IMG/VR virus record: IMGVR_UViG_3300020123_000219
Coordinates: 24,199 to 88,198 of that record
DNA length: 64,000 nt
Source: a virus
Strand: one strand, 5' to 3'
A program made the translations under genes and the position numbers. The first letter of the stretch is position 1. Every line of letters begins with the position of its first letter. The notes below the pieces were generated by a model that saw only the letters and a program-made list of their open reading frames with translations, was not told where the DNA came from and ran no database searches. Below are positions 1 to 64,000 of this stretch, one piece after another.

Positions 1-2
1 CG

Positions 3-101
3 CTTCCGGACACGGCGCCTGTTCAGCCGGCTGTTCCAGCCGCCAGCTGCACTGCCAGCGACACCCAGCCTGACGCAGCCCCGGTACCTGTGGGGGCTTG
101 A
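3..101 (+). CDS. possible C-terminus of a plus-strand gene cut by the window edge
   Basis: An open frame enters from the left edge and stops at TGA 99-101. It encodes about 32 Pro/Ala/Asp-rich residues (ends DAAPVPVGA), a composition typical of flexible phage protein tails. No start or domain is visible. It runs in the same direction as the following plus-strand gene. Because only the end is present and the other plus frame is also open here, it could be a chance frame. Confidence 0.25.
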   Translation, partial: LPDTAPVQPAVPAASCTASDTQPDAAPVPVGA

Positions 102-141
102 GGCTACGGTCAGCCCCCGGATCGCCCCCGCTGTCCTGTAC

Positions 142-933
142 GTGCAGCACCACGGAACGGTCAGGGCCGTGCCTGTCTCTGCTTTCTCTGACTTCACCTG
201 GACGTACTCGTCATCGACGCCATATCCCCGGCCGCCGGTAACGCCGTTCAGCGTGCTGTCGCCATCGCTCGGCCTCCCCGCCCTGCCGCTCGCGCAGCCG
301 CACCCGGTGCCCCGGGTCGCGCAGCCGCGACCCGGGGTGATACGGGCGCAGAAGACCGCGCGGCTCACCCCGGACCGGGGCGCCCCGTTCCGGGGCAGCG
401 GCGTGTACATACGGTACGGCGCCAAGGATACCGCGCAGTGCTGCGGGTTCTCCGCCCGGTCGTACCGGGGCGGGGAGGCGCCGGATGACAAGGGGGCGCA
501 TGAGGCCCCGCACCCGGACTGCTCGTGCGGGTTCCACGCCCACCTCCACGGCCCGCGCCTGGACTGCTGCGGGCGGTACGCGTGGCTGCTGGACGTGGAG
601 CTTCACGGCAGGATCATCGAGCACGCGGACGGGTACCGCGCGCAGTGCCAGCGGGTCATTTCCGTGACACCGTCACGGAAATGCTGCGCCTCATCCGGTT
701 GCTTGCTCGATGCCACTGTGTACGCGCTGCGAGACGGGTACATCCTCCCGTGCTGCGTGAGGTGCCTGCAGGCACCCGTGACTGTGTGGCGCCGCCAGGT
801 CCCCATGCCGTGGCAATGGATGTACGGGAGCCAGCCCGATTCCCCGGTCGCTTACACGTACATGACTGCGGTCAGCGCGGACACGGTCCGTGACCTGGTT
901 GCGCCCGCGCTGCTGAAACCCCCGGTGGAATGA
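142..933 (+). CDS. cysteine/histidine-rich phage protein of unknown function
   Basis: The frame is open from the window edge to TGA 931-933. The first in-frame ATG is at 142, but the first ~80 residues are Pro-rich and look non-coding, so the true start may lie further in. The core has a convincing Cys-rich segment (PDCSCGFHAHL, then LLDVELHGRIIEHADGYRAQ, then CCASSGC). This resembles small actinobacterial and actinophage proteins that carry a C-x-CG-x-[YH]A motif and probably bind zinc. No enzyme motif is seen. The stop codon lies inside the left arm of a long hairpin that separates this gene from the convergent late operon. Confidence 0.55.
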   Translation: MQHHGTVRAVPVSAFSDFTWTYSSSTPYPRPPVTPFSVLSPSLGLPALPLAQPHPVPRVAQPRPGVIRAQKTARLTPDRGAPFRGSGVYIRYGAKDTAQCCGFSARSYRGGEAPDDKGAHEAPHPDCSCGFHAHLHGPRLDCCGRYAWLLDVELHGRIIEHADGYRAQCQRVISVTPSRKCCASSGCLLDATVYALRDGYILPCCVRCLQAPVTVWRRQVPMPWQWMYGSQPDSPVAYTYMTAVSADTVRDLVAPALLKPPVE

Positions 934-981
934 GAATGTGCCCCTCCCCCCGGTTCGGGCGGGGGGAGGGGCACATTCTCA
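931..981. terminator. 21-bp perfect hairpin between convergent genes
   Basis: Arms 931-951 and 961-981 are perfectly complementary (TGAGAATGTGCCCC... with its reverse) around a 9-nt loop. The left arm contains the stop of the plus-strand gene, and the minus-strand late operon ends just beyond it at 1012. A bidirectional terminator is the simplest reading. There is no U tract on either side. Confidence 0.75.
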
Positions 982-1011
982 AGGGGAGGGCTACGGGGTT
1001 CACGTCATAGG

Positions 1012-1419
1012 TCAGGGCACATCACCCCCGTTCAGCTTCCGGTGGATCTCGTCCAGCTTCGCGGCGTGGGCCGAGTGCTGGGAGTCCAGTTTCTCGTGCA
1101 GCTTCGCGGTCTCGTTCTTCACGTGAGCCTCGGTGAGCCCGGAGGTGAAGAACGAGATCACCGCACCGAACAGGGGGATGAGGACGAGCAGCACGACCGT
1201 GTTGCACACGTACCCGGCTGTGTTGGTAGGGGGAACGTCCCCGCCGAATGTCTCCGCGTTCGCGAGGATCACGTACAGGCCGTGCCAGAACGGGATGCGT
1301 TCCGCGACCGCGAACCCGGCCGAATCAGCGAGAAGCACCAGCAGGCACACGGCGATCACCTTCACGGCCCGGCGCCTGCCGTCATTATCCGGGAGCAACC
1401 CCACGGCCTGCCTCCTCAT
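1012..1419 (-). CDS. small two-segment membrane protein with C-terminal coiled coil
   Basis: This 135-residue protein starts at ATG 1419 with GAGGG upstream. Two hydrophobic segments (around 20-40 and 70-95) are followed by a charged, probably helical tail (TAKLHEKLDSQHSAHAAKL). It is the last gene of the late operon, next to other small membrane proteins, so a holin-like or lysis-accessory role is possible. That role is inferred from size, topology and position only. Confidence 0.7.
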   Translation of the reverse strand: MRRQAVGLLPDNDGRRRAVKVIAVCLLVLLADSAGFAVAERIPFWHGLYVILANAETFGGDVPPTNTAGYVCNTVVLLVLIPLFGAVISFFTSGLTEAHVKNETAKLHEKLDSQHSAHAAKLDEIHRKLNGGDVP

Positions 1420-1441
1420 CAGCCTGCTACCCTCGCTGCAT

Positions 1442-1467
1442 GACCCGTTCACGGAACAGTACGGGTC
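1442..1467. promoter_or_regulatory. inverted repeat between divergent genes, candidate operator
   Basis: GACCCGT (1442-1448) is matched by ACGGGTC (1461-1467), with a second nested repeat GTTC/GAAC inside. It lies in the 67-bp gap between the start of the minus-strand membrane protein and the start of the plus-strand Xre-like gene, which is where an autoregulated repressor would bind. Confidence 0.4.
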
Positions 1468-1486
1468 CGCGCACGCGGGCCTGCAG

Positions 1487-1954
1487 ATGACCGCCACGGC
1501 CCGCCGCACCGTGGACACGCGGGCGCTGGCCGCAGCGATCGACCGGAAGCGCAAGCGTCACCACCTGTCGTGGCGGCAGGCCCTCACGCAGATCACCGGC
1601 TCCCCGTCGGGGTCACTGAGAGCCAGGATGGAAGCCGGGCAGCCCGTGTCCGGCGACATGGTCGGCGCTATCATGATCTGGCTCGGTCACACAGACATGA
1701 AACCCTACCTGCTGCCGTTCACCCGTAACCGTTTCCGCCCGTTACCCTTCGCCACAGGGCAGCCCACGTCCGGGGCCAGCTGGCTGAGTTTCTCGTGGAG
1801 CCGCTGCTCGAACGCCCGCGACGGGTTCGTGGCCGGGTTCCCCGGTGGCGGCCGGAGCTGCACCAGCCCGTCCAGCGTCTGGCAGAGCTTGCGTTCCACG
1901 ATCCTGCCCTGCTGTTCCTGCACCTGCTGCTGGCGGCGCTGCGCAGCCTGGTAG
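1487..1954 (+). CDS. Xre-like helix-turn-helix protein, C-terminus antisense to a holin-like gene
   Basis: The first ~75 residues match the compact Xre-type regulators of actinobacteria and their phages: RTVDTRALAAAIDRKRKRHH, then LSWRQALTQITG, RMEAGQPVSG and a WLG motif. It probably binds DNA as a repressor. ATG 1487 is chosen because the motif begins seven residues later. Family members normally stop shortly after the WLG motif, but this frame continues about 80 more residues, entirely opposite the minus-strand gene 1705-2124. A lost stop or a one-base indel near 1700-1725 is possible. The neighbouring inverted repeat at 1442-1467 may be its operator. Confidence 0.65.
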   Translation: MTATARRTVDTRALAAAIDRKRKRHHLSWRQALTQITGSPSGSLRARMEAGQPVSGDMVGAIMIWLGHTDMKPYLLPFTRNRFRPLPFATGQPTSGASWLSFSWSRCSNARDGFVAGFPGGGRSCTSPSSVWQSLRSTILPCCSCTCCWRRCAAW

Positions 1955-2124
1955 CTGACGCTGTCCACGATCACGCCGATGACGGCAGCAACCGCGATCA
2001 GCGACGGCAGCAGGAACAAGACGACCAGCGCCCTGCTGACCTGGGGCGACAGCCTGGCGTCGCCCTTGTCGCCCTTCGGCCCCTTCGGTCCCTGCGGCCC
2101 GAGCCTATTCGCTATGCTGCTCAC
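1705..2124 (-). CDS. holin-like protein with collagen-like N-terminus, membrane segment and coiled coil
   Basis: This 139-residue protein starts at GTG 2124, preceded by GAGGGGG; the GTG overlaps the upstream stop (GTGA). It begins with Gly-x-y triplets (GPQGPKGPKGDKGD). A strong transmembrane segment follows (ALVVLFLLPSLIAVAAVIGV), then a Gln/Arg-rich coiled coil (QRRQQQVQEQQGRIV) and a charged tail. The layout fits a small phage membrane protein, possibly a holin or spanin-like part. The function is inferred from topology and from its place at the end of the late operon. Confidence 0.7.
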   Translation of the reverse strand: MSSIANRLGPQGPKGPKGDKGDARLSPQVSRALVVLFLLPSLIAVAAVIGVIVDSVSYQAAQRRQQQVQEQQGRIVERKLCQTLDGLVQLRPPPGNPATNPSRAFEQRLHEKLSQLAPDVGCPVAKGNGRKRLRVNGSR

Positions 2125-2392
2125 CAGATCCCCCTCGCATAGGTGATGATGGCTGTGACCCATGCTGCTGCGATGACTGCGACAATGAGTCGGCTGCGGA
2201 AGACGGCAAGATCGCCTTCACGTGCTCCGCGATCGACGGCACCGTGAACGCGAGCGCTACCCCGAGGACCCCTTCCCAGTCTGGTCCTGGCGCGAACGTT
2301 TCCTTGAAAACCAGGAATATGCCGGTGCCGGTGAGGACCACATCCCTGATCAGCGCCCATGTGCGCCTGAGCAGCAGTTCCCAGGGCTTCAC
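2105..2392 (-). CDS. small membrane protein (holin-like), nested within another open frame
   Basis: The 95-residue product starts at GTG 2392 with a good ribosome site (GGGGGGAGAG). It has an N-terminal amphipathic stretch (WELLLRRTWALIRDVVL), one or two hydrophobic segments and a Ser/Gln-rich disordered tail. This is the usual form of a family of small actinophage proteins found near lysis genes. It lies wholly inside a second open frame on the same strand (2121-2576). Confidence 0.65.
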   Translation of the reverse strand: MKPWELLLRRTWALIRDVVLTGTGIFLVFKETFAPGPDWEGVLGVALAFTVPSIAEHVKAILPSSAADSLSQSSQQHGSQPSSPMRGGSGEQHSE

Positions 2393-2576
2393 CGCTCTCC
2401 CCCCCGTATGTGGCGCTTGCCGGTGGCTGGACAGGCAGTTCTGCGGGCTGGTACGTCAGGTAGGGAAGGACCGCCAGGCCGGAGCAGGTGACCATCCCGA
2501 GAACCGGGGCCAGCGAATCCCAGGTGACGGGCTCGCGCGCCGTCAGGGCATGCGCGACGATCGGGAGGAACAGCAT
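2121..2576 (-). CDS. membrane protein read in a frame overlapping the 2105-2392 gene
   Basis: The frame starts at ATG 2576 with AGGGAG upstream. Its first ~65 residues are clearly hydrophobic and protein-like (two segments, MLFLPIVAHALTAR and LAPVLGMVTCSGLAVLPYL). The middle has the Arg/His-rich look of an out-of-frame translation of the 2105-2392 gene. The last 25 residues form another credible membrane helix (LIVAVIAAAWVTAIITY). The stop TGA overlaps the GTG start of the next gene, as in translational coupling. Either the whole frame is used, giving dual coding with the nested gene, or only the first part is real. Confidence 0.5.
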   Translation of the reverse strand: MLFLPIVAHALTAREPVTWDSLAPVLGMVTCSGLAVLPYLTYQPAELPVQPPASATYGGESGEALGTAAQAHMGADQGCGPHRHRHIPGFQGNVRARTRLGRGPRGSARVHGAVDRGAREGDLAVFRSRLIVAVIAAAWVTAIITYARGIW

Positions 2577-2586
2577 GCAGGGCTCC

Positions 2587-3117
2587 CTACTGGCTGATGA
2601 GTATGATCCCGAGCTGCGAGTACCGCCCGATGCTGGTCGTGTCCGTCGGCGTGCTCCCAGCCGACGGGGTGGCCTGCACCGTGATGTAGTCCTGGCCCCC
2701 GATCAGGAACACCTGCGCCCACGCGGACGCGCCTCCCGACGTGCCCCCGGCCAGCGTCACCTGGTTCGTGGTGTACGACACCGACCCGTTGACCGTGATG
2801 GCGAGCTGCAGGTTGACGGCGGTGGTGTTGATTGACACGAACGCCTCAGCCTGGTACCAGGCATCGAATGGCGGCGTCCACGAGTTCGCGGGCATCCCGG
2901 TCGCGTTCCACCCGCTGTACGGGTCTTCGAGCACCGCGTCGTACTGCACGGTGTTCACCGACCCGGTCAGGGTCTGGGTGACTGTCTGCTGGGCGCGGAA
3001 CACCACCCCGGCTGTCTGGAATCCTGCCGGCGCGGTGACCCAGCCGGCGAAATCAGCTGGCAGGGGGTTGAGCCCGGCGGTGAACACGGGGATCTCGGGG
3101 GGCTGCAGCAGCGTCAA
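2587..3117 (-). CDS. minor tail/fibre protein with C1q-like beta fold
   Basis: This 176-residue protein starts at ATG 3117, overlapping the upstream stop (ATGA). A short N-terminal attachment segment is followed by a Ser/Thr/Asn-rich beta domain with WYQAEAFVSINTTAVNLQLA, characteristic of C1q/TNF-like trimeric heads at phage fibre tips. It probably takes part in receptor binding. The upstream 461-residue protein has the same kind of domain, so the two may form one fibre or be alternatives. Confidence 0.65.
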   Translation of the reverse strand: MTLLQPPEIPVFTAGLNPLPADFAGWVTAPAGFQTAGVVFRAQQTVTQTLTGSVNTVQYDAVLEDPYSGWNATGMPANSWTPPFDAWYQAEAFVSINTTAVNLQLAITVNGSVSYTTNQVTLAGGTSGGASAWAQVFLIGGQDYITVQATPSAGSTPTDTTSIGRYSQLGIILISQ

Positions 3118-4499
3118 GCGCCCTCCCAGATCGTGATCAGCCGGCAGGAGTAGTTACCCGACCCAAGGAGGGTCGCGCCGAGCCCGCTGGTGTCGTGCTG
3201 GAACCCGGCCAGCGCTATCGCGTCGCCTGCGTTGAGCCTGAGGTACCGGGTGACGGTGCACGCGGTGACCAGTCCCTCGACCGAGGCGGCCGGGTCGGAG
3301 TTGACGGCGGACTGGCCTCCGCCCCACAGCGTGAACGTGGTCCCGGAGTTGTAGTTCGCTGACGTGATGGTGAGCCCTGCCGCCGCGACTGTGGTAGTGG
3401 CGTTGCTGGCGATGGCCACGCACCCGTGCGCGTAGTACAGGCCGCCGACCGGGGCAATCCACCCGTTCGAGTTCGACGCGCTGTAGTTATCCATGGTCGC
3501 CGAGAACAGCTGGATAGGCTGCCCGATCGCCGGCAGGCCGGTGGACGAGCCCAGCGGGATCGGGGAACCGCCCAGGTACTGGCGCTGCATGACCGGCGGG
3601 TACAGCAGGAACGCGGCAGCGTCCCTGACGTTCTTGTTGAAGAACGGCGCGTCAACGGGGACGCTCACCGCCGCCCCCGACGCGTGCGCGTGCGCGGCAG
3701 GCGTGATCGGCACGGTCCCGGACGCTGCCGGGCCGGTCATCACGACGTTCTCAGCGGCCGGGGTGCCGATGTCAAGGCCCAGCGTGGTGCCCTGCCCGCC
3801 GTAGAACGTCATCCCGGTCAGCGACGCGGGCACCATCTGGGTGCCTCCGGCCGCGACCGTGCCGGTCAGGGTGGTGGACGGCGGCGGGAACGCGTCGTTC
3901 GACGGGACAGGCAGCGGCGCGGTGCCGGACAGCGCGCACACCCACCGGCAGGCCAGGCGCGGGAACCTGGACGTGCCGTTCAGCAGCGGCCAGGAGAACG
4001 CTCCCGTGCCGGTCTGGTTCACCGACATCGCGATGAAATCTCCGGAGCCGCCGACCACCCCGGTCACCGCGATCTGGCACAGCCGCGCCCCCGATGCCAC
4101 GGAGAAGCTGCCTGACGTGTTCGGCATCCGCATACCGAACTTCGTGGTCGCCGTGCCGTTCTGCTGCGCCTGCACGCCGACCGCGAACGCCCCCCCGCCG
4201 CCCGTGTAGTTCAGCGGCGCGGTCACCTCGGCCAGGTACCAGCCGGGGAACTGGCCGAAGTACTGGGCGCTGTCGGTGGTCAGGAAATGCCCGCTGACCG
4301 AGTCCGCGACCTCGGTGTCCAGGGTGACTGGCGTGTTCGTGTCGGCGGTGATCACCTGGCTGGTGAGGGTCTGGGCGCCGATGAACATGGGCGGGTGCGA
4401 CAGCAGCTGGATGGTGCCCGCGAAGTCCGCTCGCAGCTGCGGCGCGGTGATCACCTCGGCGGTGGACCAGGTGGACGGCTGCGGCAGGTAAAGCGACAC
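3114..4499 (-). CDS. minor tail/fibre protein
   Basis: This 461-residue protein begins MSLYLPQPSTWSTAEVITAP, the usual start of actinophage minor tail proteins downstream of the tail hub. It is rich in Ser/Thr/Gly and beta structure. Two C1q-like stretches are visible (FPGWYLAEVTAPLNYTG near 100 and GLYYAHGCVAIASNATTT near 375), giving head domains separated by a linker. It sits between the hub gene and a smaller fibre gene with coupled start and stop codons. A receptor-binding role is likely, but no carbohydrate-binding motif is certain. Confidence 0.7.
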   Translation of the reverse strand: MSLYLPQPSTWSTAEVITAPQLRADFAGTIQLLSHPPMFIGAQTLTSQVITADTNTPVTLDTEVADSVSGHFLTTDSAQYFGQFPGWYLAEVTAPLNYTGGGGAFAVGVQAQQNGTATTKFGMRMPNTSGSFSVASGARLCQIAVTGVVGGSGDFIAMSVNQTGTGAFSWPLLNGTSRFPRLACRWVCALSGTAPLPVPSNDAFPPPSTTLTGTVAAGGTQMVPASLTGMTFYGGQGTTLGLDIGTPAAENVVMTGPAASGTVPITPAAHAHASGAAVSVPVDAPFFNKNVRDAAAFLLYPPVMQRQYLGGSPIPLGSSTGLPAIGQPIQLFSATMDNYSASNSNGWIAPVGGLYYAHGCVAIASNATTTVAAAGLTITSANYNSGTTFTLWGGGQSAVNSDPAASVEGLVTACTVTRYLRLNAGDAIALAGFQHDTSGLGATLLGSGNYSCRLITIWEGA

Positions 4500-4502
4500 C
4501 GG

Positions 4503-7500
4503 TCACCACGCCAGCGTGTTCAGGCCGTTGAGCAGCCCCAGCGTCGTGCTGCCCAGCTGCAGCGCCGCCGCCTCAGGCGCGTTGTCGATGATGCAGGTCA
4601 CGGACGCTGACACCTCGCCTTTCACCCCGAACGCCCAGCGGCGCTGGGTCTGCGTCACCCGCCCTGTGATGGAGATGACCGGGTTCCCCGCCCCGAACGG
4701 CCTGCGGTTCACCGTCACCAGGTCACCCACCGACACCCCGAGAACGAACCGCCACCGGAACGGGGACGCCTGCGCCGTCACGGTCACGTGGTTGAGCCGC
4801 AGGTCCGGCGCCGCGTACGTGTTCGCGAGCCAGTTCGCGAGGTCGAGCAGACCGGGGCCGTAGTTCAGCGCGACCCTGGTGTCGCCGTTCAGGTAGCCGG
4901 TGGCGAAGTTCGTGACGCAGCCGTACTGCTTCTGCGAGGCGTCGACCAGCGCCGTGTCGGCGGGCACGACATCGTCCTGCGTGTCGAGCTGGGTGAGCTG
5001 GATCTCGTTCTGGATGCGGGTCAGGTCGTAGTCGAACGAGATGTCCGGCTCGTAGTGGAACTCCCCGGCGAAAGATTCCTCTCCTAGCACCCACTGCACT
5101 GCCTGGTTCCAGGCAGCCTGCCTGGAAAGCGACACCAGGTCACCGGTCGGCGCAACGTAGAACATGCCGGGCAGCACGGCCTGCGCGATGTTGCTGACCG
5201 ACTGCGACGTTGGCTCTCCCGGTATGTCCTGGCAGGACACGACCGGGGTGACGTAAATGCCGCCCTGCTTGCCGATGGCCCTGCGGCCCGGCGCGTTGTC
5301 GCCGCCCTGCAGCAGCCGCTCGATCCGGTTCTGCGACGGCTCGCCCGCCAGCCCGGTCAGGCCGGCCTTGTAATGGGTCAGGATTCTCTGCTGCGGGAGC
5401 AGGAACGGGAACACCGCGAGCTGGCCGGTGCTGCCGTTGAAATTCAGGCTGCTGATCCCCGCCGCGTTCGAGGTCCCGTTCAGCCAGATGAACGAGAAGT
5501 CCTGCGGAAGGTGCGGAGATCCCCACGACCCGGACCCGGCCTGCTGGCCGTTCAGGTACACGGTCCACGCGGTCCTGTTGAACGTGATCACGACCTGGGT
5601 CATCGGCGGGGTGCCAGGCGTCAGCGTGTACACCGTCGACCCGATCGTGGTCAGGCTTGCCCCGTTATGCCAGGACATGTGCAGGCCCGCCGACAAGGTG
5701 TCGGCGTAAAAGCCGAAGATCTGCCCGGCCGTGTTCCCCACCGTCATCAGCGACGGCTGCTGGAGGCTGAACGGGCTCTGCATCTGGAACCAGAACTCGA
5801 TGGACACCCCGCCCGCTATCGGCGGGAACGTGCTGGTGGAAGCCACGAGGGTGTACCCGCTGTTCGCGCTGAGCGCGCCGACGTTCGTCAGCTGCCACAT
5901 GCCCTCGCCGACCGTGACCCGGAACGTCGGGTTGATCAGCAGCGTCGACGAGGTCCCGACCAGCGTGGTCGCGGGGGTGCTCCCGAACTGCTGCTGGATT
6001 CCGCCGGCCCCGTATTTCGACTGCGTCACCGTCAGCGGCACGTTGCTGCCCTGCGCGAGGTTCGCTGCCGCTGACGCTCCCTGCGCGTCCGCGCACGGCC
6101 AGTAGTGAGACGGGTTGTCGTGCAGGACCTCGGTGGACATGATCGGCTGCGGCTCGCAGTTCATCGCGAACCACGCGTCGGTGACCGTGGCCTCGGTGAA
6201 ACCCCGGTACGTCTCGTCCCACTGCTGCGGCAGCCGCTCGATGTTCCCCGAGTACGGCAGGTACCACGGGGTGGCCCACGGCGGTCCCAGCGGGTCGGGC
6301 TTCCACTGCCCCGTCACGGTCACGGTCGCGCCGTTCGCGGCGGTCCACGGCACCGCCGGGGGAAGCAGCAGCCAGCCGGGCACGGACGGGTACGGCGCGG
6401 ACGCAGCCCGGAACGCGGCGTTGACCGGCGGTATCCCGTTGGCCTGGACCGTGATCACCGCCTGCACCGTGCCTGACGGGGCGATGCCGGTGACGATCGC
6501 CAGCGTCGCAAGGGGGCTGGTCACCGGAGCGGACGCCGCTGTCCCGAGCGGGGTGCCGCTCCCGTTCTGGAACGTGATCACCAGCGACACTCCCGCTGCC
6601 CACGGCACCGAGCACGCGAGCCACGCCGGGAACGAGTACGTGGCCCCGGCGGTCGCTGGGATGGTCACCGATCCCTGCGCCTGAGGGTTCGCCGTGAAGC
6701 CGTTCCCGGTGAACGACACCTGCCACGACCCGCCGGTCCACGCGGTCCGCAGCCGTACCGGGGTGCCCGCGTTGATGCCGGCCAGCGACCCGGACCCGGG
6801 CGGCAGGAACGACCCGGTCGGGTTGTCGAACAGCAGCGTTCCCTCGCCCGTGGACAGCTGCGCCGTCTCGTACTGCCTGCCCTGCGTGATCTCCAGCGCC
6901 ATCGACGCGGTCGTCACCGGCACCCACGTCATGTTGTCGGGCATCGTCTGGAACCCGGAGCCGGGCGCCATCTCGAAGTACGTCACCGGCCAGTTCGACA
7001 GCGGCCTGGCCGGCGCGGCTGCCGCGCACAGCATCCCCCCGAGCCCGACCGCGAAGTTCACCGTGCCCGTCGAGTTCCACGTCGCCGAGCACGCCGTCGT
7101 GGTGTACTGCCATGCGGCCGAGCACTGGATGTCAGCGGAGTCGTCCACGCCGTTGCTGCCGGTCACGGTCGCCACCGGGGACCACAGGCCGCCGGGCGCG
7201 AGGGTGACCGTGTCGGTCAGGTTGTCCGACGCGGCCACGGTGACCGCGAACTGCTGGCTCACCGGGGCGGGCAGGCTCCCTGTGATGGCGGTGACTGAGT
7301 TCCCGAAGCCCGTGGCTGCCATGGTGTTCACCCACGGAGCCATGTTGGCCACGTTCCAGATGATCGCCGCGAATGCGGTGGTGTAGCTGTTCGGGGCCAC
7401 GAACACCGTGGTCTGCGGCGGCAGCCCGGAGTCTTTCGGCGGCGCGGTAACCCTGGCAGCCGGGGCACGCCACACGGAGCACCGGACCAGGCCCTGGTCC

Positions 7501-7820
7501 GAGGACATCGACGAGCCTGCGTCGCACGGCTCCCACCAGTTATGGGCGTCGTCAGCGACCGTGAACACCGGGGCGTCGTACCCGGGCGGGCACCGCCACG
7601 TGATCACCGCGACCATCCAGTCCCCGGGGGTGTTCGCGCACTTGATCGCCAGCGACGCCGTGCCCGGCAGCGGCGACCCGGTCACGGGCGTGGCGAACAC
7701 CTGCGACCCGGACCCGATGACCGTCGCCCCGATCGGGGCGGGCGGCACGGGACCGGGAAGCGGCGGCCCGGTGTCAGGCAGCAGCCCCGGCAGCGGGCCT
7801 GGGAGGAGCGGAAGCGCCAC
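4503..7820 (-). CDS. large tail hub/minor tail protein with LamG-like domain
   Basis: This is a 1105-residue virion protein starting at GTG 7820. A Pro/Gly-rich leader and a beta-rich region (to about 270) precede a phage hub segment beginning near WPVTYFEMAPGSGF. Roughly residues 570-790 look like a concanavalin A/LamG-type jelly roll (HYWPCADAQG, then VSIEFWFQM and WTVYLNGQQ), common in actinophage tail proteins. The C-terminal 300 residues resemble the baseplate-hub region. Its position after the tape measure and upstream of the fibres fits a tail-tip protein that binds cell-surface polysaccharide. The domain calls are from motif appearance. Confidence 0.75.
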   Translation of the reverse strand: MALPLLPGPLPGLLPDTGPPLPGPVPPAPIGATVIGSGSQVFATPVTGSPLPGTASLAIKCANTPGDWMVAVITWRCPPGYDAPVFTVADDAHNWWEPCDAGSSMSSDQGLVRCSVWRAPAARVTAPPKDSGLPPQTTVFVAPNSYTTAFAAIIWNVANMAPWVNTMAATGFGNSVTAITGSLPAPVSQQFAVTVAASDNLTDTVTLAPGGLWSPVATVTGSNGVDDSADIQCSAAWQYTTTACSATWNSTGTVNFAVGLGGMLCAAAAPARPLSNWPVTYFEMAPGSGFQTMPDNMTWVPVTTASMALEITQGRQYETAQLSTGEGTLLFDNPTGSFLPPGSGSLAGINAGTPVRLRTAWTGGSWQVSFTGNGFTANPQAQGSVTIPATAGATYSFPAWLACSVPWAAGVSLVITFQNGSGTPLGTAASAPVTSPLATLAIVTGIAPSGTVQAVITVQANGIPPVNAAFRAASAPYPSVPGWLLLPPAVPWTAANGATVTVTGQWKPDPLGPPWATPWYLPYSGNIERLPQQWDETYRGFTEATVTDAWFAMNCEPQPIMSTEVLHDNPSHYWPCADAQGASAAANLAQGSNVPLTVTQSKYGAGGIQQQFGSTPATTLVGTSSTLLINPTFRVTVGEGMWQLTNVGALSANSGYTLVASTSTFPPIAGGVSIEFWFQMQSPFSLQQPSLMTVGNTAGQIFGFYADTLSAGLHMSWHNGASLTTIGSTVYTLTPGTPPMTQVVITFNRTAWTVYLNGQQAGSGSWGSPHLPQDFSFIWLNGTSNAAGISSLNFNGSTGQLAVFPFLLPQQRILTHYKAGLTGLAGEPSQNRIERLLQGGDNAPGRRAIGKQGGIYVTPVVSCQDIPGEPTSQSVSNIAQAVLPGMFYVAPTGDLVSLSRQAAWNQAVQWVLGEESFAGEFHYEPDISFDYDLTRIQNEIQLTQLDTQDDVVPADTALVDASQKQYGCVTNFATGYLNGDTRVALNYGPGLLDLANWLANTYAAPDLRLNHVTVTAQASPFRWRFVLGVSVGDLVTVNRRPFGAGNPVISITGRVTQTQRRWAFGVKGEVSASVTCIIDNAPEAAALQLGSTTLGLLNGLNTLAW

Positions 7821-7828
7821 CGGCTACC

Positions 7829-9559
7829 TCACGGGTTGTTGATCTGCCAGTAGAACGCGGAGTTGTCGCCGCCGTTCGACGACGACACGACGAAACTCGT
7901 GCCCGCGTTCCGCGCCCCCACGTGCAGGAACCCGGGCGTCCCGGAGGTCACGCCGGCGGTCACCAGGATCACGCTGGACGAGGTCACCGACGTGCACGCC
8001 ACCGTGGCCACCCCTGACGACAGCGAAGCCGTGCCGTACCTCGGTCCCTGCACCGTCGGCGCGCTCGTCGACCCGGACGCGGCGAGCACGGTCAGGTCGT
8101 ACAGGGTGGCCGCCGTCGTCCCGTCGTCGATGATCGCAGAGTTGAACCCCTGGATGTAGGTCGCGCCCCCTACCTGCACGAACGTCTTGTTCGTGTTGTT
8201 ACTCGACAAGATCATCCCGACCTGCGGGGAAGTTACCCCCGAGCCGTCGTCATCGACCCCGGGCCACACCTGGCAGCCGGAGATCTGCAGCGCGTTCGGG
8301 AACGCCGTGCAGAAGATCCCGGAGAGAACCCCGCCTCCGGCGTTGCCGTTCCTGCCGTCGCGGCGGAACGCGCACCCGGACAGGATGACCGGCGCGGCAG
8401 AGTTGTTGTTCGACGAGATGTAGAACCCGTACCCCTCGTTCCGGTCCGTCGAGCAGCCGATGAACCGGCAGCCACCCGACCCGGTCGAGGACGACGTGGC
8501 GGTGAACGTGTACCCGTTCCCCACCCCCGCCGTGCCGTTGTGCTCGCTGCGGCACCCGATGAACACGCCGCTCGACGCGTTCGTGATCTGCCACCCGTCC
8601 CCCGCGCAGCCCTCGACCAGGCAGTCGATGTACGTCGAGTCGGAGATCTTCGGGTGCAGGATGCCGACCGAGTTGCCGTGCAGGACGTTGCAGCGGAACA
8701 TGTGCACGGCGTCCTGCCCGTTCCCGGCGAGGTCGTTCACGAAGTTCACGCCCGCCCCGCGCGGGAACTCGATCAGGACGTGCTCCACGCGGGGCCGCGA
8801 GATACCGCCGTAGAACTGGATGCCGTCCGCTGACCCGGTAGTCAGCAGCGAGCAGTCGATCGCGAAGTCGTACAGCTTCTGCTCGTCGGCCACGTTGGCG
8901 TACCCGCCCGTGAACTGGCCTTGCACCACGATGATCGCGTTCGCCGGGGCGGTGCCCTGCGCCCACGTCGCCGACGGCTGGATGATGCTGCCCCACCGGC
9001 CCACCGACGGCTTGGCGACCTCGTTGGAATGATCCCCGATCAGCACCGCGCCCGGCGGGACGAGGATCGGGGACGTGGTCTTGTAGATCCCGGCCGGAAG
9101 GTACACCGGCTGTCCCGGGGCGTTGTTGTACGCGTCGGTCAGCGCGTTGTTGATCGCCGTGGTGGAGTCGACCACCCCGGTCGGGTCCGCGCCGTACGCG
9201 GGCTGCACCACGTTGACCCAGTCGGTCTTGTACAGGTCCCGCCCGGCAGCGCCGTGCGCGATCGTCACCCCCGCGCTGTGCGCCGGGGCCGCTGACCCGT
9301 CATCACCCCGGATGCTGTTGCTGTAGGTGAACGGCCCGGTCCCGGTCGCCGCCTGGGTGACCGTGATGACCTCGGAGTTCGTGGTACCGGGCTCGACGAC
9401 CAGCGTGAACGGGAACCTGGCGTTCCCCTGCACGCCCGGGTTCCCGGTGATCGAGTTCACCTGCACGGTCCCCGTCGTGCCGGGTGACACCGACCCGAGC
9501 GGCGCGGCCAGCGTCGTCAGCGCCGCGTCCGAAGAGTAGTACCACCTGGTCTGCGCCAT
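7829..9559 (-). CDS. tail spike with right-handed beta-helix (pectate-lyase-like) fold
   Basis: This 576-residue protein starts at ATG 9559; the A is shared with the stop of the upstream gene. After an N-terminal adaptor (MAQTRWYYSSDAALTTLAAP) comes YGADPTGVVDSTTAINNAL and LPAGIYKTTSPILVPPG, the standard entry to pectate-lyase-type beta helices. Repeating coils with conserved G-x-C turns run to about 510. Such spikes usually bind or cut capsular or wall polysaccharide; catalytic residues cannot be assigned by eye. The last ~65 residues are shared with the protein encoded at 15612-16385. Confidence 0.8.
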   Translation of the reverse strand: MAQTRWYYSSDAALTTLAAPLGSVSPGTTGTVQVNSITGNPGVQGNARFPFTLVVEPGTTNSEVITVTQAATGTGPFTYSNSIRGDDGSAAPAHSAGVTIAHGAAGRDLYKTDWVNVVQPAYGADPTGVVDSTTAINNALTDAYNNAPGQPVYLPAGIYKTTSPILVPPGAVLIGDHSNEVAKPSVGRWGSIIQPSATWAQGTAPANAIIVVQGQFTGGYANVADEQKLYDFAIDCSLLTTGSADGIQFYGGISRPRVEHVLIEFPRGAGVNFVNDLAGNGQDAVHMFRCNVLHGNSVGILHPKISDSTYIDCLVEGCAGDGWQITNASSGVFIGCRSEHNGTAGVGNGYTFTATSSSTGSGGCRFIGCSTDRNEGYGFYISSNNNSAAPVILSGCAFRRDGRNGNAGGGVLSGIFCTAFPNALQISGCQVWPGVDDDGSGVTSPQVGMILSSNNTNKTFVQVGGATYIQGFNSAIIDDGTTAATLYDLTVLAASGSTSAPTVQGPRYGTASLSSGVATVACTSVTSSSVILVTAGVTSGTPGFLHVGARNAGTSFVVSSSNGGDNSAFYWQINNP

Positions 9560-10146
9560 CAGGAATACCCCACCCAGAACGTGAACGCCGACGTGGGCGT
9601 GTTCGACGTGACGGTGAGCTGCGTGCCCAGCACCGTCCCGGTGCCGTTCGTGCAGAACCGCAGCCCCGACGCGGTCAGGCCCAGGTTCAGCAGCGTCACC
9701 GACCCGGTGGACCCCAGACGGAACAGCGACGGCTGGGTGGTGCCCAGGTTCGACAGCAGCGCCGCCCACACGAACGTGCCCGCCGACACCGGCTGAGCGG
9801 TGGCCAGCGGCGCCGTCACGATCGACGGGGCAGCAGCTGTGAACAGCGTCCCCACGTCAGCAGACCCTGACAGCAGCACCCCCGTGGAGGAGTACACGCC
9901 GACGAACGTCCCCGTCGAGCTGCCGACTCCCGAAGCGCCGAGCCCGAACCACAGGTTCGTCATCGTCCCCGACGCCCGGATCGGGATCTTCATCATCGTG
10001 ACGGTGCCCTTGGAGATCGCCACGGTCGACCCCCCGGCCGCAGCGACGTTGTCGTTGGCGCCCAGCAGCGCATTATCCGCCGGGGTCCAGAACACCGTGG
10101 AAAGCTGGCCGTTCACGACCAGGTTGTCGTTGATCGTTGTCGCCAT
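9559..10146 (-). CDS. beta-rich tail-associated protein, related to the 24428-25132 product
   Basis: The product is 195 residues, starting ATTINDNLVVNGQLS. It is rich in Gly/Ser/Thr, with the pattern TFVGVYSSTGVLLSGSADVG and a following PLATAQPVSAGTFVWAALL. The same arrangement is found in the protein encoded at 24428-25132, so the two share a beta-sandwich module. The position between an SGNH esterase and the spike suggests a tail fibre or appendage component. No enzymatic motif is seen. Confidence 0.65.
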   Translation of the reverse strand: MATTINDNLVVNGQLSTVFWTPADNALLGANDNVAAAGGSTVAISKGTVTMMKIPIRASGTMTNLWFGLGASGVGSSTGTFVGVYSSTGVLLSGSADVGTLFTAAAPSIVTAPLATAQPVSAGTFVWAALLSNLGTTQPSLFRLGSTGSVTLLNLGLTASGLRFCTNGTGTVLGTQLTVTSNTPTSAFTFWVGYS

Positions 10147-10147
10147 G

Positions 10148-11533
10148 TCAGCTCCCGCTCAGGAATCGGGTCATGTAGTCGCCGATCATCTGGTGGCCCT
10201 TGTTCGACGGGTGCACCAGGTCGCCGCCCTGCCACAGGCTGTAGGTATCGGTGTCCGCGCCCGGCATGCGCGGCCCGAGGGTGAAGTCCATCACCGTCGT
10301 GATAGGCGTCAGGTTCGGCCCTGACGTGTCCGCTCCCGCGACGTTCCACGCGGCGTTCACGTACTGTGCCCACGGGTAGGTGTAGGACGACTGGCTCGTG
10401 CGCGGCGGGTACATGCACAGCACGAACGACGGGAACGGCGTCGACAGGACCGCCTGCAGGTCCGTGATCATGGTCTGAAGGTTCGTCTGGAACGTCGCCG
10501 GGAGGACGTTGTTGAACTGGTCGTTCACCCCGAGCGCGATGACGATCAGGTTCGGGTTCAGGGCCTTGATGGCAGCAGCAGGCCCCGTAGTGCCGTTCGC
10601 GAGGACCGTGATCCAGTTCTGGGTGGTCCACCCGAAGTGCCCGCAGTCGTGAACCTGGATGCCCTGCGAGAAATCCCCCCAGTACTCCACGACCCCGGTC
10701 ACGTCCGCGTTCCCCGACACCCACGCGAGCGTGAGGGTATGCTGCCCGGCCGAACCCAGCGAGATGTGCGTGACCTTCCCGTCGACGATCGACCCGCCGG
10801 ACGTGGACACGTTCGTTGCCGACCCGCCGTCCACCGCCCACGAGAACGTCCCGCCGCCCGGTGCCTGGGTCCACATGATGTCCGCCGAGTCGCCGTTCAG
10901 CGTGTACACGACCGACTGCCCGGTGTTGTTCAGCTGCAGGAACGAGGACTTCGGGCCTAGCGTCGACGCCGGGGTCGGCGACCCGTTGATCGTCGTCGGC
11001 CACGTGAACGAGGTCTCGCCCGTGGACTGCACGCCGATGAACCCCTGGCCCCCGCCGGTCACGAACGGCGTCGGGTAGGCAGACCTCAGCGAGTCGCGCA
11101 GCCGCGCGACCCACCGGTCCTGGAACCCCGTGGACGGCGGCCCGACAGCGTGCTGCCCCTCGGTGATCGAGTCGCCGATGACCGCCACGTTGCAGCGCGC
11201 CGCCTGCCGGTTCGCCAGGCCCGCGAACCACGGGGTCAGGGCCTGCGCCCGCTGGGTAGCGAGCTGCTGCTGCCCGTACTGCGTCAGGTTGACCAGGTTC
11301 GAGCCGGCGAACGTCAGGTTCCCGTCAACGGTGAGGTTGCCTGCGATCTCGACGTTGGCGGGCAGGTACGCGAAGTTAGGCATGACCACCGTGTCCGTGA
11401 TAGTGCCGGGCGCGAAGTTCTGGGTAGTGGCGGCGACCGCGACCTTGTCCCACGTCTGCCCTCCTGGCGCAGGCAGGCCGGACGACGGGCTGATCCCGGC
11501 GAAGTACCGGAACAGCGCCAGGGTGGTGTCCAC
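10148..11533 (-). CDS. tail-associated SGNH/GDSL hydrolase
   Basis: This 461-residue protein starts at GTG 11533 after GGGAGG. An N-terminal ~110-residue beta/attachment region is followed by an SGNH hydrolase: block I VIGDSITEG with the nucleophilic Ser, block III GVNDQ, and block V DLVHPSNKGH with Asp and His. A beta-sandwich of about 100 residues is inserted between blocks I and III. These enzymes de-esterify acetylated or acylated glycans; here the likely role is removing surface modifications during adsorption. Its neighbours are the tape measure and the spike. Confidence 0.85.
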   Translation of the reverse strand: MDTTLALFRYFAGISPSSGLPAPGGQTWDKVAVAATTQNFAPGTITDTVVMPNFAYLPANVEIAGNLTVDGNLTFAGSNLVNLTQYGQQQLATQRAQALTPWFAGLANRQAARCNVAVIGDSITEGQHAVGPPSTGFQDRWVARLRDSLRSAYPTPFVTGGGQGFIGVQSTGETSFTWPTTINGSPTPASTLGPKSSFLQLNNTGQSVVYTLNGDSADIMWTQAPGGGTFSWAVDGGSATNVSTSGGSIVDGKVTHISLGSAGQHTLTLAWVSGNADVTGVVEYWGDFSQGIQVHDCGHFGWTTQNWITVLANGTTGPAAAIKALNPNLIVIALGVNDQFNNVLPATFQTNLQTMITDLQAVLSTPFPSFVLCMYPPRTSQSSYTYPWAQYVNAAWNVAGADTSGPNLTPITTVMDFTLGPRMPGADTDTYSLWQGGDLVHPSNKGHQMIGDYMTRFLSGS

Positions 11534-11661
11534 CGTGCCTCCCCGCCCCGGTATAATGGGTCACGCAAAAGGACAACTGAAAGGTTTGCGTTTTGTCGGT
11601 CAGGACACGGGTCTTCATCACGTTCGCCCTGATAATCGGGGCAGTCCTCACCGCAACCGCG

Positions 11662-14514
11662 CTAATGAACGCGCCCGCTGATGAACAGCTGCGTCGAGCC
11701 GTTCCTGATCGTCTTCCGGTTCAGGCCCGCCTGGGCCACCCTGATCATTTCCTGCTCGGCCATCAGCGACCCGTGCACGTGCACCACCACCTGAGACGCC
11801 CCGCCGCCCCCCAGCCGCACGATCCCCGGGTTAGGGCCGTGCACCCCGCCCGGTGCCCCTGACGGCCCTCCGCCCCCGCCGCCTACCCCCGGGACGTTGC
11901 CCTGCTGGGTGACCGTGACAATGATGTTCTTGCCGTGCATTGAGTCGATGAACGCCTGCAGCCGCTCCGCTGACGCCTGCGCGCTGGAGAACGCGCTCGT
12001 CATGCTGTGCCCCGCCGACTGCACCGACGTGGACGCGTGGCTGCTGCCCTGAGCCATCTGGTTACCCCACGCGATGCCCCGCAGCCCGGCGGTGTTGATC
12101 GCGTCCTGCACCGTCTGCAGGTCGCCCCTGATCGTGGCCCACGGGGCGCCGTTCGCCGCGTCGGTCTGCAGTTTCGCGAGCTTGGTGTTGAACCCGGTCG
12201 AGGCCAGCGCGGCGTTCGCGAGCTGGGTGGACACCTGCTGCGACAGGGCGCTCGCGACGTTCTTCGCCATCTGCGACAGGTTCGACATCGCGATCGTCGT
12301 GTTCGATACCCGCTTGCTGAGGTCCCCGAACCCGACGCCGGCCTGCGCGACCATCTGCTTCAGCCTGTTGAACGACGGGATGTTCAGCCCCGCCGACCGC
12401 AGCACCCCGAGCAGCGTGGCCTGCGCGGTCTTCGACTTCGCGGCGAGCGGCACCAGCGCCTTCGCCATGTCCAGCGCCGCGTGGGTCACGTCCCTGCCCG
12501 TGGACGCCCCCAGCACCCCGGCGGTCCTGAACCAGTCCAGCATCTGCGGCATCGTCGAACCGACCACCTGGTCGAAGTTGTTCCACGCCGCCGCGCCCGT
12601 CCCCTTGAACGACTGCAGCGCCGTCGCGAACTGGCCGACCGACAGGCTCATCTGCCCCGTCGCCTTACCCAGGTTGTTCCGCACGTTCGCGGCGACCTGC
12701 CCGATGTTCTGCATCGACTCCGAGAACGCCGCCAGCGCCCCAGTCCCGCCGGTCAGCAGCCCGATGTACTGGTCGATGGCCTGGTTCAGCTGCTGGACCT
12801 TCGAATCCTGCACCGCCGTCGCCAGCGACAGGGCGTCCATCCCGGCGCCGACCTGCCCGGCCCGCAGCCCCATCTGCGCGTACCCGATCTCCAGGTTCAC
12901 CAGCGCCATCGCCTGCGTCCCGATCGCCTGCGACAGCCTGCTCATGTCACTGGTCAGCCCCGCGACCTTGTTACCCGCCAGCACGTTCCCGAACCGGCCG
13001 AACGACCCGGCGGCCCCCGTCGCCGCGCGGGTAGCGGCGTTCAGCTGCGGAGCCAGGTTCTTCACCCCGCCGAGCAGCAGCTTCACGCCACTGGTCATGT
13101 TGCCCAGCGACGGGGTCATCGACTGGACCTTCTTGATCAGCGCGTCCGACGCGTCCGCGCCCCGCGTCATCGCCACCACGAGATCAGCGCCGATGACAAC
13201 CGCCGCCGCAGCGGCCATGACCCCGAGCGGGGTCATGAGGAACGTCCCGAGCTTGTACAGCGAGGCCCCCAGCGGGCCGGAGTACGACAGCGCGGTCCCG
13301 AGGCCCTGCGACATGTAGCTCAGGCCGGTGACGATCCCCCGGATCGCGCTGACGAGCTGCATGCCGATCAGCGCCCGGAACATGCCGACCAGCAGCAGCC
13401 CGTACCGGTACGCCGCAGACAGGGCGGCGGCCATGCCGATCAGGAACCCGATCACCGGGTTCGCGGTCAGCATCTCCAGGACGTGCGAGATCACCACCAG
13501 CACGTTCAGCAGAGCCGTGCCTGCACCCCACATATTGTGGGCGACGTTGACGAACGTGTGCCCCAGGTTCCCCAGCAGCTGGCCCCACTGCGTCATGAAG
13601 TGCACGCCGCCGGACAGCATCTTGGTGAGCTGGCCGCCCAGCGCGCCGCCCGGCCCCAGCTCGGTGGACAGGTGCGACGCGAACCGGGCCATCACGTTCC
13701 CCGCCTGCTCGGCGACCTGAGAGAACGCGCTGAGGTGGCTGCTGATCGACGTGATGATGCTCCCGAAGATCATGTACACCTCGGGGGCCATCGCCCGGGA
13801 CAGGGTACCGAAACTCTGCCCGAGGGCGTGCAGCGGCCCCACCGAGTTCAGCAGAGCGTTCCCCAGCCCGCCCGACGCCACGAGCAGGTTATTCATCACG
13901 TCGGAGATGTGGATCACTGTCGGTGCCATGCCCGCCGCCGCCGACCCGAACGCGATCAGCGCCGGGATCGCCGTCGCCGCGACCTCCAGCGTCCCCATCA
14001 CCAGCCAGTGCAGCGCCTGGGTCGTCAGCCTGATCCCTGTGCCCCAGATCCGGATCGAGTTATTCGCGCCACTGGCCGCAGCAGCAGACGCCGTCGTGCC
14101 CGCGCTGAGGACACCGAGCCCGGCCGCCATCACCGCAGCTGTCGCGCCGACCTTATCCAGCGCGTCTTTCTTCTTGTCCAGCTCGGTGTCAAGAGCAACC
14201 AGGGCGCCGAGCAGGGTGCCGATCTTGCCGTTCAGCCCGGTGAACCGCCGCGACAGCGACGAGGTCTGGTCGCCCACGGAGCTGAGCGCCCTGGCGGTGC
14301 CTTCCGCCTTCACCCCGAGTTCGCCCAGCCTGTCGCTCAGCGCCCCCACGCCCCCGGCGGCGGCAGCGGCATCCAGGCGCCCGATCTCCCCCACCAGCTC
14401 GCCGACCGCCCCCGCCGCCGCCGCCGTCACGCCGATCATGTCCCGGACCGGGCCGATATACCGCTCCGCTGACGCTATGAACTCCTGGATGATCGGCGGA
14501 AGGTAATCAGCCAC
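11662..14514 (-). CDS. tape measure protein
   Basis: The protein is 950 residues and sets tail length and supports DNA ejection. It is the longest Ala/Gly/Leu-rich helical protein in the window and lies just after the frameshifted chaperone pair and a gp10-like gene, the canonical position. An N-terminal coiled coil is followed by hydrophobic segments in the middle (ALIAFGSAAAGM, FLIGMAAALSAAYRYGLLL, GVMAAAAAVVIGADLVVAM). It ends with a Gly-rich hinge and VVVHVHGSLMAEQEMIRVAQ, a typical tape measure C-terminus. The start is GTG 14514 with GCGGGAGG upstream. Confidence 0.9.
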   Translation of the reverse strand: MADYLPPIIQEFIASAERYIGPVRDMIGVTAAAAGAVGELVGEIGRLDAAAAAGGVGALSDRLGELGVKAEGTARALSSVGDQTSSLSRRFTGLNGKIGTLLGALVALDTELDKKKDALDKVGATAAVMAAGLGVLSAGTTASAAAASGANNSIRIWGTGIRLTTQALHWLVMGTLEVAATAIPALIAFGSAAAGMAPTVIHISDVMNNLLVASGGLGNALLNSVGPLHALGQSFGTLSRAMAPEVYMIFGSIITSISSHLSAFSQVAEQAGNVMARFASHLSTELGPGGALGGQLTKMLSGGVHFMTQWGQLLGNLGHTFVNVAHNMWGAGTALLNVLVVISHVLEMLTANPVIGFLIGMAAALSAAYRYGLLLVGMFRALIGMQLVSAIRGIVTGLSYMSQGLGTALSYSGPLGASLYKLGTFLMTPLGVMAAAAAVVIGADLVVAMTRGADASDALIKKVQSMTPSLGNMTSGVKLLLGGVKNLAPQLNAATRAATGAAGSFGRFGNVLAGNKVAGLTSDMSRLSQAIGTQAMALVNLEIGYAQMGLRAGQVGAGMDALSLATAVQDSKVQQLNQAIDQYIGLLTGGTGALAAFSESMQNIGQVAANVRNNLGKATGQMSLSVGQFATALQSFKGTGAAAWNNFDQVVGSTMPQMLDWFRTAGVLGASTGRDVTHAALDMAKALVPLAAKSKTAQATLLGVLRSAGLNIPSFNRLKQMVAQAGVGFGDLSKRVSNTTIAMSNLSQMAKNVASALSQQVSTQLANAALASTGFNTKLAKLQTDAANGAPWATIRGDLQTVQDAINTAGLRGIAWGNQMAQGSSHASTSVQSAGHSMTSAFSSAQASAERLQAFIDSMHGKNIIVTVTQQGNVPGVGGGGGGPSGAPGGVHGPNPGIVRLGGGGASQVVVHVHGSLMAEQEMIRVAQAGLNRKTIRNGSTQLFISGRVH

Positions 14515-14535
14515 CAGCCTCCCGCGTCACAACGC

Positions 14536-14564
14536 AAAAAAGCGGGACGCGAACCACGTCCCGC
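14536..14564 (-). terminator. intrinsic terminator just upstream of the tape measure gene
   Basis: On the minus strand GCGGGACG (14564-14557) pairs with CGTCCCGC (14549-14542) around a 7-nt loop, followed by six U (14541-14536). It sits in the 66-bp gap after the gp10-like gene and 22 bp before the tape measure start, so it would limit transcription into the distal tail genes unless read through. Confidence 0.8.
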
Positions 14565-14580
14565 CATCCCGTCCCGGCCA

Positions 14581-15075
14581 TCACAGCACCGCGTCGACGA
14601 TCGCGCCGAAAGCCTCCCCGGCCGCGTCCCTGATCCCGCCCTCATACACCGCGATCGCATTCGCCGGCCGCATGTACGGACGCGGCGGCAGGCTATGCGC
14701 CCTCGACCTGTGCCACACCCCCGGCGGCTGCTGCCAGTGCATGAACCCCGACGGGTTATGCGCTCGCATCATCCCGCCCAGCTCCTGAATCCTCGCGTAC
14801 CTCACCGTCGGACCCGTCAGCGACCGCGCCGTCACATCCCCCGTCAGCACCGCCGCCGTGTTCACGAAGGACCCCTTCAGCGCCCCCGAGATCCACGCAG
14901 GCGGCGTGCCCGGCATCGACGGAGTCTGCGTATGCAAAGGGTGCCCCAGCCTCATGATCGAACGCGCGATGCTCACGAACGGCGGCGGCATCTCATTCGC
15001 CGCCGCCAGCACCGCCGACGGGAGCACCGCCTCCAGCCGCGCGAACCGCGCCTCAAGATCACCGAAACTAGCCAC
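14581..15075 (-). CDS. HK97 gp10-like head-tail/tail-completion protein
   Basis: This 164-residue protein starts at GTG 15075, overlapping the end of the frameshifted chaperone. The C-terminal half has the signature of gp10-like proteins: a VRYARIQELGG motif, an aromatic region, then RPYMRPANAIAVYEGGIRDA. The family acts in head-tail joining or tail completion. In this genome it lies after the chaperones rather than before the tail tube, an uncommon but known order. A tail accessory role is the alternative. Confidence 0.7.
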   Translation of the reverse strand: MASFGDLEARFARLEAVLPSAVLAAANEMPPPFVSIARSIMRLGHPLHTQTPSMPGTPPAWISGALKGSFVNTAAVLTGDVTARSLTGPTVRYARIQELGGMMRAHNPSGFMHWQQPPGVWHRSRAHSLPPRPYMRPANAIAVYEGGIRDAAGEAFGAIVDAVL

Positions 15076-15600
15076 GCGCCGCCCTCCGCCGGTCCTCCGC
15101 GATATGATCCAGCGCCGTCCACATCACCGGCAGGTAGATATAGCACTGCAACGGCTGCTCCAGCGTCACCTCCGCCGCCCACCCGTACTTCTCGTAGCAC
15201 ATCAGGCACATCAAGTCCGCGTTGTCAAGACCCCACGGAAGCGGCCCGCCCTGCCCTTCGAGAATGTGCTTCAGGCGGGAGGCGTCCTGCGGTTTGGGAC
15301 CACCCGCATCACCTCCAGGTGATCCGTCGTCGCCTCCGACAGCGCGTTATACGCCTCCAGCGGCAGATCCTCCAGCTGCGCCCTCGTCACCGGCATGTCC
15401 CCGTACGACCACGACGTGATCACCGACACCAGCAACGCGATCTGCATGTCCTCCTGCATCCCCGCGTTAATCATCATCGGCTTGCCGTCAGGATCAGGAA
15501 CATAAGACAAAGCCCGCTGAATCGCGACCTTATCCTTCGCCCTCAGCTCATCCAGCCCCCGCAGCTCCGCCCAGTTGCCACCAGGCAAATCAACGCGCAC
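15068..15600 (-). CDS. tail assembly chaperone, long form made by -1 frameshift (gpGT-like)
   Basis: A -1 shift at C CCA AAC (15298-15292) joins the short form to a frame that is open to TAG 15068-15070, giving about 177 residues. The downstream part (LKHILEGQGGPLPWGLDNAD, then CYIYLPVMWTALDHIAEDRR) is clearly coding and has no start codon of its own. The long form binds the tail tube through its extension and couples tube polymerisation to the tape measure. The stop overlaps the GTG of the next gene. Confidence 0.88.
15271..15600 (-). CDS. tail assembly chaperone, short form (gpG-like)
   Basis: The product is 109 residues (starts MRVDLPGGNWAEL) and is acidic/helical. It ends soon after a perfect slippery heptamer. 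It is located between the tail tube/Ig genes and the tape measure, where lambda G/GT-type chaperones sit. The short form keeps tape measure protein soluble and recruits tail tube subunits. A fraction of ribosomes shifts -1 to make the long form. Confidence 0.88.
   Translation of the reverse strand: MRVDLPGGNWAELRGLDELRAKDKVAIQRALSYVPDPDGKPMMINAGMQEDMQIALLVSVITSWSYGDMPVTRAQLEDLPLEAYNALSEATTDHLEVMRVVPNRRTPPA
15292..15298 (-). promoter_or_regulatory. programmed -1 ribosomal frameshift site CCCAAAC
   Basis: Read on the minus strand the zero frame is GTC CCA AAC. The heptamer C CCA AAC fits X XXY YYZ exactly, so both tRNAs re-pair as CCC AAA after slipping. The zero-frame stop is 19 nt downstream and the -1 frame continues for 74 more codons. 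Confidence 0.9.
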
Positions 15601-15611
15601 AAACGCCTCCG

Positions 15612-16385
15612 CTAAGAATGGTTAATGATGTGCCACGCCACCGTCGACGAATCCGACGACGAAGTAGAAAGCACCGTGAACGAAACACCCGGGGTAACCG
15701 TCCCCACATAAGGCCCCCCCGGCGTGCCCCCCGGCACCTGCGTCGTCAGGAACACCCTCGACTTAGCAGAAACAGCCGACGTGGACACCGTCACCGGGGT
15801 AACCCCGTTCAGGACCGCCGTTCCCATCCACGCATTCGAGCCCTCAGGAACCACGATCGACTGAGAAAACGTATTCGCAGCCGTCCACGTGTTCGCCAGC
15901 CCCAGCAGACCAGCATTCGCGACCGTCACAACCCCCGACTGGCCGTTCACCGACGAAACAAACGGGACCGACAAGCCGCCCGCCTGCTGCGCGAAAACAA
16001 TCGGTGCGCTCGTAGGACCCGACACCTGCGCCGTGGGCAGCGACGCCTCAGGAGAAACAGCCGTAATATCCACCGTCGCCCCGAACGACGATGGCAGAAA
16101 CGCCGAAAACGTCTGCTGCGCCCCCGGAACCGCAACCCCGATAACCCACCACCAGCCAGAAGGCCGCAGATTCGCGTTATCCGTGCACGCAAGGCCAGGC
16201 TGCGAAAACGTCCCGAGCGTGCCCAGCGCGGAAACGATAGGAACCTGAGCCAGAACGGTTTTCCCCGACAAGTCAGAAAGCTCATTCGACGGCGAGAAAG
16301 TCACCGCACCCGCCTGCGGACTACCGCCGCCGTCCAGGTACTTCCCGGTGACGGTGATCGTGGTCAAGTCGACCGGAAGAGGCAC
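15612..16385 (-). CDS. virion protein with N-terminal beta domain and shared C-terminal module
   Basis: The product is 257 residues. The N-terminus (MPLPVDLTTITVTGKYLDGG followed by GAVTFSPS) is a common opening of actinophage tail-region beta proteins. A linker (VNGQSGVVTVANAGLLGLAN) resembles fibre collar sequences. The last ~65 residues (GTAVLNGV through SFTVLSTSSSDSSTVAWHI) match the end of the beta-helix spike at 7829-9559. It lies between the tail tube and chaperone genes. A tail decoration or fibre role is likely. Confidence 0.65.
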   Translation of the reverse strand: MPLPVDLTTITVTGKYLDGGGSPQAGAVTFSPSNELSDLSGKTVLAQVPIVSALGTLGTFSQPGLACTDNANLRPSGWWWVIGVAVPGAQQTFSAFLPSSFGATVDITAVSPEASLPTAQVSGPTSAPIVFAQQAGGLSVPFVSSVNGQSGVVTVANAGLLGLANTWTAANTFSQSIVVPEGSNAWMGTAVLNGVTPVTVSTSAVSAKSRVFLTTQVPGGTPGGPYVGTVTPGVSFTVLSTSSSDSSTVAWHIINHS

Positions 16386-16408
16386 TGACCTCCACGGAAA
16401 CTGTTAGC

Positions 16409-16912
16409 ATGCCGAACATGGACGATGCAACCTGGGCAGACATACCAGACCGGCCTGGCTACCAAGCCAGCACGCACGGGCAAATCCGCAGCACCGACAG
16501 GCTCGGCTCCGACGGACGCCGACTCAAAGGCCGAATCCTCAAACCCCGGCCCACGCCGACCGGATACCTCCGGGTGTCGCTATGCACCGGAGGCAAGCCC
16601 GTCGACGAGTACATCCATTACCTCGTAGCACGAACCTTCATCGGGCCTCGCCCCGAAGGACTAGACGTTGCCCACGACGACGGCAACCCCTCAAACAACG
16701 CCGTCACCAACCTGGCCTACAAAACCAGGTCAGAAAACCAGCTCGACATGCGCAGGCACGGCACGCACCGCAACGGAAGGAAGACCCACTGCGACAGCGG
16801 ACACGAGTTCAGCGAGGAAAACACGCATGTTGACCCTGCGCACCCCGACTGGCGTATCTGCAAGATCTGTCGGCGCCAGCGCCTTCGGGACTGGCGTGCG
16901 AGGAATCAGTAA
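16409..16912 (+). CDS. NUMOD4/HNH homing endonuclease
   Basis: This 167-residue protein is encoded against the direction of the surrounding late operon. It has an N-terminal NUMOD4-type motif (WADIPDRPGYQASTHGQIRS) and an HNH core (HYLVARTFIGPRPEGLDVAH, then DGNPSNNAVTNLAYKT). A C-terminal Cys/His region has CDSGHEF and CKICRRQRLRDWR. It probably nicks or cuts phage DNA to promote its own spread. The orientation and the 7-bp overlap with the end of the tail tube gene mark it as a free-standing mobile gene. ATG 16418 is an alternative start. Confidence 0.88.
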   Translation: MPNMDDATWADIPDRPGYQASTHGQIRSTDRLGSDGRRLKGRILKPRPTPTGYLRVSLCTGGKPVDEYIHYLVARTFIGPRPEGLDVAHDDGNPSNNAVTNLAYKTRSENQLDMRRHGTHRNGRKTHCDSGHEFSEENTHVDPAHPDWRICKICRRQRLRDWRARNQ

Positions 16913-18156
16913 ACTGGCGTCTGATTCTTCAGAGTGATTTGGATTGGACCGTATCCAGCTGAATTGCCCGTATTGGTAGTGTTTGCTATTCCTTGCCAGG
17001 AATCGTTGTAACCCAACAAAGCCTTACCGGGTTCGATGACCGATGCGTCGAATGCGCATTGCTGTACGTCGAACTGGATGGATTCGGCGAGGGTTCCGGT
17101 GAGTCCGTTGGTCTGGATGACCTGGATCTGCGGCTGAACATTGTTCAGCATCTCGGTGAGCGGAACTTCGTCGATGGTCGGGGCGAACGTGACCTTGCCG
17201 GTGGTGGAGAACTTGCCCCGGCCGAGGATATAGGGGTTCTGCGCTCCGTCGGCGGTGTAGAAGGGCTCGACGACGCGGGTGAGGGTGAATTCCCATTCGC
17301 CGACCTGGTAGATCTGGGCTCCGGAGACGGTGCCGCCGAGGCCGAATGTGGAGTTCCAGGACGGTTCGGCGGGGATGTTGCTGAACGTGCTGGTGGGCGC
17401 GGAGTTGGGTTCCTGGTTGGCGTAGCTCATGCCCTTGCCGGCCCAGGTGAACAGTTTCTCGGCGTTGCCGGTGAACGTCATCTCGGACATGCAGGTGAAC
17501 GGGTACCAGCGGGCCTGGTTCGCGGGGATGAAGGTGCGGTCGGTGATGGTGTGGGTCGGGGGCTGGGCGTTCCCGGTGCCGTTGAGCAGGGAGAACACGT
17601 GGGTGTAGGAGCCGGTGACCTGGAATACGGTGGCGTTCTGGGCGTGAGCGAAACGGGTGGTGCCGGACAGGACGATGTTGGTTCCGGCGGCGGAGGAGTA
17701 GGCGACGATTTCGCTGTTGGTGCCGGTAGCGTCGAGCTGCACGTAGCCGGGGGCTCCGGCAGTGAAGTTGGAACCCTGCGGGACCTTGATCGAGCCGGTG
17801 GTCGCGGCGGGGTACCCGCCGACGTTGCTGATCGTGCCGGTGGTGCCGGTGGACACCCCGGATGCGGTGTAGTCACCGAGGATGTTCCACAGGAAATGAC
17901 CGATGGTGTCCATGTAGACCGGGGAGGCGTCGAACGTCAGGTCAGCGACGTACGGTCCCTGGATGAGGCCGTAAGTTGCGGCCATGGCGGCGCGCATGGA
18001 CTCGTCGGGCAGCCAGATCGGCTTGTCTTCCGGGACGAATCCGACCATGGGGATCGAGAACGTGGGAGCCAGCGGCGTGCCGGGAGTGGCCTCGCGGGCA
18101 CCGCCGATCGCGCGGCGCTCGCTGGGAAACACATTTGTAGGCACCGTCAGGGGCAT
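16906..18156 (-). CDS. major tail tube protein
   Basis: This 416-residue protein begins MPLTVPTNVFPSERRAIGGA, typical of tail tube proteins of actinobacterial siphophages. The position between connector genes and the chaperones supports this. It contains a central beta insertion, and the C-terminal region (PIQITLKNQTPVY) completes a tube-like fold. It would polymerise as rings around the tape measure. Confidence 0.8.
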   Translation of the reverse strand: MPLTVPTNVFPSERRAIGGAREATPGTPLAPTFSIPMVGFVPEDKPIWLPDESMRAAMAATYGLIQGPYVADLTFDASPVYMDTIGHFLWNILGDYTASGVSTGTTGTISNVGGYPAATTGSIKVPQGSNFTAGAPGYVQLDATGTNSEIVAYSSAAGTNIVLSGTTRFAHAQNATVFQVTGSYTHVFSLLNGTGNAQPPTHTITDRTFIPANQARWYPFTCMSEMTFTGNAEKLFTWAGKGMSYANQEPNSAPTSTFSNIPAEPSWNSTFGLGGTVSGAQIYQVGEWEFTLTRVVEPFYTADGAQNPYILGRGKFSTTGKVTFAPTIDEVPLTEMLNNVQPQIQVIQTNGLTGTLAESIQFDVQQCAFDASVIEPGKALLGYNDSWQGIANTTNTGNSAGYGPIQITLKNQTPVY

Positions 18157-18166
18157 TAGCCTCCGG

Positions 18167-18391
18167 TTAGTCCGTGGTGTCGGGGTCAGTCGTCACCGGG
18201 GGCGCAGTACCGGTGGTGTCCTTGTCCGCCGGGGGCGCCTCGCGGGTCCACCAGGCCGGGTTCCCGGGCGGGTCGCCCCCGAATTCGTATTCCTGTCCGG
18301 GGCGGAGGATCAGGGTGCCGCCGATGTCGTCCTGCGCGCCCATGTCGGGCACGGTTTCTTCCTGCGGTCCCGCGTATGTCCACGTGCTCAT
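18167..18391 (-). CDS. small acidic head-tail region protein
   Basis: The product is 74 residues. A conserved phage pattern LILRPGQEYEFGGDPPG is followed by a Thr/Pro-rich acidic tail. Its start overlaps the stop of the upstream connector gene and it precedes the tail tube gene, so it probably belongs to the neck or tail tube assembly. No finer assignment is possible. Confidence 0.65.
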   Translation of the reverse strand: MSTWTYAGPQEETVPDMGAQDDIGGTLILRPGQEYEFGGDPPGNPAWWTREAPPADKDTTGTAPPVTTDPDTTD

Positions 18392-18909
18392 GCCTGGAAG
18401 CTCTCCTTAGCGATGACCTTTACCAGCGCCTCGTACAGCATTGACCTCTGGTTCAGCTCCGTTCGCGGCGTGGCGATCTCGTAGGCCATGTTCTCTCCGA
18501 TGGAGAACAGCGTGGAGTACCGGAACGTGGCGGAGTCCTGCAGGTTGTAGGCGGCGTCCACTGAGCAGCGCATCGCGTCCATGACCGCGTCCACGATCAC
18601 CGGGAACGAGATGCTGGGTGTCAGGTCGCCCTGGTCGCGCCACCACATGAGCCACACGTCAACGCGGTGCTCCATCTGCTTGTGCCCGGCTTGCGTCGAC
18701 CCTGTACCGGGGGTGCCCTGCTGCGGGCGTGGCAGCGACTCGCGTTTCTCGTCCCCGGCCGTCGGCCACACGTAGGCGACGGCGTTCTGCTGCTCGGTCT
18801 GCGGGTCCGGCGGGTCGATGACGGCTAGGAGCGTAGAGCCCCCGAATCCGGGGAGGGGCAGGTTTTCGAGGAGGCTGTGCACGTGCGTCAGCGCGGTTGC
18901 GATGGGCAC
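18388..18909 (-). CDS. tail terminator/neck-like protein
   Basis: This 173-residue protein lies between a connector gene and the tail tube gene, the usual place of the tail terminator. The pattern EHRVDVWLMWWRDQGDLT, then RYSTLFSIGENMAYEIATPR with a helical C-terminus, fits that alpha/beta family. It would cap the tail tube and dock it to the head. The assignment rests on gene order and general look. Confidence 0.6.
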   Translation of the reverse strand: MPIATALTHVHSLLENLPLPGFGGSTLLAVIDPPDPQTEQQNAVAYVWPTAGDEKRESLPRPQQGTPGTGSTQAGHKQMEHRVDVWLMWWRDQGDLTPSISFPVIVDAVMDAMRCSVDAAYNLQDSATFRYSTLFSIGENMAYEIATPRTELNQRSMLYEALVKVIAKESFQA

Positions 18910-19830
18910 TCAGGTCATCCTGCGGTACGGCTTGCACAGCAGCTCGGCTTCGGTGGCGTACGCGGCCGGGTTGTCGCCGTGGATCGTGGCCGCGTTGGTG
19001 GACTGCACCGCTGTGGCGGTAGCGCCCCGCATCAGGGCCTGGGACATGGCGAACAGGATCGCGGCCTGCATCAGCTGGGGCGGCAGCGACGAGATCAGCG
19101 TCCCCGTCTGGTGCGCGAAGAAGGTCGGGGTTTCCAGGACCAGGGTTCCGGGGCCGAACGCTGCGCTGGTGTCCAGGCAGTGCAGGGATTCCTCGTTGCC
19201 CGCGTCGTACACCAGACCGGATGCGCCGGGTCCGTTCATTGTCTGCGGCGCCCACCCGGTCACGTCGTCGACCTGGACGGTCAGGGAACCGGCGGGGGAG
19301 TCGGCGGTCAGGACCGCATGCGGGTACCCGGACACGTACGACACGGTCAGGGTCGTTCCCCGGCGCCCGTTCCGCCAGGTCACGAACCCCGGTGCGAGGG
19401 TCACGGACTGCCCGGATTCCCCCGCGTCCCCGGGGACGGTGGACCCGAACACCCCGGGGGACGGCTGGTTGATGAGGAAGGCGCTGGCCGGGACCGGCTG
19501 GTAGTTCACGGGCGGGATGGTCAGCCCCCACTGGCCGCCGGTCACTTCCAGGATGGGCTTGCGGGCCAGCAGGATGTAGGCCGCGCCTGACGGCATGACC
19601 GTGACCCGGTAGTCCGGGGCCAGGAGCGTTTCCTTCGACGCCGTAGCGCGGAGCCGCTGGTTGACCTCGGTGTCGATCATGGCGGAGGCGCGGCGGCAGA
19701 TGTTCCACTGCTCGGCAAGCTGCTGCGCAGGGGTCGCGTTGCGTGACGGGAGCGTCTGCCACGAGATCCCCGTCGCCGCGTTCGTCAGGATCTCGGGAGT
19801 GATGTACGGGGCTGGCGTCAGCGCCGACAC
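18910..19830 (-). CDS. head-tail connector protein
   Basis: This 306-residue protein begins MSALTPAPYITPEILTNAAT. An N-terminal helical region (AEQWNICRRASAMIDTEVNQ) and a C-terminal helical bundle (MQAAILFAMSQALMRG) resemble gp6/gp15-type adaptors. A beta insertion of about 120 residues separates them (VQVDDVTGWAP). The position right after the capsid-region genes and before the terminator supports an adaptor role at the portal. Confidence 0.65.
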   Translation of the reverse strand: MSALTPAPYITPEILTNAATGISWQTLPSRNATPAQQLAEQWNICRRASAMIDTEVNQRLRATASKETLLAPDYRVTVMPSGAAYILLARKPILEVTGGQWGLTIPPVNYQPVPASAFLINQPSPGVFGSTVPGDAGESGQSVTLAPGFVTWRNGRRGTTLTVSYVSGYPHAVLTADSPAGSLTVQVDDVTGWAPQTMNGPGASGLVYDAGNEESLHCLDTSAAFGPGTLVLETPTFFAHQTGTLISSLPPQLMQAAILFAMSQALMRGATATAVQSTNAATIHGDNPAAYATEAELLCKPYRRMT

Positions 19831-20147
19831 TAGCCTCCCGTCGCTGGCGGCAGCACCGTGGTCTTCCCCTTGAACTCCGGCCGGCCGGCCAGGGCTTCGA
19901 GCGCCTCGTGCATCATCGCAGGGTCAGGCAGCGGGACGGCCGGGGGATGCCGGGACGTGTGCGGCGCCCAGTAGCTGGCGGCAGCGCCGAGCAGGGCCGA
20001 CACAGCCCAAGGCAGGAACGTCTGCAACGTCGGCGGCAGGCCGCTGTGGAACGCCGGGACGTAGGTCACGAGAATCCACGCGATCATGCCGGTGACCAGA
20101 GCCGACGCGCCGCCGGCGGCTGTCTTGATCTCAACCGGTTCTTTCAC
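19830..20147 (-). CDS. small membrane protein (holin-like) in the connector region
   Basis: The product is 105 residues, starting at GTG 20147. Two hydrophobic segments (ALVTGMIAWILVTYVPAF and FLPWAVSALLGAAASYWAP) surround a short turn and are followed by a charged tail. The topology resembles small class II holins, but holin genes usually sit near lysins, so a virion or membrane-associated role is equally possible. It overlaps the preceding zinc-ribbon gene. Confidence 0.65.
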   Translation of the reverse strand: MKEPVEIKTAAGGASALVTGMIAWILVTYVPAFHSGLPPTLQTFLPWAVSALLGAAASYWAPHTSRHPPAVPLPDPAMMHEALEALAGRPEFKGKTTVLPPATGG

Positions 20148-20343
20148 GCCGCACACCCTCATCCAGGCACCGCTGGCAGTAAAACGCGTCCTCATCCCAC
20201 TTGGCGTGCTTCGGGCACAGCGGGACATGGCACTGCTGGCACATCGTCACGGACTGGGGGGCCTTCCGTGACCTGGCGCCGGTCGCGCCGCACCGGCCGC
20301 AAGAGCGGGCCTGCCCGGGTGCGCCGCGCCGACGCCAGCTCAC
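20131..20343 (-). CDS. small zinc-finger protein
   Basis: The product is 70 residues with two treble-clef-like Cys/His clusters: CGRCGATG near the start, then CQQCHVPLCPKHAKWDEDAF and CQRC. It probably binds zinc; the partner is unknown. It overlaps both neighbours by a few bases, as is usual for this operon. An adjacent gene (20340-20972) also ends in a zinc ribbon. Confidence 0.65.
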   Translation of the reverse strand: MSWRRRGAPGQARSCGRCGATGARSRKAPQSVTMCQQCHVPLCPKHAKWDEDAFYCQRCLDEGVRRERTG

Positions 20344-20972
20344 TTACGGCAGTCCAGGCAGTCTGAGGGCCACCGGCCGGTGGCGTGTGCCCGGCGGGTC
20401 AGCGTGTTCCCGCACGTCCCGCACTTCCGGGACGGGTGCGCCTCGGCGGGGAAATCAGGAACGTCGCGGCCAGGCGCGGGAACCGCGTCTCGCACCTCCT
20501 GCCCGGACGCTGCCTTCGCCACCGACGCCTGCCCCGGCACTGATGCCATCGCGATCCTGGTGGCCTCCTTCAGCGCAGCCGCCCGGTCCTCAGCTGCCCG
20601 CTCGGCGGCGGCAGCCGCCCGCTCGGCTTCCGCAGCAGCAGCGAACCGGGCCTGCGTCGCAGCCGTCTGCGCCTCGGCGACATCCCGCTCGTGCAGGATC
20701 TTGCCCGCCGACATGGCCAGCGCTTCCGCGACCTGCCGCATCGTCGACGTGCCCTCGACTTCGAGTTTCCTCGCCTTCCGCTCCTCATCAGCGGTCGACG
20801 GGATCATGTCCGGGTGCTGCGACCAGCACGGATCGGACGACAGCTCCATCTCGCACATCGGGCATGCCAGCGCGAACACCCGCACCGGCTCGCCGTCCAC
20901 CACCGGCCGGTCATGCACGTGCCCGTGCGACGACACGTACCGGTCCACGTCAGACCGCGCGAAAACCGTCAT
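20340..20972 (-). CDS. coiled-coil protein with two zinc-binding clusters
   Basis: The product is 210 residues: an N-terminal cluster CPMCEMELSSDPCWSQH, a long Ala/Glu/Arg-rich coiled coil (about 75-150, repeated EAERAAAAAERAAEDRAAA), and a C-terminal ribbon CGTCGNTL with CLDC. The combination suggests a structural or assembly protein that multimerises and binds zinc. No family is recognised. Confidence 0.65.
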   Translation of the reverse strand: MTVFARSDVDRYVSSHGHVHDRPVVDGEPVRVFALACPMCEMELSSDPCWSQHPDMIPSTADEERKARKLEVEGTSTMRQVAEALAMSAGKILHERDVAEAQTAATQARFAAAAEAERAAAAAERAAEDRAAALKEATRIAMASVPGQASVAKAASGQEVRDAVPAPGRDVPDFPAEAHPSRKCGTCGNTLTRRAHATGRWPSDCLDCRK

Positions 20973-21274
20973 TCCTGCTCACTTCCTTCCGGAACCGTCG
21001 GGCCGCCGCATTTATGGCACTCCATGGTCCACCCCTGCCAGAGGCGCCTGCACGGCAGGCACCAGCGGCCCTGCTTGGTGCCGATGCTGACCTGCAGCTT
21101 CGATGAGATCAGGCCCAGCCGCCCGTTAGACGACGACTCGATCTGCGCCGCCTGATGATCATCGACAGTGACAGTCCCGCCGGGCTTCCCGCTGACCTTC
21201 GACCCGTCCTCGAACTCCAGCCCGTAACAGCCGGTCTTCCTGCCAGTCTTCGGCAGCGCCACCCGCGCGCTCAT
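20969..21274 (-). CDS. zinc-binding head-region protein
   Basis: The product is 101 residues starting at ATG 21274 inside the stop of the upstream gene (ATGA). The first part (TGCYGLEFEDGSKVSGKPGG) looks like a small beta barrel. The end holds CLPCRRLWQGW and CHKCGG, a Cys4 ribbon. The start and stop overlaps on both sides indicate translational coupling. Confidence 0.65.
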   Translation of the reverse strand: MSARVALPKTGRKTGCYGLEFEDGSKVSGKPGGTVTVDDHQAAQIESSSNGRLGLISSKLQVSIGTKQGRWCLPCRRLWQGWTMECHKCGGPTVPEGSEQE

Positions 21275-21561
21275 GTCGTCGTCATTATCGTGACCTGCAG
21301 CGTGGAAACGCCGCCTGTGGACACCGCGTACAGGCTCGCCGGCTGCGAAGTCAGCGGCAGGTACATCGGGTACGGGAACTGTGTGCCGTTCGGGCAGTAG
21401 ATCCCGTTCGATGAGGTCAGGGCCGTGCCGATGCCGACGTAGTTCGGGTTCGTGCCCGTGGTCTGGAACAGCGCAGTCCCGCCCGGCGGGAGGAACCCTA
21501 CCGGGGTCAGCAGCGTGCCCGTGCCGGTGCCCGTGGAGTAGGTGTTCACCGAGACAGCCAT
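21271..21561 (-). CDS. small beta protein, paralogue-like to the 25465-25740 product
   Basis: The product is 96 residues, Thr/Gly-rich and nearly all predicted beta (starts MAVSVNTYSTGTGTGTLLTP). A Cys-Pro-x-Gly turn (YCPNGTQFPYPMYL) in the second half and the final STLQVTIM strand match the layout of the protein encoded just after the capsid gene at 25465-25740. It could be a decoration or neck protein. Confidence 0.6.
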   Translation of the reverse strand: MAVSVNTYSTGTGTGTLLTPVGFLPPGGTALFQTTGTNPNYVGIGTALTSSNGIYCPNGTQFPYPMYLPLTSQPASLYAVSTGGVSTLQVTIMTTT

Positions 21562-22103
21562 CAGCCTCCCAGCCGTATCTCACCCAGGCCGTTGCAGCCG
21601 GGATGGTTGACCCAGGTCAGCCCGTTGGCCGGGCAGAAGTCGTCGAGAGCCTGCGCGACCTCGCGGCGCTCCCACTCAGTGTCGTGCAGCAGGACCGTGC
21701 CCCGGGAGTGCAGCAGCGGTATCCACAACCTGAGTTCGTCCATCGTGTGCTGGTACAGGTGCGAGGTGTCGATGAACAGCAGGTCCGCCGGGGCGGCGTG
21801 CTCACGGTGCCAGTCCACGATCTCCCCGGCGGTGTCGTCACCTCGGGTGAACGTCCACGACGGCAGATCCAGCCACCCGGGCGGAACCTTCGGCGCGTCG
21901 ATGTCAACCGACCACAGGTGCCCGGCGCCGAGATGCTCGATCGCCGCGAGGAACGCTGACGTGGAGTTCCCCGTCCTGGTTCCCAGCTCGATGATCCTCG
22001 GCTCCGGTGACCGGCACGCCGCCGCGAACAGGTAATCCATGTGCTCCCAGATGTCCGACGGCACCAGGCGCCGCGCGTCGAACTGCCGGGTGACGGTCAG
22101 CAC
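21561..22103 (-). CDS. class I SAM-dependent methyltransferase
   Basis: The product is 180 residues starting at GTG 22103. The SAM-binding motif is RIIELGTRTGNSTSAFL (motif I), followed by LWSVDIDAPKV (acidic loop), DLLFIDTSHLYQHTMDEL and GTVLLHDT, the pattern of small-molecule or sugar methyltransferases. It is coupled to the glycosyltransferase gene, so a likely substrate is a glycan attached to a virion protein or a host surface sugar. The substrate is inferred from context. Confidence 0.8.
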   Translation of the reverse strand: MLTVTRQFDARRLVPSDIWEHMDYLFAAACRSPEPRIIELGTRTGNSTSAFLAAIEHLGAGHLWSVDIDAPKVPPGWLDLPSWTFTRGDDTAGEIVDWHREHAAPADLLFIDTSHLYQHTMDELRLWIPLLHSRGTVLLHDTEWERREVAQALDDFCPANGLTWVNHPGCNGLGEIRLGG

Positions 22104-24057
22104 CCCGCTGCCTCGCGGACCTTGCGGACGGTTTCCACGTCCGCTTTCATCCGCTCGAACCGCCACTGCTCGAAGTTCCCCATGTCCTGCGTGAACTTCG
22201 TCTCCGCCTGCCGGTACGTGTCATCGCGCACCGACGGGTGCTTCGGGTTTAGGTGATGCAGGTGCTCGACGTGCACGTCCTCGCAGTACGTGATGCACCC
22301 GGCGAACTGGCCCAGGTCCGACCACACGTTGTCGACGAAGAAATGCTCCAGCCGGGGCTCGCACATCCACCCGAGCGCCTGCACGATCTCCGACGACACG
22401 ACCACGGCCTGCGGGATGTCCTCGCGCACATGGTCGTTCGGGTACGTGAACCCCGGGCCTCCGGCTTCCAGGACGCGTATCAGCATCTCGTCCCACCCAT
22501 CGGTCAGCGGCAGGTGATCATCGCCGAACGACGCGAGGTACCGGTACCCGGACGCGTGGTCCAGGGCCAGCTTGTTCGTCCACGGCCCCAGGTCCATCCG
22601 CTCCCCGGAGGTCACGATCACCGACGGCACGCGCCTGTCGCGGAAGCCTGTCAGCGACTCGCTGACCGCCTTCAGGTTCGCCTCGAACTCCGGGTCATCG
22701 TCGTCGAACCCGAATGCGATGTCGGTGCGCATCACTGCGGTTTCCGCGACAGCCCTGATCAGCCGCCGCACGTTCTCCGGCCTGCCCCTGGACGGGACGA
22801 TGAGCAGCAGGTCCCCGTCCGTGCTGCCCTCAGATGCCTTCGGCAGCTCGTCCAGCTGCGCGGCGCTGACCCGCCGGGTCTTCGGCCGCTGATCGTCGAT
22901 CGCTTTCAGCACCGGGGTCCAGTACTCGTCAAGCACCCGGTCCGCGTCATACTGCAGAGCGAACTCCCGGGCCTTGGCCTGCACCTGCGCCCACGTCACC
23001 GTGCCCTGACCCGGCACGCGGGTGCCCTTGTCACCCGCGTCGTGGAGCTTGCGTGCGTTGTTCAGGGCAGACAGGATTCCGGACACGTTCGGCCGGGTCC
23101 ACATCGCGTCATGGCCGTCAACGAAAAAGTCCTCGCCCGACACCTTCCACCCGGAGCCGCACAGCTCCGTCATCGACGACGCGTTCGTCACGATCACCGG
23201 AACCCCGCACGCCTGCGCCTCGACCACCGGCAAGCCGAACCCCTCCCCGTAGGAGCAGTTCAGCAGCACGTCCAGGCACCCGTACCAGCGGGCCATCGTC
23301 GGGGTGTCCATCAGCCCGCACGCGTACGCGTATTGGTCCGGCAACATGATCGCGTTCGCGATCCCGTAGTAGTCGGCGAGGTTCTTCACGTTCAGGCCCT
23401 CGCGCGGCTGCGCGAACGAGTGCACCAGCAGCCGCGAATCCGGGTGCTTCTCATGGAAGTACGCGAACGCGATGATCTGCTCCTGCAGGCCCTTCCGAGG
23501 CCCTGCTTTATTCGCCGCGTTCAGCCCGACCAGGAAATGCTCCGGAGAGAACCCCAGCTCCTCCCGCAGCGCCCTCTTATCCTCAGGAGGAGAGAACACC
23601 TGCGTGTCAATCCCGTGCGGCACGTAGAACGGGTCGAAGCCCGCCTCCCGCATCTGCTCCTCGCCGAACCGCGACATCGCGATAAGCGCCGACGCGTGCC
23701 GCGCCTTCTCCGCGTCCTGCTTCCCCATCCGCCGGCAGTCCACCGGCAGCCAGTGCACCACGTTCAGGCCCCGCATCGCCGCAGGCTCCATCATGAACAC
23801 GTCACACAAAGTGATCATGATGTCGCATTGATTCCGGCGGTAATGCCCCGCGATCACATCCGACCCGAACGGGTCCTGCGCGCCCGGCAGGACCTGGAAA
23901 CCGCCCCACGCCATCGGCGACCCGGCAAAAGAAAAAGGCCCCGAGATAACAATCTCATGGCCTAGGGCCTGCAATCTCGGCGCCCAGATTCCTGTTTGCT
24001 GACCGTACCCGGTAAAGTACGAATCCAGGGAGCATTACTGTGGAATAGGATTCGCAT
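22097..24057 (-). pseudogene. GT4-GT2 bifunctional glycosyltransferase with an early frameshift
   Basis: About 650 residues. A GT4 (glycogen-synthase-fold) domain contains GPRKGLQEQI and LNCSYGEGFGLPVVEAQACG (UDP/GDP-sugar site). A GT2-like domain follows, with LLLIVPSRGRPENVRRL, FGFDDDDPEF and SFGDDHLPL. The strong ribosome site (GGGAGGTGATG) leads to ATG 24057 and MRILFHSNAPWIRT, the expected GT4 start. The next expected residues, GYGQQTGIWAPRL, are in the -1 frame. The shift lies at about 24011-24020 around GTACTTTACC. This may be a real lesion, unusual recoding or a sequence error. The product probably glycosylates a virion or host-surface component. Confidence 0.8.
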
Positions 24058-24075
24058 TTAAACATCACCTCCCTG

Positions 24076-24100
24076 CGCACGGGAAGTAATGTCCCGTGCG
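24076..24100 (-). promoter_or_regulatory. hairpin in the leader of the glycosyltransferase gene
   Basis: CGCACGGGA (24076-24084) pairs with TCCCGTGCG (24092-24100) around a 7-nt loop. On the minus strand it ends a few bases before the Shine-Dalgarno of the gene starting at 24057. There is no U tract, so it is more likely a translational or mRNA-stability element than a terminator. Confidence 0.5.
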
Positions 24101-24231
24101 TAAGCGCAGTCCTGCACTCTCACGCACTAGCCTCCATATGATGTGACCGGCAGTGGCATTCATCGCCGGCGCAGCGGAAAACGACGCAGCCTCCGTGCGG
24201 GCAGCGGTCGCAGTGATAAACAGACCTCAGG

Positions 24232-24426
24232 TCAAGTGCCATCGTTTCTCAGGTCGTCGCCGCGTTTCAGGTCCCGCTGCTGTTTCAGGTCAGCGATCTG
24301 CGACAGCGCAGAGTCAAGCCGCGAGTTCACCAGGAGGTGAACCTCGGTCAGCTTTTTCCTGTTCAGGAGTCCCAGGACTGCCGCCGCGAGGGCGGCGGCA
24401 GCCGAGATCACTGATGCCCAGGCCAC
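24232..24426 (-). CDS. small membrane-anchored coiled-coil protein
   Basis: The product is 64 residues. An N-terminal membrane helix (VISAAAALAAAVLGLL) is followed by EVHLLVNSRLDSALSQIADL, a sequence pattern very common in small actinophage proteins of unknown function found among late genes. GTG 24426 overlaps the end of the upstream gene. Confidence 0.7.
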   Translation of the reverse strand: MAWASVISAAAALAAAVLGLLNRKKLTEVHLLVNSRLDSALSQIADLKQQRDLKRGDDLRNDGT

Positions 24427-24427
24427 G

Positions 24428-25132
24428 TCAGGACAGGCCGCACCAGAACACCTGCGCCCCGGTGGTTCCGGCGGAACCGAGAGCGAAGGTACCGGGCATC
24501 GCGGTGCCCGAGGTGGTGGCGATGGCCGCGAACGGGGACGGGTAGACCGTGCCGCCCGTGCCGACCGGGGTGGTGAGGGTGGACAGGGCGGTGAACCCGA
24601 CGGACCCCGCGTAGGTGGTCAGTGAGTTCGCTGCTGTCTGCCCCGTCATCCCGCCGAGCACCGGGAACGACGCCGTCCCGGAGGCGTTGAAGAACATGCC
24701 CACGTAGTACGGTCCCGACGTGGTCGGGGTGTAGGCAGTGGCCAGCGGGAAGGTCATCAGCCCGGTCTTGCCGGCGACGGTGGACAGCACGCCGGACAGG
24801 TCAGCGGTGGTAGCCACCAGGGTGCCCGTGGAGTTGTACAGCCCCGCGAAACATGATCCGGCTGACGCGGTACCGCCGTTGGCGATGACGTTGACGTGAA
24901 TGTTGGAATAGGTGAGCCCGGTCTGCAAGTGCATCAGCGTCATGTAGACAGACCCAACGACGGAGAACGTCGCGGTGCCGGTGCAGTTGTAGGTCGGGAA
25001 GTTCCACGCCTTCAGGGCAAGGTCGGCGGGGTTGAGCGGGGACATGGCCAGCGTCACGTTCGCGCCGCCGGTCAGGACCGTGCCGTCGAACAGGTACGGG
25101 GCCTGGGTCTCGTTGACTTGCGGGTTAGGCAC
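24428..25132 (-). CDS. beta-rich virion protein related to the 9559-10146 product
   Basis: The product is 234 residues. The central pattern SCFAGLYNSTGTLVATTADL followed by PLATAYTPTTSGPYYVGMFF matches the arrangement in the tail-region protein at 9559-10146. It lies two genes after the major capsid gene, where decoration or head-fibre proteins are often encoded. It is probably exposed on the capsid surface, but no direct evidence of location exists. Confidence 0.6.
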   Translation of the reverse strand: MPNPQVNETQAPYLFDGTVLTGGANVTLAMSPLNPADLALKAWNFPTYNCTGTATFSVVGSVYMTLMHLQTGLTYSNIHVNVIANGGTASAGSCFAGLYNSTGTLVATTADLSGVLSTVAGKTGLMTFPLATAYTPTTSGPYYVGMFFNASGTASFPVLGGMTGQTAANSLTTYAGSVGFTALSTLTTPVGTGGTVYPSPFAAIATTSGTAMPGTFALGSAGTTGAQVFWCGLS

Positions 25133-25156
25133 TTACCTCCTGTGAGCGGGGTGCTT

Positions 25157-25450
25157 CTACTGCCGTGGGAGCGTGGTGACTGAGCCCCCGCTGCCCGAAT
25201 TGGAGTGGGTGATCCCGACGCTGCCGATGTTCCCGGCAGAGCCCTTGGCCAGGCTCACCGCCGAGGACACCGCCGTGGCGAGGACCGCCGGCGCCGAGAA
25301 CCAGGTCAGGTCCACCTCGGACCCGTTGGCTTCCACCAGGTCCGGGCGGACCTGCCCGGACCACTGCGCGGCCTGGCCCAGCAGGGCAGCCAGCCTGGCC
25401 GCATCTGCAGGGCTGGCGCACGCGATTCTCGTGTATGACTGGCGGTTCAC
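25157..25450 (-). CDS. small head-region protein
   Basis: The product is 97 residues from GTG 25450 (RQSYTRIACASPADAARLAA). A helical first half is followed by a beta/Gly-Ser tail. It lies in the cluster of small genes immediately downstream of the capsid gene, so a head accessory or connector function is plausible. It is not recognisable further. Confidence 0.55.
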   Translation of the reverse strand: MNRQSYTRIACASPADAARLAALLGQAAQWSGQVRPDLVEANGSEVDLTWFSAPAVLATAVSSAVSLAKGSAGNIGSVGITHSNSGSGGSVTTLPRQ

Positions 25451-25464
25451 CAACGCAGGTCCTT

Positions 25465-25740
25465 CTAGCTGATCGACTGGGTGATGGTCAGGGTGACCGA
25501 TGTCCCGGATGCGGTGATGCCCCAGATGCCCGCCGCCGGCAGGTTGAGGAACACGGCCTGGGAACCCGGGGGGAACGGGCATCCCGTGGTCGTGGCGACC
25601 CCGGAGCCCGCCCCGAGGTACGCGGTCACGCCGGAGGTAGGAGGGTTGAAGATGGTGACGGTCTCGTTGCCGTACTGCGCCTCGCCAGCCACGACGAGGG
25701 CGGCAGAGCTGGTCACTGTCGCGAAAAGCTGGTTAGCCAC
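25465..25740 (-). CDS. small beta protein next to the capsid gene (decoration-like)
   Basis: The product is 91 residues, all-beta in appearance (QYGNETVTIFNPPTSGVTAY, then GCPFPPGSQAVFLNL and TSVTLTITQS). It directly follows the major capsid gene, a usual site for decoration proteins. It is similar in length and layout to the product of 21271-21561. Confidence 0.6.
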   Translation of the reverse strand: MANQLFATVTSSAALVVAGEAQYGNETVTIFNPPTSGVTAYLGAGSGVATTTGCPFPPGSQAVFLNLPAAGIWGITASGTSVTLTITQSIS

Positions 25741-25757
25741 TGGCCTCCGGGATGGAG

Positions 25758-25798
25758 CGGTCCTGCTGCGGGGTTAGCGCAGCCTCGCAGCAGGACCG
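25758..25798 (-). terminator. 13-bp hairpin downstream of the capsid gene
   Basis: CGGTCCTGCTGCG (25758-25770) is the exact reverse complement of CGCAGCAGGACCG (25786-25798), with a 15-nt loop, 12 bp past the capsid stop. There is no U tract, so it probably stabilises capsid mRNA or partly reduces readthrough rather than acting as a strong terminator. Confidence 0.6.
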
Positions 25799-25809
25799 GG
25801 TCGCAGGGA

Positions 25810-27696
25810 TCAGGAGTAGGGGGTGGTGTCGGAAATCTGGATGCCGCCGAGCCGAGCGCAGTAGTACGGGGCGTTCGCGACAAGCGAGCCGTACATGAAC
25901 AGCGAGTAGCGGAAGGTGGCGTCGATGACGGGCCACGCGATCGAGATGTAGTCCTGGACCAGGGTCATTTCCCACACGTTCGCGACGTTCGTCCACGTGT
26001 AGGGCAGCGAGTAGCTCATGAGGAGCGCGTTGCCCTGGGACAGGAACGGGTGGACCAGGATCTTGATCAGCTTGCGGGTAATCGGGTTCTGGAACTCGCT
26101 CACTGCCGCGCCGGTCGTGATCCCGGACGACTGGTCTTGCTGGACGAACATGCGGAAGTTCGTGGCGTTACCGGACTGCACGATGTCGTTCGACATGCGC
26201 ATGATGTCGCCGCCCTCGCCGATCAGCTCGTCAGGGTCGGCCCGGAACGCGCCCGGGGAGATCGAGCCGGTGCCGTCGAACATGCCCTGAAGCGCGTTGT
26301 TCACGGCGGTGATCGACAGGTGGGTGCCGAGTTTCTGGTTGATGTACCCGCCGTCCCAGTTCGCCGGGTACACCCCGGCGGTGGACGCCTGCCCGTCGAG
26401 AGTCGGGATGATACCCGCCATGCGGGTGTTCTTCCCGGTGCCGGTGTCCACGGTCGGAGGGTTCGCGCCCGTGGTGGCCACCGCGCCCTGGATGGTGAAC
26501 CGCAGGCCGCCCGCAGACGCGGCGGTCTGCGACCCGGTCGACAGGACCCCGTTCTGGGTGGTGGACCCGACCTGCAGGAAGTACTGCGAGTTCGTCGGCG
26601 CCGCAGCGGCGTTCGACACGTAGATGTTGTACTGCAGCGCCCCGGCGACAGTCGGGATGGTCACGTCCGCGACCTGCGAGGTGGTCACGGTGGTGTCCGT
26701 GGACTGCGCCGACGCGATGGTCTCGCCGTAGTAGTTCACGGCGGTGACCTTCACCGAGAAGTGCGAGGTCGCGCCGGTCATGGCGGTCTCGTTCGACCCG
26801 GCGGTGCGCACCGCGACGGTCGGGGTGCCCGGGGTGGCCAGCGCGGCGGGAGTCGCCGCGATCATCGCGTACTCCTCGGCCAGCATGAACTCCTGCAGGA
26901 GTACCAGGTTGGCCAGGGCGGACAGGTCCTCGAAACCCTGGCCGGCGAACTGCGACAGCCACGACAGGGACTCAGTCAGGCCGAAGAACTGGTACGGGAC
27001 GTTCAGGTCAACAGCGGTCTGCGCCCCTGCGCCGGGCAGGTTCAGCGGCCACGTGCCGGTGATCGACGATCCGCTCACCAGCTCGGGGATCGAGATGTCG
27101 ATGACTCCCTGACCGCCGGTCTGGGAACCCGAGATCCCGGTCATGACCTTCACCCTGCGGCTGGTGCCCTGGCCCTGCACGCGCGGCAGCTTGTTCCGCA
27201 GCGGCGTGTACACCGGGTAGATCAGCCGGGACGGCGCCACCAGGTCGAACGGGACGAACCCGGACGCCAGCGGCGAAGTAAGGGTGAAGTTCTTCAGCGC
27301 GTCGACCTGGCTGAACGCCGAGTTCAGCTCCGACACCAGCTTCTGCAGGCCCTGCCCCCCGAACCCGGGGGTGCCCTGCGCGAGAAACGCGGGGAACTGG
27401 CTCGCGAAACCGGAGTTCAGGCCCTTGTACACCGACTGGGAGTCATAGATCCCGTCGTGGGTGGCCTTGCGGAGCTTGGTGACGGCGTTGAACGAACGCT
27501 CGAAGATGACATCTTCGTCCCTCACCGAGTCCAGCGGCTCCACGCCGCCGGGCTTGGCGTACCCGAATCCCTTGACCGCGTCGGGCATGCGGTGCGCGAG
27601 CATGTCGTTCGAGCCATTCGGCCCGTTCGCGAACTTGGCGGCCTCGCCGGCCGCCTGCGCCTGCACCTGGGCAGGCGTGTCATACAGAACTGCCAC
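25810..27696 (-). CDS. HK97-fold major capsid protein with an Ig/Fn3-like insertion
   Basis: The product is 628 residues and lies directly downstream of the protease/scaffold gene. The N-terminal ~280 and C-terminal ~190 residues look like an actinophage capsid protein (PRLIYPVYTPLRNKLPRVQG-type, NFRMFVQQDQ, ITRKLIKILVHPF). Between them, at about 290-400, is a Thr/Val-rich fibronectin-III or Ig-like domain (SHFSVKVTAVNYYGETIAS, then ALQYNIYVSN). Such insertions usually project from the capsid surface. Confidence 0.85.
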   Translation of the reverse strand: MAVLYDTPAQVQAQAAGEAAKFANGPNGSNDMLAHRMPDAVKGFGYAKPGGVEPLDSVRDEDVIFERSFNAVTKLRKATHDGIYDSQSVYKGLNSGFASQFPAFLAQGTPGFGGQGLQKLVSELNSAFSQVDALKNFTLTSPLASGFVPFDLVAPSRLIYPVYTPLRNKLPRVQGQGTSRRVKVMTGISGSQTGGQGVIDISIPELVSGSSITGTWPLNLPGAGAQTAVDLNVPYQFFGLTESLSWLSQFAGQGFEDLSALANLVLLQEFMLAEEYAMIAATPAALATPGTPTVAVRTAGSNETAMTGATSHFSVKVTAVNYYGETIASAQSTDTTVTTSQVADVTIPTVAGALQYNIYVSNAAAAPTNSQYFLQVGSTTQNGVLSTGSQTAASAGGLRFTIQGAVATTGANPPTVDTGTGKNTRMAGIIPTLDGQASTAGVYPANWDGGYINQKLGTHLSITAVNNALQGMFDGTGSISPGAFRADPDELIGEGGDIMRMSNDIVQSGNATNFRMFVQQDQSSGITTGAAVSEFQNPITRKLIKILVHPFLSQGNALLMSYSLPYTWTNVANVWEMTLVQDYISIAWPVIDATFRYSLFMYGSLVANAPYYCARLGGIQISDTTPYS

Positions 27697-27714
27697 TAAC
27701 CTCCACTGATTAGG

Positions 27715-30405
27715 TCAGGTAGAGAGCATCTTGCGGATTTGTGCCTTCGCGCCTTCCCGCAGTTGCGGGTCGCCGCTGTTCTCCAGCGACTGGAGCCACG
27801 ACAGGTAACCCGCCCGGTGCTGCTCGCCTGCCTCATCAACCAGGGAGCGCCGCTCCGCTGGAATTACGGCAGAGGCCGCCTTCGCCACGACGGACCGGTT
27901 AGGCGCGTCAGCGGTGTCAGGCTGTGAGCCGAGGATGTCGACGCTGCGCCGCAGCGTGTCGATCTCGGCCTGCTGGTGTTGCAGCCGGGACTCGTAACCC
28001 TTGGTGAGTTCCGCGATCTGGCTGTCCTGCTCCTCGCGGGCCTTGCCCAGCTTCCTCAGCTGGCGCTCGACCCGGGCGAGCAGGACGGAAATGTCGCCGG
28101 TCTGGGCGACGTAATCACTAGAAGGGACATATGTAGCGGTGAACCCTGATTCGTTCACCTTGACGGACGACGGGGTCGCGGGCATAGACGGGATCGGGTC
28201 CATCGGCGCCCATTCGGCGGGCGGCTTCTTAGACTTCTTCTTCTTGCCCTTCCCGATCCCGGTGGCCGGGCCGGCGTCCGCGCCCATCGGGCAGACGCCG
28301 TTCCAGCGGGCAGCGAAGTGGTTGTGGATGGTGCGGAGCTGCGCAGCTGCCTGCTGCGCATCAGCCGCGTGATCGTAGACCTGCCCTGCCGGGGTGCCGG
28401 CAGGGAACGGGTTGGAGTCGCCCTTGTTCCCGGGCGACGGGGACTCGTGGCCTGCGGTAAGCGGGCCGCGCCTGAAATCGTTCGCCATCGGGTGATACGA
28501 CGGTACCGTGCCCGGCGATGTGTCCCCAGACGGCGCAGGAGCGTTCGCGTGCCCCGCCGAGATGTACGGGCGGTGGAACTGGCCCGGCATGATCTCGCCC
28601 GGGGACAGCCGCACCGACGGGTACATGTCGGTGAACGCCTTTCGCAGCCCAGCCATCGCGTCCGCGATCACCAGCGGGTCAGCCTTCGACAGCATCTCTG
28701 CAGCCTTCGCTGCGGCGAGCAGCCGCTCCCCGCCGTCAAGATCACCGGAGGCGACCGCTGACAGGGCGGCTTCCTTCAGCTCACCCGGGTCGCAGGCAAC
28801 GCCCGGATGCGCCAGCGCCGGGTACGCCGCCTTCACTGCGACAGGGTCATACGCAGGGCACGTCGCGTCGTGCGCCCGCTGCGCCGAGTACGGGGCGTCG
28901 GTGGTGCGCTTGACCGCCTTGCCCCACGGCTGGTCCGGGTGGATGACATCCGGGCCGCAGTCCATCGACCCGCCGCCCCGGTGCGCCGGAACAGGCGACG
29001 CCTGGGGCACGCCCTGCACGCCCACCGTCGGCGTGCATTTCGCCAGCTCGGCCTGTAGCTGCTCGATCTGCTTCATGATCTCCGCAGCCCGGCCGCCCTT
29101 CCCAGAGTCATTGTCGTCATCGTCATCGTCGCCGCCGGGAGGCATCTTCTTGCCGTCCTTCGGCTTCTTGCCGAACGGCTTGGCCTGGTTACCGCCGAAC
29201 GGCTTCGCGGCCTTCCCTGCGGTCTGCGGGGCCTCGTCGTCATCGAGGTCGTTGTCTTCGTACTCGTCGGCCGTTTCCTGCGAGGACCGCGAGTCCTTCA
29301 CTGACTCAGGCGCGTAACCGAGGTACTTGACCGCCATCTCCTCAGCCAGGTTCCCGTCAGCGAGGGCCTTCGACACGGACCCCGTGTCGATCTCCACGTC
29401 GTCGACATCGAAGACCTTTCCCGTGTGATCGCCTTCCAGCGACGGAGGGAGCTTCTTGCCCGGCCACTTCCTGCGCGCGATAGCCGCGATCCGGGACCGC
29501 ACCGCGCCCGGGTTCTTCGCGTGATGCGCCAGCGACGCCGCGTCGGACACGTCGCCCCACGTCTCGATCGGGAAAGTCTTCCCCGGTCCTGCGAAGTCGC
29601 CGGAAGCTACATCGGAGCGGTCCTGCCCTGAGGAGTCCACCACCCTGCCCGACGCCGTCACCCGCTTCGCCACCTCGGCGTCAAGCACAGGCGCTGCGTA
29701 CCGCATGTCCTCCGACTTGGCGACAGCCTCAGCCAGCGACGACTCCGCCAGCGCGTCAGCGAGCCGCTGCGCGACAGGGTCGGAATACAGGTGCCCGATC
29801 TGGCCGGCGTCGCGGCGCCGTGCCACCCGAGCCGCGATGTCGGCCGGACTCGGCGCCGTCACCGACTTCTCCAGCGCCAGCCGGGGGTCGCCGTGCATCT
29901 CCGCGACCCTGACCAGGTTCCCGGACGCATCGGACTTCACCAGGGTGAACGCGCAGTTCTTGTTCGCCGGCCGGTCCACCAGCGAGATCTCCGCGAGCTG
30001 ACCGCCCTTGATGATCCCGCCCCGCGCCTTACCCGAGATGTCCCGCTCGACCACAGGACGGGCGATCCCCACCGAGTAGGCACGCAGCACGCCCTTCTTC
30101 ACCAGGTTCTTCGCGTTCGAGTCCACGACCAGGCTCTTGACGAAAACACCGTCGTCGGTCAGGTCCACGCCCAGCGACGTGCCGACGGCCTTCGTCGGGT
30201 CATGCGACTGGCGGACGTTCCCCCCGGTCTCGTGCCACTCCGGGACGGCTGTCTTCGCCCACATCGGGTCAACGATCTGCAGGTCCGAATCCACGCTGCC
30301 GTCAGTGGCCTTGCCGTAGACGACCAGGTCCCCGTCTTCGGTGGTGTCCCACTTCTCGATCGGGAAGGAGACGAAAGTCAGCTCGTCGGTCAGGGTCTGC
30401 GGCAT
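27715..30405 (-). CDS. prohead protease fused to scaffold-like region
   Basis: This 896-residue protein starts at ATG 30405 behind CCGGAGG. The first ~170 residues look like a phage prohead protease (WHETGGNVRQSHDPTKAVG with a candidate catalytic His, then LRAYSVGIARPVV with a candidate Ser, and LAEISLVDRPANKNC). A long low-complexity, acidic middle follows (EDNDLDDDEAPQ), then Pro-rich linkers. The C-terminal coiled coil (VERQLRKLGKAREEQDSQIA) resembles a scaffolding delta domain. It would organise and then cleave prohead proteins. Confidence 0.8.
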   Translation of the reverse strand: MPQTLTDELTFVSFPIEKWDTTEDGDLVVYGKATDGSVDSDLQIVDPMWAKTAVPEWHETGGNVRQSHDPTKAVGTSLGVDLTDDGVFVKSLVVDSNAKNLVKKGVLRAYSVGIARPVVERDISGKARGGIIKGGQLAEISLVDRPANKNCAFTLVKSDASGNLVRVAEMHGDPRLALEKSVTAPSPADIAARVARRRDAGQIGHLYSDPVAQRLADALAESSLAEAVAKSEDMRYAAPVLDAEVAKRVTASGRVVDSSGQDRSDVASGDFAGPGKTFPIETWGDVSDAASLAHHAKNPGAVRSRIAAIARRKWPGKKLPPSLEGDHTGKVFDVDDVEIDTGSVSKALADGNLAEEMAVKYLGYAPESVKDSRSSQETADEYEDNDLDDDEAPQTAGKAAKPFGGNQAKPFGKKPKDGKKMPPGGDDDDDDNDSGKGGRAAEIMKQIEQLQAELAKCTPTVGVQGVPQASPVPAHRGGGSMDCGPDVIHPDQPWGKAVKRTTDAPYSAQRAHDATCPAYDPVAVKAAYPALAHPGVACDPGELKEAALSAVASGDLDGGERLLAAAKAAEMLSKADPLVIADAMAGLRKAFTDMYPSVRLSPGEIMPGQFHRPYISAGHANAPAPSGDTSPGTVPSYHPMANDFRRGPLTAGHESPSPGNKGDSNPFPAGTPAGQVYDHAADAQQAAAQLRTIHNHFAARWNGVCPMGADAGPATGIGKGKKKKSKKPPAEWAPMDPIPSMPATPSSVKVNESGFTATYVPSSDYVAQTGDISVLLARVERQLRKLGKAREEQDSQIAELTKGYESRLQHQQAEIDTLRRSVDILGSQPDTADAPNRSVVAKAASAVIPAERRSLVDEAGEQHRAGYLSWLQSLENSGDPQLREGAKAQIRKMLST

Positions 30406-30451
30406 TCGCCTCCGGTAGGAAACTTCATCGTCAAATTCTCGGGAAGGGCGC

Positions 30452-31006
30452 TCAGGTATCCCACGCAAGGCCCCAGGAAAGCAGCGGCACAGTTTCCCAG
30501 GGTGATTCAATCCCGTGCGACACGGCGAAATCACCGGCCACGTACACGCAATGGTCCCCGGTTACCGCGATATCGCAGCCGGGAACTATCTCTGCTTCCG
30601 GGCCGAGGAACCCGCTCGCTGCCAGCGCCACCACCTCAGCCGGGTCAGCCCATGCGGCGTTGCCGCCCGCAGCGACATGCAGCCGGACAGCGTCCTCGTC
30701 GGTCACCGGCACGCCTGCGGCGACAAGGCTGTTAGCGACCGCGACAGCCGCGCACGTTCCCAGGACATCGTTCATGCCGGTCAGCCAGCGGGAACCCGGA
30801 GCCAGCACGCCCGCAGCCCCGGCCTTGTGGCGGCGGCCATGATGTTTCGCTGCCGCCGCAGTGTGTTTCGACGCCGACCTTTTCGTGCCCGCGTGCTTGC
30901 GCTTGACTGTAACCCTGCTCCGTGCGCTGCCGCCCGGAAGGCCCAGGAGTTTCTTGGCCGCCTTGAACTGCGAGGGCGTCAGCGTGTTGATTCCGGCAGC
31001 GGCCAC
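30452..31006 (-). CDS. papain/C39-like cysteine protease-fold protein
   Basis: The product is 184 residues. A basic N-terminus (KRKHAGTKRSASKHT) leads into GMNDVLGTCAAVAVANSLVA, the N-x-x-G-x-C-A pattern of papain-like and peptidase C39-like folds with a candidate nucleophilic Cys. A later GDHCVYVAGDFAVSHG and a closing SWG could supply the His and the third residue. The location upstream of the protease/scaffold gene suggests a virion-packaged protein or second maturation protease. Whether it is active cannot be judged. Confidence 0.5.
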   Translation of the reverse strand: MAAAGINTLTPSQFKAAKKLLGLPGGSARSRVTVKRKHAGTKRSASKHTAAAAKHHGRRHKAGAAGVLAPGSRWLTGMNDVLGTCAAVAVANSLVAAGVPVTDEDAVRLHVAAGGNAAWADPAEVVALAASGFLGPEAEIVPGCDIAVTGDHCVYVAGDFAVSHGIESPWETVPLLSWGLAWDT

Positions 31007-31015
31007 CGGGTCACC

Positions 31016-31321
31016 TCACTGGATCTGGATCTGACCCGGGGTGCGGACAGGTACCTCCGGGTTATCGGTGATCTTTACCCAGATCGTGTAGATCCCGGGC
31101 GTGAGGGCCACCACTCCGGACGGCCCGATGTTGCAGGCCGCGTAGTAGGTGTTCGCGACAGGGATGAACCACGTGCCCGTGTACCACGTTCCAGGGGCGA
31201 CTGCGCCCGGCTCGAACGCGAACTGCACCACGTCACCGGTCGGGTTGTACGGCTGGTTCACCCCCGCAGCTGACACCGGGACGAACACGTACTCCGTTGA
31301 CGAAGCCAGGTAGGTCAGCAT
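31016..31321 (-). CDS. small beta-sandwich virion protein
   Basis: The product is 101 residues from ATG 31321, which overlaps the stop of the upstream micro-gene. Strand-rich sequence with PGTWYTGTWFIPVANTYYAA, ending in PGIYTIWVKITDNPE, gives an Ig-like or fibre-collar fold. It is probably a minor head or tail component. Confidence 0.6.
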   Translation of the reverse strand: MLTYLASSTEYVFVPVSAAGVNQPYNPTGDVVQFAFEPGAVAPGTWYTGTWFIPVANTYYAACNIGPSGVVALTPGIYTIWVKITDNPEVPVRTPGQIQIQ

Positions 31322-31458
31322 CAGCGGCCCGGCGCCAGCGTGACCGGCTGCCCGGCCACCCAGCGCGGCAGCGGCGCCGCAAGGTCCCACCGTGCCAGCG
31401 GCTCCCCGAAAGCCCAGCGGGGCAGCGGCGGCCCCAGCTCGAACACGATCACGGCCAT
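31321..31458 (-). CDS. 45-residue protein with three Pro-Leu-x-Arg-Trp motifs
   Basis: Starts at ATG 31458 inside the upstream stop (TGATG), and its own stop overlaps the next start in the same way, which is strong support for a real gene. The sequence repeats PLPRW, PLARW and PLPRW at even spacing, each preceded or followed by a small turn. Function unknown. Confidence 0.65.
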   Translation of the reverse strand: MAVIVFELGPPLPRWAFGEPLARWDLAAPLPRWVAGQPVTLAPGR

Positions 31459-32288
31459 CAGGTCACCAGCGTCTCGGTCATCTTCCGGAAAGCGGCAGCG
31501 AACACCGGGTTCCGCATAATCCTGAAATCACCGTCGCGGCACCCCGACAGCCAGACCAGGTCACCGCAAGGCTTCCCGTCCGCGATCCTGCGGGCAAAGA
31601 AATCCTGGGTGTAATCAAGGAACGACATGTTGTCGCGCTCGCAGAGCCGGTCAAAGTCCGGGGTGAACTCGGCGAGCCCGAACGGCTTGCCGTGCTCGTC
31701 AGCAAACGCCGCAGCCCGGTCCAGCGACAGCCCCGTCGGGTAGAACGTCACCGCCACAGAATCGGCGTACTCATCACCCGGCCAGAACCGTTCCAGCGCA
31801 TCAGTGGTAATGGCAGCGAAATTGGAGACGCAGAACGTGTGCGTGAACCCGTACTGGTGAATCACCGGGACGTAGATCTCGCACAGCACCCGGTACTGCT
31901 CCGCGTGCATCTTGTGATGCGCCTCAGGATGCAGCGTCACATCCACGACCAGCCCAGCCGCCTTGCACAAGCCAAGGAACAGCGCCAGCCTGCCCGGTAC
32001 CCAGCCCGCGCCCGGACGGAACACCACCAGCGTCTTGCGGCCCGTGCCCCGGTCCGTCCACGAATCAGACTCCTGCAGCCGCTCCGGGATATCCGCCCCG
32101 TAATCATGCTTGCGGGCATACAGCGGAGCCCCGGTGAACTCCACGAACTCCGCGATAGCCCCATCCATCGGCTGGCCAGGCTCGGGGATGATGAACGCGC
32201 CGGTCAGCGAACCCCGGCCGTCCGCCACCACGAGCGGCGCCGACGCGCTCGCCTCCCCGGCGGTCACGGTCGCGAGATACCTCGTCAA
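31458..32288 (-). CDS. GH26-like glycoside hydrolase-fold protein
   Basis: The product is 276 residues with a TIM-barrel pattern: RKTLVVFRPGAGWVPGRLAL, then AGLVVDVTLHPEAHHKMHAE, DSVAVTFYPTGLSLDR and, near the end, GKPFGLAEFTPD, where the Glu is in the place of the GH26-type catalytic nucleophile. Such phage proteins may digest or bind surface polysaccharide. It lies at the promoter-proximal end of the late operon, away from the tail fibres. Confidence 0.6.
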   Translation of the reverse strand: MTRYLATVTAGEASASAPLVVADGRGSLTGAFIIPEPGQPMDGAIAEFVEFTGAPLYARKHDYGADIPERLQESDSWTDRGTGRKTLVVFRPGAGWVPGRLALFLGLCKAAGLVVDVTLHPEAHHKMHAEQYRVLCEIYVPVIHQYGFTHTFCVSNFAAITTDALERFWPGDEYADSVAVTFYPTGLSLDRAAAFADEHGKPFGLAEFTPDFDRLCERDNMSFLDYTQDFFARRIADGKPCGDLVWLSGCRDGDFRIMRNPVFAAAFRKMTETLVT

Positions 32289-32575
32289 GCGGTCGCGGTG
32301 AACACGGCCACGGTGCCGTTATCGGACGACTGCGCCCACGTGCGGCTGCCCGTGTCCGACACCGACACGGTGTCACCGGCCTGCGGCGTGTTCACCGTGA
32401 AAGGGGCACTGTCCTGCGCCACCGGGGTGCCGTCGGTGTTCGAGATCACCACCGTCGCAGTGAACGTCTGGGGGACGACGCCGGGAGTGTCCGGAGTGTA
32501 GTCAGCGGTCAGGGTGATCATCTGGCCCGGCGTGTACGACGCCTGGTCGAACGTGATCGAGTTGACGACGGCCAT
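32285..32575 (-). CDS. Ig-like domain protein, first gene of the late operon
   Basis: The product is 96 residues from ATG 32575. One Ig-like beta sandwich (ITFDQASYTPGQMITLTADY, then PFTVNTPQAGDTV). It is the first gene after the promoter and terminator at 32603-32688. Ig-like proteins in phages usually decorate the capsid or tail and bind host surface carbohydrate weakly. Confidence 0.7.
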   Translation of the reverse strand: MAVVNSITFDQASYTPGQMITLTADYTPDTPGVVPQTFTATVVISNTDGTPVAQDSAPFTVNTPQAGDTVSVSDTGSRTWAQSSDNGTVAVFTATA

Positions 32576-32602
32576 CAGCGAGCCTTCCGGTGAACGGGCA
32601 TC

Positions 32603-32629
32603 AAAAAAGCCCAGACATCGGCCTGGGCT
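32603..32629 (-). terminator. promoter-proximal intrinsic terminator
   Basis: On the minus strand AGCCCAG (32629-32623) pairs with CTGGGCT (32614-32608), followed by a T tract of six (32608-32603). It lies about 25 nt downstream of the predicted start point and 28 bp before the first late gene, so late transcription must pass it. Confidence 0.85.
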
Positions 32630-32637
32630 CACCTGGA

Positions 32638-32649
32638 GACAGATCTGTC
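32638..32649. promoter_or_regulatory. perfect 12-bp palindrome GACAGATCTGTC
   Basis: A perfect palindrome located just downstream of the minus-strand -10 box and overlapping the expected start point. This is a classical operator position for a dimeric repressor. No second copy was noticed elsewhere in the window. Confidence 0.5.
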
Positions 32650-32660
32650 CCGCTGGCTGA

Positions 32661-32688
32661 ATTATAGACACAAATTGAACGCCGTCAA
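32661..32688 (-). promoter_or_regulatory. near-consensus sigma-70 promoter for the late operon
   Basis: On the minus strand TTGACG (32688-32683), a 16-bp spacer and TATAAT (32666-32661). This is the best promoter match seen in the window. It drives leftward into the structural genes, through the palindrome and the terminator. Confidence 0.8.
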
Positions 32689-32731
32689 CACCCGCCGCAT
32701 AACGAGGCGCATCCCGGGGAAGAACAACCAT

Positions 32732-32887
32732 ATGCCGGCCTCCCGCATGCTGCTCCTCGTAGCCGCCGCATGCTTCCTTATCGCGGCGCTCGCAGCAGCG
32801 GTCGCCGGGTTCCCGCTAGGCCCCCCGCTCGCGTGGATCGCGGGCGGGCTCAGCGCGTGGGCGCTCAGCGGCGTAGTGACCCCGTGA
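32732..32887 (+). CDS. small double-pass membrane protein
   Basis: The product is 51 residues starting at ATG 32732 after GGGGA. Two hydrophobic helices (LLLVAAACFLIAALAAAVAG and PLAWIAGGLSAWALSGVV) fill nearly all of the protein. It runs opposite to the late operon and is followed by a long GC palindrome. Function unknown; a membrane or holin-like role is possible. Confidence 0.6.
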   Translation: MPASRMLLLVAAACFLIAALAAAVAGFPLGPPLAWIAGGLSAWALSGVVTP

Positions 32888-32892
32888 AAAGC

Positions 32893-32924
32893 AGGACCCC
32901 CCGGGCTGCAGCCCGGGGGGTCCT
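32893..32924. terminator. 32-bp GC-rich perfect palindrome
   Basis: AGGACCCCCCGGGCTG followed by its exact reverse complement, just after the stop of the small plus-strand membrane gene and before the end of the minus-strand gene at 32988. Position and strength fit a bidirectional terminator; no U tract. Confidence 0.7.
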
Positions 32925-32987
32925 CAACGCCCACGAAGGCCGTCAGATAATCACCGCCACCTATCTTAGGTGACTAATGTGCCTTTG

Positions 32988-33242
32988 TCAAGGCCACGAG
33001 ATATCCCGCCACGATTTCGGCTTCCCAGCCGGGCTCAGCAGCCGCTTCAGCAGTACTTCGCCCGGTGGGACATCCATTCGCCACGTGCGCAGCGGAACTC
33101 GCTTCCCTTTCTTCCCGACCGGCCATTTCTTGCCCATGAACTTCATCGGCCTGCGGCACAGCGGGCACGCCGGGGTGCCGTGCGACTTCGCCACGAAATC
33201 GCACGGCACGCACCAGAACTTGTACCGCTCGCTAGCTCGCAT
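32988..33242 (-). CDS. small zinc-ribbon basic protein
   Basis: The product is 84 residues. A Cys4 ribbon (FWCVPCDFVAKSHGTPACPL then C) is followed by a Lys/Arg-rich stretch (MKFMGKKWPVGKKGKR). It probably binds nucleic acid or a protein partner. It is the last gene of the Ro60 transcription unit and lies 12 bp downstream of Ro60. Confidence 0.65.
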   Translation of the reverse strand: MRASERYKFWCVPCDFVAKSHGTPACPLCRRPMKFMGKKWPVGKKGKRVPLRTWRMDVPPGEVLLKRLLSPAGKPKSWRDISWP

Positions 33243-33254
33243 CGCGCTGCCCCC

Positions 33255-35075
33255 TTAGCCTGCGGTCCCCCACGGCCCGTCGGACATGTAGTCCTCCGGA
33301 ACCCCGTGCTCGGTGAAAGCCTTGCAGGTAGCCGGGCGGACCTCGGCCATGCGTGCCTTCAGCCGATCCGTCCCGCTCTCGGCGAGCCACGGCCACGGCA
33401 CGGTCTTGCCCGCCTGCAGCGCCGTGATCAGCCGGAACGCCGCGTCAGTCAGGCCGCCGAACGTGTGCCGGTTCGACCCGCCCGACGGCAGCGCCCCGGT
33501 CTTGTACCCGGCGAAGTTCCACATGTACACCGGGACGGTCTTCGGGATCAGGTCATCGATCAGGGTCTCGCTCATGCTGTTCGCCGCGATGCTGCGCCCG
33601 TACTGGATGCAGTTCGACGGAAGCCACCCCGGCCGGGTCTGCTCGTCAGTCAGGATCACGACCTCCGTGTGGTACGGCTTCAGGTGATCCCGCACCGCCG
33701 CCGGGATATCAGTCCCGCCCGGAGCGGGCTTCACGGAGAACTTCTCCATGATCTTCAGCACCGACTCGCCCTTCCCGAACGGCACCGGCTTCGAATGCGC
33801 CCAGAACTCCGCCAGGTCCGCGTTATCCGCCCGCACCGCCAGCGCGGCGCCGAACAGCGCAGCAGCATCCGCCCAGTCCATGTCCGAATGCTCCGTCATC
33901 TTGTACGCCCACATCGACGGGGACCGGTCCACCAGGACCAGCGGGCGCCGCAGCGGAGTCACGTTCGCCAGCGACGCGTCCAGCGCCTTCTCCAGCGGCC
34001 ACGCCCACCGCAGCGACGGCGCGTTCCTGTACGCAAGCCAGAACGCGAACGGGAACTCACCCGACCGCGCGACCGCCTCCGGGTCGGCCAGACGGGCAGC
34101 CACCTTCGCGGCGACCGCGTCCGAGATCCCGGCCCGGTCGAAGTTCGCGAGGTTCCGCCGCAGTGCCATGTACGGCATCGACGGGATCGCCGCCTCCCAC
34201 TTCCCGGCAGTCATCTCGCCATGCGACGCGGCCCGCTCCCACGTCATCCCCGCCTTCTTAGCCGACTCAGCCGTGATCTTCGACGGATCGCGCATCAGCC
34301 GCTTGTTCTGCCGCAGAACCCGCAGCACTGCCGGGATCTCCGCGTCCTGGTCGTGGCGCCGCGCGATCAGGTACTTCCACAGCACCGCACGGTACGCCGG
34401 GTCGCCCTCGCAGCCCGGAGCGTGATGCCCCAGCGCGCCGCACAGGTAGCACGTGCCGCGAGACGTGGCGTTGTACCGCGCGTTGACGATCTCGATCACG
34501 TCACCGAACCGGACCGCAGCCGACGGAGTATCGTACTTCGCGACCGCGTACTCCGTGTACAGGCGCGGCAGCGCATCGGCGATGCCGCGCTTCAGGCCCT
34601 TCGGCATGGTGTTCCGGCCGTACTTGGTGATCCAGTACGCGATCAGCTCGCCTGGCTCGTCACCGCGCTGCAGGACAGCGTCGGTCACCTTCCGGACCGT
34701 CCACTCCTGAGGGTCGGCGCGGTAACGTGCCTCTTCCTTGCGTGCCTGCGCGAACTCGGCTGCGCCGTACACCGGCCCGAGCCGCAGGTTCCCGCCATCG
34801 CGTGCCCGCAGGTAGTTCAGCAGGCCACCGGCCCAGTCAGGGTCCGTGCTGGCGTTCGCGCGCACCAGCTCCGTCCACCGGGCCACCCGGGCGTCCTTGC
34901 CCTCGTGCAGGGTCTTTTCGTCCGGCATGTAGCACGACGCCAGCACGTACAGCTCTGACTTCAGGTCCCGCAGGTAGCCCTGCGCGCCCAGTGCGGTCTT
35001 CGCGTCCGGCGCAGCCTCGGAGAAGACCGGCGACGACGGCAGGGTCGTGACCCTGCCCCTGTTGTACCGCGACAT
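33255..35075 (-). CDS. rsr: Ro60/Rsr-like TROVE-domain RNA-binding protein with vWA domain and zinc knuckle
   Basis: The product is 606 residues. The first ~370 residues fit a TROVE ring of helical repeats (starts MSRYNRGRVTTLPSSPVF; contains GLLNYLRARDGGNL and EIPAVLRVLRQNKRLMRD). The C-terminal vWA-like domain has DRSPSM as MIDAS, then FGAALAVRADNADL and VVILTDEQTRPGW. In this family the ring binds misfolded or damaged RNA and the outer face binds Y RNA. A CCHC knuckle (CYLCGALGHHAPGC) is inserted in the helical part, which I do not recall from standard Ro proteins. A Y RNA-like transcript lies directly upstream. Confidence 0.88.
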   Translation of the reverse strand: MSRYNRGRVTTLPSSPVFSEAAPDAKTALGAQGYLRDLKSELYVLASCYMPDEKTLHEGKDARVARWTELVRANASTDPDWAGGLLNYLRARDGGNLRLGPVYGAAEFAQARKEEARYRADPQEWTVRKVTDAVLQRGDEPGELIAYWITKYGRNTMPKGLKRGIADALPRLYTEYAVAKYDTPSAAVRFGDVIEIVNARYNATSRGTCYLCGALGHHAPGCEGDPAYRAVLWKYLIARRHDQDAEIPAVLRVLRQNKRLMRDPSKITAESAKKAGMTWERAASHGEMTAGKWEAAIPSMPYMALRRNLANFDRAGISDAVAAKVAARLADPEAVARSGEFPFAFWLAYRNAPSLRWAWPLEKALDASLANVTPLRRPLVLVDRSPSMWAYKMTEHSDMDWADAAALFGAALAVRADNADLAEFWAHSKPVPFGKGESVLKIMEKFSVKPAPGGTDIPAAVRDHLKPYHTEVVILTDEQTRPGWLPSNCIQYGRSIAANSMSETLIDDLIPKTVPVYMWNFAGYKTGALPSGGSNRHTFGGLTDAAFRLITALQAGKTVPWPWLAESGTDRLKARMAEVRPATCKAFTEHGVPEDYMSDGPWGTAG

Positions 35076-35114
35076 GAAAAAGTCCTCCTCGCGTCAGCGG
35101 CGGGAGGACGTGCA

Positions 35115-35283
35115 TCAGGTGACCGCGCCCGACAAGAAATGCCGGAAGACATATCAAGGACGGGACTCGAACCCGCGACCTCTACCTGCGTAGGGTAGCG
35201 CTCTTCCAACTGAGCTACCAGCACCGAATGGTGTGCTGTTATTGAAGGAACTCCCGGCGGGCACCCCGGGCGCGGTCATCTGA
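35115..35283 (-). ncRNA. Y RNA-like transcript with tRNA-mimicking module
   Basis: The transcript would be about 169 nt. Ends pair as TGACCGCGCCCG (35278-35267) with CGGGCGCGGTCA (35131-35120), extended past one A/C mismatch by TCAG/CTGA. After an asymmetric internal loop a second helix forms, GCCGGGAG (35258-35251) with CTTCCGGC (35148-35141). Inside are perfect D, anticodon (loop CTACGCA) and T arms (35152-35224). The would-be 5' acceptor strand instead forms its own hairpin with upstream CAGCAC, and the 3' side does not match it. Bacterial YrlA-type Y RNAs have this stem plus tRNA-like plan. It precedes the Ro60 gene by 40 bp. Confidence 0.8.
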
Positions 35284-35388
35284 AGTTATGTCCCCTCACC
35301 GACAACAATCGGGAAGCGGCTGTGGTTTCCACTGCGAAGGTGAGAAGTAACCGCTGCCCAGCACCCCGGTGACGGGGTAGAACGAAAA

Positions 35389-35523
35389 CTACCCTACATT
35401 GGGGAGTGCCGTTATGCAAGCCTTTTTCGGGTCATCGTCCCGCTGTGCCTTCCGGCAGCACCAGCACGGGTCCTCCGGCGTGCACCGCTGCATGCAGTCC
35501 GGGCATATCCCGTGCCGTTCCAT
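35389..35523 (-). CDS. 44-residue zinc-finger microprotein
   Basis: Starts at ATG 35523 and ends at TAG 35389-35391. Cysteines are arranged as CPDCMQRC and CWCCRKAQRDDD, a compact Cys-rich finger with a basic-acidic tail. It overlaps the end of the 35432-35650 frame. Small proteins of this type are common in actinophages, and their roles are unknown. Confidence 0.55.
   Translation of the reverse strand: MERHGICPDCMQRCTPEDPCWCCRKAQRDDDPKKACITALPNVG
35391..35419 (-). promoter_or_regulatory. possible promoter for the Y RNA-Ro60 unit
   Basis: On the minus strand TTGCAT (35419-35414), 17 bp, TAGGGT (35396-35391). It fits only the loose actinobacterial pattern TTGnnn/TAnnnT. It lies inside the 3' end of the small gene 35389-35523, about 110 bp before the Y RNA-like stem. 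Confidence 0.3.
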
Positions 35524-35650
35524 GACCTTCCTTTCCCTTCACGGGCTTGTGGGCGCAGTCGCACCACGTGCCTCCCCGGCACTTCCCGTGCCGCTGCCTG
35601 CAGCACGCCTTGCAGATCACGCCCGCCCCAGGACCAGGCCGCCAAGACAC
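35432..35650 (-). CDS. small cysteine-rich protein (WCDC motif)
   Basis: The product is up to 72 residues. The core ICKACCRQRHGKCRGGTWCD followed by C-A-H-K matches a frequent actinobacterial small-protein motif (C-x2-C ... TWCDC-x-H). Zinc binding is likely. The last ~30 residues are translated opposite an overlapping small gene and may not be informative. Confidence 0.6.
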   Translation of the reverse strand: MSWRPGPGAGVICKACCRQRHGKCRGGTWCDCAHKPVKGKEGHGTARDMPGLHAAVHAGGPVLVLPEGTAGR

Positions 35651-35825
35651 GATGACTCGTGTACCCGCCGGTCAGCGGCAAGCGCAACGAAATCACGCTG
35701 CGAGTTCGCTGTCCTGTGCCACCCGCACCACCGCTCACCCTGGGTGCACAAAAGTATATACGGTATCTTAATAGGATTTCCGGTGACTTCACCAGCGACC
35801 GGTTCGCTGCTGTACTTTACGGCCA

Positions 35826-36401
35826 TCAGTAGAACTTCCCAACTCCCCGCTCAGTCCGGAGAACGGTCGTTGCTGAGCAACCGACGATCCTTCCCACCTC
35901 CGCCTGCGACAGGCCAGCAGCCCGCAGATTCAGTATTACAGCGGTGCGCTCGGCGAGCGCAGCCCGGTAACCCGCGCGTTCAGGAGCCCTTCTGCGCTCA
36001 GCGTACTCGCGCGCGCATGTCTTGCACTGGCCCCTGGCATTGTCGTTACCGTTCCCCCACGAGTGACCGCACGAGCGAAGCCGACTGCGACGCTCAGTAC
36101 CAGAGCGCTGCATGTTCTCCGCGTGGGTAACGGCCTCAAGATGTTCCGGCCAGAAACAAGCCCTAGACCGGCATCCGCGTTCCCAAACGTGGTCGATTTC
36201 CTTCCCTGCGGGGATCGGGCCGTTAAATCTCTCATACGCGACCCGGTGAACATACTCGGGGTGTTCACCCCAGCGACAGACACCGTATCCAGATGACTTG
36301 CCGAGCGGCCAGACCAGGCAGCCGTTAGCATCACGACCCAGCGCGCCAAGCCTGACGTACTCAGGGAAGCACAGTGCCGACATGACATCTTCCGGCGTCA
36401 T
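35826..36401 (-). CDS. HNH homing endonuclease with C-terminal helix-turn-helix
   Basis: The product is 191 residues. The HNH core is GYGVCRWGEHPEYVHRVAYE, then GKEIDHVWERGCRSRACFWP and HLEAVTHAENM. A Cys cluster (CGHSWGNGNDNARGQCKTCA) and a C-terminal helix-turn-helix (GLSQAEVGRIVGCSATTVLR) would contact the target. The start codon ATG 36401 lies inside a 15-bp hairpin, suggesting translational control. It is probably a free-standing mobile gene inserted between the Ro60 and DUF397 regions. Confidence 0.85.
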   Translation of the reverse strand: MTPEDVMSALCFPEYVRLGALGRDANGCLVWPLGKSSGYGVCRWGEHPEYVHRVAYERFNGPIPAGKEIDHVWERGCRSRACFWPEHLEAVTHAENMQRSGTERRSRLRSCGHSWGNGNDNARGQCKTCAREYAERRRAPERAGYRAALAERTAVILNLRAAGLSQAEVGRIVGCSATTVLRTERGVGKFY

Positions 36402-36411
36402 GTCGGCACTG
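36372..36411 (-). promoter_or_regulatory. 15-bp hairpin enclosing the HNH start codon
   Basis: CAGTGCCGACATGAC (36372-36386) is the perfect reverse complement of GTCATGTCGGCACTG (36397-36411), with a 10-nt loop. The initiation codon (36399-36401) lies in one arm, so the folded mRNA would hide it. The codons of the other arm are the sixth to tenth of the gene. Confidence 0.75.
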
Positions 36412-36433
36412 TATCACCTACATGATGTGCAGG

Positions 36434-36832
36434 TCAGATCGTCGCGTGCTTGAATACCTTGGCGGCATCCTGGACACCGGTCTGCTCACGCAGCCTGTCC
36501 AGCTCCTCCTGCACCGGGGTCTGCCTCCGGTCGAACTCGCCGTTCCTCACCCCTGCGAGGAACGCATCCCACTCGGCAGCAGTGAACTCCAGCACCGGGC
36601 CGTCAGGGTTCTTCGAATCCCTCACGAGCACCTCGGTTCCCTCTTTCACAGGATGGTAGGACTCGGGGACGGCCGACGCCTCGACGCAGCCGCTCCGCTC
36701 GCTGAAGCTGGACTTGCCCCACCCGACTTCCACGCAGCCGCCGCCGTTCCCGCCGCTGAAGCTCGCCTTGTGCCACGAGACCTCAACGCAGGACTGGCTG
36801 GCGAACGAATATGACGACTTGAACCAGGTCAT
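36434..36832 (-). CDS. DUF397 protein with triplicated N-terminal motif
   Basis: The product is 132 residues from ATG 36832. The DUF397 core is unmistakable: VLVRDSKNPDGPVLEFTAAE followed by WDAFLAGVRNGEFD. The usual single opening motif (W-x-K-S-x-[YF]-S...CVEV) occurs three times in tandem: FKSSYSFASQSCVEV, HKASFSGGNGGGCVEV and GKSSFSERSGCVEA. In Streptomyces, DUF397 proteins are encoded beside and antagonise Xre-type developmental regulators. A phage copy could modulate a host regulator. A tail of about 35 residues (PVQEELDRLREQTG) is extra. Confidence 0.85.
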   Translation of the reverse strand: MTWFKSSYSFASQSCVEVSWHKASFSGGNGGGCVEVGWGKSSFSERSGCVEASAVPESYHPVKEGTEVLVRDSKNPDGPVLEFTAAEWDAFLAGVRNGEFDRRQTPVQEELDRLREQTGVQDAAKVFKHATI

Positions 36833-36845
36833 GGGCGTTTCCTTT

Positions 36846-37442
36846 TCATCGGACTCGGAAGTATTCCGTCGGGTGCCACCACTGGTCATAGTGGATGACG
36901 CTGACAGGGGAACCGGAATCGTGCGCCCCCAGAGTGTACCCGGAGCGGTCGTACAGCTCCACGTGCCCGGACCCGTAGAACGCGAGATCGCCTTTCCTCG
37001 GGTGGTAGACGCGGACCAGCTGCCGGCTGCCCAGCATCTCGTACGTCGTCCGGGGCAGGTAAACCCCGGCGTGCCGGTAGGCCATCATCACCAGCCCCGA
37101 GCAGTCGTAACCGTCGTGGCACGGCCCGGTGCCGCCCCACACGTACCAGCAGCCCCTCTGGGACATCGCCCACCTGTAGGCGATCAGCCGCCGGGACGTA
37201 CCCGACCGGACCGGGATCAGGTCACCGTGCGCCTTCCCCGAACGGGTAACCAGCACGCGTGCGTCCCGCGCCGCCGGAGCTGCAGGGACAGCAGGAGCAG
37301 CCGGCGCGGCGAACCTGGCTGCTTTCGACAGGGCAGCGGGCTGGGCGAACGCGGACGTGCCGCGCGGAGTAGCCAGCAGAACCCCCGCCAGGATGAAGGA
37401 CGCCGCGCCGAGCCACGCAGCCGTGATCTTCGCGCGCCTCAT
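36846..37442 (-). CDS. secreted or membrane-anchored NlpC/P60 endopeptidase
   Basis: The product is 198 residues from ATG 37442, overlapping the upstream stop. An N-terminal membrane or signal helix (ITAAWLGAASFILAGVLLA) and an Ala/Pro linker lead to an NlpC/P60 domain: YDCSGLVMMAYRHAG with the catalytic Cys, GSGHVELY with the His, then HDSGSPV as the third-residue region. It would cleave peptidoglycan stem peptides during lysis or entry. It is paired with the LysM protein upstream. Confidence 0.85.
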   Translation of the reverse strand: MRRAKITAAWLGAASFILAGVLLATPRGTSAFAQPAALSKAARFAAPAAPAVPAAPAARDARVLVTRSGKAHGDLIPVRSGTSRRLIAYRWAMSQRGCWYVWGGTGPCHDGYDCSGLVMMAYRHAGVYLPRTTYEMLGSRQLVRVYHPRKGDLAFYGSGHVELYDRSGYTLGAHDSGSPVSVIHYDQWWHPTEYFRVR

Positions 37443-38206
37443 GCCTGGCACCCGTCGTAGCTGCTCCACGGCGAGGCGCCGGCTTCGGCGTAAAGCTTGT
37501 CGAATGCCTCGTACTGCACCGACGGGGGTGCCGTGGATGCGCCGCCCGGGTAGCCGAGGCCCATGCCGTCCCAGGTGGACAGCAGGAACCCGAACAGGCC
37601 CGACGCCCCCGATGACGGGTTGTAAGCAGCCGGGTCTCCGCCGGACTCGGACGCGATCACGCACGCGGTGAACGCGGCGGGCGGGGTGCCGTAACCGCCG
37701 GAAACCGGCGGAGCGGGAGCGGGCGCCGCCGGGGGCGGCGAGGTGACCGGCTGGGCGGGCTGGGCGGGCTGCGCAGTGGTCACTGGCGCAGGAGGCGGCG
37801 GCGGGGCGGCAGCGCTCTGCGCCTTCGCCATCACCAACGAGGAAACACCCGGCGACGCGGGGATCTGGACGCCGTCACCTGCCTCGATGACGTTCGGGTC
37901 CGGGATCAGGTTTCTGTTCGCCCACCACAGGGCAGGCCAGTCACCAGCGGACCCGAACACGCGGCGGGCGATGACGGACAGCGTGTCGCCCCGCCTGACC
38001 ACGACGTACCGGGGACGTGCAGGCCGTGCGGCCTGCGGGTGCTCCTGAGCAGCCCCTGCCGGGCCGGGAGACGTGAGAGAGATCGTGCCCGCCAGGCGCG
38101 CAGCCGGACCGGGCCGGGCACTGGCGGACGGGACCGCCGCGACCAGGATCGCGGCGGTGGCGGAGACGCCCGCTAGGGACAGGGCGATCCTCCGGGATCG
38201 GTGCAT
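37439..38206 (-). CDS. secreted LysM and Rpf/transglycosylase-like wall enzyme
   Basis: The product is 255 residues from ATG 38206. An Arg-rich start and hydrophobic helix (IALSLAGVSATAAILVAAV) form a signal peptide. A LysM domain follows (RYVVVRRGDTLSVIARRVFG), then a Pro/Ala linker. The C-terminal domain (FTACVIASESGGDPAAYNPS, then SGASGLFGFLLSTWDGMGLG) looks like a resuscitation-promoting-factor or lysozyme-type transglycosylase with the conserved Glu. It probably works with the NlpC/P60 enzyme on host wall. Confidence 0.85.
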   Translation of the reverse strand: MHRSRRIALSLAGVSATAAILVAAVPSASARPGPAARLAGTISLTSPGPAGAAQEHPQAARPARPRYVVVRRGDTLSVIARRVFGSAGDWPALWWANRNLIPDPNVIEAGDGVQIPASPGVSSLVMAKAQSAAAPPPPPAPVTTAQPAQPAQPVTSPPPAAPAPAPPVSGGYGTPPAAFTACVIASESGGDPAAYNPSSGASGLFGFLLSTWDGMGLGYPGGASTAPPSVQYEAFDKLYAEAGASPWSSYDGCQA

Positions 38207-38397
38207 GTGTCTCCAGACACTCGCAGTGCGCGCTGACCGCCAGCGCCCGGCTACGGGGGGTGACGGCAGCGCCTGGTGAAAGGCACAGTAACACATCCGT
38301 GATCCCGCGCAAACCTTTTGATGAAATTTTCATCCGTTCCTTAGCGGCGCTAAGATAGTGATAGGTTCCGAAAGACGGGGAACGGAAGGAAACGAAC

Positions 38398-38493
38398 ATG
38401 AACTGCGACCGGTGCGGCCAGTGGGTCGGGATCGCCAGCAACGGTGAACTAGCCAGGCACAACGACCCGAAGACGGGCAGGACGTGCACCTGA
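38398..38493 (+). CDS. 31-residue zinc-finger microprotein
   Basis: ATG 38398 follows an excellent ribosome site (GGAAGGAAA). The sequence begins NCDRCGQWVGIASNG and ends in R-T-C-T, so three or four Cys/His ligands are available. It starts a short rightward unit divergent from the cell-wall enzymes and overlaps the next start. Confidence 0.6.
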   Translation: MNCDRCGQWVGIASNGELARHNDPKTGRTCT

Positions 38494-38810
38494 CGGACAG
38501 GATCAGGATCTACCTGGAGCCACGCGACCTGTGGGTCGGGCTCTACGTCAGCCCCCGGCACCTCTACTGGTGCCCGCTGCCCTGCCTCGTGGTCAGGTGG
38601 ACGAGGAAACGCAGGATAAAGTACCCGCTGGTGCCGAACTGCGCGGGCTGCGGCCACATGTGGGCTCTCCACGGCCTGAACTACCGAGGCGGCGGCTGCT
38701 ACGCCGACAGCGACTGCCCGTGCCTTGAATACGAGGCTAGTGGTGAGAAGCCCGGAGTTCTTCCCATTCTGCGAGCGCTCGCCGGGACGCTGCGACGACC
38801 TCGGGGGTGA
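38484..38810 (+). CDS. actinophage protein with PRDLWVGLYV motif and Cys cluster
   Basis: Up to 108 residues from GTG 38484. RIYLEPRDLWVGLYVSPRHL followed by CPLPCLVVRW is a widespread motif of short Streptomyces phage proteins. A Cys/His cluster follows (CAGCGHMWALHG, then C, C-P-C). The last 25 residues are antisense to the MuF-type gene and may be beyond the original end. Function unknown. Confidence 0.65.
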   Translation: MHLTDRIRIYLEPRDLWVGLYVSPRHLYWCPLPCLVVRWTRKRRIKYPLVPNCAGCGHMWALHGLNYRGGGCYADSDCPCLEYEASGEKPGVLPILRALAGTLRRPRG

Positions 38811-40965
38811 TCTTGTGGTGCCCCCAGTGCAGGTCACCGCGAGCCCACCTCTTCACCGCGTTGATCGCGGTGGCGATGGCCTGTGACTCATCCATGCCCT
38901 GGTCCCGCATGAGGGCGTGGGCTATGTGCTCGATATAGTTCGGGAGCTTCTGCGGACGACTGACGTGCCGGTCCGGTGTGTGCCACAGCCCGTGCGTGCC
39001 CAGCAGGTCCGGGGTCGCCTCAAGACGGGGGGTCTCCGCTGACTTCGACACCATCGCCGCGATGTGGTCCCACTCCGACGCCAGTTCCATCCGCAGGTCC
39101 GGATGCGACCCCATCTCCCCCGGATGGAACCACCCCAGATCCTCCGGGTCACCGTCCGGGTGATCCGGGTCGACGACATGGCCGCGTCGCTGCGGGACCG
39201 CTGATTCTGACGGTACTTCGAGGAAGTACACGCGGTGCTTCCCGTTCGGCGAGTCCACCCAGCCCGTGACCTTCCCGTCGGGCGGCAGGCACCTGGTCTC
39301 CTCCGCCCACTCCCGCATCGCCGCGTCCAGCGGCAGCTCCCCGTCCTCCATCCGCCCGCCCGGGAACTCCCACTTCCCGCCCGCGTCATCATCCGGGTCA
39401 GGGCGGCGCCGCATCATCAGCACCCGCCCGGAATCCGCAGCGTGCACGGCCACCGACGCGGCCCGCATGCCCTTCGACGCCGCCGAGTCGGTCGCTCCCG
39501 GGTCACCCTCGTGGTACTGGTAGTCGTGGGACTTCTCCGCCTCCCGCGCCGTCTCCATGTCAACCCGGCCCACATAGGCGTGGATCGGCTCGCCCAGCTC
39601 GTGGTACGCCACCGCGTGATGATGCCCGTCGATAATGATCAGGTGCGTGCCCCGGTCAGTGTCCGGCCGGTCGATCATCACGACCGGCTTCGGCTGCCTG
39701 CCCGCCGCCAGGTCGTCCTTGATCTTCCGCTTGAAACGGTCGACCTTCGCGTCCTCATGCCCCGCCGCCCACTTCTCCGGGGTATAGTTCACCTGCGTCG
39801 CAGGCACCTGCACCGGGCCGGTCCACTCGGCCCGGTGCACCCACTCAATCGAGTGAGCCGGGTAGTCCGGCAGGAGCTGCTGGTATACCCGCCCGCCCAC
39901 CGGGTCCGAGCGGTCCCGCCACGGCTTCGCCTTCACCAGCCCCGGCTCGTCGTCCTTCCCGATCATCCGCATGATCCGGTTCGACGGGCGCAGGTAACAC
40001 CGGCAGTTCGGGTGCTGCGGGGGCGCTTTGACGCCGCCGGGGAACTTCTCCCCGAGCCTGATGGTGCCCTTCGCCTCATTCGCCCGGCACACCTTGCACA
40101 CCAGGCCGTCGTGGCGGGTGACCCACCGCACCCACTTGATCCCGGCCCTCTGGTATACCACCAGCATGCTCGCGCCAGATGCCCGCGCAGCCTCCGTCGC
40201 GCTGATCATCTGAGCCCGCCACCGGGCAAGGAACGCCCGCTCCAGCGCATCAGCGAGCCGCTGCGAGCCCCACCCGTTCGCGGTGGCAACCGCCAGGATC
40301 TGCGCGACCCGGGCAGCCAGGCTGCCCACGATCAGCGCAACCTCGGCGCTCAGCATTGCTGAGGTCGCCCACGCCACGAAAGCTGCGTCGGCTGCTATCA
40401 GCAATGCGAGCTGCTGGCCGGGAGGCAGCTGCGGCGGCGGGGCAGGCGGCGGCGGTACCCGCTGCGGCGGCGGATTCCCCCGCATCTGCCGCGCCTGCTG
40501 CCGGCGGCGCTTCTTCTTCCGTTTCGCCGGCTTCTTACCCGCCGGCGGAGGCGTCAGCAGCGGTTCCGCGAGCATTGCCTCGGCCTGGGCTTTCGCGTCT
40601 GCCCAGGCCCGCGCCCACAGCCTGGGCAGCACCTGCTCCAGCGACTGCGCGAACCGGTCCAGGAACCCGCGCTCAGCCAGCCACTGCGCCGCGAACGCGG
40701 TCACGTCCGCTGAGGGCGGCGTGTTGGTCTCGACCGGCGGGGTCGGCGGGCCTGGCAGCGACGGCGGGGGCGGCGGCACCGCTCCGCGCACCGCGTACTT
40801 CAGGATTCCCGACGCGTTCAGCCACGCCGTGGCGATTCCCTCCGGGCTGACGGACGCGAGGGCGTCCCAGACCTGGGTCGCGAACTCCGCAGCGGCCGGG
40901 TCCGCGTCAGCCTGCCAGCGTGCCGCTGCCTCGTGGTCGTCGCCGTAGTGCCACGGGGTCGTCAT
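38737..40965 (-). CDS. MuF-type head protein fused to ParB-like and Nudix domains
   Basis: The product is 742 residues. About 200-340 is a MuF/minor head domain (WRAQMISATEAARASGASML, then VCKVCRANEAKG and HPNCRCYLRPS). About 380-470 has a ParB/sulfiredoxin-like motif (LIIIDGHHHAVAYHELGEPI). About 500-630 is a Nudix hydrolase with a full Nudix box (GGRMEDGELPLDAAMREWAE followed by E). A Lys/Arg-rich stretch (KKPAKRKKKRRRQQ) lies near 150. MuF proteins are packaged with the portal, so the C-terminal enzyme may be delivered into the host. Start and portal stop overlap. Confidence 0.8.
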   Translation of the reverse strand: MTTPWHYGDDHEAAARWQADADPAAAEFATQVWDALASVSPEGIATAWLNASGILKYAVRGAVPPPPPSLPGPPTPPVETNTPPSADVTAFAAQWLAERGFLDRFAQSLEQVLPRLWARAWADAKAQAEAMLAEPLLTPPPAGKKPAKRKKKRRRQQARQMRGNPPPQRVPPPPAPPPQLPPGQQLALLIAADAAFVAWATSAMLSAEVALIVGSLAARVAQILAVATANGWGSQRLADALERAFLARWRAQMISATEAARASGASMLVVYQRAGIKWVRWVTRHDGLVCKVCRANEAKGTIRLGEKFPGGVKAPPQHPNCRCYLRPSNRIMRMIGKDDEPGLVKAKPWRDRSDPVGGRVYQQLLPDYPAHSIEWVHRAEWTGPVQVPATQVNYTPEKWAAGHEDAKVDRFKRKIKDDLAAGRQPKPVVMIDRPDTDRGTHLIIIDGHHHAVAYHELGEPIHAYVGRVDMETAREAEKSHDYQYHEGDPGATDSAASKGMRAASVAVHAADSGRVLMMRRRPDPDDDAGGKWEFPGGRMEDGELPLDAAMREWAEETRCLPPDGKVTGWVDSPNGKHRVYFLEVPSESAVPQRRGHVVDPDHPDGDPEDLGWFHPGEMGSHPDLRMELASEWDHIAAMVSKSAETPRLEATPDLLGTHGLWHTPDRHVSRPQKLPNYIEHIAHALMRDQGMDESQAIATAINAVKRWARGDLHWGHHKITPEVVAASRRALAEWEELRASHH

Positions 40966-42938
40966 CTGGCTCCTGCAAGCTCGCGCTCGCGGTTCTCCAG
41001 CCTGCGCAGGTACTCGACCGCGTGTCCCGCATACCCCTCATGTGAGGCAGATATGACAGTGTTGAGAGTCTTGTCGGAGATGTACCTGTTTTCCCATGTT
41101 TGCGGGTCTCTGCCCTTGTTAACATGCCTGCGCAGCGCCGCCAGCTCCGCAGCCTTCGCAGCCGGGCTCGCGGCAGGCTTCCGCCGGGCACCCGAGGACA
41201 TCGCGTGCCCAGGTGCTTCCTGCGCCGGCTGGGGCGGGCGCACTGTATTCATGGGCCGCTGCGGGTTCCCGCCGCCGCCCGGCACGATCCCCGCCAGCGC
41301 CGCGTCGCCCGCCGCCGCCTGCTGCCCGGCAGCCTGGCCCTGAGCCGTCCCCGGCATCGCGGCAAGAGGCACCAGCCCCGACGAAGTAGCCCACACCGGC
41401 TCGCGCGTGAGGTCCAGGTCCCAAGGATCATGTCCGGTTTCCTGGCGCAGCTCGTCGATGGACAGGCCGCCGTGCTCCAGCCTGTTGATCAGGTCGGCCG
41501 TGAGGGACGCCGCGTCCTGCTCCTCCTCGATCCCTTCCCACCGCCACGCCATGTCGTCCTGCTTCAGGACGTTCTGGATCACGTGGTTGAAAATCGACGC
41601 CAGCCACTTCAGGTCCGGCAGCGTCGCCTTCCGCTGATGGATGTTCTGCGTCTGCTGCGAGAACATGCGGATCGACGCAGTCGACACCGTCGGCCCGATC
41701 TGCGGGATGATCCCCAGCTCGGTAGGCATCACCGAGTCGCCCATGCACACCTCCGTCATCAGCGTGGTATCATCCTCGCCCGCCAGCGCCGGGGGCTTCT
41801 GCGGAGACACCTTCGACCCGGGCGGCAGCACGAGAAGCTTGTGCTTCCACGCCTGATCCCCCGCGATCACGTTCAGGTTCTCCTGAAGCTCCCGGATCTG
41901 GTTCGGCGTGAAGCTAGGGTCACCCGGCGAGATGAACATCCCCGGGATCGTGCCCTCAGTGAAGAACTCAAGCTGGTACTGCTGCTTCCGCAAATGCGCC
42001 ATCGCAGGAATGATGACCCGCTCCAGCGGGGACTGGCCGTACACCGTCCACGACCGGGGCCAGCGCGGCATGTACATCAGCTGGTCGCCACGGTACTGCT
42101 TCAGCGGCGCGTCCATGTCCTTCTGGTCGTCGCCCATGAGCAGCGTCATCAGGTCAACCCGGGGCACCCCGTACGCGTACACCTGGTAGGCCGGGTTCGG
42201 GGGGCGTGGCTTCGCGCCCCGAAGGTCGATCAGCGGGCGGACGATCGTGCCGTCCAGCAGCTGCATCTCGGTCAGGTCCGAACCGAGAACGCCCTTCCCC
42301 GGCAGCCGGGACGGCATCAGGTACACCGACAGGGCATCGACCACGAAAATGTCTTCGAGGACCGCCGACATCCACGACCCGAAATCCTGGTAGTTCGAGT
42401 CAGGGTGGCGGAAGAACTTCATCAGCTCAGCACGGCGCTCCGCGAAATCCCGCATCCCCTTCTTGTCGCCGTGCAGCGACTTCCCGGCCTCTTTCGTGGG
42501 AACGATGTCCCATTCGATGCCGGTGATCTCGTCCTTGCGGAGCTGGATGCACGCCCGCGCCACCGAGTACAGGTCAGAGTAAAGGCGGAGCGTGGCAAAG
42601 TCGCACAGCTTCAGGCCCTCGGTGCCCGGCTGCCCGATCGGCAGGTTCCACGCCTGCGGGTACTGCCACCTGCGCGGCTCAGGCCGCTCGAACCCCGGCC
42701 TCGGGGCGTCGATCGGAGTGGGCGGCAGCGGGGTCAGCGGAGCGAACGCCCCCGTCACGAATGCGGACGGGTCACGCGGAAGCGCCGCATAGGCCGTCTG
42801 GCCCATGCTCCACTGCTGGTAGGACGCCAGAAGCGGTGACACCGACGAGCCGAAAGGCTGCCCGCCCCGCGAGGTCAGCGCTGCTGACCTCGCCGCAGCG
42901 CCAGCAGCAATCGCGCCTGCGCGGCTACGAGGAGCCAA
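40962..42938 (-). CDS. portal protein
   Basis: The product is 658 residues. Portal features include KLCDFATLRLYSDLYSVARA, then CIQLRKDEITGIEWDIVP, FGSWMSAVLEDIFVVDALSV and KHKLLVLPPGSKVSPQKPP. A C-terminal helical tail follows with VNKGRDPQTWENRYISD. It forms the dodecameric DNA gate at one capsid vertex. It is immediately upstream of the MuF-type gene and downstream of the tRNA array; the terminase genes that usually precede it are not in the window. Confidence 0.85.
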   Translation of the reverse strand: MAPRSRAGAIAAGAAARSAALTSRGGQPFGSSVSPLLASYQQWSMGQTAYAALPRDPSAFVTGAFAPLTPLPPTPIDAPRPGFERPEPRRWQYPQAWNLPIGQPGTEGLKLCDFATLRLYSDLYSVARACIQLRKDEITGIEWDIVPTKEAGKSLHGDKKGMRDFAERRAELMKFFRHPDSNYQDFGSWMSAVLEDIFVVDALSVYLMPSRLPGKGVLGSDLTEMQLLDGTIVRPLIDLRGAKPRPPNPAYQVYAYGVPRVDLMTLLMGDDQKDMDAPLKQYRGDQLMYMPRWPRSWTVYGQSPLERVIIPAMAHLRKQQYQLEFFTEGTIPGMFISPGDPSFTPNQIRELQENLNVIAGDQAWKHKLLVLPPGSKVSPQKPPALAGEDDTTLMTEVCMGDSVMPTELGIIPQIGPTVSTASIRMFSQQTQNIHQRKATLPDLKWLASIFNHVIQNVLKQDDMAWRWEGIEEEQDAASLTADLINRLEHGGLSIDELRQETGHDPWDLDLTREPVWATSSGLVPLAAMPGTAQGQAAGQQAAAGDAALAGIVPGGGGNPQRPMNTVRPPQPAQEAPGHAMSSGARRKPAASPAAKAAELAALRRHVNKGRDPQTWENRYISDKTLNTVISASHEGYAGHAVEYLRRLENRERELAGAR

Positions 42939-43010
42939 TAACCTCCCGGACGACCAGCCAGATCATGGCCCTGACCATACCATTATGCCCCACAGCGGAA
43001 AAGCCGTCGT

Positions 43011-43080
43011 TGGCCTGGGGAGACTCGAACTCCCGTGTCCGACTTAGGAGGTCGGCGCTCTGTCCCCTGAGCTACAGGCC
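43011..43080 (-). tRNA. tRNA-Arg(CCT)
   Basis: Cloverleaf with anticodon stem CCGAC/GTCGG, loop CTCCTAA and T-loop TTCGAGT. The acceptor GGCCTG pairs with CAGGCC. Reads AGG. It is the tRNA nearest the portal gene. Confidence 0.92.
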
Positions 43081-43088
43081 AATGCCTG

Positions 43089-43214
43089 TCAGTCGTCCCC
43101 CGGGCAGTTACTGGCCCCGCACCCGGACGGGCACGTGCAGCTCCACCGGGAGCTATTGCTCCCGCCACAACCCGTATACGGGCAGCCGCCCTCATCCTCA
43201 TGACACATAAACAT
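43089..43214 (-). CDS. 41-residue cysteine-rich microprotein
   Basis: ATG 43214 to TGA 43089. Eight Cys in 41 residues (CHEDEGGCPYTGCGG, then CTCPSGCGASNCPGDD) with acidic ends. It is one of several tiny Cys-rich proteins wedged between tRNA genes. A metal-binding or disulfide-stabilised fold is likely; no homologue is recognised. Confidence 0.6.
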   Translation of the reverse strand: MFMCHEDEGGCPYTGCGGSNSSRWSCTCPSGCGASNCPGDD

Positions 43215-43228
43215 ACGCACCCCGTTTC

Positions 43229-43357
43229 TCACGGCTTCAGGATCAGGTTAACCGCGCCGAGCGCCATCTCCTCGGCGTCATCAATGGCCAGGTCCACGCG
43301 CACCGTGCCCGCAGCCTGCCTCAGGCACCCGTCCACATCGAACGCCACAGTAACCAT
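43229..43357 (-). CDS. 42-residue acidic protein
   Basis: ATG 43357 is preceded by the recurrent purine-rich motif (GGAAAGGAAACGGGAA). The sequence alternates strand and helix (MVTVAFDVDGCLRQAAGTVR, then DLAIDDAEEMALGAVNLIL). No family recognised. Confidence 0.6.
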   Translation of the reverse strand: MVTVAFDVDGCLRQAAGTVRVDLAIDDAEEMALGAVNLILKP

Positions 43358-43453
43358 TTCCCGTTTCCTTTCCGCTGCGCGGGCACGGACCCCCGGTGGG
43401 GGTCAGATGCACGACGGGGGGAGTCATGCGTCGGGCTGGGAGCCCGTGCCCTG

Positions 43454-43527
43454 TGTCCCTAGGGTGATTCGAACACCCGACCTTTCGCTCCGGAGGCGAA
43501 CGCGCTGTCCATCTGCGCTATAGGGAC
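43454..43527 (-). tRNA. tRNA-Arg(CCG)
   Basis: Acceptor GTCCCTA/TAGGGAC, anticodon stem TTCGC/GCGAA with loop CTCCGGA, T-loop TTCGAAT. Reads CGG. Confidence 0.94.
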
Positions 43528-43545
43528 TCGCCTATTACATCACAT

Positions 43546-43854
43546 TCACTCGCCGATCCCGAGTTCTCTTTCCAGATCTTCTGTCTTCCGTTCCCGCTCA
43601 GCCACCAGCCGTTCCCGCTCATCAAGCGCAGCCGCCTGCTCAGCCGGGGTCGGCCTCATCTTCCACAACATCGCCGCCGCGAGCAGCACTAGCGGCCAGA
43701 TCATCCCGCAGCACATCGCCAGGACGCCATCCAGGACCCTGTCCTCTAGATCGCGCGGGCTATCGTCGTCCAGGTGCGTATACCAGACCACAGCGCGGCC
43801 AGTCACCACGAACGCGACCATGTACGCCGCGAAAATCAGCCAGCCGATCATCAT
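43546..43854 (-). CDS. two-pass membrane protein with charged coiled-coil tail
   Basis: The product is 102 residues; ATG 43854 overlaps the upstream stop. Two hydrophobic segments (MIGWLIFAAYMVAFVVTG and VLAMCCGMIWPLVLLAAAML) are followed by ALDERERLVAERERKTEDLE. Function unknown; probably anchored in the host membrane. Confidence 0.7.
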   Translation of the reverse strand: MMIGWLIFAAYMVAFVVTGRAVVWYTHLDDDSPRDLEDRVLDGVLAMCCGMIWPLVLLAAAMLWKMRPTPAEQAAALDERERLVAERERKTEDLERELGIGE

Positions 43855-44321
43855 TCTTCCATTCCCTGACGATTGCGGGGCGCGATCACGATCCATTTCC
43901 ATGAACTGTCGTCCCTGTAGTCCAGCGCCTTCCCTGTTTTCCTGTCCCAGCCCTGCATCCGCACGAGATGCGGCCTGCACCGTACCCTCCGCATGACCGC
44001 GCCCATCTCCTCGCGGTGCCACGACAGCAACCCGACCGTCACATGATGCCTCCGGCTGTTCAGGGACAGCCGGTTCGGCTCCCCGAAGAACGCGTTAAGG
44101 TCCAGCGTGAACCCGCGCGCAGGGGACGGCACTACCGTGCACCGGCAGGCACTGGCCTTGCATCCGGGTTCATGCCGTGTGCGGGCGTCCTTACCGACCC
44201 GGACCGCGAGGCAGCACCCGTACGGGAACCTCGGGTTCAGGTCCAGGTCAAAATACAGCCACGGCACATCCTTAACCTCGATGCACACCGCGCCGTAATA
44301 ATCGCCTTTCGTTATCTTCAC
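43851..44321 (-). CDS. unknown protein, strand-rich with Cys/His clusters
   Basis: The product is 156 residues (KITKGDYYGAVCIEVKDVPW, later CKASACRCTVV and GWDRKTGKALDYRDDSSWKW). Clear coding character, but no domain is recognised. It lies between two tRNA genes and its stop is coupled to the membrane-protein gene that follows. Confidence 0.65.
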   Translation of the reverse strand: MKITKGDYYGAVCIEVKDVPWLYFDLDLNPRFPYGCCLAVRVGKDARTRHEPGCKASACRCTVVPSPARGFTLDLNAFFGEPNRLSLNSRRHHVTVGLLSWHREEMGAVMRRVRCRPHLVRMQGWDRKTGKALDYRDDSSWKWIVIAPRNRQGMEE

Positions 44322-44322
44322 G

Positions 44323-44402
44323 TGCTGGAGGAGGGACTCGAACCCCCGATGCCGAAGCCAGGACTTTACAGGCCCCTGAGCAAGCCGCTGCTCAACTCCA
44401 GC
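44323..44402 (-). tRNA. tRNA-Tyr(GTA)
   Basis: Acceptor GCTGGAG/CTCCAGC, D stem GAGC/GCTC, loop CTGTAAA, and an extended variable arm as expected of bacterial tRNA-Tyr. T-loop TTCGAGT. Confidence 0.93.
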
Positions 44403-44409
44403 CAGTCGT

Positions 44410-44757
44410 TTATGCTTGCTTCGCCTTGTCCTCGGGGAGAGGCGGCAGTTCGGCGAGGGATTTCGTCCATTCGAGCGCGATCTCGGACAGGGTCGCCATC
44501 ATCTCGCGGGCGTTGTCCGGGGTCAGGCACACCCCGACATAGGTATCGGCGTGACCTCTCCGGATCACGTTCCACGCGGTGCGGAACCGGTTTTTCAGGG
44601 ACGGGAAGAAATCCCCGCCGACGTGGAGGTACCCGTCGACCTCGAAGCCGTGGTCGCGGTATCCGTCGCTGTCGGGGACGGGCCACCAGGTGATGCGGAG
44701 GAAGTGGTCGCCGCCGCAGTCACACGGGTAGATCAGGTCCCGCTGGCTTTTCTCCAT
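44410..44757 (-). CDS. conserved-looking phage protein of unknown function
   Basis: The product is 115 residues starting at ATG 44757 with the recurrent motif GGGAAAGG upstream. An N-terminal Cys-x-Cys (YPCDCGGDHFLRITWW) leads to an alpha/beta body ending in a helix (LTPDNAREMMATLSEIALEW). Proteins of this kind are frequent in actinophage tRNA regions. Function unknown. Confidence 0.7.
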   Translation of the reverse strand: MEKSQRDLIYPCDCGGDHFLRITWWPVPDSDGYRDHGFEVDGYLHVGGDFFPSLKNRFRTAWNVIRRGHADTYVGVCLTPDNAREMMATLSEIALEWTKSLAELPPLPEDKAKQA

Positions 44758-44772
44758 TGTCCCTTTCCCTTG

Positions 44773-44922
44773 TCAGCCGTGCCGGAGCCGGCAAAGGTGA
44801 GCCAGCTTGAACTGGTCAATCCGCCACGACCCGATGTGGTAGGCGCCGTGCTGAGAGCACCACCAGATAAACGGCTCTACCAGCCACGCCGGAAGTTTCG
44901 TGAGCATGATCTTGCTGATCAT
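44773..44922 (-). CDS. 49-residue Trp-rich protein
   Basis: ATG 44922 after AGAGGTAG. The sequence MISKIMLTKLPAWLVEPFIW followed by WCSQHGAYHIGSW and C-R-L-R-H-G is amphipathic and basic. It might associate with membrane. No family recognised. Confidence 0.55.
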   Translation of the reverse strand: MISKIMLTKLPAWLVEPFIWWCSQHGAYHIGSWRIDQFKLAHLCRLRHG

Positions 44923-44937
44923 CGCTACCTCTTTTCG

Positions 44938-45012
44938 GGTGAGCCACGAGACTCGAACTCGCAACCTCCGGGATCACAACCCGGCGCTCTGGCCTGTTGA
45001 GCTAGGCCCACC
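44938..45012 (-). tRNA. tRNA-His(GTG)
   Basis: Acceptor GTGGGCC/GGCTCAC, loop TTGTGAT, discriminator C73 and a G at -1 (45012), the hallmarks of bacterial tRNA-His. Confidence 0.94.
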
Positions 45013-45022
45013 ATGTGGCAGG

Positions 45023-45052
45023 TGCGCGCCCTCCCTGCGTGGAGGGCGCGCA
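45023..45052. terminator. 12-bp GC hairpin upstream of tRNA-His
   Basis: TGCGCGCCCTCC (45023-45034) pairs with GGAGGGCGCGCA (45041-45052) around six bases. It sits 11 bp before the tRNA-His 5' end on the minus strand. It could end transcription or guide tRNA processing. Confidence 0.5.
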
Positions 45053-45129
45053 TAACGCTGGCGTGATCGTACGCAGAACCCACCAGCAGAGACAGCCTGC
45101 CGTCCATCTCTAGCCCGTTTTAAGGGCCG

Positions 45130-45201
45130 TAGGCGCTGAGGGGATCGAACCCCCGACCCGCCGCTCGTGAAGCGGCTGCTCTCCCGCTGAGCTAAGCGCC
45201 C
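45130..45201 (-). tRNA. tRNA-Val(CAC)
   Basis: Acceptor GGGCGCT/AGCGCCT, anticodon stem GCCGC/GCGGC, loop TTCACGA, T-loop TTCGATC. The TAG stop of the upstream gene lies in the acceptor stem. Confidence 0.94.
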
Positions 45202-45476
45202 TCGTAGTTGCCGATTTCCGTGCCGCAGATCTTGCACCCGATCTTGCGGATTGTGCGGTAACTGCCCTGCATCTGCGATGCAGACCCGGATGTAGCCCTG
45301 ATATCCCCGCCCAGCCGTACCCGGTACAGCAGGTCCGGGTACCTGTCAGGACAGCCCGCTGCCCGGAGGGCCTGCACACGGGCGGTTTCGAACGGTTCCA
45401 GCTGCCGGGGTGTTCGCCAGTGGTCCCAGCTCACCGGGACAGGCACCTCATTCACGCCATTCATGATACCATTCAC
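45192..45476 (-). CDS. unknown protein with C-terminal zinc pair
   Basis: The product is 94 residues (WDHWRTPRQLEPFETARVQA, then CPDRYPDLLYRVRLGGD and CKICGTEIGNYEGA). The ending overlaps the first ten bases of tRNA-Val(CAC). The helical middle plus two Cys pairs suggests a small nucleic-acid-binding protein, not assigned. Confidence 0.6.
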   Translation of the reverse strand: MNGIMNGVNEVPVPVSWDHWRTPRQLEPFETARVQALRAAGCPDRYPDLLYRVRLGGDIRATSGSASQMQGSYRTIRKIGCKICGTEIGNYEGA

Positions 45477-45506
45477 GGGTTCCGATCACAAGAAAGGGGA
45501 ACAGCG

Positions 45507-45563
45507 ATGAGCAAGCACGACGCCTCCCAGACAAGAGGCACCCGCCAGGGGCTGCCTCCGTAG
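45507..45563 (+). CDS. 18-residue leader-like open frame
   Basis: ATG 45507 has a good site (AAGAAAGGGGAAC). The frame encodes a short polar peptide (MSKHDASQTRGTRQGLPP) and stops 28 bp before the next initiation site. It may be a leader peptide for the basic protein downstream. Confidence 0.4.
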   Translation: MSKHDASQTRGTRQGLPP

Positions 45564-45591
45564 GCCGAGCGGAGGGAGGTGACAACCGAAA

Positions 45592-45738
45592 ATTGCCCAG
45601 AAGCCCAAGCAGGGAGGCAAGAAGAACCGGAAGCACAACCGCAACCGGATCAAGTGCCAGCGCTACGCTGCCGAGCACCGCCGGGTCAAGAACAACCCCG
45701 CCCGCACCCAGCGGAACCCCGAAAGGACCCCGCACTAG
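45592..45738 (+). CDS. 48-residue highly basic protein, apparently with an ATT start
   Basis: The frame has no ATG, GTG or TTG in its N-terminus. An ATT at 45592 lies 8 nt after a perfect GGAGGTGA. The product (AQKPKQGGKKNRKHNRNRIK, then CQRYAAEHRRVKNNPARTQR) belongs in look to a very common small phage family with a GGKKNRK-x-x-RN opening, so the frame is real. It probably binds nucleic acid. ATT starts are rare and usually limit expression. Confidence 0.65.
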   Translation: MAQKPKQGGKKNRKHNRNRIKCQRYAAEHRRVKNNPARTQRNPERTPH

Positions 45739-45766
45739 AATGAGCAACGCGAGGCTTCCAGCCAGG

Positions 45767-45798
45767 AACCCCGGAGGGGACGTAACCCTCCGGGGTTT
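45767..45798 (+). terminator. hairpin terminator after the basic protein gene
   Basis: AACCCCGGAGGG (45767-45778) pairs with CCCTCCGGGGTT (45786-45797) and is followed by T. It ends the short rightward unit inside the tRNA array. Confidence 0.75.
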
Positions 45799-45922
45799 CC
45801 CATGTGCGTGCCCGGCCAGAGACCGGCAGGACCGTGGGCGACTCCCGGGCCAGCATCAGGTAGTAACACTGCGCGATGCATGGTGACAAATGCCCGCGTG
45901 ATCGAGTTGCACTGTTCACGAA

Positions 45923-45946
45923 TGTAGAAGACTCGGAACTTCTACA
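45923..45946. repeat. 8-bp inverted repeat in a gene-free stretch
   Basis: TGTAGAAG and CTTCTACA with an 8-base loop. It lies in the 45800-46037 stretch, which holds no convincing gene and separates rightward and leftward units. Confidence 0.35.
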
Positions 45947-46037
45947 GTGGGCGAGGCTGATCCTGTATGAGAGGGGCCTCAGCTCGATGCTCGCTCCCGG
46001 GACACGGCCCTGCCGGCGTCTGGCCGGGCACGCTGCC

Positions 46038-46508
46038 TTACCCGGCCAGGTCTGTCGCGAAGTTCGACGCCTGGATCATGTTGTCCAGCTCCTGGTACTC
46101 CCGCGCCAGGTCATCAGCCTGCTGCCGCAGGTCCGGGATGCGCAGGTCCGTCTTCGACGCCAGCTCCGACCGGCGGCGCCCGAACCCGTACCGGTCCGAC
46201 TCCGGCCCGGCCGCGTCCGCGATCTCCGTGACCGCCTTCCGCGTCACCGACAGCACATCCCGGCGCGCAATCGCCGCCGTGACCGTCATCCCGTTCGGCA
46301 GCACCGTAGACAGGTTCGTCACGTTGAGCTGCGTGGTCAGCACCTGCAACCGCTTTGCTAGCCCCAGATACCGCTCCAGCAACACCAGCGCGCTCTCCTG
46401 CGGCTCCTCACCCTCCTGATACCGCGCGCACCGCGTCGCCCGGGACTTCACCTCACCCATCCGGCGCACCACATCCGCCCGCTCAGCGAGCGCCTCAGAC
46501 ACCTTCAC
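46038..46508 (-). CDS. DIP1984-family-like helical protein
   Basis: The product is 156 residues, almost fully helical (MKVSEALAERADVVRRMGEV; later GMTVTAAIARRDVLSVTRKA; DDLAREYQELDNMIQASNF). Pattern and length match the DIP1984/septicolysin-like family, whose function is not established. It overlaps the upstream gene by four bases. Confidence 0.75.
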   Translation of the reverse strand: MKVSEALAERADVVRRMGEVKSRATRCARYQEGEEPQESALVLLERYLGLAKRLQVLTTQLNVTNLSTVLPNGMTVTAAIARRDVLSVTRKAVTEIADAAGPESDRYGFGRRRSELASKTDLRIPDLRQQADDLAREYQELDNMIQASNFATDLAG

Positions 46509-46978
46509 AGATCCGCCTCTTCCTTTCCGTCGCCATCACGGGCGATCAGCTCATCCCGGTCCCACGTCGGCACCTGAGTCACGTCAGCGGGATCAACCCC
46601 TGCCATCACGCACACCCGTGCGATAAGGTCCGCGTGGGCAGCCGACGGGTCACTGCCCCTGCCCACCGGCCAGTCCTCAGACCGGACCCGGTCCCACCAG
46701 ACCATGCACTCAACGTCGCTGCCGTTCCAGTCCCGCCACGCCTCGTCAGACAGCCGGTGCGGCGCGACGGGGAAGGCCAGCCACGCCGCCGAACCGAAAC
46801 CGCCCTCATACCCCCCGCCATACCGCGCCTGGACCACCGTCACAGGATAAATATGAGGGACCGTGCCGAAACCGCCCGCAGCCACGACCGTCTCCGCCTG
46901 CAGATGAATCGAACCCATCCACGCATGCTCAAACGGCACTTCCCAAAAATCCTTCAACGTGCCCCTCATCCTCGCCAC
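46505..46978 (-). CDS. unknown phage protein with YEGG motif
   Basis: The product is 157 residues from GTG 46978. VTVVQARYGGGYEGGFGSAA, then WLAFPVAPHRLSDEAW and GSDVECMVWWDRVRSED, resembles a recurrent actinophage protein of unknown role. It is coupled to genes on both sides. Confidence 0.7.
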   Translation of the reverse strand: MARMRGTLKDFWEVPFEHAWMGSIHLQAETVVAAGGFGTVPHIYPVTVVQARYGGGYEGGFGSAAWLAFPVAPHRLSDEAWRDWNGSDVECMVWWDRVRSEDWPVGRGSDPSAAHADLIARVCVMAGVDPADVTQVPTWDRDELIARDGDGKEEADL

Positions 46979-47202
46979 GCGATAATCGCGATAACGGCGC
47001 CGACATCAGCAGCAGCGAACACAATCCACAGCAGCGCCGCGATCAGCTGCGCTCTCAGGTACGACCCGTTCTCGCCCTCACGGCGATCAGAGTACGAACA
47101 GGTGCTCCATATAGCGAAAAACACCGACGCGAAAGCCAGGAGCATGATCAGGACAGCCTGCATCACGCCCAGGTCAACCGGAATCCCGTGCTCATGCACC
47201 AC
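46966..47202 (-). CDS. two-pass membrane protein
   Basis: The product is 78 residues from GTG 47202 (or 47199), with GGGAAAGGAA upstream. Hydrophobic segments MQAVLIMLLAFASVFFAIW and LIAALLWIVFAAADVGAVIA flank a charged loop. Function unknown. Confidence 0.65.
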   Translation of the reverse strand: MVHEHGIPVDLGVMQAVLIMLLAFASVFFAIWSTCSYSDRREGENGSYLRAQLIAALLWIVFAAADVGAVIAIIAWRG

Positions 47203-47230
47203 AACGTCATTCCTTTCCCATTCCGTACCG

Positions 47231-47304
47231 TGCGCCCGGAGGGACTCGAACCCCCAATCGCCTGTTCCGTAGACAGGTGCCCTAGTCCATTGGGCCACAG
47301 GCGC
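47231..47304 (-). tRNA. tRNA-Arg(ACG)
   Basis: Acceptor GCGCCTG/CGGGCGC, anticodon stem CCTGT/ACAGG, loop CTACGGA, T-loop TTCGAGT. A34 would need deamination to read CGC and CGA. Confidence 0.93.
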
Positions 47305-47309
47305 ATGCG

Positions 47310-47381
47310 CTAATGACAAACCGTGCAAGCACAGCCGGGGCAATAGCCGTGGTCTCCCCTGGCACATGCATCACTAACCAT
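47310..47381 (-). CDS. 23-residue cysteine-rich microprotein
   Basis: ATG 47381 follows GGAGGG and overlaps the stop of the preceding small gene. The sequence MVSDACARGDHGYCPGCACT ending V-C-H has five Cys and two His. The D-H-x-x-C segment recurs in the microproteins at 56023-56148 and 56371-56457. Confidence 0.55.
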   Translation of the reverse strand: MVSDACARGDHGYCPGCACTVCH

Positions 47382-47475
47382 CCGCCCTCCTATGAGAACC
47401 CGCACGCTGCTGATTCATGAGCTGAACAAGATCCGCAAGCCGTCCGGGGATCTCTCCCGGCACCACAACACGCAC
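47374..47475 (-). CDS. 33-residue peptide
   Basis: GTG 47475 to TAG 47374. The sequence begins MRVVVPGEIPGRLADLVQLM, compact and protein-like, and the end overlaps the start of the Cys-rich microprotein. The frame is open further upstream without a start codon. Confidence 0.45.
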   Translation of the reverse strand: MRVVVPGEIPGRLADLVQLMNQQRAGSHRRADG

Positions 47476-47541
47476 GGGAACGCACCTGACCGGGCCGGCG
47501 GTGCCTTCCGGGTGTCCAGGAGCCGTTCCTTCTCCGTCCCG

Positions 47542-47614
47542 TGGGCGACGCAGGGCTTGAACCTGCGGCCTCTGCCTTGTCGAGGCAGCGCTCTCCCATC
47601 TGAGCTAGACGCCC
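47542..47614 (-). tRNA. tRNA-Val(GAC) with C33
   Basis: Anticodon stem CTGCC/GGCAG with loop TCGACAA: position 33 is C instead of the near-universal U. Acceptor GGGCGTC/GTCGCCC has one T-T mismatch. T-loop TTCAAGC. Confidence 0.85.
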
Positions 47615-47627
47615 GTGCAGCGAACCG

Positions 47628-47813
47628 TTAGCCTGCCGCAAGCGGCACGGCAAGACCCAGTCTCACGGCACCGTGACCGGCTGCAAGAGGCCATGCCAGG
47701 GCCATTCCGGTTCGCTTGCGCTGGCCACGGGCAACCCGGGAGTACACATCCGGGCCGGGGCGGCTGACTTCCCCGAGCTGTAACCCTGCCAGCACTGCGC
47801 TCAGCCGAGACAC
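47628..47813 (-). CDS. possible 61-residue protein
   Basis: GTG 47813 to TAA 47628 fills the gap between two tRNA genes and ends in GMALAWPLAAGHGAVRLGLA. No ribosome site is apparent and no family is recognised. It may be chance. Confidence 0.35.
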   Translation of the reverse strand: MSRLSAVLAGLQLGEVSRPGPDVYSRVARGQRKRTGMALAWPLAAGHGAVRLGLAVPLAAG

Positions 47814-47820
47814 AGCAGCG

Positions 47821-47895
47821 CGCTTCTGACCAGATTCGAACTGGCGGCCTCTACCTTGACAGGGTAGCGAGCACTCCTGACTGCTCCACAGAAGC
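47821..47895 (-). tRNA. tRNA-Asp(GTC)
   Basis: Acceptor GCTTCTG/CAGAAGC, discriminator G73, anticodon stem CTACC/GGTAG, loop CTGTCAA, T-loop TTCGAAT. Confidence 0.93.
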
Positions 47896-47945
47896 ATTGG
47901 TGGCAGTTTATAGACGTACCCAGGTCTAGCCCCTTACGGGAACCG

Positions 47946-48018
47946 CACCCCGCCCTGGACTCGAACCAGGAATCCTCCGGTTAACAGCCGTGCGCCTTGC
48001 CAATTAGGCCAACGGGGT
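47946..48018 (-). tRNA. tRNA-Asn(GTT)
   Basis: Acceptor ACCCCGT/GCGGGGT, discriminator G73, loop CTGTTAA. The anticodon stem CACGG/CCGGA has only three standard pairs, so folding may be weak. Confidence 0.88.
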
Positions 48019-48026
48019 ATGTGGAT

Positions 48027-48066
48027 GTGGCTGGTTCCCGGGATCTGGGAACCGGGAACCAGCCAC
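48027..48066. repeat. 15-bp perfect inverted repeat between two tRNAs
   Basis: GTGGCTGGTTCCCGG (48027-48041) and CCGGGAACCAGCCAC (48052-48066) fill the spacer between tRNA-Asn and the initiator tRNA. Possible processing element or terminator. Confidence 0.55.
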
Positions 48067-48068
48067 CG

Positions 48069-48143
48069 TAGCGGGGGGCGGATTTGAACCGCCGTTATTC
48101 AGGGTTATGAGCCCTGTGCCATACCGAGCTAGGCGACCCCGCG
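48069..48143 (-). tRNA. initiator-like tRNA-fMet(CAT)
   Basis: Loop CTCATAA with three G-C pairs at the base of the anticodon stem (GGG/CCC) and T-loop TTCAAAT. Reading the 5' end as CGCGGGG gives an unpaired C1-U72, an initiator trait. A73. Confidence 0.82.
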
Positions 48144-48214
48144 TCGCGCCGGGTTCTGGTGACCCACGAACCAGCACTCAGCGTGCTGGCAGGTACCGGC
48201 ATCAGGTTCCTCGT

Positions 48215-48283
48215 AGCGGAGACGGGAATCGAACCCGCGTGATCCTGGGTTATGAGCCCGGATGGCACCAGCAGCCTCCCCGC
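48215..48283 (-). tRNA. tRNA with CAT anticodon, degenerate D arm
   Basis: Acceptor GCGGGGA/TCTCCGC, loop CTCATAA, T-loop TTCGATT. The D arm lacks U8 and is short, and the anticodon stem has one C-A mismatch. Elongator Met or, if C34 is lysidinylated, Ile2. Confidence 0.75.
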
Positions 48284-48327
48284 ACGACTAAATATACAGC
48301 CCGCGTGCCTATCTGTCAACCTTTTCG

Positions 48328-48513
48328 TCACACGTGTTCGTGGGGGATGCCGAGCAGGTCCAGCGCCTGCTCCAGCAGGTCCGCCGGGTGCATCTCGAAG
48401 TCCCCGTCCCCCGCGAGCGTATATACGGCGTCGCTGTCGATCAGCAGCGGCCCTCTGACCGTCCCGGCTGCCAATGCTTCCCGCAGTTCGCGGAGAGTCC
48501 TGTACTGGCTCAC
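48328..48513 (-). CDS. unknown acidic protein
   Basis: The product is 61 residues. GTG 48513 overlaps the upstream stop (GTGA). The sequence has TLRELREALAAGTVRGPLLI, then DSDAVYTLAGDGDFEMHPAD and a closing helix. Small alpha/beta protein, unassigned. Confidence 0.65.
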   Translation of the reverse strand: MSQYRTLRELREALAAGTVRGPLLIDSDAVYTLAGDGDFEMHPADLLEQALDLLGIPHEHV

Positions 48514-48680
48514 AGCCCGTACCTCGGGCATTCCAGGAAGTCAGCGACTGACACGTGGACCCAGCCGATCACTACCCCGTCGCGGCCTGGGTACGGGCGG
48601 AGCGGGAACCCGCACCCAGGGCACGGCTTCGTCTTCCGGGCAGGTTCGGCTGCCACGTCGTCCTGATACTTGATGGTCAA
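48510..48680 (-). CDS. 56-residue protein with CPGCGFPL motif
   Basis: TTG 48680 follows AGGAAAGGAAG, the recurrent start-associated motif. KTKPCPGCGFPLRPYPGRDG, then IGWVHVSVADFLECPRY. A single Cys pair plus a later Cys may bind zinc. Unassigned. Confidence 0.6.
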   Translation of the reverse strand: MTIKYQDDVAAEPARKTKPCPGCGFPLRPYPGRDGVVIGWVHVSVADFLECPRYGL

Positions 48681-48700
48681 TGGTTTCTTCCTTTCCTGAG

Positions 48701-48775
48701 CAGCGCAGACGGGACTTGAACCCGCAAGCTCCGGGGTGAAGGCCCGGCGGCTCTGACCGTTTCGCCTACTGCGCC
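48701..48775 (-). tRNA. tRNA-Glu(TTC) with C33
   Basis: Acceptor GGCGCAG/CTGCGCT, stem CCGGG/CCCGG, loop CCTTCAC with C at position 33, T-loop TTCAAGT, discriminator G. Confidence 0.88.
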
Positions 48776-48779
48776 CTGG

Positions 48780-48853
48780 CACCCCCAACCGGATTTGAAC
48801 CGGTGATCTCCTGACTGAGAATCAGGTGTCCTAGACCGCTAGACGATGGGGGC
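48780..48853 (-). tRNA. tRNA-Glu(CTC)
   Basis: Acceptor GCCCCCA/TGGGGGT, stem CCTGA/TCAGG, loop TTCTCAG with normal U33, T-loop TTCAAAT. Only four bases from tRNA-Glu(TTC). Confidence 0.94.
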
Positions 48854-48861
48854 GTGAACCT

Positions 48862-49329
48862 TTACTTCAGCTTGTCGAGGTAGTCGAACAGCGCCTTGTT
48901 CTCCTCGCCGGCGATGGTGCGCACATCGTCGCAGCCGCTGTCACACTCGTATCTGATGCCCACGGGCGGATACGCGTCCAGGTCGGCGTGCCTGACTATC
49001 CGGGCTGGTTTCCGGCAGTCACGGCAGAACGACCCCGGTTCGCGGTCCCGGACCTTGATCCGGTCGGGCAGCATGCCGAGGAATTCCAGGGCCTGCGCGG
49101 TGTGCCGGTCGTACTCGGTGTCCAGGAACCTCGTCCCGAACTTCTCGCGGATGCCGATGAACCCGCCGCCTGATGGCTGGTCACTGTCATACACCCCGAA
49201 CGGCAGGTTCCTGGACCGCAGCCGGTACACGCCGCCCCTGGCCAGGGGCACCAGGCTGTCCTGCGGCTCCCCGACCCACGGCGGCCTGCCCGGGTCAGTC
49301 ATGTACTTCCGTACCGCCTCGTCGCTCAC
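48862..49329 (-). CDS. unknown protein with zinc-binding Cys pairs
   Basis: The product is 155 residues. The N-terminal half (MTDPGRPPWVGEPQDSLVPL, then GFIGIREKFGTRFLDTEYDR) is followed by CRDCRKPARIVRH and CDSGCDDVRTIAGEE, which could bind one zinc. Clear coding character; no family recognised. Confidence 0.65.
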   Translation of the reverse strand: MSDEAVRKYMTDPGRPPWVGEPQDSLVPLARGGVYRLRSRNLPFGVYDSDQPSGGGFIGIREKFGTRFLDTEYDRHTAQALEFLGMLPDRIKVRDREPGSFCRDCRKPARIVRHADLDAYPPVGIRYECDSGCDDVRTIAGEENKALFDYLDKLK

Positions 49330-49401
49330 CGGGCAGTTCCCTTCCCTCTTGAAAGCTGAGGTGCCTTTTGTCGACCCGGGAAAGCACCGAACCCGGCTAA
49401 G

Positions 49402-49437
49402 GTACTGTCCCCGCTAAGGGACTTACTGCGCAGTACC
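49402..49437. repeat. nested inverted repeat upstream of tRNA-Arg(TCT)
   Basis: GGTACTG and CAGTACC enclose a second stem GTCCC/GGGAC. It lies next to the 3' end of the tRNA. Possible processed RNA spacer. Confidence 0.35.
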
Positions 49438-49440
49438 CCG

Positions 49441-49513
49441 CGCGCCAGGAGGGAATTGAACCCCCGTGAAGTCACTTAGAAGGCGACCGCGTCATCCGCT
49501 ACGCTACTGGCGC
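49441..49513 (-). tRNA. tRNA-Arg(TCT)
   Basis: Acceptor GCGCCAG/CTGGCGC, stem GTCGC/GTGAC, loop CTTCTAA, T-loop TTCAATT. Confidence 0.92.
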
Positions 49514-49596
49514 TAATGATGAAGAATAATGAGGATAACGAACCCGGCTATGATCATCAGCCCGAAAATCAGGCTCGCAGGATCATCACCGTCCAT
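49513..49596 (-). CDS. 27-residue single-pass membrane microprotein
   Basis: ATG 49596 follows GGAGGACAAGGG. MDGDDPASLIFGLMIIAGFV then ILIILHH is one membrane helix. Its TAG shares a base with the tRNA-Arg(TCT) 5' end. Confidence 0.6.
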   Translation of the reverse strand: MDGDDPASLIFGLMIIAGFVILIILHH

Positions 49597-49603
49597 CCCT
49601 TGT

Positions 49604-49673
49604 CCTCCGCCCGGGACTCGAACCCGGATCTCTGGAATTAAAAGTTCCGCACACGGCCTTTGTGCTAACGGAG
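49604..49673 (-). tRNA. tRNA-Lys(TTT)
   Basis: Acceptor CTCCGTT/GGCGGAG, four-pair anticodon stem GGAA/TTCC, loop CTTTTAA, T-loop TTCGAGT. Confidence 0.88.
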
Positions 49674-49727
49674 GGAGCTAAGGACACCCATCCGTTTAAA
49701 TCTCCGTTCCATTCTGCCTCCTGCTTG

Positions 49728-49801
49728 TAGCGGCGCCCGGTATCGAACCGGGGACCTTCCGGTTATGGGCCGGACGCTCTCGCCACCTGAGCTACGCCGC
49801 C
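49728..49801 (-). tRNA. tRNA with CAT anticodon and C33
   Basis: Acceptor GGCGGCG/CGCCGCT, D stem GCTC/GAGC, anticodon stem TCCGG/CCGGA, loop CCCATAA with C33, T-loop TTCGATA. Elongator Met or Ile2; cannot be decided by eye. Confidence 0.88.
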
Positions 49802-49903
49802 TCGCGCCTCAACCTGTCCCTGCAGTGCACCCGCAGCCCTGGCAGTCGCACTTGCATCCCGGCCTGCACTCACAGGTCCAGCCCGTGCTGACCGCACGAT
49901 ACG

Positions 49904-49977
49904 TGGGCGCGGATGGATTTGAACCATCGGCCTTCCGGTTATCAGCCGGATGCTCCACCAGACTGAGCTACGTGCCC
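49904..49977 (-). tRNA. tRNA-Ile(GAT)
   Basis: Stem TCCGG/CCGGA identical to the neighbouring CAT tRNA, loop CTGATAA, T-loop TTCAAAT, acceptor GGGCACG/CGCGCCC with one A-C mismatch. Confidence 0.92.
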
Positions 49978-49981
49978 GTGG

Positions 49982-50066
49982 CGGCGGGTGCGTGGTTCGA
50001 ACACGCGGGGCTGTCACACCCGGTTGCTTTCAAGGCAACTGCATTAGGCCGCTCTGCCAACCCGCC
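49982..50066 (-). tRNA. tRNA-Ser(TGA)
   Basis: Class II tRNA with long variable arm. Acceptor GGCGGGT/ACCCGCC, stem GTTGC/GCAAC, loop CTTGAAA, T-loop TTCGAAC. The stop codon of the upstream gene directly abuts its 5' base. Confidence 0.93.
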
Positions 50067-50264
50067 TCAGACCTTCACGTACCGCATCTCCCCGTCGGTG
50101 AAGCGGCGCGACACCAGGCCCCGGGCCTTCAGAGCCGCCAGCGACGCCGCCACCCGCTCCGGGTCCAGCCTCACCGCCGACGCTAGCTCATCCTCGGTCA
50201 TCGGCTTCACCGCCAGCGCCGTCAGGATCAGCTGCCCGTTCCCCGACACCTTCGCCGTCATCAT
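50067..50264 (-). CDS. small winged helix-turn-helix protein
   Basis: The product is 65 residues. KVSGNGQLILTALAVKPMTE, then DELASAVRLDPERVAASLAA and LKARGLVSRRFTDGEMRYVK form three helices and a wing, as in MarR/TrmB-type domains. Probably a DNA-binding regulator. It ends exactly at the tRNA-Ser(TGA) 5' end. Confidence 0.75.
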   Translation of the reverse strand: MMTAKVSGNGQLILTALAVKPMTEDELASAVRLDPERVAASLAALKARGLVSRRFTDGEMRYVKV

Positions 50265-50613
50265 CGGCCGCCTTCCCGTTCTCGCTGAACCAGACCACCG
50301 CCGCAGCAAGACCATCCTCGACCAGGTCACACTCGACGTAGCAGCCCCGGCCCTTCAGGTCACCGCACGTGACCTCGGCCTTCACCGCCGACCACTGGTC
50401 GGTATACAAGCCGGTGATCTCCGCTGAATGCTCCCACCACAGCCACTGCACCACGCACGTCAGGAAAGTCGCGTCCGTGGCCGTCAGCGCGATCTCCCCG
50501 GGGTTAGCCATGATCTCCCGCGCCCGCGCCATCAACGCATCAGCAGCCGCACCGCCCTCCTCATCATGACGGCACTCCATCGGCAGGCGGAGAATCCCCT
50601 GCTGCTCAGCCAT
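50188..50613 (-). CDS. unknown acidic protein
   Basis: The product is 141 residues from ATG 50613. MAEQQGILRLPMECRHDEEG, then DALMARAREIMANPGEIALT and CVVQWLWWEHSAEITGLYT. The last ~25 residues overlap the winged-helix gene in another frame. The three genes 50188-51125 have near-identical junctions (GGGAACGGGAATGGCTGA). Unassigned. Confidence 0.6.
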   Translation of the reverse strand: MAEQQGILRLPMECRHDEEGGAAADALMARAREIMANPGEIALTATDATFLTCVVQWLWWEHSAEITGLYTDQWSAVKAEVTCGDLKGRGCYVECDLVEDGLAAAVVWFSENGKAADDDGEGVGERAADPDGAGGEADDRG

Positions 50614-50887
50614 TCCCGTTCCCTTCACAACGCCCGAAATCCGGCAACACGCCCGCCGACGGCGGCCACCACCACTCCGGAAAAGGCAGCCCGCGCCACG
50701 ACGTAGCGGAAGCCACCTCACCCACAAGCTCACGAACACCCGCGTCCACGCGGCCCTCCGCACTGAACGCCCTGATCAGCATCCACTGCGTCAGGTAATC
50801 GCAGACACGGTCACCGAACTCGATCTCCTCAAGCTCCGTCTCCGCGCTCAGCCACCCCACCCAGACACCAGCAAGATGCTCAGCCAT
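50606..50887 (-). CDS. unknown Trp-rich protein
   Basis: The product is 93 residues from ATG 50887. MAEHLAGVWVGWLSAETELE, then CDYLTQWMLIRAFSAEGRVD and FPEWWWPPSAGVLPDF. Ends GNGNG across the shared junction sequence. Unassigned. Confidence 0.6.
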   Translation of the reverse strand: MAEHLAGVWVGWLSAETELEEIEFGDRVCDYLTQWMLIRAFSAEGRVDAGVRELVGEVASATSWRGLPFPEWWWPPSAGVLPDFGRCEGNGNG

Positions 50888-51125
50888 TCCCGTTTCCTTT
50901 CCACCGTTCCCGCACCAGCTCGCACCCCGAACAGCCACACGGCTCGCCCTCGCGCTCCACATGATTGAAGAACACCGGCAGCAGGTAACACGCGCACACA
51001 TCAGGGTCATGCCGGGCAACATCAACCCACACGCCACTCACCCACGAGAACCGCATCGCCAGCTCAGCCCGGTAACCCAGCTCAGTCAGCTCCGGCTCAT
51101 GCGCCTGCCACAACCCGGCCATCAA
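50880..51125 (-). CDS. unknown protein with C-terminal Cys cluster
   Basis: The product is 81 residues. LWQAHEPELTELGYRAELAM, then HDPDVCACYLLPVFFNHVER and GEPCGCSGCELVRERW. First of three small genes with repeated junctions; the Cys cluster may bind metal. Confidence 0.6.
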   Translation of the reverse strand: MMAGLWQAHEPELTELGYRAELAMRFSWVSGVWVDVARHDPDVCACYLLPVFFNHVEREGEPCGCSGCELVRERWKGNGNG

Positions 51126-51141
51126 TTCCCTTTCCCGCTGG

Positions 51142-51226
51142 CGGAAGCCGGAGTACTCGAAACCCAGCCCTTTCGGACCCTGCCGCTTTCGAGGCGGAGC
51201 CGGTGCGCCTGCCCGGTTCAGCTTCC
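51142..51226 (-). tRNA. tRNA-Ser(CGA)
   Basis: Class II tRNA with a long variable arm (stem near GTCC/GGGC). Acceptor GGAAGCT/GGCTTCC, stem CCGC/GCGG, loop CTCGAAA. Confidence 0.9.
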
Positions 51227-51236
51227 ATGCGTTGGT

Positions 51237-51315
51237 GATATGACGCAGTCAGCGGCTTCACTTCCGCCGGGTCGCTGCTGAGTAGCTGACACGTTGCCCA
51301 GGGCTGCGTCATATC
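51237..51315. ncRNA. structured 79-nt spacer between two tRNA-Ser genes
   Basis: GATATGACGCAG (51237-51248) pairs with CTGCGTCATATC (51304-51315). Inside, TCAGC/GCTGA and GCGG/CCGC can form further stems. The element starts 11 bp from one tRNA and ends 2 bp from the next, so tRNA processing would release it. Confidence 0.5.
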
Positions 51316-51316
51316 G

Positions 51317-51400
51317 CGGATGACGGAGTATTCGAAACTCACCCCTTGCGGAGCCATCTCGCTTCCAACGAGAGCCGAGCGCCTGCCCGGTTCATCATCC
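51317..51400 (-). tRNA. tRNA-Ser(GGA)
   Basis: Class II tRNA. Acceptor GGATGAT/GTCATCC, stem TCTCG/CGAGA, loop TTGGAAG, long variable arm, T-loop TTCGAAT. Confidence 0.93.
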
Positions 51401-51403
51401 AGA

Positions 51404-51820
51404 TTATTCCACGTGCGCCCAGATCTTACGCTGGCGTATCAGGCGTATGTTCTTTTCGTCAACGCCGACCATTCTGGCGATTTGCCGGTGCGGCAAATCT
51501 GAGACGCGGATCTCCCTGACCAGTTGCGCTGTGAGCTTCGCCGCCCCGTTCTGCTCTCCCCTGACTACCTCGGTCTTCGATTTAGCCTTGTGGCAGGTCT
51601 CGCACAGGGCGCGGCATTTAGCCAGCTCGGCCTCGCGGCGGGCTTTCGACCATGACCAGACCACGTGGTGGACCTTGGTGGCCGGGTCGACGTGATCTAG
51701 TTCCAGGTCGTCCCATGAGCCGCAGAGCGCGCAAGGGCCGTTCTCGGCGAACCACTCGGCACGGCGAGCGGCCATCCACTGCCGCTGGTACTCGCGTTTC
51801 TTCTCTCCCGTGTAGCCCAT
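51404..51820 (-). CDS. HNH homing endonuclease with C-terminal helix-turn-helix
   Basis: The product is 138 residues. HNH core: CALCGSWDDLELDHVDPATK, then CRALCETCHKAKSKTEVV, a zinc-supported fold. The C-terminus ISVSDLPHRQIARMVGVDEK-like stretch (DLPHRQIARMVGVDEKNIRL) is a DNA-binding helix-turn-helix. It ends 4 bp from tRNA-Ser(GGA) and starts 28 bp from tRNA-Ser(GCT), so it has invaded a tRNA cluster. Confidence 0.87.
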   Translation of the reverse strand: MGYTGEKKREYQRQWMAARRAEWFAENGPCALCGSWDDLELDHVDPATKVHHVVWSWSKARREAELAKCRALCETCHKAKSKTEVVRGEQNGAAKLTAQLVREIRVSDLPHRQIARMVGVDEKNIRLIRQRKIWAHVE

Positions 51821-51847
51821 GCGGAGACGTTACCACTGAACTAGCGG

Positions 51848-51931
51848 CGGAGAGCGGGTTACTCGAAAACCACACCCGGAAGTGCGCACTCGTTAGCAGC
51901 GAGGCCCGGTACCCTGACCGGTTCACTCTCC
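51848..51931 (-). tRNA. tRNA-Ser(GCT)
   Basis: Class II tRNA. Acceptor GGAGAGT/GCTCTCC, stem CTCG/CGAG, loop CTGCTAA, long variable arm. Confidence 0.92.
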
Positions 51932-51932
51932 A

Positions 51933-52229
51933 TTACCGTGACCCGGGCCACGGGCATTCTTCCTGTGAGTGCCAGCCGGGCATCCGGTCGGCGACGTGCC
52001 GGTACCGGCAGTGCGCGGGTCCGGACCTGCAGATGAACCTGCAGGGCTGGACGCAGTCGGGGAGGGCGTTGACGGCGGCGACGATCAGGGCCGCGTACTC
52101 GGGTTTGTCGACGAGCCCTATGAGGGGGTCGCCGTCGTCAGGTTCGGGGCCGAGCTGCCGGTACAGCGTCCTCGGTATCTTCCGGCCCTGCCGCAGGCTC
52201 ATCGTGAGCCTCAGTTTCAGTGTCATCAC
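51933..52229 (-). CDS. unknown protein with small Cys-rich tail
   Basis: The product is 98 residues. TLYRQLGPEPDDGDPLIGLV, then DKPEYAALIVAAVNALPDCV is a recurrent actinophage pattern. The tail has Cys and His. The ending abuts tRNA-Ser(GCT). Unassigned. Confidence 0.6.
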   Translation of the reverse strand: MMTLKLRLTMSLRQGRKIPRTLYRQLGPEPDDGDPLIGLVDKPEYAALIVAAVNALPDCVQPCRFICRSGPAHCRYRHVADRMPGWHSQEECPWPGSR

Positions 52230-52437
52230 GGTGCCCGTCGCACGCCCACAGGTGGGTAAATATATTGTATTTCAGCCAGCCTGAGTGCTGGCCGCCGAGC
52301 GGGCAGGCCGGGTCGTCGTCGCGGTCGTGGGAGCACAGGCGCGGTGCCCCGCTTTCGGTGGACCAGAACCGGTGCCGGGCGTCGGGGTAGGTGTAGCGGG
52401 CGCAGTTCCGGTTGCCGTCCGTCATCCACCTGACCAT
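52138..52437 (-). CDS. unknown His/Cys-containing protein
   Basis: The product is 99 residues from ATG 52437 behind GGGAAAGGAAC. WMTDGNRNCARYTYPDARHR, then CSHDRDDDPACPLGGQHSGW. Charged tail overlaps the next gene's start. Possibly zinc-binding; unassigned. Confidence 0.6.
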   Translation of the reverse strand: MVRWMTDGNRNCARYTYPDARHRFWSTESGAPRLCSHDRDDDPACPLGGQHSGWLKYNIFTHLWACDGHRDDTETEAHDEPAAGPEDTEDAVPAARPRT

Positions 52438-52466
52438 AACCTGTTCCTTTCCCTGTGCCATTACCG

Positions 52467-52539
52467 AAGCCCCTGCGGGAGTCGAACCCGCGTAAAACGG
52501 CTTTGCAGGCCGTTACCTCAGCCGCTCGGTCAAGGGGCC
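52467..52539 (-). tRNA. tRNA-Cys(GCA)
   Basis: Acceptor GGCCCCT/AGGGGCT, stem ACGGC/GCCGT, loop CTGCAAA, T-loop TTCGACT. Discriminator U73, as in bacterial tRNA-Cys. Confidence 0.94.
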
Positions 52540-52636
52540 GAGCGCCCTGTTCGCCCCGCCATCACGCGGGTACTGGGGGGCTTTGGTCGCGACACCGTCT
52601 AGCCCCCGCCAGCCACAGGACATCAGCTGGCGTTCG

Positions 52637-52721
52637 TACGCGCGGAGAGAGTTGAACTCTCACGACCCTCCCAGGTCACCGGCACCTGAAGCCGGCGCGT
52701 CTGCCATTCCGCCACGCGCGC
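52637..52721 (-). tRNA. tRNA-Leu(CAG)
   Basis: Class II tRNA. Acceptor GCGCGCG/CGCGCGT, stem CCGGC/GCCGG, loop TTCAGGT, long variable arm, A73. Confidence 0.94.
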
Positions 52722-52730
52722 ATGTTCGAG

Positions 52731-52802
52731 AGGGGCTGACGGATTTCGAGACCGCGACCTCGGCGTTGGCAACGCCGCGCTCTGCCGCTGAGCTACAACC
52801 CC
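52731..52802 (-). tRNA. tRNA-Gly(GCC)
   Basis: Acceptor GGGGTTG/CAGCCCC, D stem GCTC/GAGC, loop TTGCCAA, T region TCTCGAA (slightly unusual). Confidence 0.9.
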
Positions 52803-52808
52803 GAGGGG

Positions 52809-52868
52809 AGGACACGCGGCCCCGGCGGGAACTCCCCGCACTGCGCAGCCAGCGTAGCCGCGTGTCCT
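52809..52868. ncRNA. structured 60-nt spacer between two tRNA-Gly genes
   Basis: AGGACACGCGGC (52809-52820) pairs with GCCGCGTGTCCT (52857-52868); inside, GCGGG/CCCGC forms a second stem. It almost fills the spacer (6 and 3 bp left over). Confidence 0.5.
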
Positions 52869-52871
52869 TCG

Positions 52872-52942
52872 AGCAGGCGGCGAGGATCGAACTCGCGCGG
52901 CCACCTTGGGAAGGTGGCATGCTACCGCTACATCACGCCCGC
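52872..52942 (-). tRNA. tRNA-Gly(CCC)
   Basis: Acceptor GCGGGCG/CGCCTGC, stem CCACC/GGTGG, loop TTCCCAA, T-loop TTCGATC. Confidence 0.94.
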
Positions 52943-53098
52943 ATGATCCGGTTTTAGACGCCGGGACCGGTAACCCAGGCACTGCGCCGCGTTTTCTGGT
53001 AAGCGGGAACGCCTCTGTGCGCGGAACGCGAACCGCTGCGTGCAATGCCATGTTTAATAAGGGAGAACCATCTCGGCACGCAGAACCCTATCTCCCTG

Positions 53099-53171
53099 AG
53101 CCCCTACCCCGAATTGAACGGGGGACCTTTTCATTACCATTGAAATGTTCTGCCGACTGAACTATAGGGGC
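53099..53171 (-). tRNA. tRNA-Thr(GGT)
   Basis: Acceptor GCCCCTA/TAGGGGC, stem TTTCA/TGAAA, loop ATGGTAA, T-loop TTCAATT. Confidence 0.92.
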
Positions 53172-53224
53172 GTGCTGGCCGGGCGGGCAAGCCCCCTAAC
53201 GGAATCCCGCCCGGCCGCGTTCTG

Positions 53225-53638
53225 CTACTCGTTGTCCTCGCTGTACTCGCCGTACTTCTTCGTGTACGACGCGGAGGCGTAGCTGTTGGACAGCTTGGCC
53301 CACTGCCGCTTCCACTCCCAGTCGTCATTGACGTACCGGGCAGCGTCAGCCTCGGCGAGTTCGATGATGTTGTTGCCCGCTTCCTTGTGCATCTTCAGCA
53401 TGCCGATGACACGGTCATAGTCGCGGGTGTGGTCGGTCGGCTCGGTCAGCGACACGTAAAGGCTCACGCCCCGCTTCCCGGCCCTGATCTTCTCGATCCG
53501 GTCGGCGAGCGCCTTCTCTGCGGCCTTCTTGTATCCGTCGAGCGCGTCCTCGAACACGGCCCGGTGCTTGTCACGGTTCTCGGTGACCTTAGCCATCAGG
53601 TCATCAACCTTCGCGTCAATGCTGAACGCCAATGCCAT
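53225..53638 (-). CDS. conserved helical phage protein
   Basis: The product is 137 residues from ATG 53638. VSLYVSLTEPTDHTRDYDRV, then IGMLKMHKEAGNNIIELAEA and YVNDDWEWKRQWAKLSNSYA is a pattern seen often in phages of Gram-positive hosts, function unknown. Mostly helical, charged. Confidence 0.75.
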   Translation of the reverse strand: MALAFSIDAKVDDLMAKVTENRDKHRAVFEDALDGYKKAAEKALADRIEKIRAGKRGVSLYVSLTEPTDHTRDYDRVIGMLKMHKEAGNNIIELAEADAARYVNDDWEWKRQWAKLSNSYASASYTKKYGEYSEDNE

Positions 53639-53885
53639 TCCTTTCCTGTTCCAGTGCCGCTTCGAGCTGGTCATGGCGCACGAACGTGCGCTTCCGGCCC
53701 TTCCTCAGCCACAGCACCACCTGATTCGCCGCCGTCGCGGCCTGAGCAGCCTCCCGCACGCCCTTCAAAGGCGCGGGCTGCACCTGCTTCTTCTTCGTCC
53801 CGTTCCCCGCATGCCGCCGGGTATGGGACTTACCCGAGTGCACGTTGTGCTTGTCCCGCACCGGGATCTGCACCGGCCCGTCCAT
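53616..53885 (-). CDS. small basic protein with helix-turn-helix-like tail
   Basis: The product is 89 residues. A His/Lys-rich start (KHNVHSGKSHTRRHAGNG) is followed by ALKGVREAAQAATAANQVVL-type helices and RKGRKRTFVRHDQLEAALEQ. Likely nucleic-acid-binding. ATG 53885 has GGAAAGGAT upstream. Confidence 0.6.
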   Translation of the reverse strand: MDGPVQIPVRDKHNVHSGKSHTRRHAGNGTKKKQVQPAPLKGVREAAQAATAANQVVLWLRKGRKRTFVRHDQLEAALEQERNGIGVQH

Positions 53886-53901
53886 TACCTTATCCTTTCC
53901 G

Positions 53902-53973
53902 CTCGCGGAGGTGGATTCGAACCACCACAGCCGGCACCAAAGACCGGCGTCCTCGCCGTTAGACCATCCGCGA
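53902..53973 (-). tRNA. tRNA-Gln(TTG)
   Basis: Acceptor TCGCGGA/TCCGCGA, stem CCGGT/GCCGG, loop CTTTGGT, T-loop TTCGAAT, G73. Confidence 0.93.
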
Positions 53974-53977
53974 CCAG

Positions 53978-54049
53978 CGCCCCATGCCGGTGCCGACCCG
54001 GCTCCCTTCCGCTTACAGGGCGGTTGCGCTGCCGTTGCGCCAATGGGGC
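53978..54049 (-). tRNA. tRNA-Thr(TGT) with C33 and atypical T-loop
   Basis: Acceptor GCCCCAT/ATGGGGC, stem CCGC/GCGG, loop CCTGTAA (C33). The T stem GCCGG/CCGGC closes a GTCGGCA loop lacking T54 and A58. Confidence 0.82.
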
Positions 54050-54055
54050 CTTAGG

Positions 54056-54139
54056 TGTGCGAGGAGGGACTCGAACCCTCATGACCTTGCGGTCACATGG
54101 ACCTCAACCATGCGCGTCTGCCAGTTCCGCCACAAGCAC
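54056..54139 (-). tRNA. tRNA-Leu(GAG)
   Basis: Class II tRNA. Stem CATGG/CCATG, loop TTGAGGT, long variable arm, T-loop TTCGAGT. Acceptor GTGCTTG/CTCGCAC contains two mismatches. Confidence 0.88.
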
Positions 54140-54144
54140 ATGAG

Positions 54145-54217
54145 AGCCCCTGGTCCGACTCGAACGGACTACCTGCGCTTTACGAGAGCGCCGCTCTGCC
54201 CGATGAGCTACAGAGGC
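54145..54217 (-). tRNA. tRNA-Thr(CGT)
   Basis: Acceptor GCCTCTG/CAGGGGC, stem GCGCT/AGCGC, loop CTCGTAA, T-loop TTCGAGT. Confidence 0.93.
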
Positions 54218-54222
54218 ATGGG

Positions 54223-54295
54223 CTGCCGGGGCAAGATTCGAACTTACATTTACATGAACCAGAATCATGCGTCTTGCCAATTAGACGACCCGGCA
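54223..54295 (-). tRNA. tRNA-Gln(CTG)
   Basis: Acceptor TGCCGGG/CCCGGCA, stem CATGA/TCATG, loop TTCTGGT, T-loop TTCGAAT, G73. Confidence 0.94.
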
Positions 54296-54300
54296 TTGCG

Positions 54301-54384
54301 TGCGCGAGGCGAGAATCGAACTCGCAAGCCCGTCAGGGCACCCGTACTTGAGGCGGGCGCGTCTGCCTGTTCCGCCACTCGCGC
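54301..54384 (-). tRNA. tRNA-Leu(CAA)
   Basis: Class II tRNA. Acceptor GCGCGAG/CTCGCGC, stem CCCGC/ACGGG (one mismatch), loop CTCAAGT, long variable arm, T-loop TTCGATT, A73. Confidence 0.92.
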
Positions 54385-54523
54385 TGGAGCACCAACATCC
54401 CGTGCCGGATTACGGCGGAAGGGCCTTTCCGCTTTCATCCCGGGAAGGCGGGGGAAGGTAACCAACCATGAATCCCGCTTTGACCCTTCCCTCCCGAGGC
54501 CGCCGGGAAAGAACCGGGTATGG

Positions 54524-54597
54524 TGCGCCGTGAGAGACTTGAACTCCCAACTCTTCCCTTAAGAGGGGAAAACTCTAGCCAATTGAGTTAACGGCGC
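54524..54597 (-). tRNA. tRNA-Lys(CTT)
   Basis: Acceptor GCGCCGT/ACGGCGC, stem TTCCC/GGGAA, loop CTCTTAA, T-loop TTCAAGT. The upstream HNH frame runs into its 5' half. Confidence 0.94.
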
Positions 54598-55038
54598 TAG
54601 CACAAACTCGTCAATCTTGATCAGCTTGCTTTTATACTGCTTTCCCGCGAGCCTGCAACCCGGGCACTTGCATTTTTTGTACAGATACATTCGCGGTGTG
54701 CCGTGGGCGTATGAGTCATCAGGGATCTTATTGCTCCCGCCGCCGAATTCGCGGTTCTCGCTTGTTTTCTCAACGTGATGCCCGTGGCAGAGGAGCTGGC
54801 ATTTCCTTATCTCTGCCCAGAACCGTTCCTCCGAGGAGGTCCACATGCCTCCCTTGCCGCCTCGCATGCGACGGTCTGCCGTGGACGCATAGATATGATC
54901 GATTTCCAGGTTCTCGGCGGTTCCGCACCGCACGCACTTCCCGCCCAGGAAGGCGATTGCTTCTGCTCGGCGTTTCGCGTATTTCTGCCGCATGTACGCG
55001 GCCATGTACTCGTTGTACGAGGCGCGATCCCGGACCAC
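54559..55038 (-). CDS. HNH homing endonuclease overlapping tRNA-Lys(CTT)
   Basis: The product is 159 residues. HNH core CVRCGTAENLEIDHIYASTA, then RFWAEIRKCQLLCHGHHVEK, with a second Cys pair (CKCPGC) near the end. An N-terminal helical segment (NEYMAAYMRQKYAKRRAEAI) may contact DNA. The last ~13 residues (APLTQLARVFPS) are encoded by the tRNA-Lys sequence itself, suggesting insertion beside the tRNA with loss of its own stop. Confidence 0.85.
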   Translation of the reverse strand: MVRDRASYNEYMAAYMRQKYAKRRAEAIAFLGGKCVRCGTAENLEIDHIYASTADRRMRGGKGGMWTSSEERFWAEIRKCQLLCHGHHVEKTSENREFGGGSNKIPDDSYAHGTPRMYLYKKCKCPGCRLAGKQYKSKLIKIDEFVLAPLTQLARVFPS

Positions 55039-55063
55039 GAGTCTAAGATAGCACGCTCTTACG

Positions 55064-55135
55064 AGTCCCGTACCGGAATCGAACCGGTCTCCCGTGGGTG
55101 GAAGCCACGTGCACTAGCCGATGTGCTAACAGGAC
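55064..55135 (-). tRNA. tRNA-Gly(TCC)
   Basis: Acceptor GTCCTGT/ACGGGAC, stem CGTGG/CCACG, loop CTTCCAC, T-loop TTCGATT. Confidence 0.92.
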
Positions 55136-55143
55136 GTGAAAGT

Positions 55144-55210
55144 GCCCCTCCGCCCGTTGCCGGGCTGAGCGCTCCTGGCCCGGCTCGCTGGTGCGCGCGG
55201 GCGGAGGGGC
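55144..55210. ncRNA. structured 67-nt element upstream of tRNA-Gly(TCC)
   Basis: GCCCCTCCGCCCG (55144-55156) pairs with CGGGCGGAGGGGC (55198-55210), enclosing GCCGGG/CCCGGC (55159-55164, 55179-55184). Terminator or stable small RNA in the array. Confidence 0.5.
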
Positions 55211-55324
55211 GGGGAGGGAGCGCGGTGCGCGTTGGCCTGCAGTGCCCTCACCGCGCAGGTGATCAGCCCTTCCCGGCCTTAGCGGTTCAGCCCGCTGTAC
55301 CGGTTCAGCCTCCCCAGATCTGTG

Positions 55325-55624
55325 TTACTCGCCTGCGGCCTGCTTCAGGCTGACGTTGGCGCGCTCGTTGAGGAGCGCGCCGCCACGGAACTTGACGACG
55401 TGCTTCTCCGGGACCGCGACCTTGCCTCCCGTAGCGGGATTGTGGGTTTCCCGGGCCGCGCGGAACACCCGCTCGAACACCCCGAACCCGGCAAGGGATA
55501 CCTTCTCGCCGTCGGCGACAGCGCGGGAGATCCCGTCGAGGATGGTGCGGACCACCCGCTGGGCCTCGGACTTCGGCATGCCGTGCTCGCCTGCGACGTG
55601 CTCGGCTAGGTCTGTCATGTTCAT
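55325..55624 (-). CDS. HU-family DNA-binding protein
   Basis: The product is 99 residues, normal for the family. Helical N-terminus (MTDLAEHVAGEHGMPKSEAQ), VSLAGFGVFERVFRAARETH (the core strand), NPATGGKVAVPEKHVVKFRG (DNA-binding arm with conserved N-P-x-T-G) and a final helix. It bends or compacts phage DNA. Start is ATG 55624 or 55618 behind GGAAGAGG. Confidence 0.92.
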   Translation of the reverse strand: MNMTDLAEHVAGEHGMPKSEAQRVVRTILDGISRAVADGEKVSLAGFGVFERVFRAARETHNPATGGKVAVPEKHVVKFRGGALLNERANVSLKQAAGE

Positions 55625-55672
55625 GATAGGTTTTTCCTCTTCCTGGCCGGGCTACGTTGCTGCCCGTGCCGT

Positions 55673-55745
55673 GGCCGCTACCCGGATCGAACGGGTGCCC
55701 TTCCGCTTTTCAGGCGGACGCTCGTGCCGACTGAGCTAAACGGCC
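55673..55745 (-). tRNA. tRNA-Phe(GAA)
   Basis: Acceptor GGCCGTT/AGCGGCC, stem TCCGC/GCGGA, loop CTGAAAA, T-loop TTCGATC, A73. Confidence 0.94.
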
Positions 55746-55755
55746 TTGCCTGCCC

Positions 55756-55905
55756 TCATCTGCCCCGCGTGAACGCCGCGATCAGGACGATCACCGCGAT
55801 TCCCCAGACGACCCATTCCAGGGTCCCCCAGTTATCGGAGATCTTCCCCGGCCCGACCTTAACTGTGAGCGGGCCTATCCTATAGCAGCGCGGTTCTTTC
55901 TCCAA
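55756..55905 (-). CDS. 49-residue single-pass membrane protein, TTG start
   Basis: TTG 55905 lies 11 nt after GGGAAAGGAA. MEKEPRCYRIGPLTVKVGPG, then EWVVWGIAVIVLIAAF is one membrane helix after a polar N-terminus. Function unknown. Confidence 0.6.
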   Translation of the reverse strand: MEKEPRCYRIGPLTVKVGPGKISDNWGTLEWVVWGIAVIVLIAAFTRGR

Positions 55906-56026
55906 GCCTATGTTCCTTTCCCTCGCGGCTGGTGCCCCCGAGGCAGGTGCAGCCGTCGCACCAGCACCGGCACCGCAGCGAGCACCAGCAAAGCTTCGAG
56001 GGACCGCAGCACTTATCCCCGCTCAC
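55880..56026 (-). CDS. 48-residue cysteine-rich microprotein
   Basis: GTG 56026 overlaps the upstream stop (GTGA) and follows GGGAAGGGAA. CCGPSKLCWCSLRCRCWCDG then CTCLGG has ten Cys in 25 residues, a metallothionein-like density. The C-terminal tail is charged. Unknown family. Confidence 0.65.
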   Translation of the reverse strand: MSGDKCCGPSKLCWCSLRCRCWCDGCTCLGGTSREGKEHRLGERTALL

Positions 56027-56148
56027 GTTCCCTTCCCCGAAGCCGGGAGGCAGCCGGAGTGGTCGCCGCAGATCAGGCAGCCGCCGCAGGTGCTGCACGG
56101 GTGAAGGCTGCACGTGTGCGGCATGTCGCTGAGCGGGCCGTCTTCCAT
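56023..56148 (-). CDS. 41-residue cysteine-rich microprotein
   Basis: ATG 56148 behind GGGAAAGGGAAC. CSLHPCSTCGGCLICGDHSG then C gives six Cys plus two His; the CGDHSGC end recurs in the 56371-56457 protein as VRDHSGC. Coupled to the following microprotein gene. Confidence 0.65.
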   Translation of the reverse strand: MEDGPLSDMPHTCSLHPCSTCGGCLICGDHSGCLPASGKGT

Positions 56149-56168
56149 GATGTTCCCTTTCCCTGTGG

Positions 56169-56240
56169 TCGGGAAGCGGAGACTCGAACTCCGTCTTCCT
56201 GCTCCCAAAGCAGGAGCGCTCACCCTTACGCTACATCCCG
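56169..56240 (-). tRNA. tRNA-Pro(TGG)
   Basis: Acceptor CGGGATG/CTTCCCG (one T-T), stem CCTGC/GCAGG, loop TTTGGGA, T-loop TTCGAGT, A73. Confidence 0.92.
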
Positions 56241-56284
56241 TTCATCCGGGAGGGCACGGTGAGACCTTCGGCCCGTGCCCTCGG

Positions 56285-56359
56285 TCGGAATGGGCGGATT
56301 CGAACCGCCGGCCTCCGCGTCCCGAACGCGGCGCGCTAACCAAGCTGCGCTACATTCCG
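56285..56359 (-). tRNA. tRNA-Pro(CGG)
   Basis: Acceptor CGGAATG/CATTCCG, stem CCGCG/CGCGG, loop TTCGGGA, T-loop TTCGAAT, A73. Confidence 0.95.
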
Positions 56360-56370
56360 TCCCCTGCGGG

Positions 56371-56457
56371 TCATCTCCCGCAGCCGCTGTGGTCGCGCAC
56401 GCAGACCACGCACTGGTGGCACCACCTGCACTCGCACTGGGCGCATACGTGCGCCAT
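56371..56457 (-). CDS. 28-residue cysteine-rich microprotein
   Basis: ATG 56457 follows GGAAGGAGG. MAHVCAQCECRWCHQCVVCV then RDHSGCGR: seven Cys and three His in 28 residues. One of a cluster of such genes around the proline tRNAs. Confidence 0.65.
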   Translation of the reverse strand: MAHVCAQCECRWCHQCVVCVRDHSGCGR

Positions 56458-56491
56458 CGTGCCTCCTTCCGTCATGTGGCCGCGCTACTGC

Positions 56492-56584
56492 TCACCTGCT
56501 GCTGCATTCGCAGTTCCTGCACCTGCACTTGACGCCGCAGCTGCAGCCGACCATGTTCTCGCAGCAGGGGTCCTTGCCTTCCAC
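56492..56584 (-). CDS. 30-residue cysteine-rich microprotein
   Basis: GTG 56584 follows GGGAAAGGAAAAGG. CCENMVGCSCGVKCRCRNCE then CSSR: nine Cys in 30 residues with interleaved Lys/Arg. Metal-binding or disulfide-rich peptide; no family recognised. The 56595-56860 stretch downstream of the vWA gene holds no convincing gene. Confidence 0.65.
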   Translation of the reverse strand: MEGKDPCCENMVGCSCGVKCRCRNCECSSR

Positions 56585-56865
56585 ATCCTTTTCCTTTCCC
56601 TTAGCGGGCGCTGGCCGAATCGGACGGCCTCCTCGCGGGCAGTGCATCCCGCGCGTGCTGACGGCCCCTCAGGGCAGCCCGCGACTGGCCATCGCGACCA
56701 GCCGCGCCTTCACACTCAGCACCCCTGACCAGGCCAGTCCTCCCGGGAGTCTGCCCCGGCCGTCGCGGTCCTGCGCACAGCCCCTGCACGCGGGTACCGC
56801 TTGCGTGCTCCCCGCAGGGTCTCCGCCCGGCGTGAACCTGGGCGCGGGAAGCACGCCGCCTCTCG

Positions 56866-57558
56866 TCAGCCGCTGAGCCCGGCCATGAGGATCAGGTCGC
56901 GGGCCAGCTCGGCGGGGTCGGTGACGGAGTCGAACGCCATGACCTTGACGTGCTTAGGGTTGGCCTGCTCGGCTCCCTGATAGGACGCGAGGGTCTTGTC
57001 GTGGGCGTCGCCGTGGCCGACGACCGCGACCGCGAAGTACCGGTCCGGGTTCGCCGCCGACAGCACCCCCGCGAATTCCTGCCAGTCAGTGGCCTCCCCG
57101 TCAGTGCAGACCAGGCACAGCAGCACGGGCGGCTCGGTCTCGTCCCCGAACTCGGAGTTGAAGTCCGCGAGCGCTGCCTTCCACGCGGGCATGATCGTGG
57201 TCCCGCCGCCCCACCGGATGCCCTGCCACTTGCGGGCGAAGTTCGAGGAGTTGAAGTCCCCCAGCTCGGTGTGGACGCTGGAGAACCCGTGGACCAGCAG
57301 CCCGCCCATCTCGTCGGACCCGCCTGCCTGCTCGGCGGCGGCCTCGGAGTCCTCTTTCTCCAGGGCGGCGACGAACAGCGGCATGGCCTCGCCGACGACT
57401 TCGCGGCGGGGTATCCCGCTGCCCTCGGCTGCCTCCCAGTTCATCGAGTCGGAGGTGTCGAGCAGGCAGATGACTTCCTTGTTGCGCCACGCGGGCACGA
57501 GCGGCTTCTCCACTCGCGGTGCCTGCGACGGCAGCTGTGCCTCAGTCAAGAGGGGCAT
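56866..57558 (-). CDS. vWA-domain protein (TerY-like)
   Basis: The product is 230 residues from ATG 57558. MIDAS motif CLLDTSDSM, then RWGGGTTIMPAWKAALADFN with the second Thr, and VLLCLVCTDGEATDWQEF. Single-domain bacterial vWA proteins of this size often act with kinases, phosphatases or AAA proteins in stress or defence modules. Here no such partner is adjacent. It is the second vWA protein in the window besides the Ro60. Confidence 0.8.
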   Translation of the reverse strand: MPLLTEAQLPSQAPRVEKPLVPAWRNKEVICLLDTSDSMNWEAAEGSGIPRREVVGEAMPLFVAALEKEDSEAAAEQAGGSDEMGGLLVHGFSSVHTELGDFNSSNFARKWQGIRWGGGTTIMPAWKAALADFNSEFGDETEPPVLLCLVCTDGEATDWQEFAGVLSAANPDRYFAVAVVGHGDAHDKTLASYQGAEQANPKHVKVMAFDSVTDPAELARDLILMAGLSG

Positions 57559-57666
57559 TCCTTTCCAGTTTGTTACGGCGGGGCCGGGCCGCACCCGTGA
57601 GCCAGCACGGGAACTAGCCCTGCTTGCAGATGCGCCTCGGCTGCTTCGCGGCCCGGCCCCTTAATA

Positions 57667-57693
57667 CCCCGCCAGTCCCGGGGGACGGCGGGG
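57667..57693. terminator. hairpin in the spacer between the vWA gene and tRNA-Ala(TGC)
   Basis: CCCCGCC-a-GTCCC (57667-57679) pairs with GGGAC-GGCGGGG (57682-57693), a 12-bp stem with one bulged base. On the minus strand it follows the tRNA-Ala block. Confidence 0.5.
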
Positions 57694-57701
57694 AGCAATG
57701 A

Positions 57702-57758
57702 GGAAGATCCCGTTTGCGTATCCGGGTCTACCCGGGCCGATTGCGACCGGGATCTTCC
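57702..57758. ncRNA. 11-bp stem with internal hairpin abutting tRNA-Ala(TGC)
   Basis: GGAAGATCCCG (57702-57712) pairs with CGGGATCTTCC (57748-57758), enclosing CCGGG/CCCGG. It begins 2 bp after the tRNA 3' end on the minus strand. Processing signal, terminator or small RNA. Confidence 0.5.
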
Positions 57759-57759
57759 G

Positions 57760-57831
57760 TGGAGCTGGCGGTGATTGAAACCGCGACATCCTGCATGCAA
57801 AGCAGGCACTCTGCCACTGAGTTACAGCCCC
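57760..57831 (-). tRNA. tRNA-Ala(TGC)
   Basis: Acceptor GGGGCTG/CAGCTCC with the G3-U70 alanine identity pair, stem CCTGC/GCAGG, loop TTTGCAT, T-loop TTCAATC, A73. Its first base directly follows the permuted tRNA. Confidence 0.95.
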
Positions 57832-57907
57832 TTGATGCCGGCCTCTGCCATTGAGGTACCGCCCCGTGAGTGAAGCGGACGGGACTCGAACCCGCAACTT
57901 CCGGCCG
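57832..57907 (-). tRNA. apparently circularly permuted tRNA-Ala (3' half before 5' half)
   Basis: On the minus strand the order is 3' half, linker, 5' half. 3' half (57907-57871): CG, GCCGG, AAGTT, T arm GCGGG-TTCGAGT-CCCGT, CCGCTTC, A73. Linker CTCAC (57870-57866). 5' half (57865-57832): GGGGCGG, TA, D arm CCTC-AATGGCA-GAGG, CCGGC, ATCAA. The acceptor halves pair in all seven positions, with G3-U70 (alanine identity), and the anticodon stem CCGGC/GCCGG pairs in all five. The ends abut the flanking tRNA-Ala genes with no spare base; joining them gives a 7-nt loop, ATCAACG. Remnants of two tandem tRNA copies are the alternative. Confidence 0.7.
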
Positions 57908-57979
57908 TGGAGCCAGGGTGAATCGGACACCCGACCTCTTCCGTGCGAAGGAAGCGCGCTGCCACTGCGCTATGGCCCC
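57908..57979 (-). tRNA. tRNA-Ala(CGC)
   Basis: Acceptor GGGGCCA/TGGCTCC with G3-U70, stem CTTCC/GGAAG, loop TTCGCAC, T-loop TCCGATT (unusual C55), A73 directly followed by the permuted tRNA. Confidence 0.9.
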
Positions 57980-57984
57980 ATTTG

Positions 57985-58038
57985 CGCCTGCTGCCGCCTT
58001 TACCGTGTATACCGACATGGAGGGGGCGGCAGCAGGCG
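57985..58038. repeat. 14-bp inverted repeat before the tRNA-Ala block
   Basis: CGCCTGCTGCCGCC (57985-57998) and GGCGGCAGCAGGCG (58025-58038) with a 26-nt loop, 5 bp from the tRNA-Ala(CGC) 5' end. Leader hairpin or terminator. Confidence 0.55.
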
Positions 58039-58086
58039 TCCCGTACCGTGCCCCCTACAGAAGAGGCGCGGGCCGGGAGTCTTGCT

Positions 58087-58158
58087 GTCCCGCCACGGCG
58101 TGTATACGCGGAGGCGGGACGTTTACACCGGATGTAAACGTTTACTTGCGGCGTTTAC
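58087..58158. promoter_or_regulatory. cluster of GTTTAC repeats and hairpins upstream of the tRNA-Ala block
   Basis: GTTTAC occurs at 58121, 58140 and 58153 and inverted (GTAAAC) at 58134, giving the palindrome CGTTTAC/GTAAACG. Next to it GTCCCGCC (58087) pairs with GGCGGGAC (58113). Between tRNA-Trp and tRNA-Ala(CGC) there is no gene. Possible operator cluster. Confidence 0.4.
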
Positions 58159-58229
58159 TCCGGTGTGGCTTTTCCGCTGTGGAGTTCTCAAGGTTCGGTC
58201 ACATTCCCCCCCGGAGGGGTGGTGATCCG

Positions 58230-58301
58230 CCCGGATGCCAGGAGTCGAACCTGGATTTGCCCGGTTTTGGAGACCGGGTGCCTAGCCGCTGGCTCATCCG
58301 A
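58230..58301 (-). tRNA. tRNA-Trp(CCA)
   Basis: Acceptor TCGGATG/CATCCGG, stem CCGGT/ACCGG, loop CTCCAAA, T-loop TTCGACT, G73. First tRNA of the array in the direction of transcription. Confidence 0.94.
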
Positions 58302-58815
58302 CTGGGGCGGGGCACCGGGCTGTGTGGCGCCCCGCCGTGGTTCCTACTGTACCCGGGGCTCGCGGTCCGTCAACCCTTTTCCGGGCCTTTCTGGTTTTCT
58401 TTTTCCTCAGCAGGGGGGCGCAACAGCCATCGCAGCCGTGGACGGCCTGCCATTCGAGGTGGGGGAACGGGCAGCCGTCCTGGTCGTCGAGGTCCAGCCA
58501 CTCGCCGGGGGCCAGTTCCTGGTCCCGGTTGAAGACGCAGCGATGTGCGGGGGTCAGGGAGAGCACGTAGGCCATGTGGTCGGGGTCGGGGTGGCCGGTG
58601 CCGTGGGGGCAGGCGCGTTCCATGACCCCGGTGTCGGCTCTCCAGGTCATGGGCCAGTCCCGCATGTGGTGGGGTGACGGGTCGTGGATGCAGCAGGGGA
58701 TGCCGCGTCCCTCGCACTGGGCGCGGGGGTGGACGCGGACGGGGGCCTGGCCCTGGACGGTGCCGTGGACGGGCTCGGCGTAGCCGAGGGTGACGGTTTC
58801 CCTGGGGTCGGTCAC
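58294..58815 (-). CDS. conserved actinophage protein with CxIHxPSxHHM motif
   Basis: The product is 173 residues from GTG 58815. CCIHDPSPHHMRDWPMTWRA, then ERACPHGTGHPDPDHMAYVL and GEWLDLDDQDGCPFPHLEWQ is a recurrent actinobacterial and phage pattern with several likely zinc ligands; function unknown. The basic tail (LLRKKKTRKARKRV) could bind nucleic acid, and the end overlaps tRNA-Trp. Confidence 0.7.
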   Translation of the reverse strand: MTDPRETVTLGYAEPVHGTVQGQAPVRVHPRAQCEGRGIPCCIHDPSPHHMRDWPMTWRADTGVMERACPHGTGHPDPDHMAYVLSLTPAHRCVFNRDQELAPGEWLDLDDQDGCPFPHLEWQAVHGCDGCCAPLLRKKKTRKARKRVDGPRAPGTVGTTAGRHTARCPAPVG

Positions 58816-58825
58816 GGGGGTTCCT

Positions 58826-58936
58826 TTACAGGTGGCAGCCGTTGGCGTGGGTGTAGCAGTGGCGTGCTCCGGGGCCGTTGCAGCAGGTGAACCAGCAGCG
58901 GCAGTCGGTGCGCCCGCACAGGGGCCTGCTGCACAC
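58826..58936 (-). CDS. 36-residue cysteine-rich microprotein
   Basis: GTG 58936 after GAGGCGA. CSRPLCGRTDCRCWFTCCNG, then HCYTHANGCHL: eight Cys and three His. Belongs with the other Cys-rich microproteins. Unknown function. Confidence 0.6.
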   Translation of the reverse strand: MCSRPLCGRTDCRCWFTCCNGPGARHCYTHANGCHL

Positions 58937-58955
58937 GGGGTCGCCTCGCAGGTGG

Positions 58956-59039
58956 TTACTTGCAGGTGCAGGGCTGGCAGCGGCTGCATCCGCGCCGCCA
59001 GCAGCCGGTGCAGATGGCGTTGGGCTTGCCTTCGGTCAC
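58956..59039 (-). CDS. 27-residue cysteine-rich microprotein
   Basis: GTG 59039 overlaps the upstream stop (GTGA). ICTGCWRRGCSRCQPCTCK: six Cys with Arg/Lys between. Coupled to the zinc-finger gene before it. Confidence 0.6.
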   Translation of the reverse strand: MTEGKPNAICTGCWRRGCSRCQPCTCK

Positions 59040-59203
59040 GGGGTCGCCTCGCGGATGAGGTAGGTGCCGTGGTGGCAGTGGGCGCGGCGTTCCCCGTCGG
59101 CTTTGCCGGGTACGGCGGATGCGGTGTGGCGGTGGAGCTGCCTGCAGAAGGGGCAGGCGATGTGGAGGTGGTCGCGGTGCCGCCGCGCGGTGACGGTGAT
59201 CAT
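59036..59203 (-). CDS. 55-residue zinc-finger protein
   Basis: ATG 59203 with GGGAAAGGAAAGC upstream. HLHIACPFCRQLHRHTASAV, then AHCHHGTYLIREATP: Cys/His ligands for one zinc. Small proteins of this type are widespread in Streptomyces; role unknown. Confidence 0.65.
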   Translation of the reverse strand: MITVTARRHRDHLHIACPFCRQLHRHTASAVPGKADGERRAHCHHGTYLIREATP

Positions 59204-59236
59204 GAGCTTTCCTTTCCCTTGTGTCCGCTCATCGTA

Positions 59237-59995
59237 CTATAGTGCCTGGTCTGGGGTCAAGTCGAGGGGGAGGGCCTGCTGGTCGAGGCGGCGGGCTGCC
59301 TTCTCGCACTCGTTTTCGCTGATCTCGATGCCGATGGCTTTCATGCCGAGGGCGCGGGCGGTTTCGAGGGCGGAGCCTGATCCTGCGAAGGGGTCGATGA
59401 CGAGGCCGCCGGGGGGGCAGGCGTGGCGGAGGAGGGGGGCGAGGACGGCGACGGGTTTCTCGGAGGGGTGGATGCCGATGCGGTGCATGTTGCGGGCGCG
59501 GATGACGGTGACGGCTTGCCGGGCGTACCCGGTGTCGTAGGAGCTGGCGCCCCGGGCGCCGTGCTGCCCTGGTTCGAGCTGCCGGCGGGTGACGTTCTTG
59601 CGGGTGGCTCCGGCAAGTTCGGGTACCTTATGGTAGATTTCTGCCCATTTGCCGGTGTACCAGTGGGCTGCTTGCTCGTGGATGCGGTGGAACCGGCCGG
59701 GGGCGAATCCGGAGCCGTTCTGCTTTTCCCAGATGATGTCGTGGGAGAGCTTCCACCCGGCGGCGGCGTATTCACCGTGGCGGGTGAGGAAGAGGCGGAG
59801 CGACCCGAAGCACCACAGGGAGTTCGCGGCGGCTGAGGCAGCGTCTAGCCAGCCTTCAGGCCATTTGTCCCATTCGCGGGATGTTTCTTCGTAGGGCGGG
59901 TCGGTGATGACGCAGTCGGCTTTGAGGGCGGGGAGGATGTCGCGGCAGTCCCCGTGGTAGAGGGTGATGCCGTCGCCCTGCCAGTAGGGGGTCAC
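59237..59995 (-). CDS. DNA methyltransferase (N6-adenine/N4-cytosine, DPPY type)
   Basis: The product is 252 residues from GTG 59995. Motif IV VITDPPYEETSREWDKWPEG comes first and motif I LVIDPFAGSGSALETARALG last, the circularly arranged beta-type order. The Ser/Pro region IGIHPSEKP precedes it. It probably methylates phage DNA to evade host restriction. The frame continues upstream, but the coupled small membrane gene (GTGA overlap) supports this start. Confidence 0.88.
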   Translation of the reverse strand: MTPYWQGDGITLYHGDCRDILPALKADCVITDPPYEETSREWDKWPEGWLDAASAAANSLWCFGSLRLFLTRHGEYAAAGWKLSHDIIWEKQNGSGFAPGRFHRIHEQAAHWYTGKWAEIYHKVPELAGATRKNVTRRQLEPGQHGARGASSYDTGYARQAVTVIRARNMHRIGIHPSEKPVAVLAPLLRHACPPGGLVIDPFAGSGSALETARALGMKAIGIEISENECEKAARRLDQQALPLDLTPDQAL

Positions 59996-60090
59996 CGGAA
60001 CAGGCGGGCGATGACGGCGGCGAGCCAGGCGACGGCGAGGGAGGCGGCCAGGACCGCGAGGACGTTGAGGAGTACCGCGTAACCGTGCAC
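59992..60090 (-). CDS. 32-residue single-pass membrane microprotein
   Basis: GTG 60090 follows GGAAAGGAACAG. MHGYAVLLNVLAVLAASLAV then AWLAAVIARLFR is one long membrane helix. Its stop overlaps the methyltransferase start. Confidence 0.6.
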   Translation of the reverse strand: MHGYAVLLNVLAVLAASLAVAWLAAVIARLFR

Positions 60091-60114
60091 CGTTCTGTTC
60101 CTTTCCTTTTGTTT

Positions 60115-60234
60115 TCAGTCGCGGAATATGGCGGCGAGAATGACGATGAGGGCGGCGCTGTCCTTCACCGCGTCGAGGATGCGCCGCACAGAGTCGTGGA
60201 TGTCTTGCAGGGACGGGATCTCCCGGGCGGTCAT
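60115..60234 (-). CDS. 39-residue amphipathic/membrane microprotein
   Basis: ATG 60234 overlaps the stop of the frame upstream. MTAREIPSLQDIHDSVRRIL, then DAVKDSAALIVILAAIFRD. Helical with a hydrophobic end; function unknown. Confidence 0.6.
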   Translation of the reverse strand: MTAREIPSLQDIHDSVRRILDAVKDSAALIVILAAIFRD

Positions 60235-60409
60235 GCGGGTGCCTCTCCGATGATCCTGGGGGCGTAGCCCCTGTTTTCCAGGAGCAGCCAGGTCGCGGCC
60301 CCAGCTCTGACTTGTCCCGCTCGAACCGGTTGGCCACCGACCGGGGATGCCTGCCGCACCACGCCCCCGAAACACCGCAGCGGGGGCAGTCCCACCATCT
60401 GCGGGTCAC
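60231..60409 (-). pseudogene. small zinc-ribbon protein gene with a one-base frameshift
   Basis: GTG 60409 overlaps the upstream stop and starts MTRRWWDCPRCGVSGAWCGR, clearly coding. After RFERDKSELG the coding frame changes by -1 at a GGGG run to AATWLLLENRGYAPRIIGEA, which stops at TGA 60231 overlapping the next ATG. Both ends are coupled to their neighbours, so one ~59-residue gene is the best reading. Lesion, recoding or sequence error. Confidence 0.55.
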
Positions 60410-60687
60410 TGGCACCCGCCTTTGCACGGCTCCGAATGCGCGGCCACGTTACTGCCGTGCTTGCAGTGCTTACAGCACGGGAACCGGCCCGCAGGCGGCA
60501 GCCGCACCCGCGCCGCTGCCTCCTCCGCCACGCCGCCACCTGAATCACCGGCCAGCCAGCCCTCCAGCGCCTCCCGCACAACCTCCGACCGGTCACGGCC
60601 ACCACGCGCCTCATCAACCCGCCCCAGCAGCCCCTCATCCAGCCTCACCGACACCGACCTCACCCACACACCCCCGTAATACGGCAC
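60406..60687 (-). CDS. ribbon-helix-helix regulator with Cys-rich tail
   Basis: The product is 93 residues. SVSVRLDEGLLGRVDEARGG, then RDRSEVVREALEGWLAG is a CopG/ParD-type ribbon-helix-helix DNA-binding domain. After a linker the tail FPCCKHCKHGSNVAAHSEPC ending K-G-G-C has five Cys and several His, so it may bind metal. First gene of the leftward unit that contains the methyltransferase, next to the repeat-rich gap; probably an autoregulator. Confidence 0.8.
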   Translation of the reverse strand: MPYYGGVWVRSVSVRLDEGLLGRVDEARGGRDRSEVVREALEGWLAGDSGGGVAEEAAARVRLPPAGRFPCCKHCKHGSNVAAHSEPCKGGCQ

Positions 60688-60906
60688 TCACCTGCGGTAA
60701 TACGAGAATACCACGAAGTCTCAGCCCGGGAAAACCCCGTACTACACGCCCCGGAACACAGCCACCCCCACCCCAAAACCAGCCCAAAAGCAGCTCAAAC
60801 AGACAAAACTCGCAAAACCCTAACACGCACGGAAAACCACAAAAAACACAGACAAAAGCACCCTGGGGGGTGGCGGGCCGCCTATGCGCCCAGGTGGGGG
60901 GGTCGG

Positions 60907-61026
60907 CACTGACGACCCCCCCACCCCCCTGTGACCTGCACTGACGCACTGACAGACCGGTATGTAACGGACGAAACACTCGTCTTGCATGCTGGTCACT
61001 GAGCTGGCACTGACCTGGTCACTGAC
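60907..61026. repeat. CACTGAC iterons in the divergent gap
   Basis: CACTGAC occurs at 60907, 60939, 60947, 61008 and 61020, with CACTGAG at 60997. The last three form tandem units of 11-12 bp (TGGTCACTGAGC, TGGCACTGACC, TGGTCACTGACG). The gap 60690-61148 has no gene. Operator array or replication iterons are both possible. Confidence 0.6.
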
Positions 61027-61148
61027 GCACATGCAAGGTTGCAGTTCTGTAACAGTGACATGGCGGGAGGTTGACAGGTCATGCCTGCACAGAACAGCGT
61101 CGCCACTGTGCCACCCACGCGCACACAGGACACGGGAAAGGAACCACC

Positions 61149-61571
61149 ATGGCAGCGACACTCACCCCCAGGCCGATACGCATCAGCCCAGCCGTGCGCA
61201 ACCAGGCCGCAGACCAGCGCGGACGGGTGAAGGCCGCAGAGCTGGCAGCGAGCATCAAGGCAGAACTGGACACGCTGAGCGTGCACGCAGGCGAGGCAGC
61301 GTATGACGAGGTCCGGCGGGTACTCAATCAGGGATGCCCGCTGGCGGACCTGATCAACGCCGGCCTGGTGCACGGCGTGACCCGGGAGGGACGCGAAAGC
61401 CTGGAAGCCACGCTGGGCATGTGCAAGCAGCTCAATGCCGCCTGGTGCGCAACGCCTGAGGCGTTCAGCGCGCAGGCCTACTGGTTTGAGTACGACGGGA
61501 AGCCACGCCTGGCAACGAACTCATGGGGACTCATGTGGGACGCTGCGCAGGCATGGCAGGGACACGTCTAG
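61149..61571 (+). CDS. unknown phage protein
   Basis: The product is 140 residues from ATG 61149 after GGGAAAGGAACC. Helical N-terminal half (ELAASIKAELDTLSVHAGEA), then LINAGLVHGVTREGRESLEA and AYWFEYDGKPRLATNSWGLM. It is the first rightward gene beyond the iterons and ends at a strong terminator. No family recognised. Confidence 0.7.
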   Translation: MAATLTPRPIRISPAVRNQAADQRGRVKAAELAASIKAELDTLSVHAGEAAYDEVRRVLNQGCPLADLINAGLVHGVTREGRESLEATLGMCKQLNAAWCATPEAFSAQAYWFEYDGKPRLATNSWGLMWDAAQAWQGHV

Positions 61572-61583
61572 CCCTGCCCGCAG

Positions 61584-61620
61584 AAACGCCCCCCGGAGCA
61601 TGCCGCTCCGGGGGGCGTTT
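61584..61620 (+). terminator. 16-bp intrinsic terminator
   Basis: AAACGCCCCCCGGAGC (61584-61599) pairs with GCTCCGGGGGGCGTTT (61605-61620), followed by GCTGT. Directly after the gene ending at 61571. Confidence 0.88.
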
Positions 61621-61735
61621 GCTGTGCGCGCGGCTCTGTAAGCGTCTCTGACATGATCGTTTAGCTACCCACACTAAGGTATGGGTAGCGCCCGTTCATG
61701 CGCTCACAGTGCCGCTAGCGACCGCGCAGACAGCT

Positions 61736-61771
61736 AAGGGCCCGACCCCCTCATACGGGGGTCGGGCCCTT
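61736..61771. terminator. 15-bp bidirectional terminator
   Basis: AAGGGCCCGACCCCC (61736-61750) pairs with GGGGGTCGGGCCCTT (61757-61771). It lies between rightward and leftward genes. An additional 8-bp hairpin GCTACCCA/TGGGTAGC is at 61664-61689. Confidence 0.85.
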
Positions 61772-61795
61772 TCGGGTAAGCCCGGGGCTACTGGC

Positions 61796-62134
61796 CTACT
61801 TCGATACGGTTGCGGCTGAGTTGCCCACCATGCCCGGCGTGTGCTGGTAGAGGGGCGTTTCGGGGGCGCGCTCCGGGGCTGGCCTGGGGGCTGGCTTGGG
61901 GGGTGCTGCGGGTGCTGGCTTGCGGTTCTGGCGGGTTCGGGTCTGGCTCTGAGCTGGGATGATGCTGGTTTGGAGGGGTGTGCGGTGCGGGTCGTTTGGG
62001 TCGAAACGGGTTATGGTTAGGTCCCCGATTGGACCTTTTGTCCGTGTTGGGTGTTTGGGTGTGCCTTGGGTGGGTGTGATCCAGTTTGAGTTGTTTCGTG
62101 GTGGGTTGCCGCCTGGGATGTAGTGTTTCGCCAT
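61796..62134 (-). CDS. Pro/Thr/Asn-rich protein of unknown function
   Basis: The product is 112 residues from ATG 62134 behind GGAAAGGAAACC. MAKHYIPGGNPPRNNSNWIT, then GPIGDLTITRFDPNDPHRTP and a low-complexity Pro/Ala/Arg stretch. Probably largely disordered. A near-consensus promoter lies 47 bp upstream. Confidence 0.6.
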   Translation of the reverse strand: MAKHYIPGGNPPRNNSNWITPTQGTPKHPTRTKGPIGDLTITRFDPNDPHRTPLQTSIIPAQSQTRTRQNRKPAPAAPPKPAPRPAPERAPETPLYQHTPGMVGNSAATVSK

Positions 62135-62180
62135 GGGGTTTCCTTTCCCTGTGTCCGCCTATGTGGGGACGATAGGAGTG

Positions 62181-62210
62181 ATTGAAACATTGCTTGCGTG
62201 CTTGTGTCAA
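62181..62210 (-). promoter_or_regulatory. promoter upstream of the 61796-62134 gene
   Basis: On the minus strand TTGACA (62210-62205), an 18-bp spacer, TTCAAT (62186-62181). The -35 box is a perfect consensus. Confidence 0.65.
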
Positions 62211-62933
62211 GTGTGGGGTTGTGAGCTGGGCGTTCCTTGATCTTTTTAAAAAGGTTGCTGAAATGTCTTGCCAACGTGGCGGGGTTGCCGTAGCGTCGCT
62301 CCTAGTTCGGCAGGCAGGAACCGCCGGGCAGGGCAACGGGAAAGGTCAGGCCAAGCCTGGCAAGTACCACCCTCCGGCGGAACACTCCCGCTTGACCCCC
62401 GTGCCTAGCCAGCACCGCGAATTGGGGATGCACGCCACGGGCGACGCGCCACCACGGGCAAGCCCCTAAACAGGCAGCAATGCCTCACAGTAGCCAGGAC
62501 ACGGGATCATCCCCGGCCTGTAGTGAGCCACGATGGCAACGTGGCGCGCGAACAGCATGACCCATCGCCTGTAGCGCCGTACCGGCCATGACCCCCTCAC
62601 GGGGGTACAGCGGAACGGCCGACTTGTCCAGGACTCAGGGTGACCCCCGTAGGGGGCACGCGGGTGATCATGCGTCACCGTAGCCCTGTCCTGGGCGCGG
62701 TCTGAGCGTACGGGCATGGATACCCTCTAACGCCGTAACAAGGCTCCCGTGAGGCAACGAACTTTCCCCCTTGAAATTTTCCGTAAAGTAATTCCCTTCA
62801 TGGGTGGCGCGCGGTCAAGCGAGGGGCGAGACGACAGCAACAGCATCACCGCGTGCTACGCATGGTGACGCAAGTCACCGCATGTTCACGCAACCGCTGG
62901 CGAACCCGCCCTAGTCACTGCCCGCGCGCCGCT

Positions 62934-62978
62934 CCGGGTACACGACGGTAGTCACCAATTCACCCGCCGTGTACCCGG
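62934..62978. promoter_or_regulatory. 11-bp inverted repeat upstream of the rightward operon
   Basis: CCGGGTACACG (62934-62944) pairs with CGTGTACCCGG (62968-62978), extended by CGG/CCG past one mismatch. It ends 42 bp before the start at 63021. Operator or leader hairpin. Confidence 0.5.
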
Positions 62979-63020
62979 CCACAAGGGAAAAACAGGAAAC
63001 CGAAAGGGGAACACACGGGA

Positions 63021-63356
63021 ATGAGTGACGACCAGCTCATCGCGTCGCACATCAGGCACGCGCAAGCACGCCAGCAGGAAATCAGCGACGCATGCGCCCG
63101 CATGATCGCCAGCCAGTACCACGACGGGCAGGCCAGCGACAGCTACGCATTCACCTCAACCGGCGCGATCAGCGACCCCGACACCGTTTGGCGGGACCTG
63201 TTCTACCTCCGCACCGGAGACGCCATGTACTTCCACATGAACACGCAGGAGCAGGCCAAAGCCGACATGCTCGGCACCTACCTCATCCACGCCGGCCCGC
63301 GCGGACCCGTCGAAGGCTGGGCAAACCTCTGGCTCAGGGCAGGAGACGGATACTAA
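63021..63356 (+). CDS. unknown phage protein
   Basis: The product is 111 residues from ATG 63021. MSDDQLIASHIRHAQARQQE, then MIASQYHDGQASDSYAFTST and a C-terminal WRDLFYLRTGDAMYFHMNTQ. Mixed alpha/beta; no family recognised. Stop and next start share one base (TAATG). Confidence 0.65.
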   Translation: MSDDQLIASHIRHAQARQQEISDACARMIASQYHDGQASDSYAFTSTGAISDPDTVWRDLFYLRTGDAMYFHMNTQEQAKADMLGTYLIHAGPRGPVEGWANLWLRAGDGY

Positions 63357-63622
63357 TGGACCCCGACCAGGCATTAGACGACATCCACGCCGCGATCAGG
63401 GACCTGCGCGACGCCACCGACGGCAGCGACACCTACACCGACGCCGCCGAAACGCTCACAGACCGCATCGAAGCGCTAGACGAATGGCTCACCAGAGGCG
63501 GCATGCTGCCCGCAGCATGGGCCAGAGGCGGAGACCAGTCCCCGCCCGAACCAGACTGGGACGCAATCCACGACGGGACAGCACCAGAACCAGACTGGGA
63601 CGCAATCCACGACGGAGGCTGA
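63356..63622 (+). CDS. acidic helical protein with tandem C-terminal repeat
   Basis: The product is 88 residues. DPDQALDDIHAAIRDLRDAT, then TLTDRIEALDEWLTRGGMLP form helices; the end repeats EPDWDAIHDG twice, with the DNA almost identical. Function unknown. Confidence 0.65.
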   Translation: MDPDQALDDIHAAIRDLRDATDGSDTYTDAAETLTDRIEALDEWLTRGGMLPAAWARGGDQSPPEPDWDAIHDGTAPEPDWDAIHDGG

Positions 63623-63692
63623 ACCCCAGGCCCGCGCCGCCTTCACCAGCGGCACGGGCACGAAAGGGAACCAAAGGGAAAAGGGGAAAACA

Positions 63693-63905
63693 ATGACGAA
63701 ACCGGCAACACTCGGCGTCGCCGGGCTGCTCGCCATCGTCGCGCTCACCATAACCGCCATGGCAGCAGTACTCCAGGCCGCCGCCCAGGAAACCAGGACC
63801 GCAGTCAACCAGCGGCACCAGCAAACCCGCGCATGCGTCACCGGGGCTTACTTCACCATCGGGAACATCACCTACACCTGCGACCCGCAAGGCACCAGGC
63901 CATGA
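63693..63905 (+). CDS. small secreted or membrane-anchored protein
   Basis: The product is 70 residues with a purine-rich ribosome site. MTKPATLGVAGLLAIVALTI, then TAMAAVLQAAAQE is a membrane or signal helix; the exported part has two Cys (ACVTGAYFTIGNITYTCDPQ) that could form a disulfide. Unknown role. Confidence 0.65.
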   Translation: MTKPATLGVAGLLAIVALTITAMAAVLQAAAQETRTAVNQRHQQTRACVTGAYFTIGNITYTCDPQGTRP

Positions 63906-64000
63906 AAACCGGCACGCCAATGAACGACCTGGAACGCGCGGTCTGGCTTCTCATGCAGACCGACGACTACCAGGTCACCGCACGCGGCGAGAACTGGGCA
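63902..64000 (+). CDS. start of a rightward gene cut by the window edge
   Basis: ATG 63902 overlaps the upstream stop (ATGA). Thirty-three residues are visible (MNDLERAVWLLMQTDDYQVT), helical and acidic. Too short to classify. Confidence 0.55.
   Translation, partial: MKTGTPMNDLERAVWLLMQTDDYQVTARGENWA

Follow-up and report, generated by a model that had tools for sequence, protein, structure and literature searches.

Between two alanine tRNA genes, the 64,000-nucleotide stretch of phage DNA analysed here (the window) carries a 76-nt piece in which the 3′ half of a tRNA precedes the 5′ half. The piece probably encodes (at about 60%) a conserved non-coding phage RNA, in the form of a circularly permuted, non-decoding tRNA(-Ala)-like RNA. 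Judged from the sequence, the piece at 57907-57832 is real and is neither chance nor debris, and the conservation of its shape through compensating mutations is probably that of a working RNA. The window is part of an 88,198-base IMG/VR record from a soil phage, which is itself a fragment.

Read along the minus strand from 57907, the 3′ half begins with CG, followed by GCCGG (the 3′ side of the anticodon stem), AAGTT, the T arm GCGGG-TTCGAGT-CCCGT, CCGCTTC and A73. After the linker CTCAC, the 5′ half continues to 57832 as GGGGCGG, TA, the D arm CCTC-AATGGCA-GAGG, CCGGC and ATCAA. The acceptor (7/7), anticodon (5/5), T (5/5) and D (4/4) stems are fully paired, with two wobbles in the acceptor (G2.U71 and G3.U70). 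When the halves are rejoined in the normal order, ARAGORN calls a tRNA. An earlier note on this DNA had described a 3′ half, a 5-nt linker and a 5′ half, with seven acceptor and five anticodon-stem pairs formed between the halves and a 7-nt anticodon loop (ATCAACG) on joining; each of these points is reproduced, and the T and D stems pair in addition. In RNA folding, the minimum-energy and centroid structures are one and the same, namely the permuted cloverleaf. Its energy is ordinary for the composition (z -1.24), so the argument rests on pattern and conservation. A strict scan of both strands for permuted tRNAs, with complete acceptor (7), T (5), D (4) and anticodon (5) stems and the T-loop motif required, matches the window at a single site, and 100 dinucleotide shuffles of it give no match.

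Table. Coordinates of the permuted piece, its parts and surroundings, and of related features (window positions unless a contig is given).
Feature	Location	Strand	Basis or remark
Circularly permuted tRNA-like unit, 76 nt	57832..57907	(-)	Sequence, tRNA boundaries, fold, conservation in other phages
3′ half: CG overhang, anticodon-stem 3′ strand, variable region AAGTT, T arm, acceptor 3′ strand, A73 (57871)	57871..57907	(-)	Sequence; alignment with four other phages
Linker CTCAC, 5 nt, A73 to G1; acceptor stem closed as a hairpin unless processed	57866..57870	(-)	Sequence
5′ half: acceptor 5′ strand GGGGCGG (57865-57859), TA, D arm CCTC/GAGG (C10-G25), anticodon-stem 5′ strand, tail ATCAA	57832..57865	(-)	Sequence; alignment
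tRNA-Ala(CGC), upstream neighbour; its 3′ processing would create the 5′ end of the piece	57908..57979	(-)	ARAGORN, Rfam
tRNA-Ala(TGC), downstream neighbour; an RNase P cut at its 5′ end would create the 3′ end of the piece	57760..57831	(-)	ARAGORN, Rfam
Inverted repeat of 14 nt with perfectly matching arms 26 nt apart, next to the Ala trio on its upstream side	57985..58038	(.)	
Inverted repeat of 16 nt with 88% complementary arms 25 nt apart, next to the Ala trio on its downstream side	57702..57758	(.)	
TROVE-domain (Ro60/Rsr-like) protein; possible partner system, binding to the piece a candidate only	33255..35075	(-)	PF05731, E=2.1e-14
Unit flush between Ala-CGC and Ala-GGC	G002		
Unit flush between Ala-TGC and Ala-GGC	G064 (L231)		
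Unit flush between Leu-CAG and Leu-CAA	G060		
Unit flush between Ile and Asp tRNAs	G040		
Unit flush between Phe and Asp tRNAs	G044 (also further contig L220)		
Tandem permuted tRNA-like pieces	L399:1430-1498 and 1501-1570; L215 (-) 4056-4199		In cultured phage BAjuniper and in G062/G063
Permuted unit with a 24-nt linker and C1-G72 that directly abuts tRNA-Pro(CGG) and tRNA-Pro(GGG)	L020:17066-17154		Array syntenic with that of the window

The ends of the piece coincide with those of its neighbours. With Rfam tRNA matches covering 57979-57908 and 57831-57760, the interval that remains is exactly 57907-57832, bearing out the earlier observation that no base is spare on either side; the ARAGORN ends of the flanking genes take in one base more than those of Rfam. 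This flush placement supports the proposal that processing of the neighbours (RNase P and the 3′ end) would free the piece, the release itself being predicted. Flush packing is common among ordinary tRNAs in these arrays, a point against the reading as a conserved non-decoding RNA. ARAGORN gives the same alanine set as was first listed, with TGC and CGC present and GGC absent in the window. The tRNA total in the window is about 38, and Rfam gives two good tRNA matches, at 52731-52802 and 53978-54049 (-), which are missed by ARAGORN. Long inverted repeats directly outside tRNA blocks, as beside the Ala trio, are also seen by eye upstream of the Ala tRNAs in G002, G010 and G011; repeats bordering tRNA blocks are possibly candidate processing signals. 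The search found no relatives of the protein encoded at 56869-57594, between the Ala and Pro tRNAs.

A flush permuted unit between tRNAs occurs in five further metagenomic phage records, giving six sequences in all; G040 and G044 are closely related, so the six flush members represent about five lineages. The relatives were located via portal and TROVE proteins and via DNA patterns. Common to all six are a start at an A/CG boundary after the upstream discriminator, the D stem CCTC/GAGG (C10-G25) and a tail of 4-5 nt before the next tRNA. Five members have a linker of 5-6 nt; that of G064 is far longer, at about 77 nt. Looser relatives lie between or after Pro tRNAs in G010 and, as two in tandem, in G062 and G063. 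Cultured Microbacterium phages also carry looser pieces, BAjuniper with two in tandem and Percival, Gretchen and Floof with one each after a tRNA. None of these is annotated, and the genome announcement of BAjuniper gives only three tRNA genes, with the pieces omitted (PMC10652889). By RNA folding the BAjuniper pair partly adopts another fold, and it is counted as a looser relative only. A homologue in normal order is found in another phage as a contiguous tRNA (L200:10054-10124) with a 6-nt anticodon loop, G3.U70, A73 and the D stem of the permuted family, including C10-G25.

BLAST of the Ala trio against cultured phages returned ordinary tRNA-Ala only; the 76-nt piece alone as query led to the Microbacterium phages. 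No flush permuted piece appeared among the matches listed for a D-arm pattern run over bacterial and archaeal genomes. Two candidate members, L064 and L065, were dropped as false hits to coding repeats. Many RF02553 and R1 matches inside arrays were rejected as two ordinary tandem tRNAs read across; such matches were excluded by demanding no overlap with ARAGORN calls.

An alignment of related phages had been proposed as a check for compensatory changes in both halves. In the alignment of five sequences (the window and four other phages), six pairs are changed on both sides, and the covariation score is reached by none of 500 shuffles. Standard pairs fill 98% of the pair cells, falling to 39-59% in slid-partner controls; several members were found by pattern or pairing scans, so cell-pairing percentages are biased upward. 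The cleanest test of pairing is a 5′-junction pattern that says nothing on the downstream half. It matched six contigs in 2.9 million and all six carry the complementary 5′ half, which makes debris unlikely. Acceptor strands pair 7/7 with their own partner and most cross-lineage swaps pair worse, with the exception of G002 and G060, which are interchangeable. The acceptor of G064 (TGATGAG/CTCATCA) is wholly unlike the others, yet is paired 7/7 across its long linker. All six members become ideal cloverleafs when rejoined. Two features of a circularly permuted tRNA gene, a 3′ half upstream of the 5′ half with an intervening sequence and a complete cloverleaf kept by covariation, are present.

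The earlier note had also offered "the debris of a tandem duplication" as an explanation, in which functionless halves remain after a tandem tRNA duplication or a deletion. A cut tandem pair does leave the order 3′ half, spacer, 5′ half, phage tRNA arrays do decay, and the close relative G011 has two Ala tRNAs separated by a 113-nt spacer without the piece. Debris is nevertheless very unlikely, as five other records keep the arrangement with compensatory changes across lineages in the acceptor, T and anticodon stems, none has an intact tandem tRNA there, and the flush placement is retained amid different neighbours.

The alanine identity elements pointed out earlier, G3-U70 and A73, are both present in the window piece, as looked for in an alanine-accepting RNA, and are kept in five of the six members, even beside non-Ala tRNAs; the G040/G044 and G060 lineages retain them though not adjoining Ala tRNAs. 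Within the five-sequence alignment, G3.U70 is invariant and A73 is kept, while positions 4-6 covary. Among 526 ordinary tRNAs, G3.U70 is found in 22 of the 24 Ala tRNAs and is rare elsewhere. The alanine signal does not extend to every member: A3-U70 and C73 take its place in the sixth, G064/L231, which has the 77-nt linker, and L199 lacks it too. On account of these two exceptions, the initial view of a family uniformly of alanine type was given up. Taken with the L200 homologue, the alanine signals favour a putatively alanylatable, non-decoding RNA.

These signals would also suit a reduced tmRNA, permuted and in two pieces, of which the piece would be the alanine tRNA-like domain; tmRNA is alanylated, and permuted tmRNA genes exist and work unligated (PMC3978253). 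For the present piece this is extremely improbable. The next tRNA begins after only 5 nt, too little space for pseudoknots or a tag reading frame, the D stem is a normal one of 4 bp, and the sole family match reaches 18.4 bits against a cut-off of 70.

The six joined anticodon loops are ATCAACG, ATCTTCG, ACTCTCG, ATTTCG, GGCAACG and GTAACG. The would-be anticodons are CAA, CTT, TCT and CAA, with two 6-nt loops, and never that of alanine. The loops vary in sequence and length between lineages and none fits the acceptor identity, so that no functional anticodon is found; this variability suggests that the piece would not read codons. In four of the six the loop has exactly 7 nt, a length that an RNA with no decoding role would not need, and this counts against a purely non-decoding RNA.

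The 7-nt loops favour instead a genuine permuted tRNA gene, the "ligase-dependent tRNA" first suggested, whose freed ends an RNA ligase of phage or host would join within the anticodon loop to give a decoding tRNA. The cloverleaf is perfect after joining, and the ends left by RNase P/Z (5′-P, 3′-OH) suit a T4-type ligase. Green-algal permuted genes are joined in the anticodon loop, with linkers of 1-74 nt (PMC3978253). RtcB is present in record G060, and the RNA ligase of Streptomyces phage Kela adjoins its Ro gene. Such a tRNA is unlikely, however. The anticodon is not conserved, and with loops that are never NGC despite the alanine identity, alanine charging would misread codons. RtcB and PF09414 RNA ligases were not found in the 88-kb record of the window (G000), a fragment, nor in the 160-kb G002 record, and RtcB requires other end chemistry. 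The junction flanks, by eye only, are acceptor strands of mature tRNAs with no splicing-endonuclease (BHB) context seen. A search for T4 Rnl1 was empty, but its positive controls were empty likewise, and it is hence uninformative.

As a non-decoding tRNA-like RNA, the piece would be co-transcribed with the tRNA array. Processing of the 3′ end of the upstream tRNA and an RNase P cut of the downstream tRNA would release an RNA of ~76 nt, with a 5′-phosphate and a 3′-OH inside the 'anticodon loop'. The released RNA would fold into the tRNA L and serve as a tRNA mimic for proteins that recognise the elbow and acceptor, in a manner resembling the tRNA-like module of YrlA, minus the Ro-binding stem. 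A further cut, in the short linker, may occur in most members; A73 would then be open to CCA addition and to charging with alanine by AlaRS. This enzyme reads G3.U70 and ignores the anticodon, so a broken anticodon loop would not matter for charging. The alanylation step, a prediction from sequence, has about one chance in three. It is possible, though doubtful, that actinophage-like viruses hold a whole family of alanine-charged, anticodon-broken permuted tRNAs, processed by their neighbours and put to a non-decoding use (e.g. as an amino-acid donor or as a decoy for AlaRS or tRNA-cleaving defences). A published study reports that phage tRNAs counter tRNA-cleaving defences through anticodon-loop changes (PMC10264068). 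By analogy, an RNA without an intact anticodon loop would fit a decoy or resistant substrate against such defences.

The earlier note gave no phage case, and a review gives permuted tRNA genes in algae and archaea only, with a splicing endonuclease behind them. The note overlooked YrlA (RF02553), which is the closest known RNA of such topology, and the TROVE/Ro60 gene of the same window. In YrlA, according to a review, PNPase binds the tRNA-like domain, DusA and TruB modify it, and Rsr binds the basal stem (PMC8394870). A true YrlA would be a bacterial Y RNA tethering the phage Ro/TROVE protein to a nuclease. In the piece, the arms of the tRNA-like domain (D, T and acceptor) follow the order of YrlA, a TROVE gene is present in the genome, and YrlA-type RNAs lie beside TROVE genes in related and cultured phages. 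The tRNA-like part matches RF02553 at 32 bits, below half of the gathering score of 69, with E-values of 2.7e-5 on 351 nt and 0.005 on the whole window; RF02553 also matches in 13 of 14 control genomes at loose thresholds, and weak matches were therefore not used alone.

Several features make a true YrlA likewise improbable. The model lays the T arm, acceptor hairpin and D arm on the piece, but its Ro-binding helix lands on the flanking tRNAs, where it mispairs and would overlap both mature tRNAs; a Ro/Rsr-binding stem formed from the RNA's own 5′ and 3′ ends is lacking. The TROVE gene is not near, at a distance of about 22.8 kb. In G040 and G044 the flush piece is accompanied by a YrlA-type RNA encoded separately, and the TROVE gene is absent from BAjuniper, Percival and Floof and from records G002 and G060. 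In YrlA-type RNAs read by eye, the 3-70 pair is not G.U. By analogy, the piece would work like the YrlA mimic module, but it fails two defining features of the family and so is no YrlA.

Other observations concern the surroundings of the TROVE gene and further loci. Upstream of it lies GGTTACTTC (35351-35343 (-), within a foldable stretch at 35285-35382 (-)) without a tRNA-like domain; in several YrlA-type RNAs of phages the same motif precedes the tRNA-like domain, and the stretch is possibly a Y RNA without the tRNA-like module. Just upstream of the gene, 35152-35224 (-) gives an Rfam tRNA match of 45.6 bits with three acceptor mismatches, uncalled by ARAGORN. A 742-aa protein at 38737-40965 (-) is a fusion of phage Mu F-like and NUDIX domains. 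In phage Kela, the RNA ligase (L361:2229-2981, PF09414) lies directly upstream of the Ro-like gene and beside a YrlA-type RNA, an arrangement which is a phage version of the Ro/RNA-repair link.

In a conserved, flush-packed phage version, the usual end processing of tRNAs would by itself suffice to produce a permuted tRNA, and the inside-out tRNA fold would then not be limited to Ro-bound Y RNAs. Standard annotation is silent on the pieces, as in BAjuniper, and they are therefore probably commoner than known. Their presence in cultured phages opens the RNA to direct testing.

In comparison with known systems, the piece shares with the permuted tRNA genes of red and green algae and Thermofilum the upstream 3′ half, the short intervening sequence, the break in the anticodon loop and the full cloverleaf when joined. 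Unlike these, it is phage-borne, has no splicing-endonuclease site visible by eye and no conserved anticodon, and its ends are set by neighbouring tRNAs. The permuted two-piece tmRNA has a similar permuted order and alanine acceptor and functions with a gap, whereas the piece has no tag ORF or pseudoknots and an ordinary D arm. YrlA likewise has a T arm, a short-loop acceptor-like hairpin, a D arm and a closing anticodon-like stem, carries tRNA tertiary signals and is found in phages with Ro60/TROVE. The piece differs from it in having no Ro-binding basal stem, ends flush with tRNAs, the D stem CCTC/GAGG and, in most members, G3.U70 and A73, and it occurs also in phages without TROVE. In kind it stands between permuted tRNA genes and the YrlA mimic domain.
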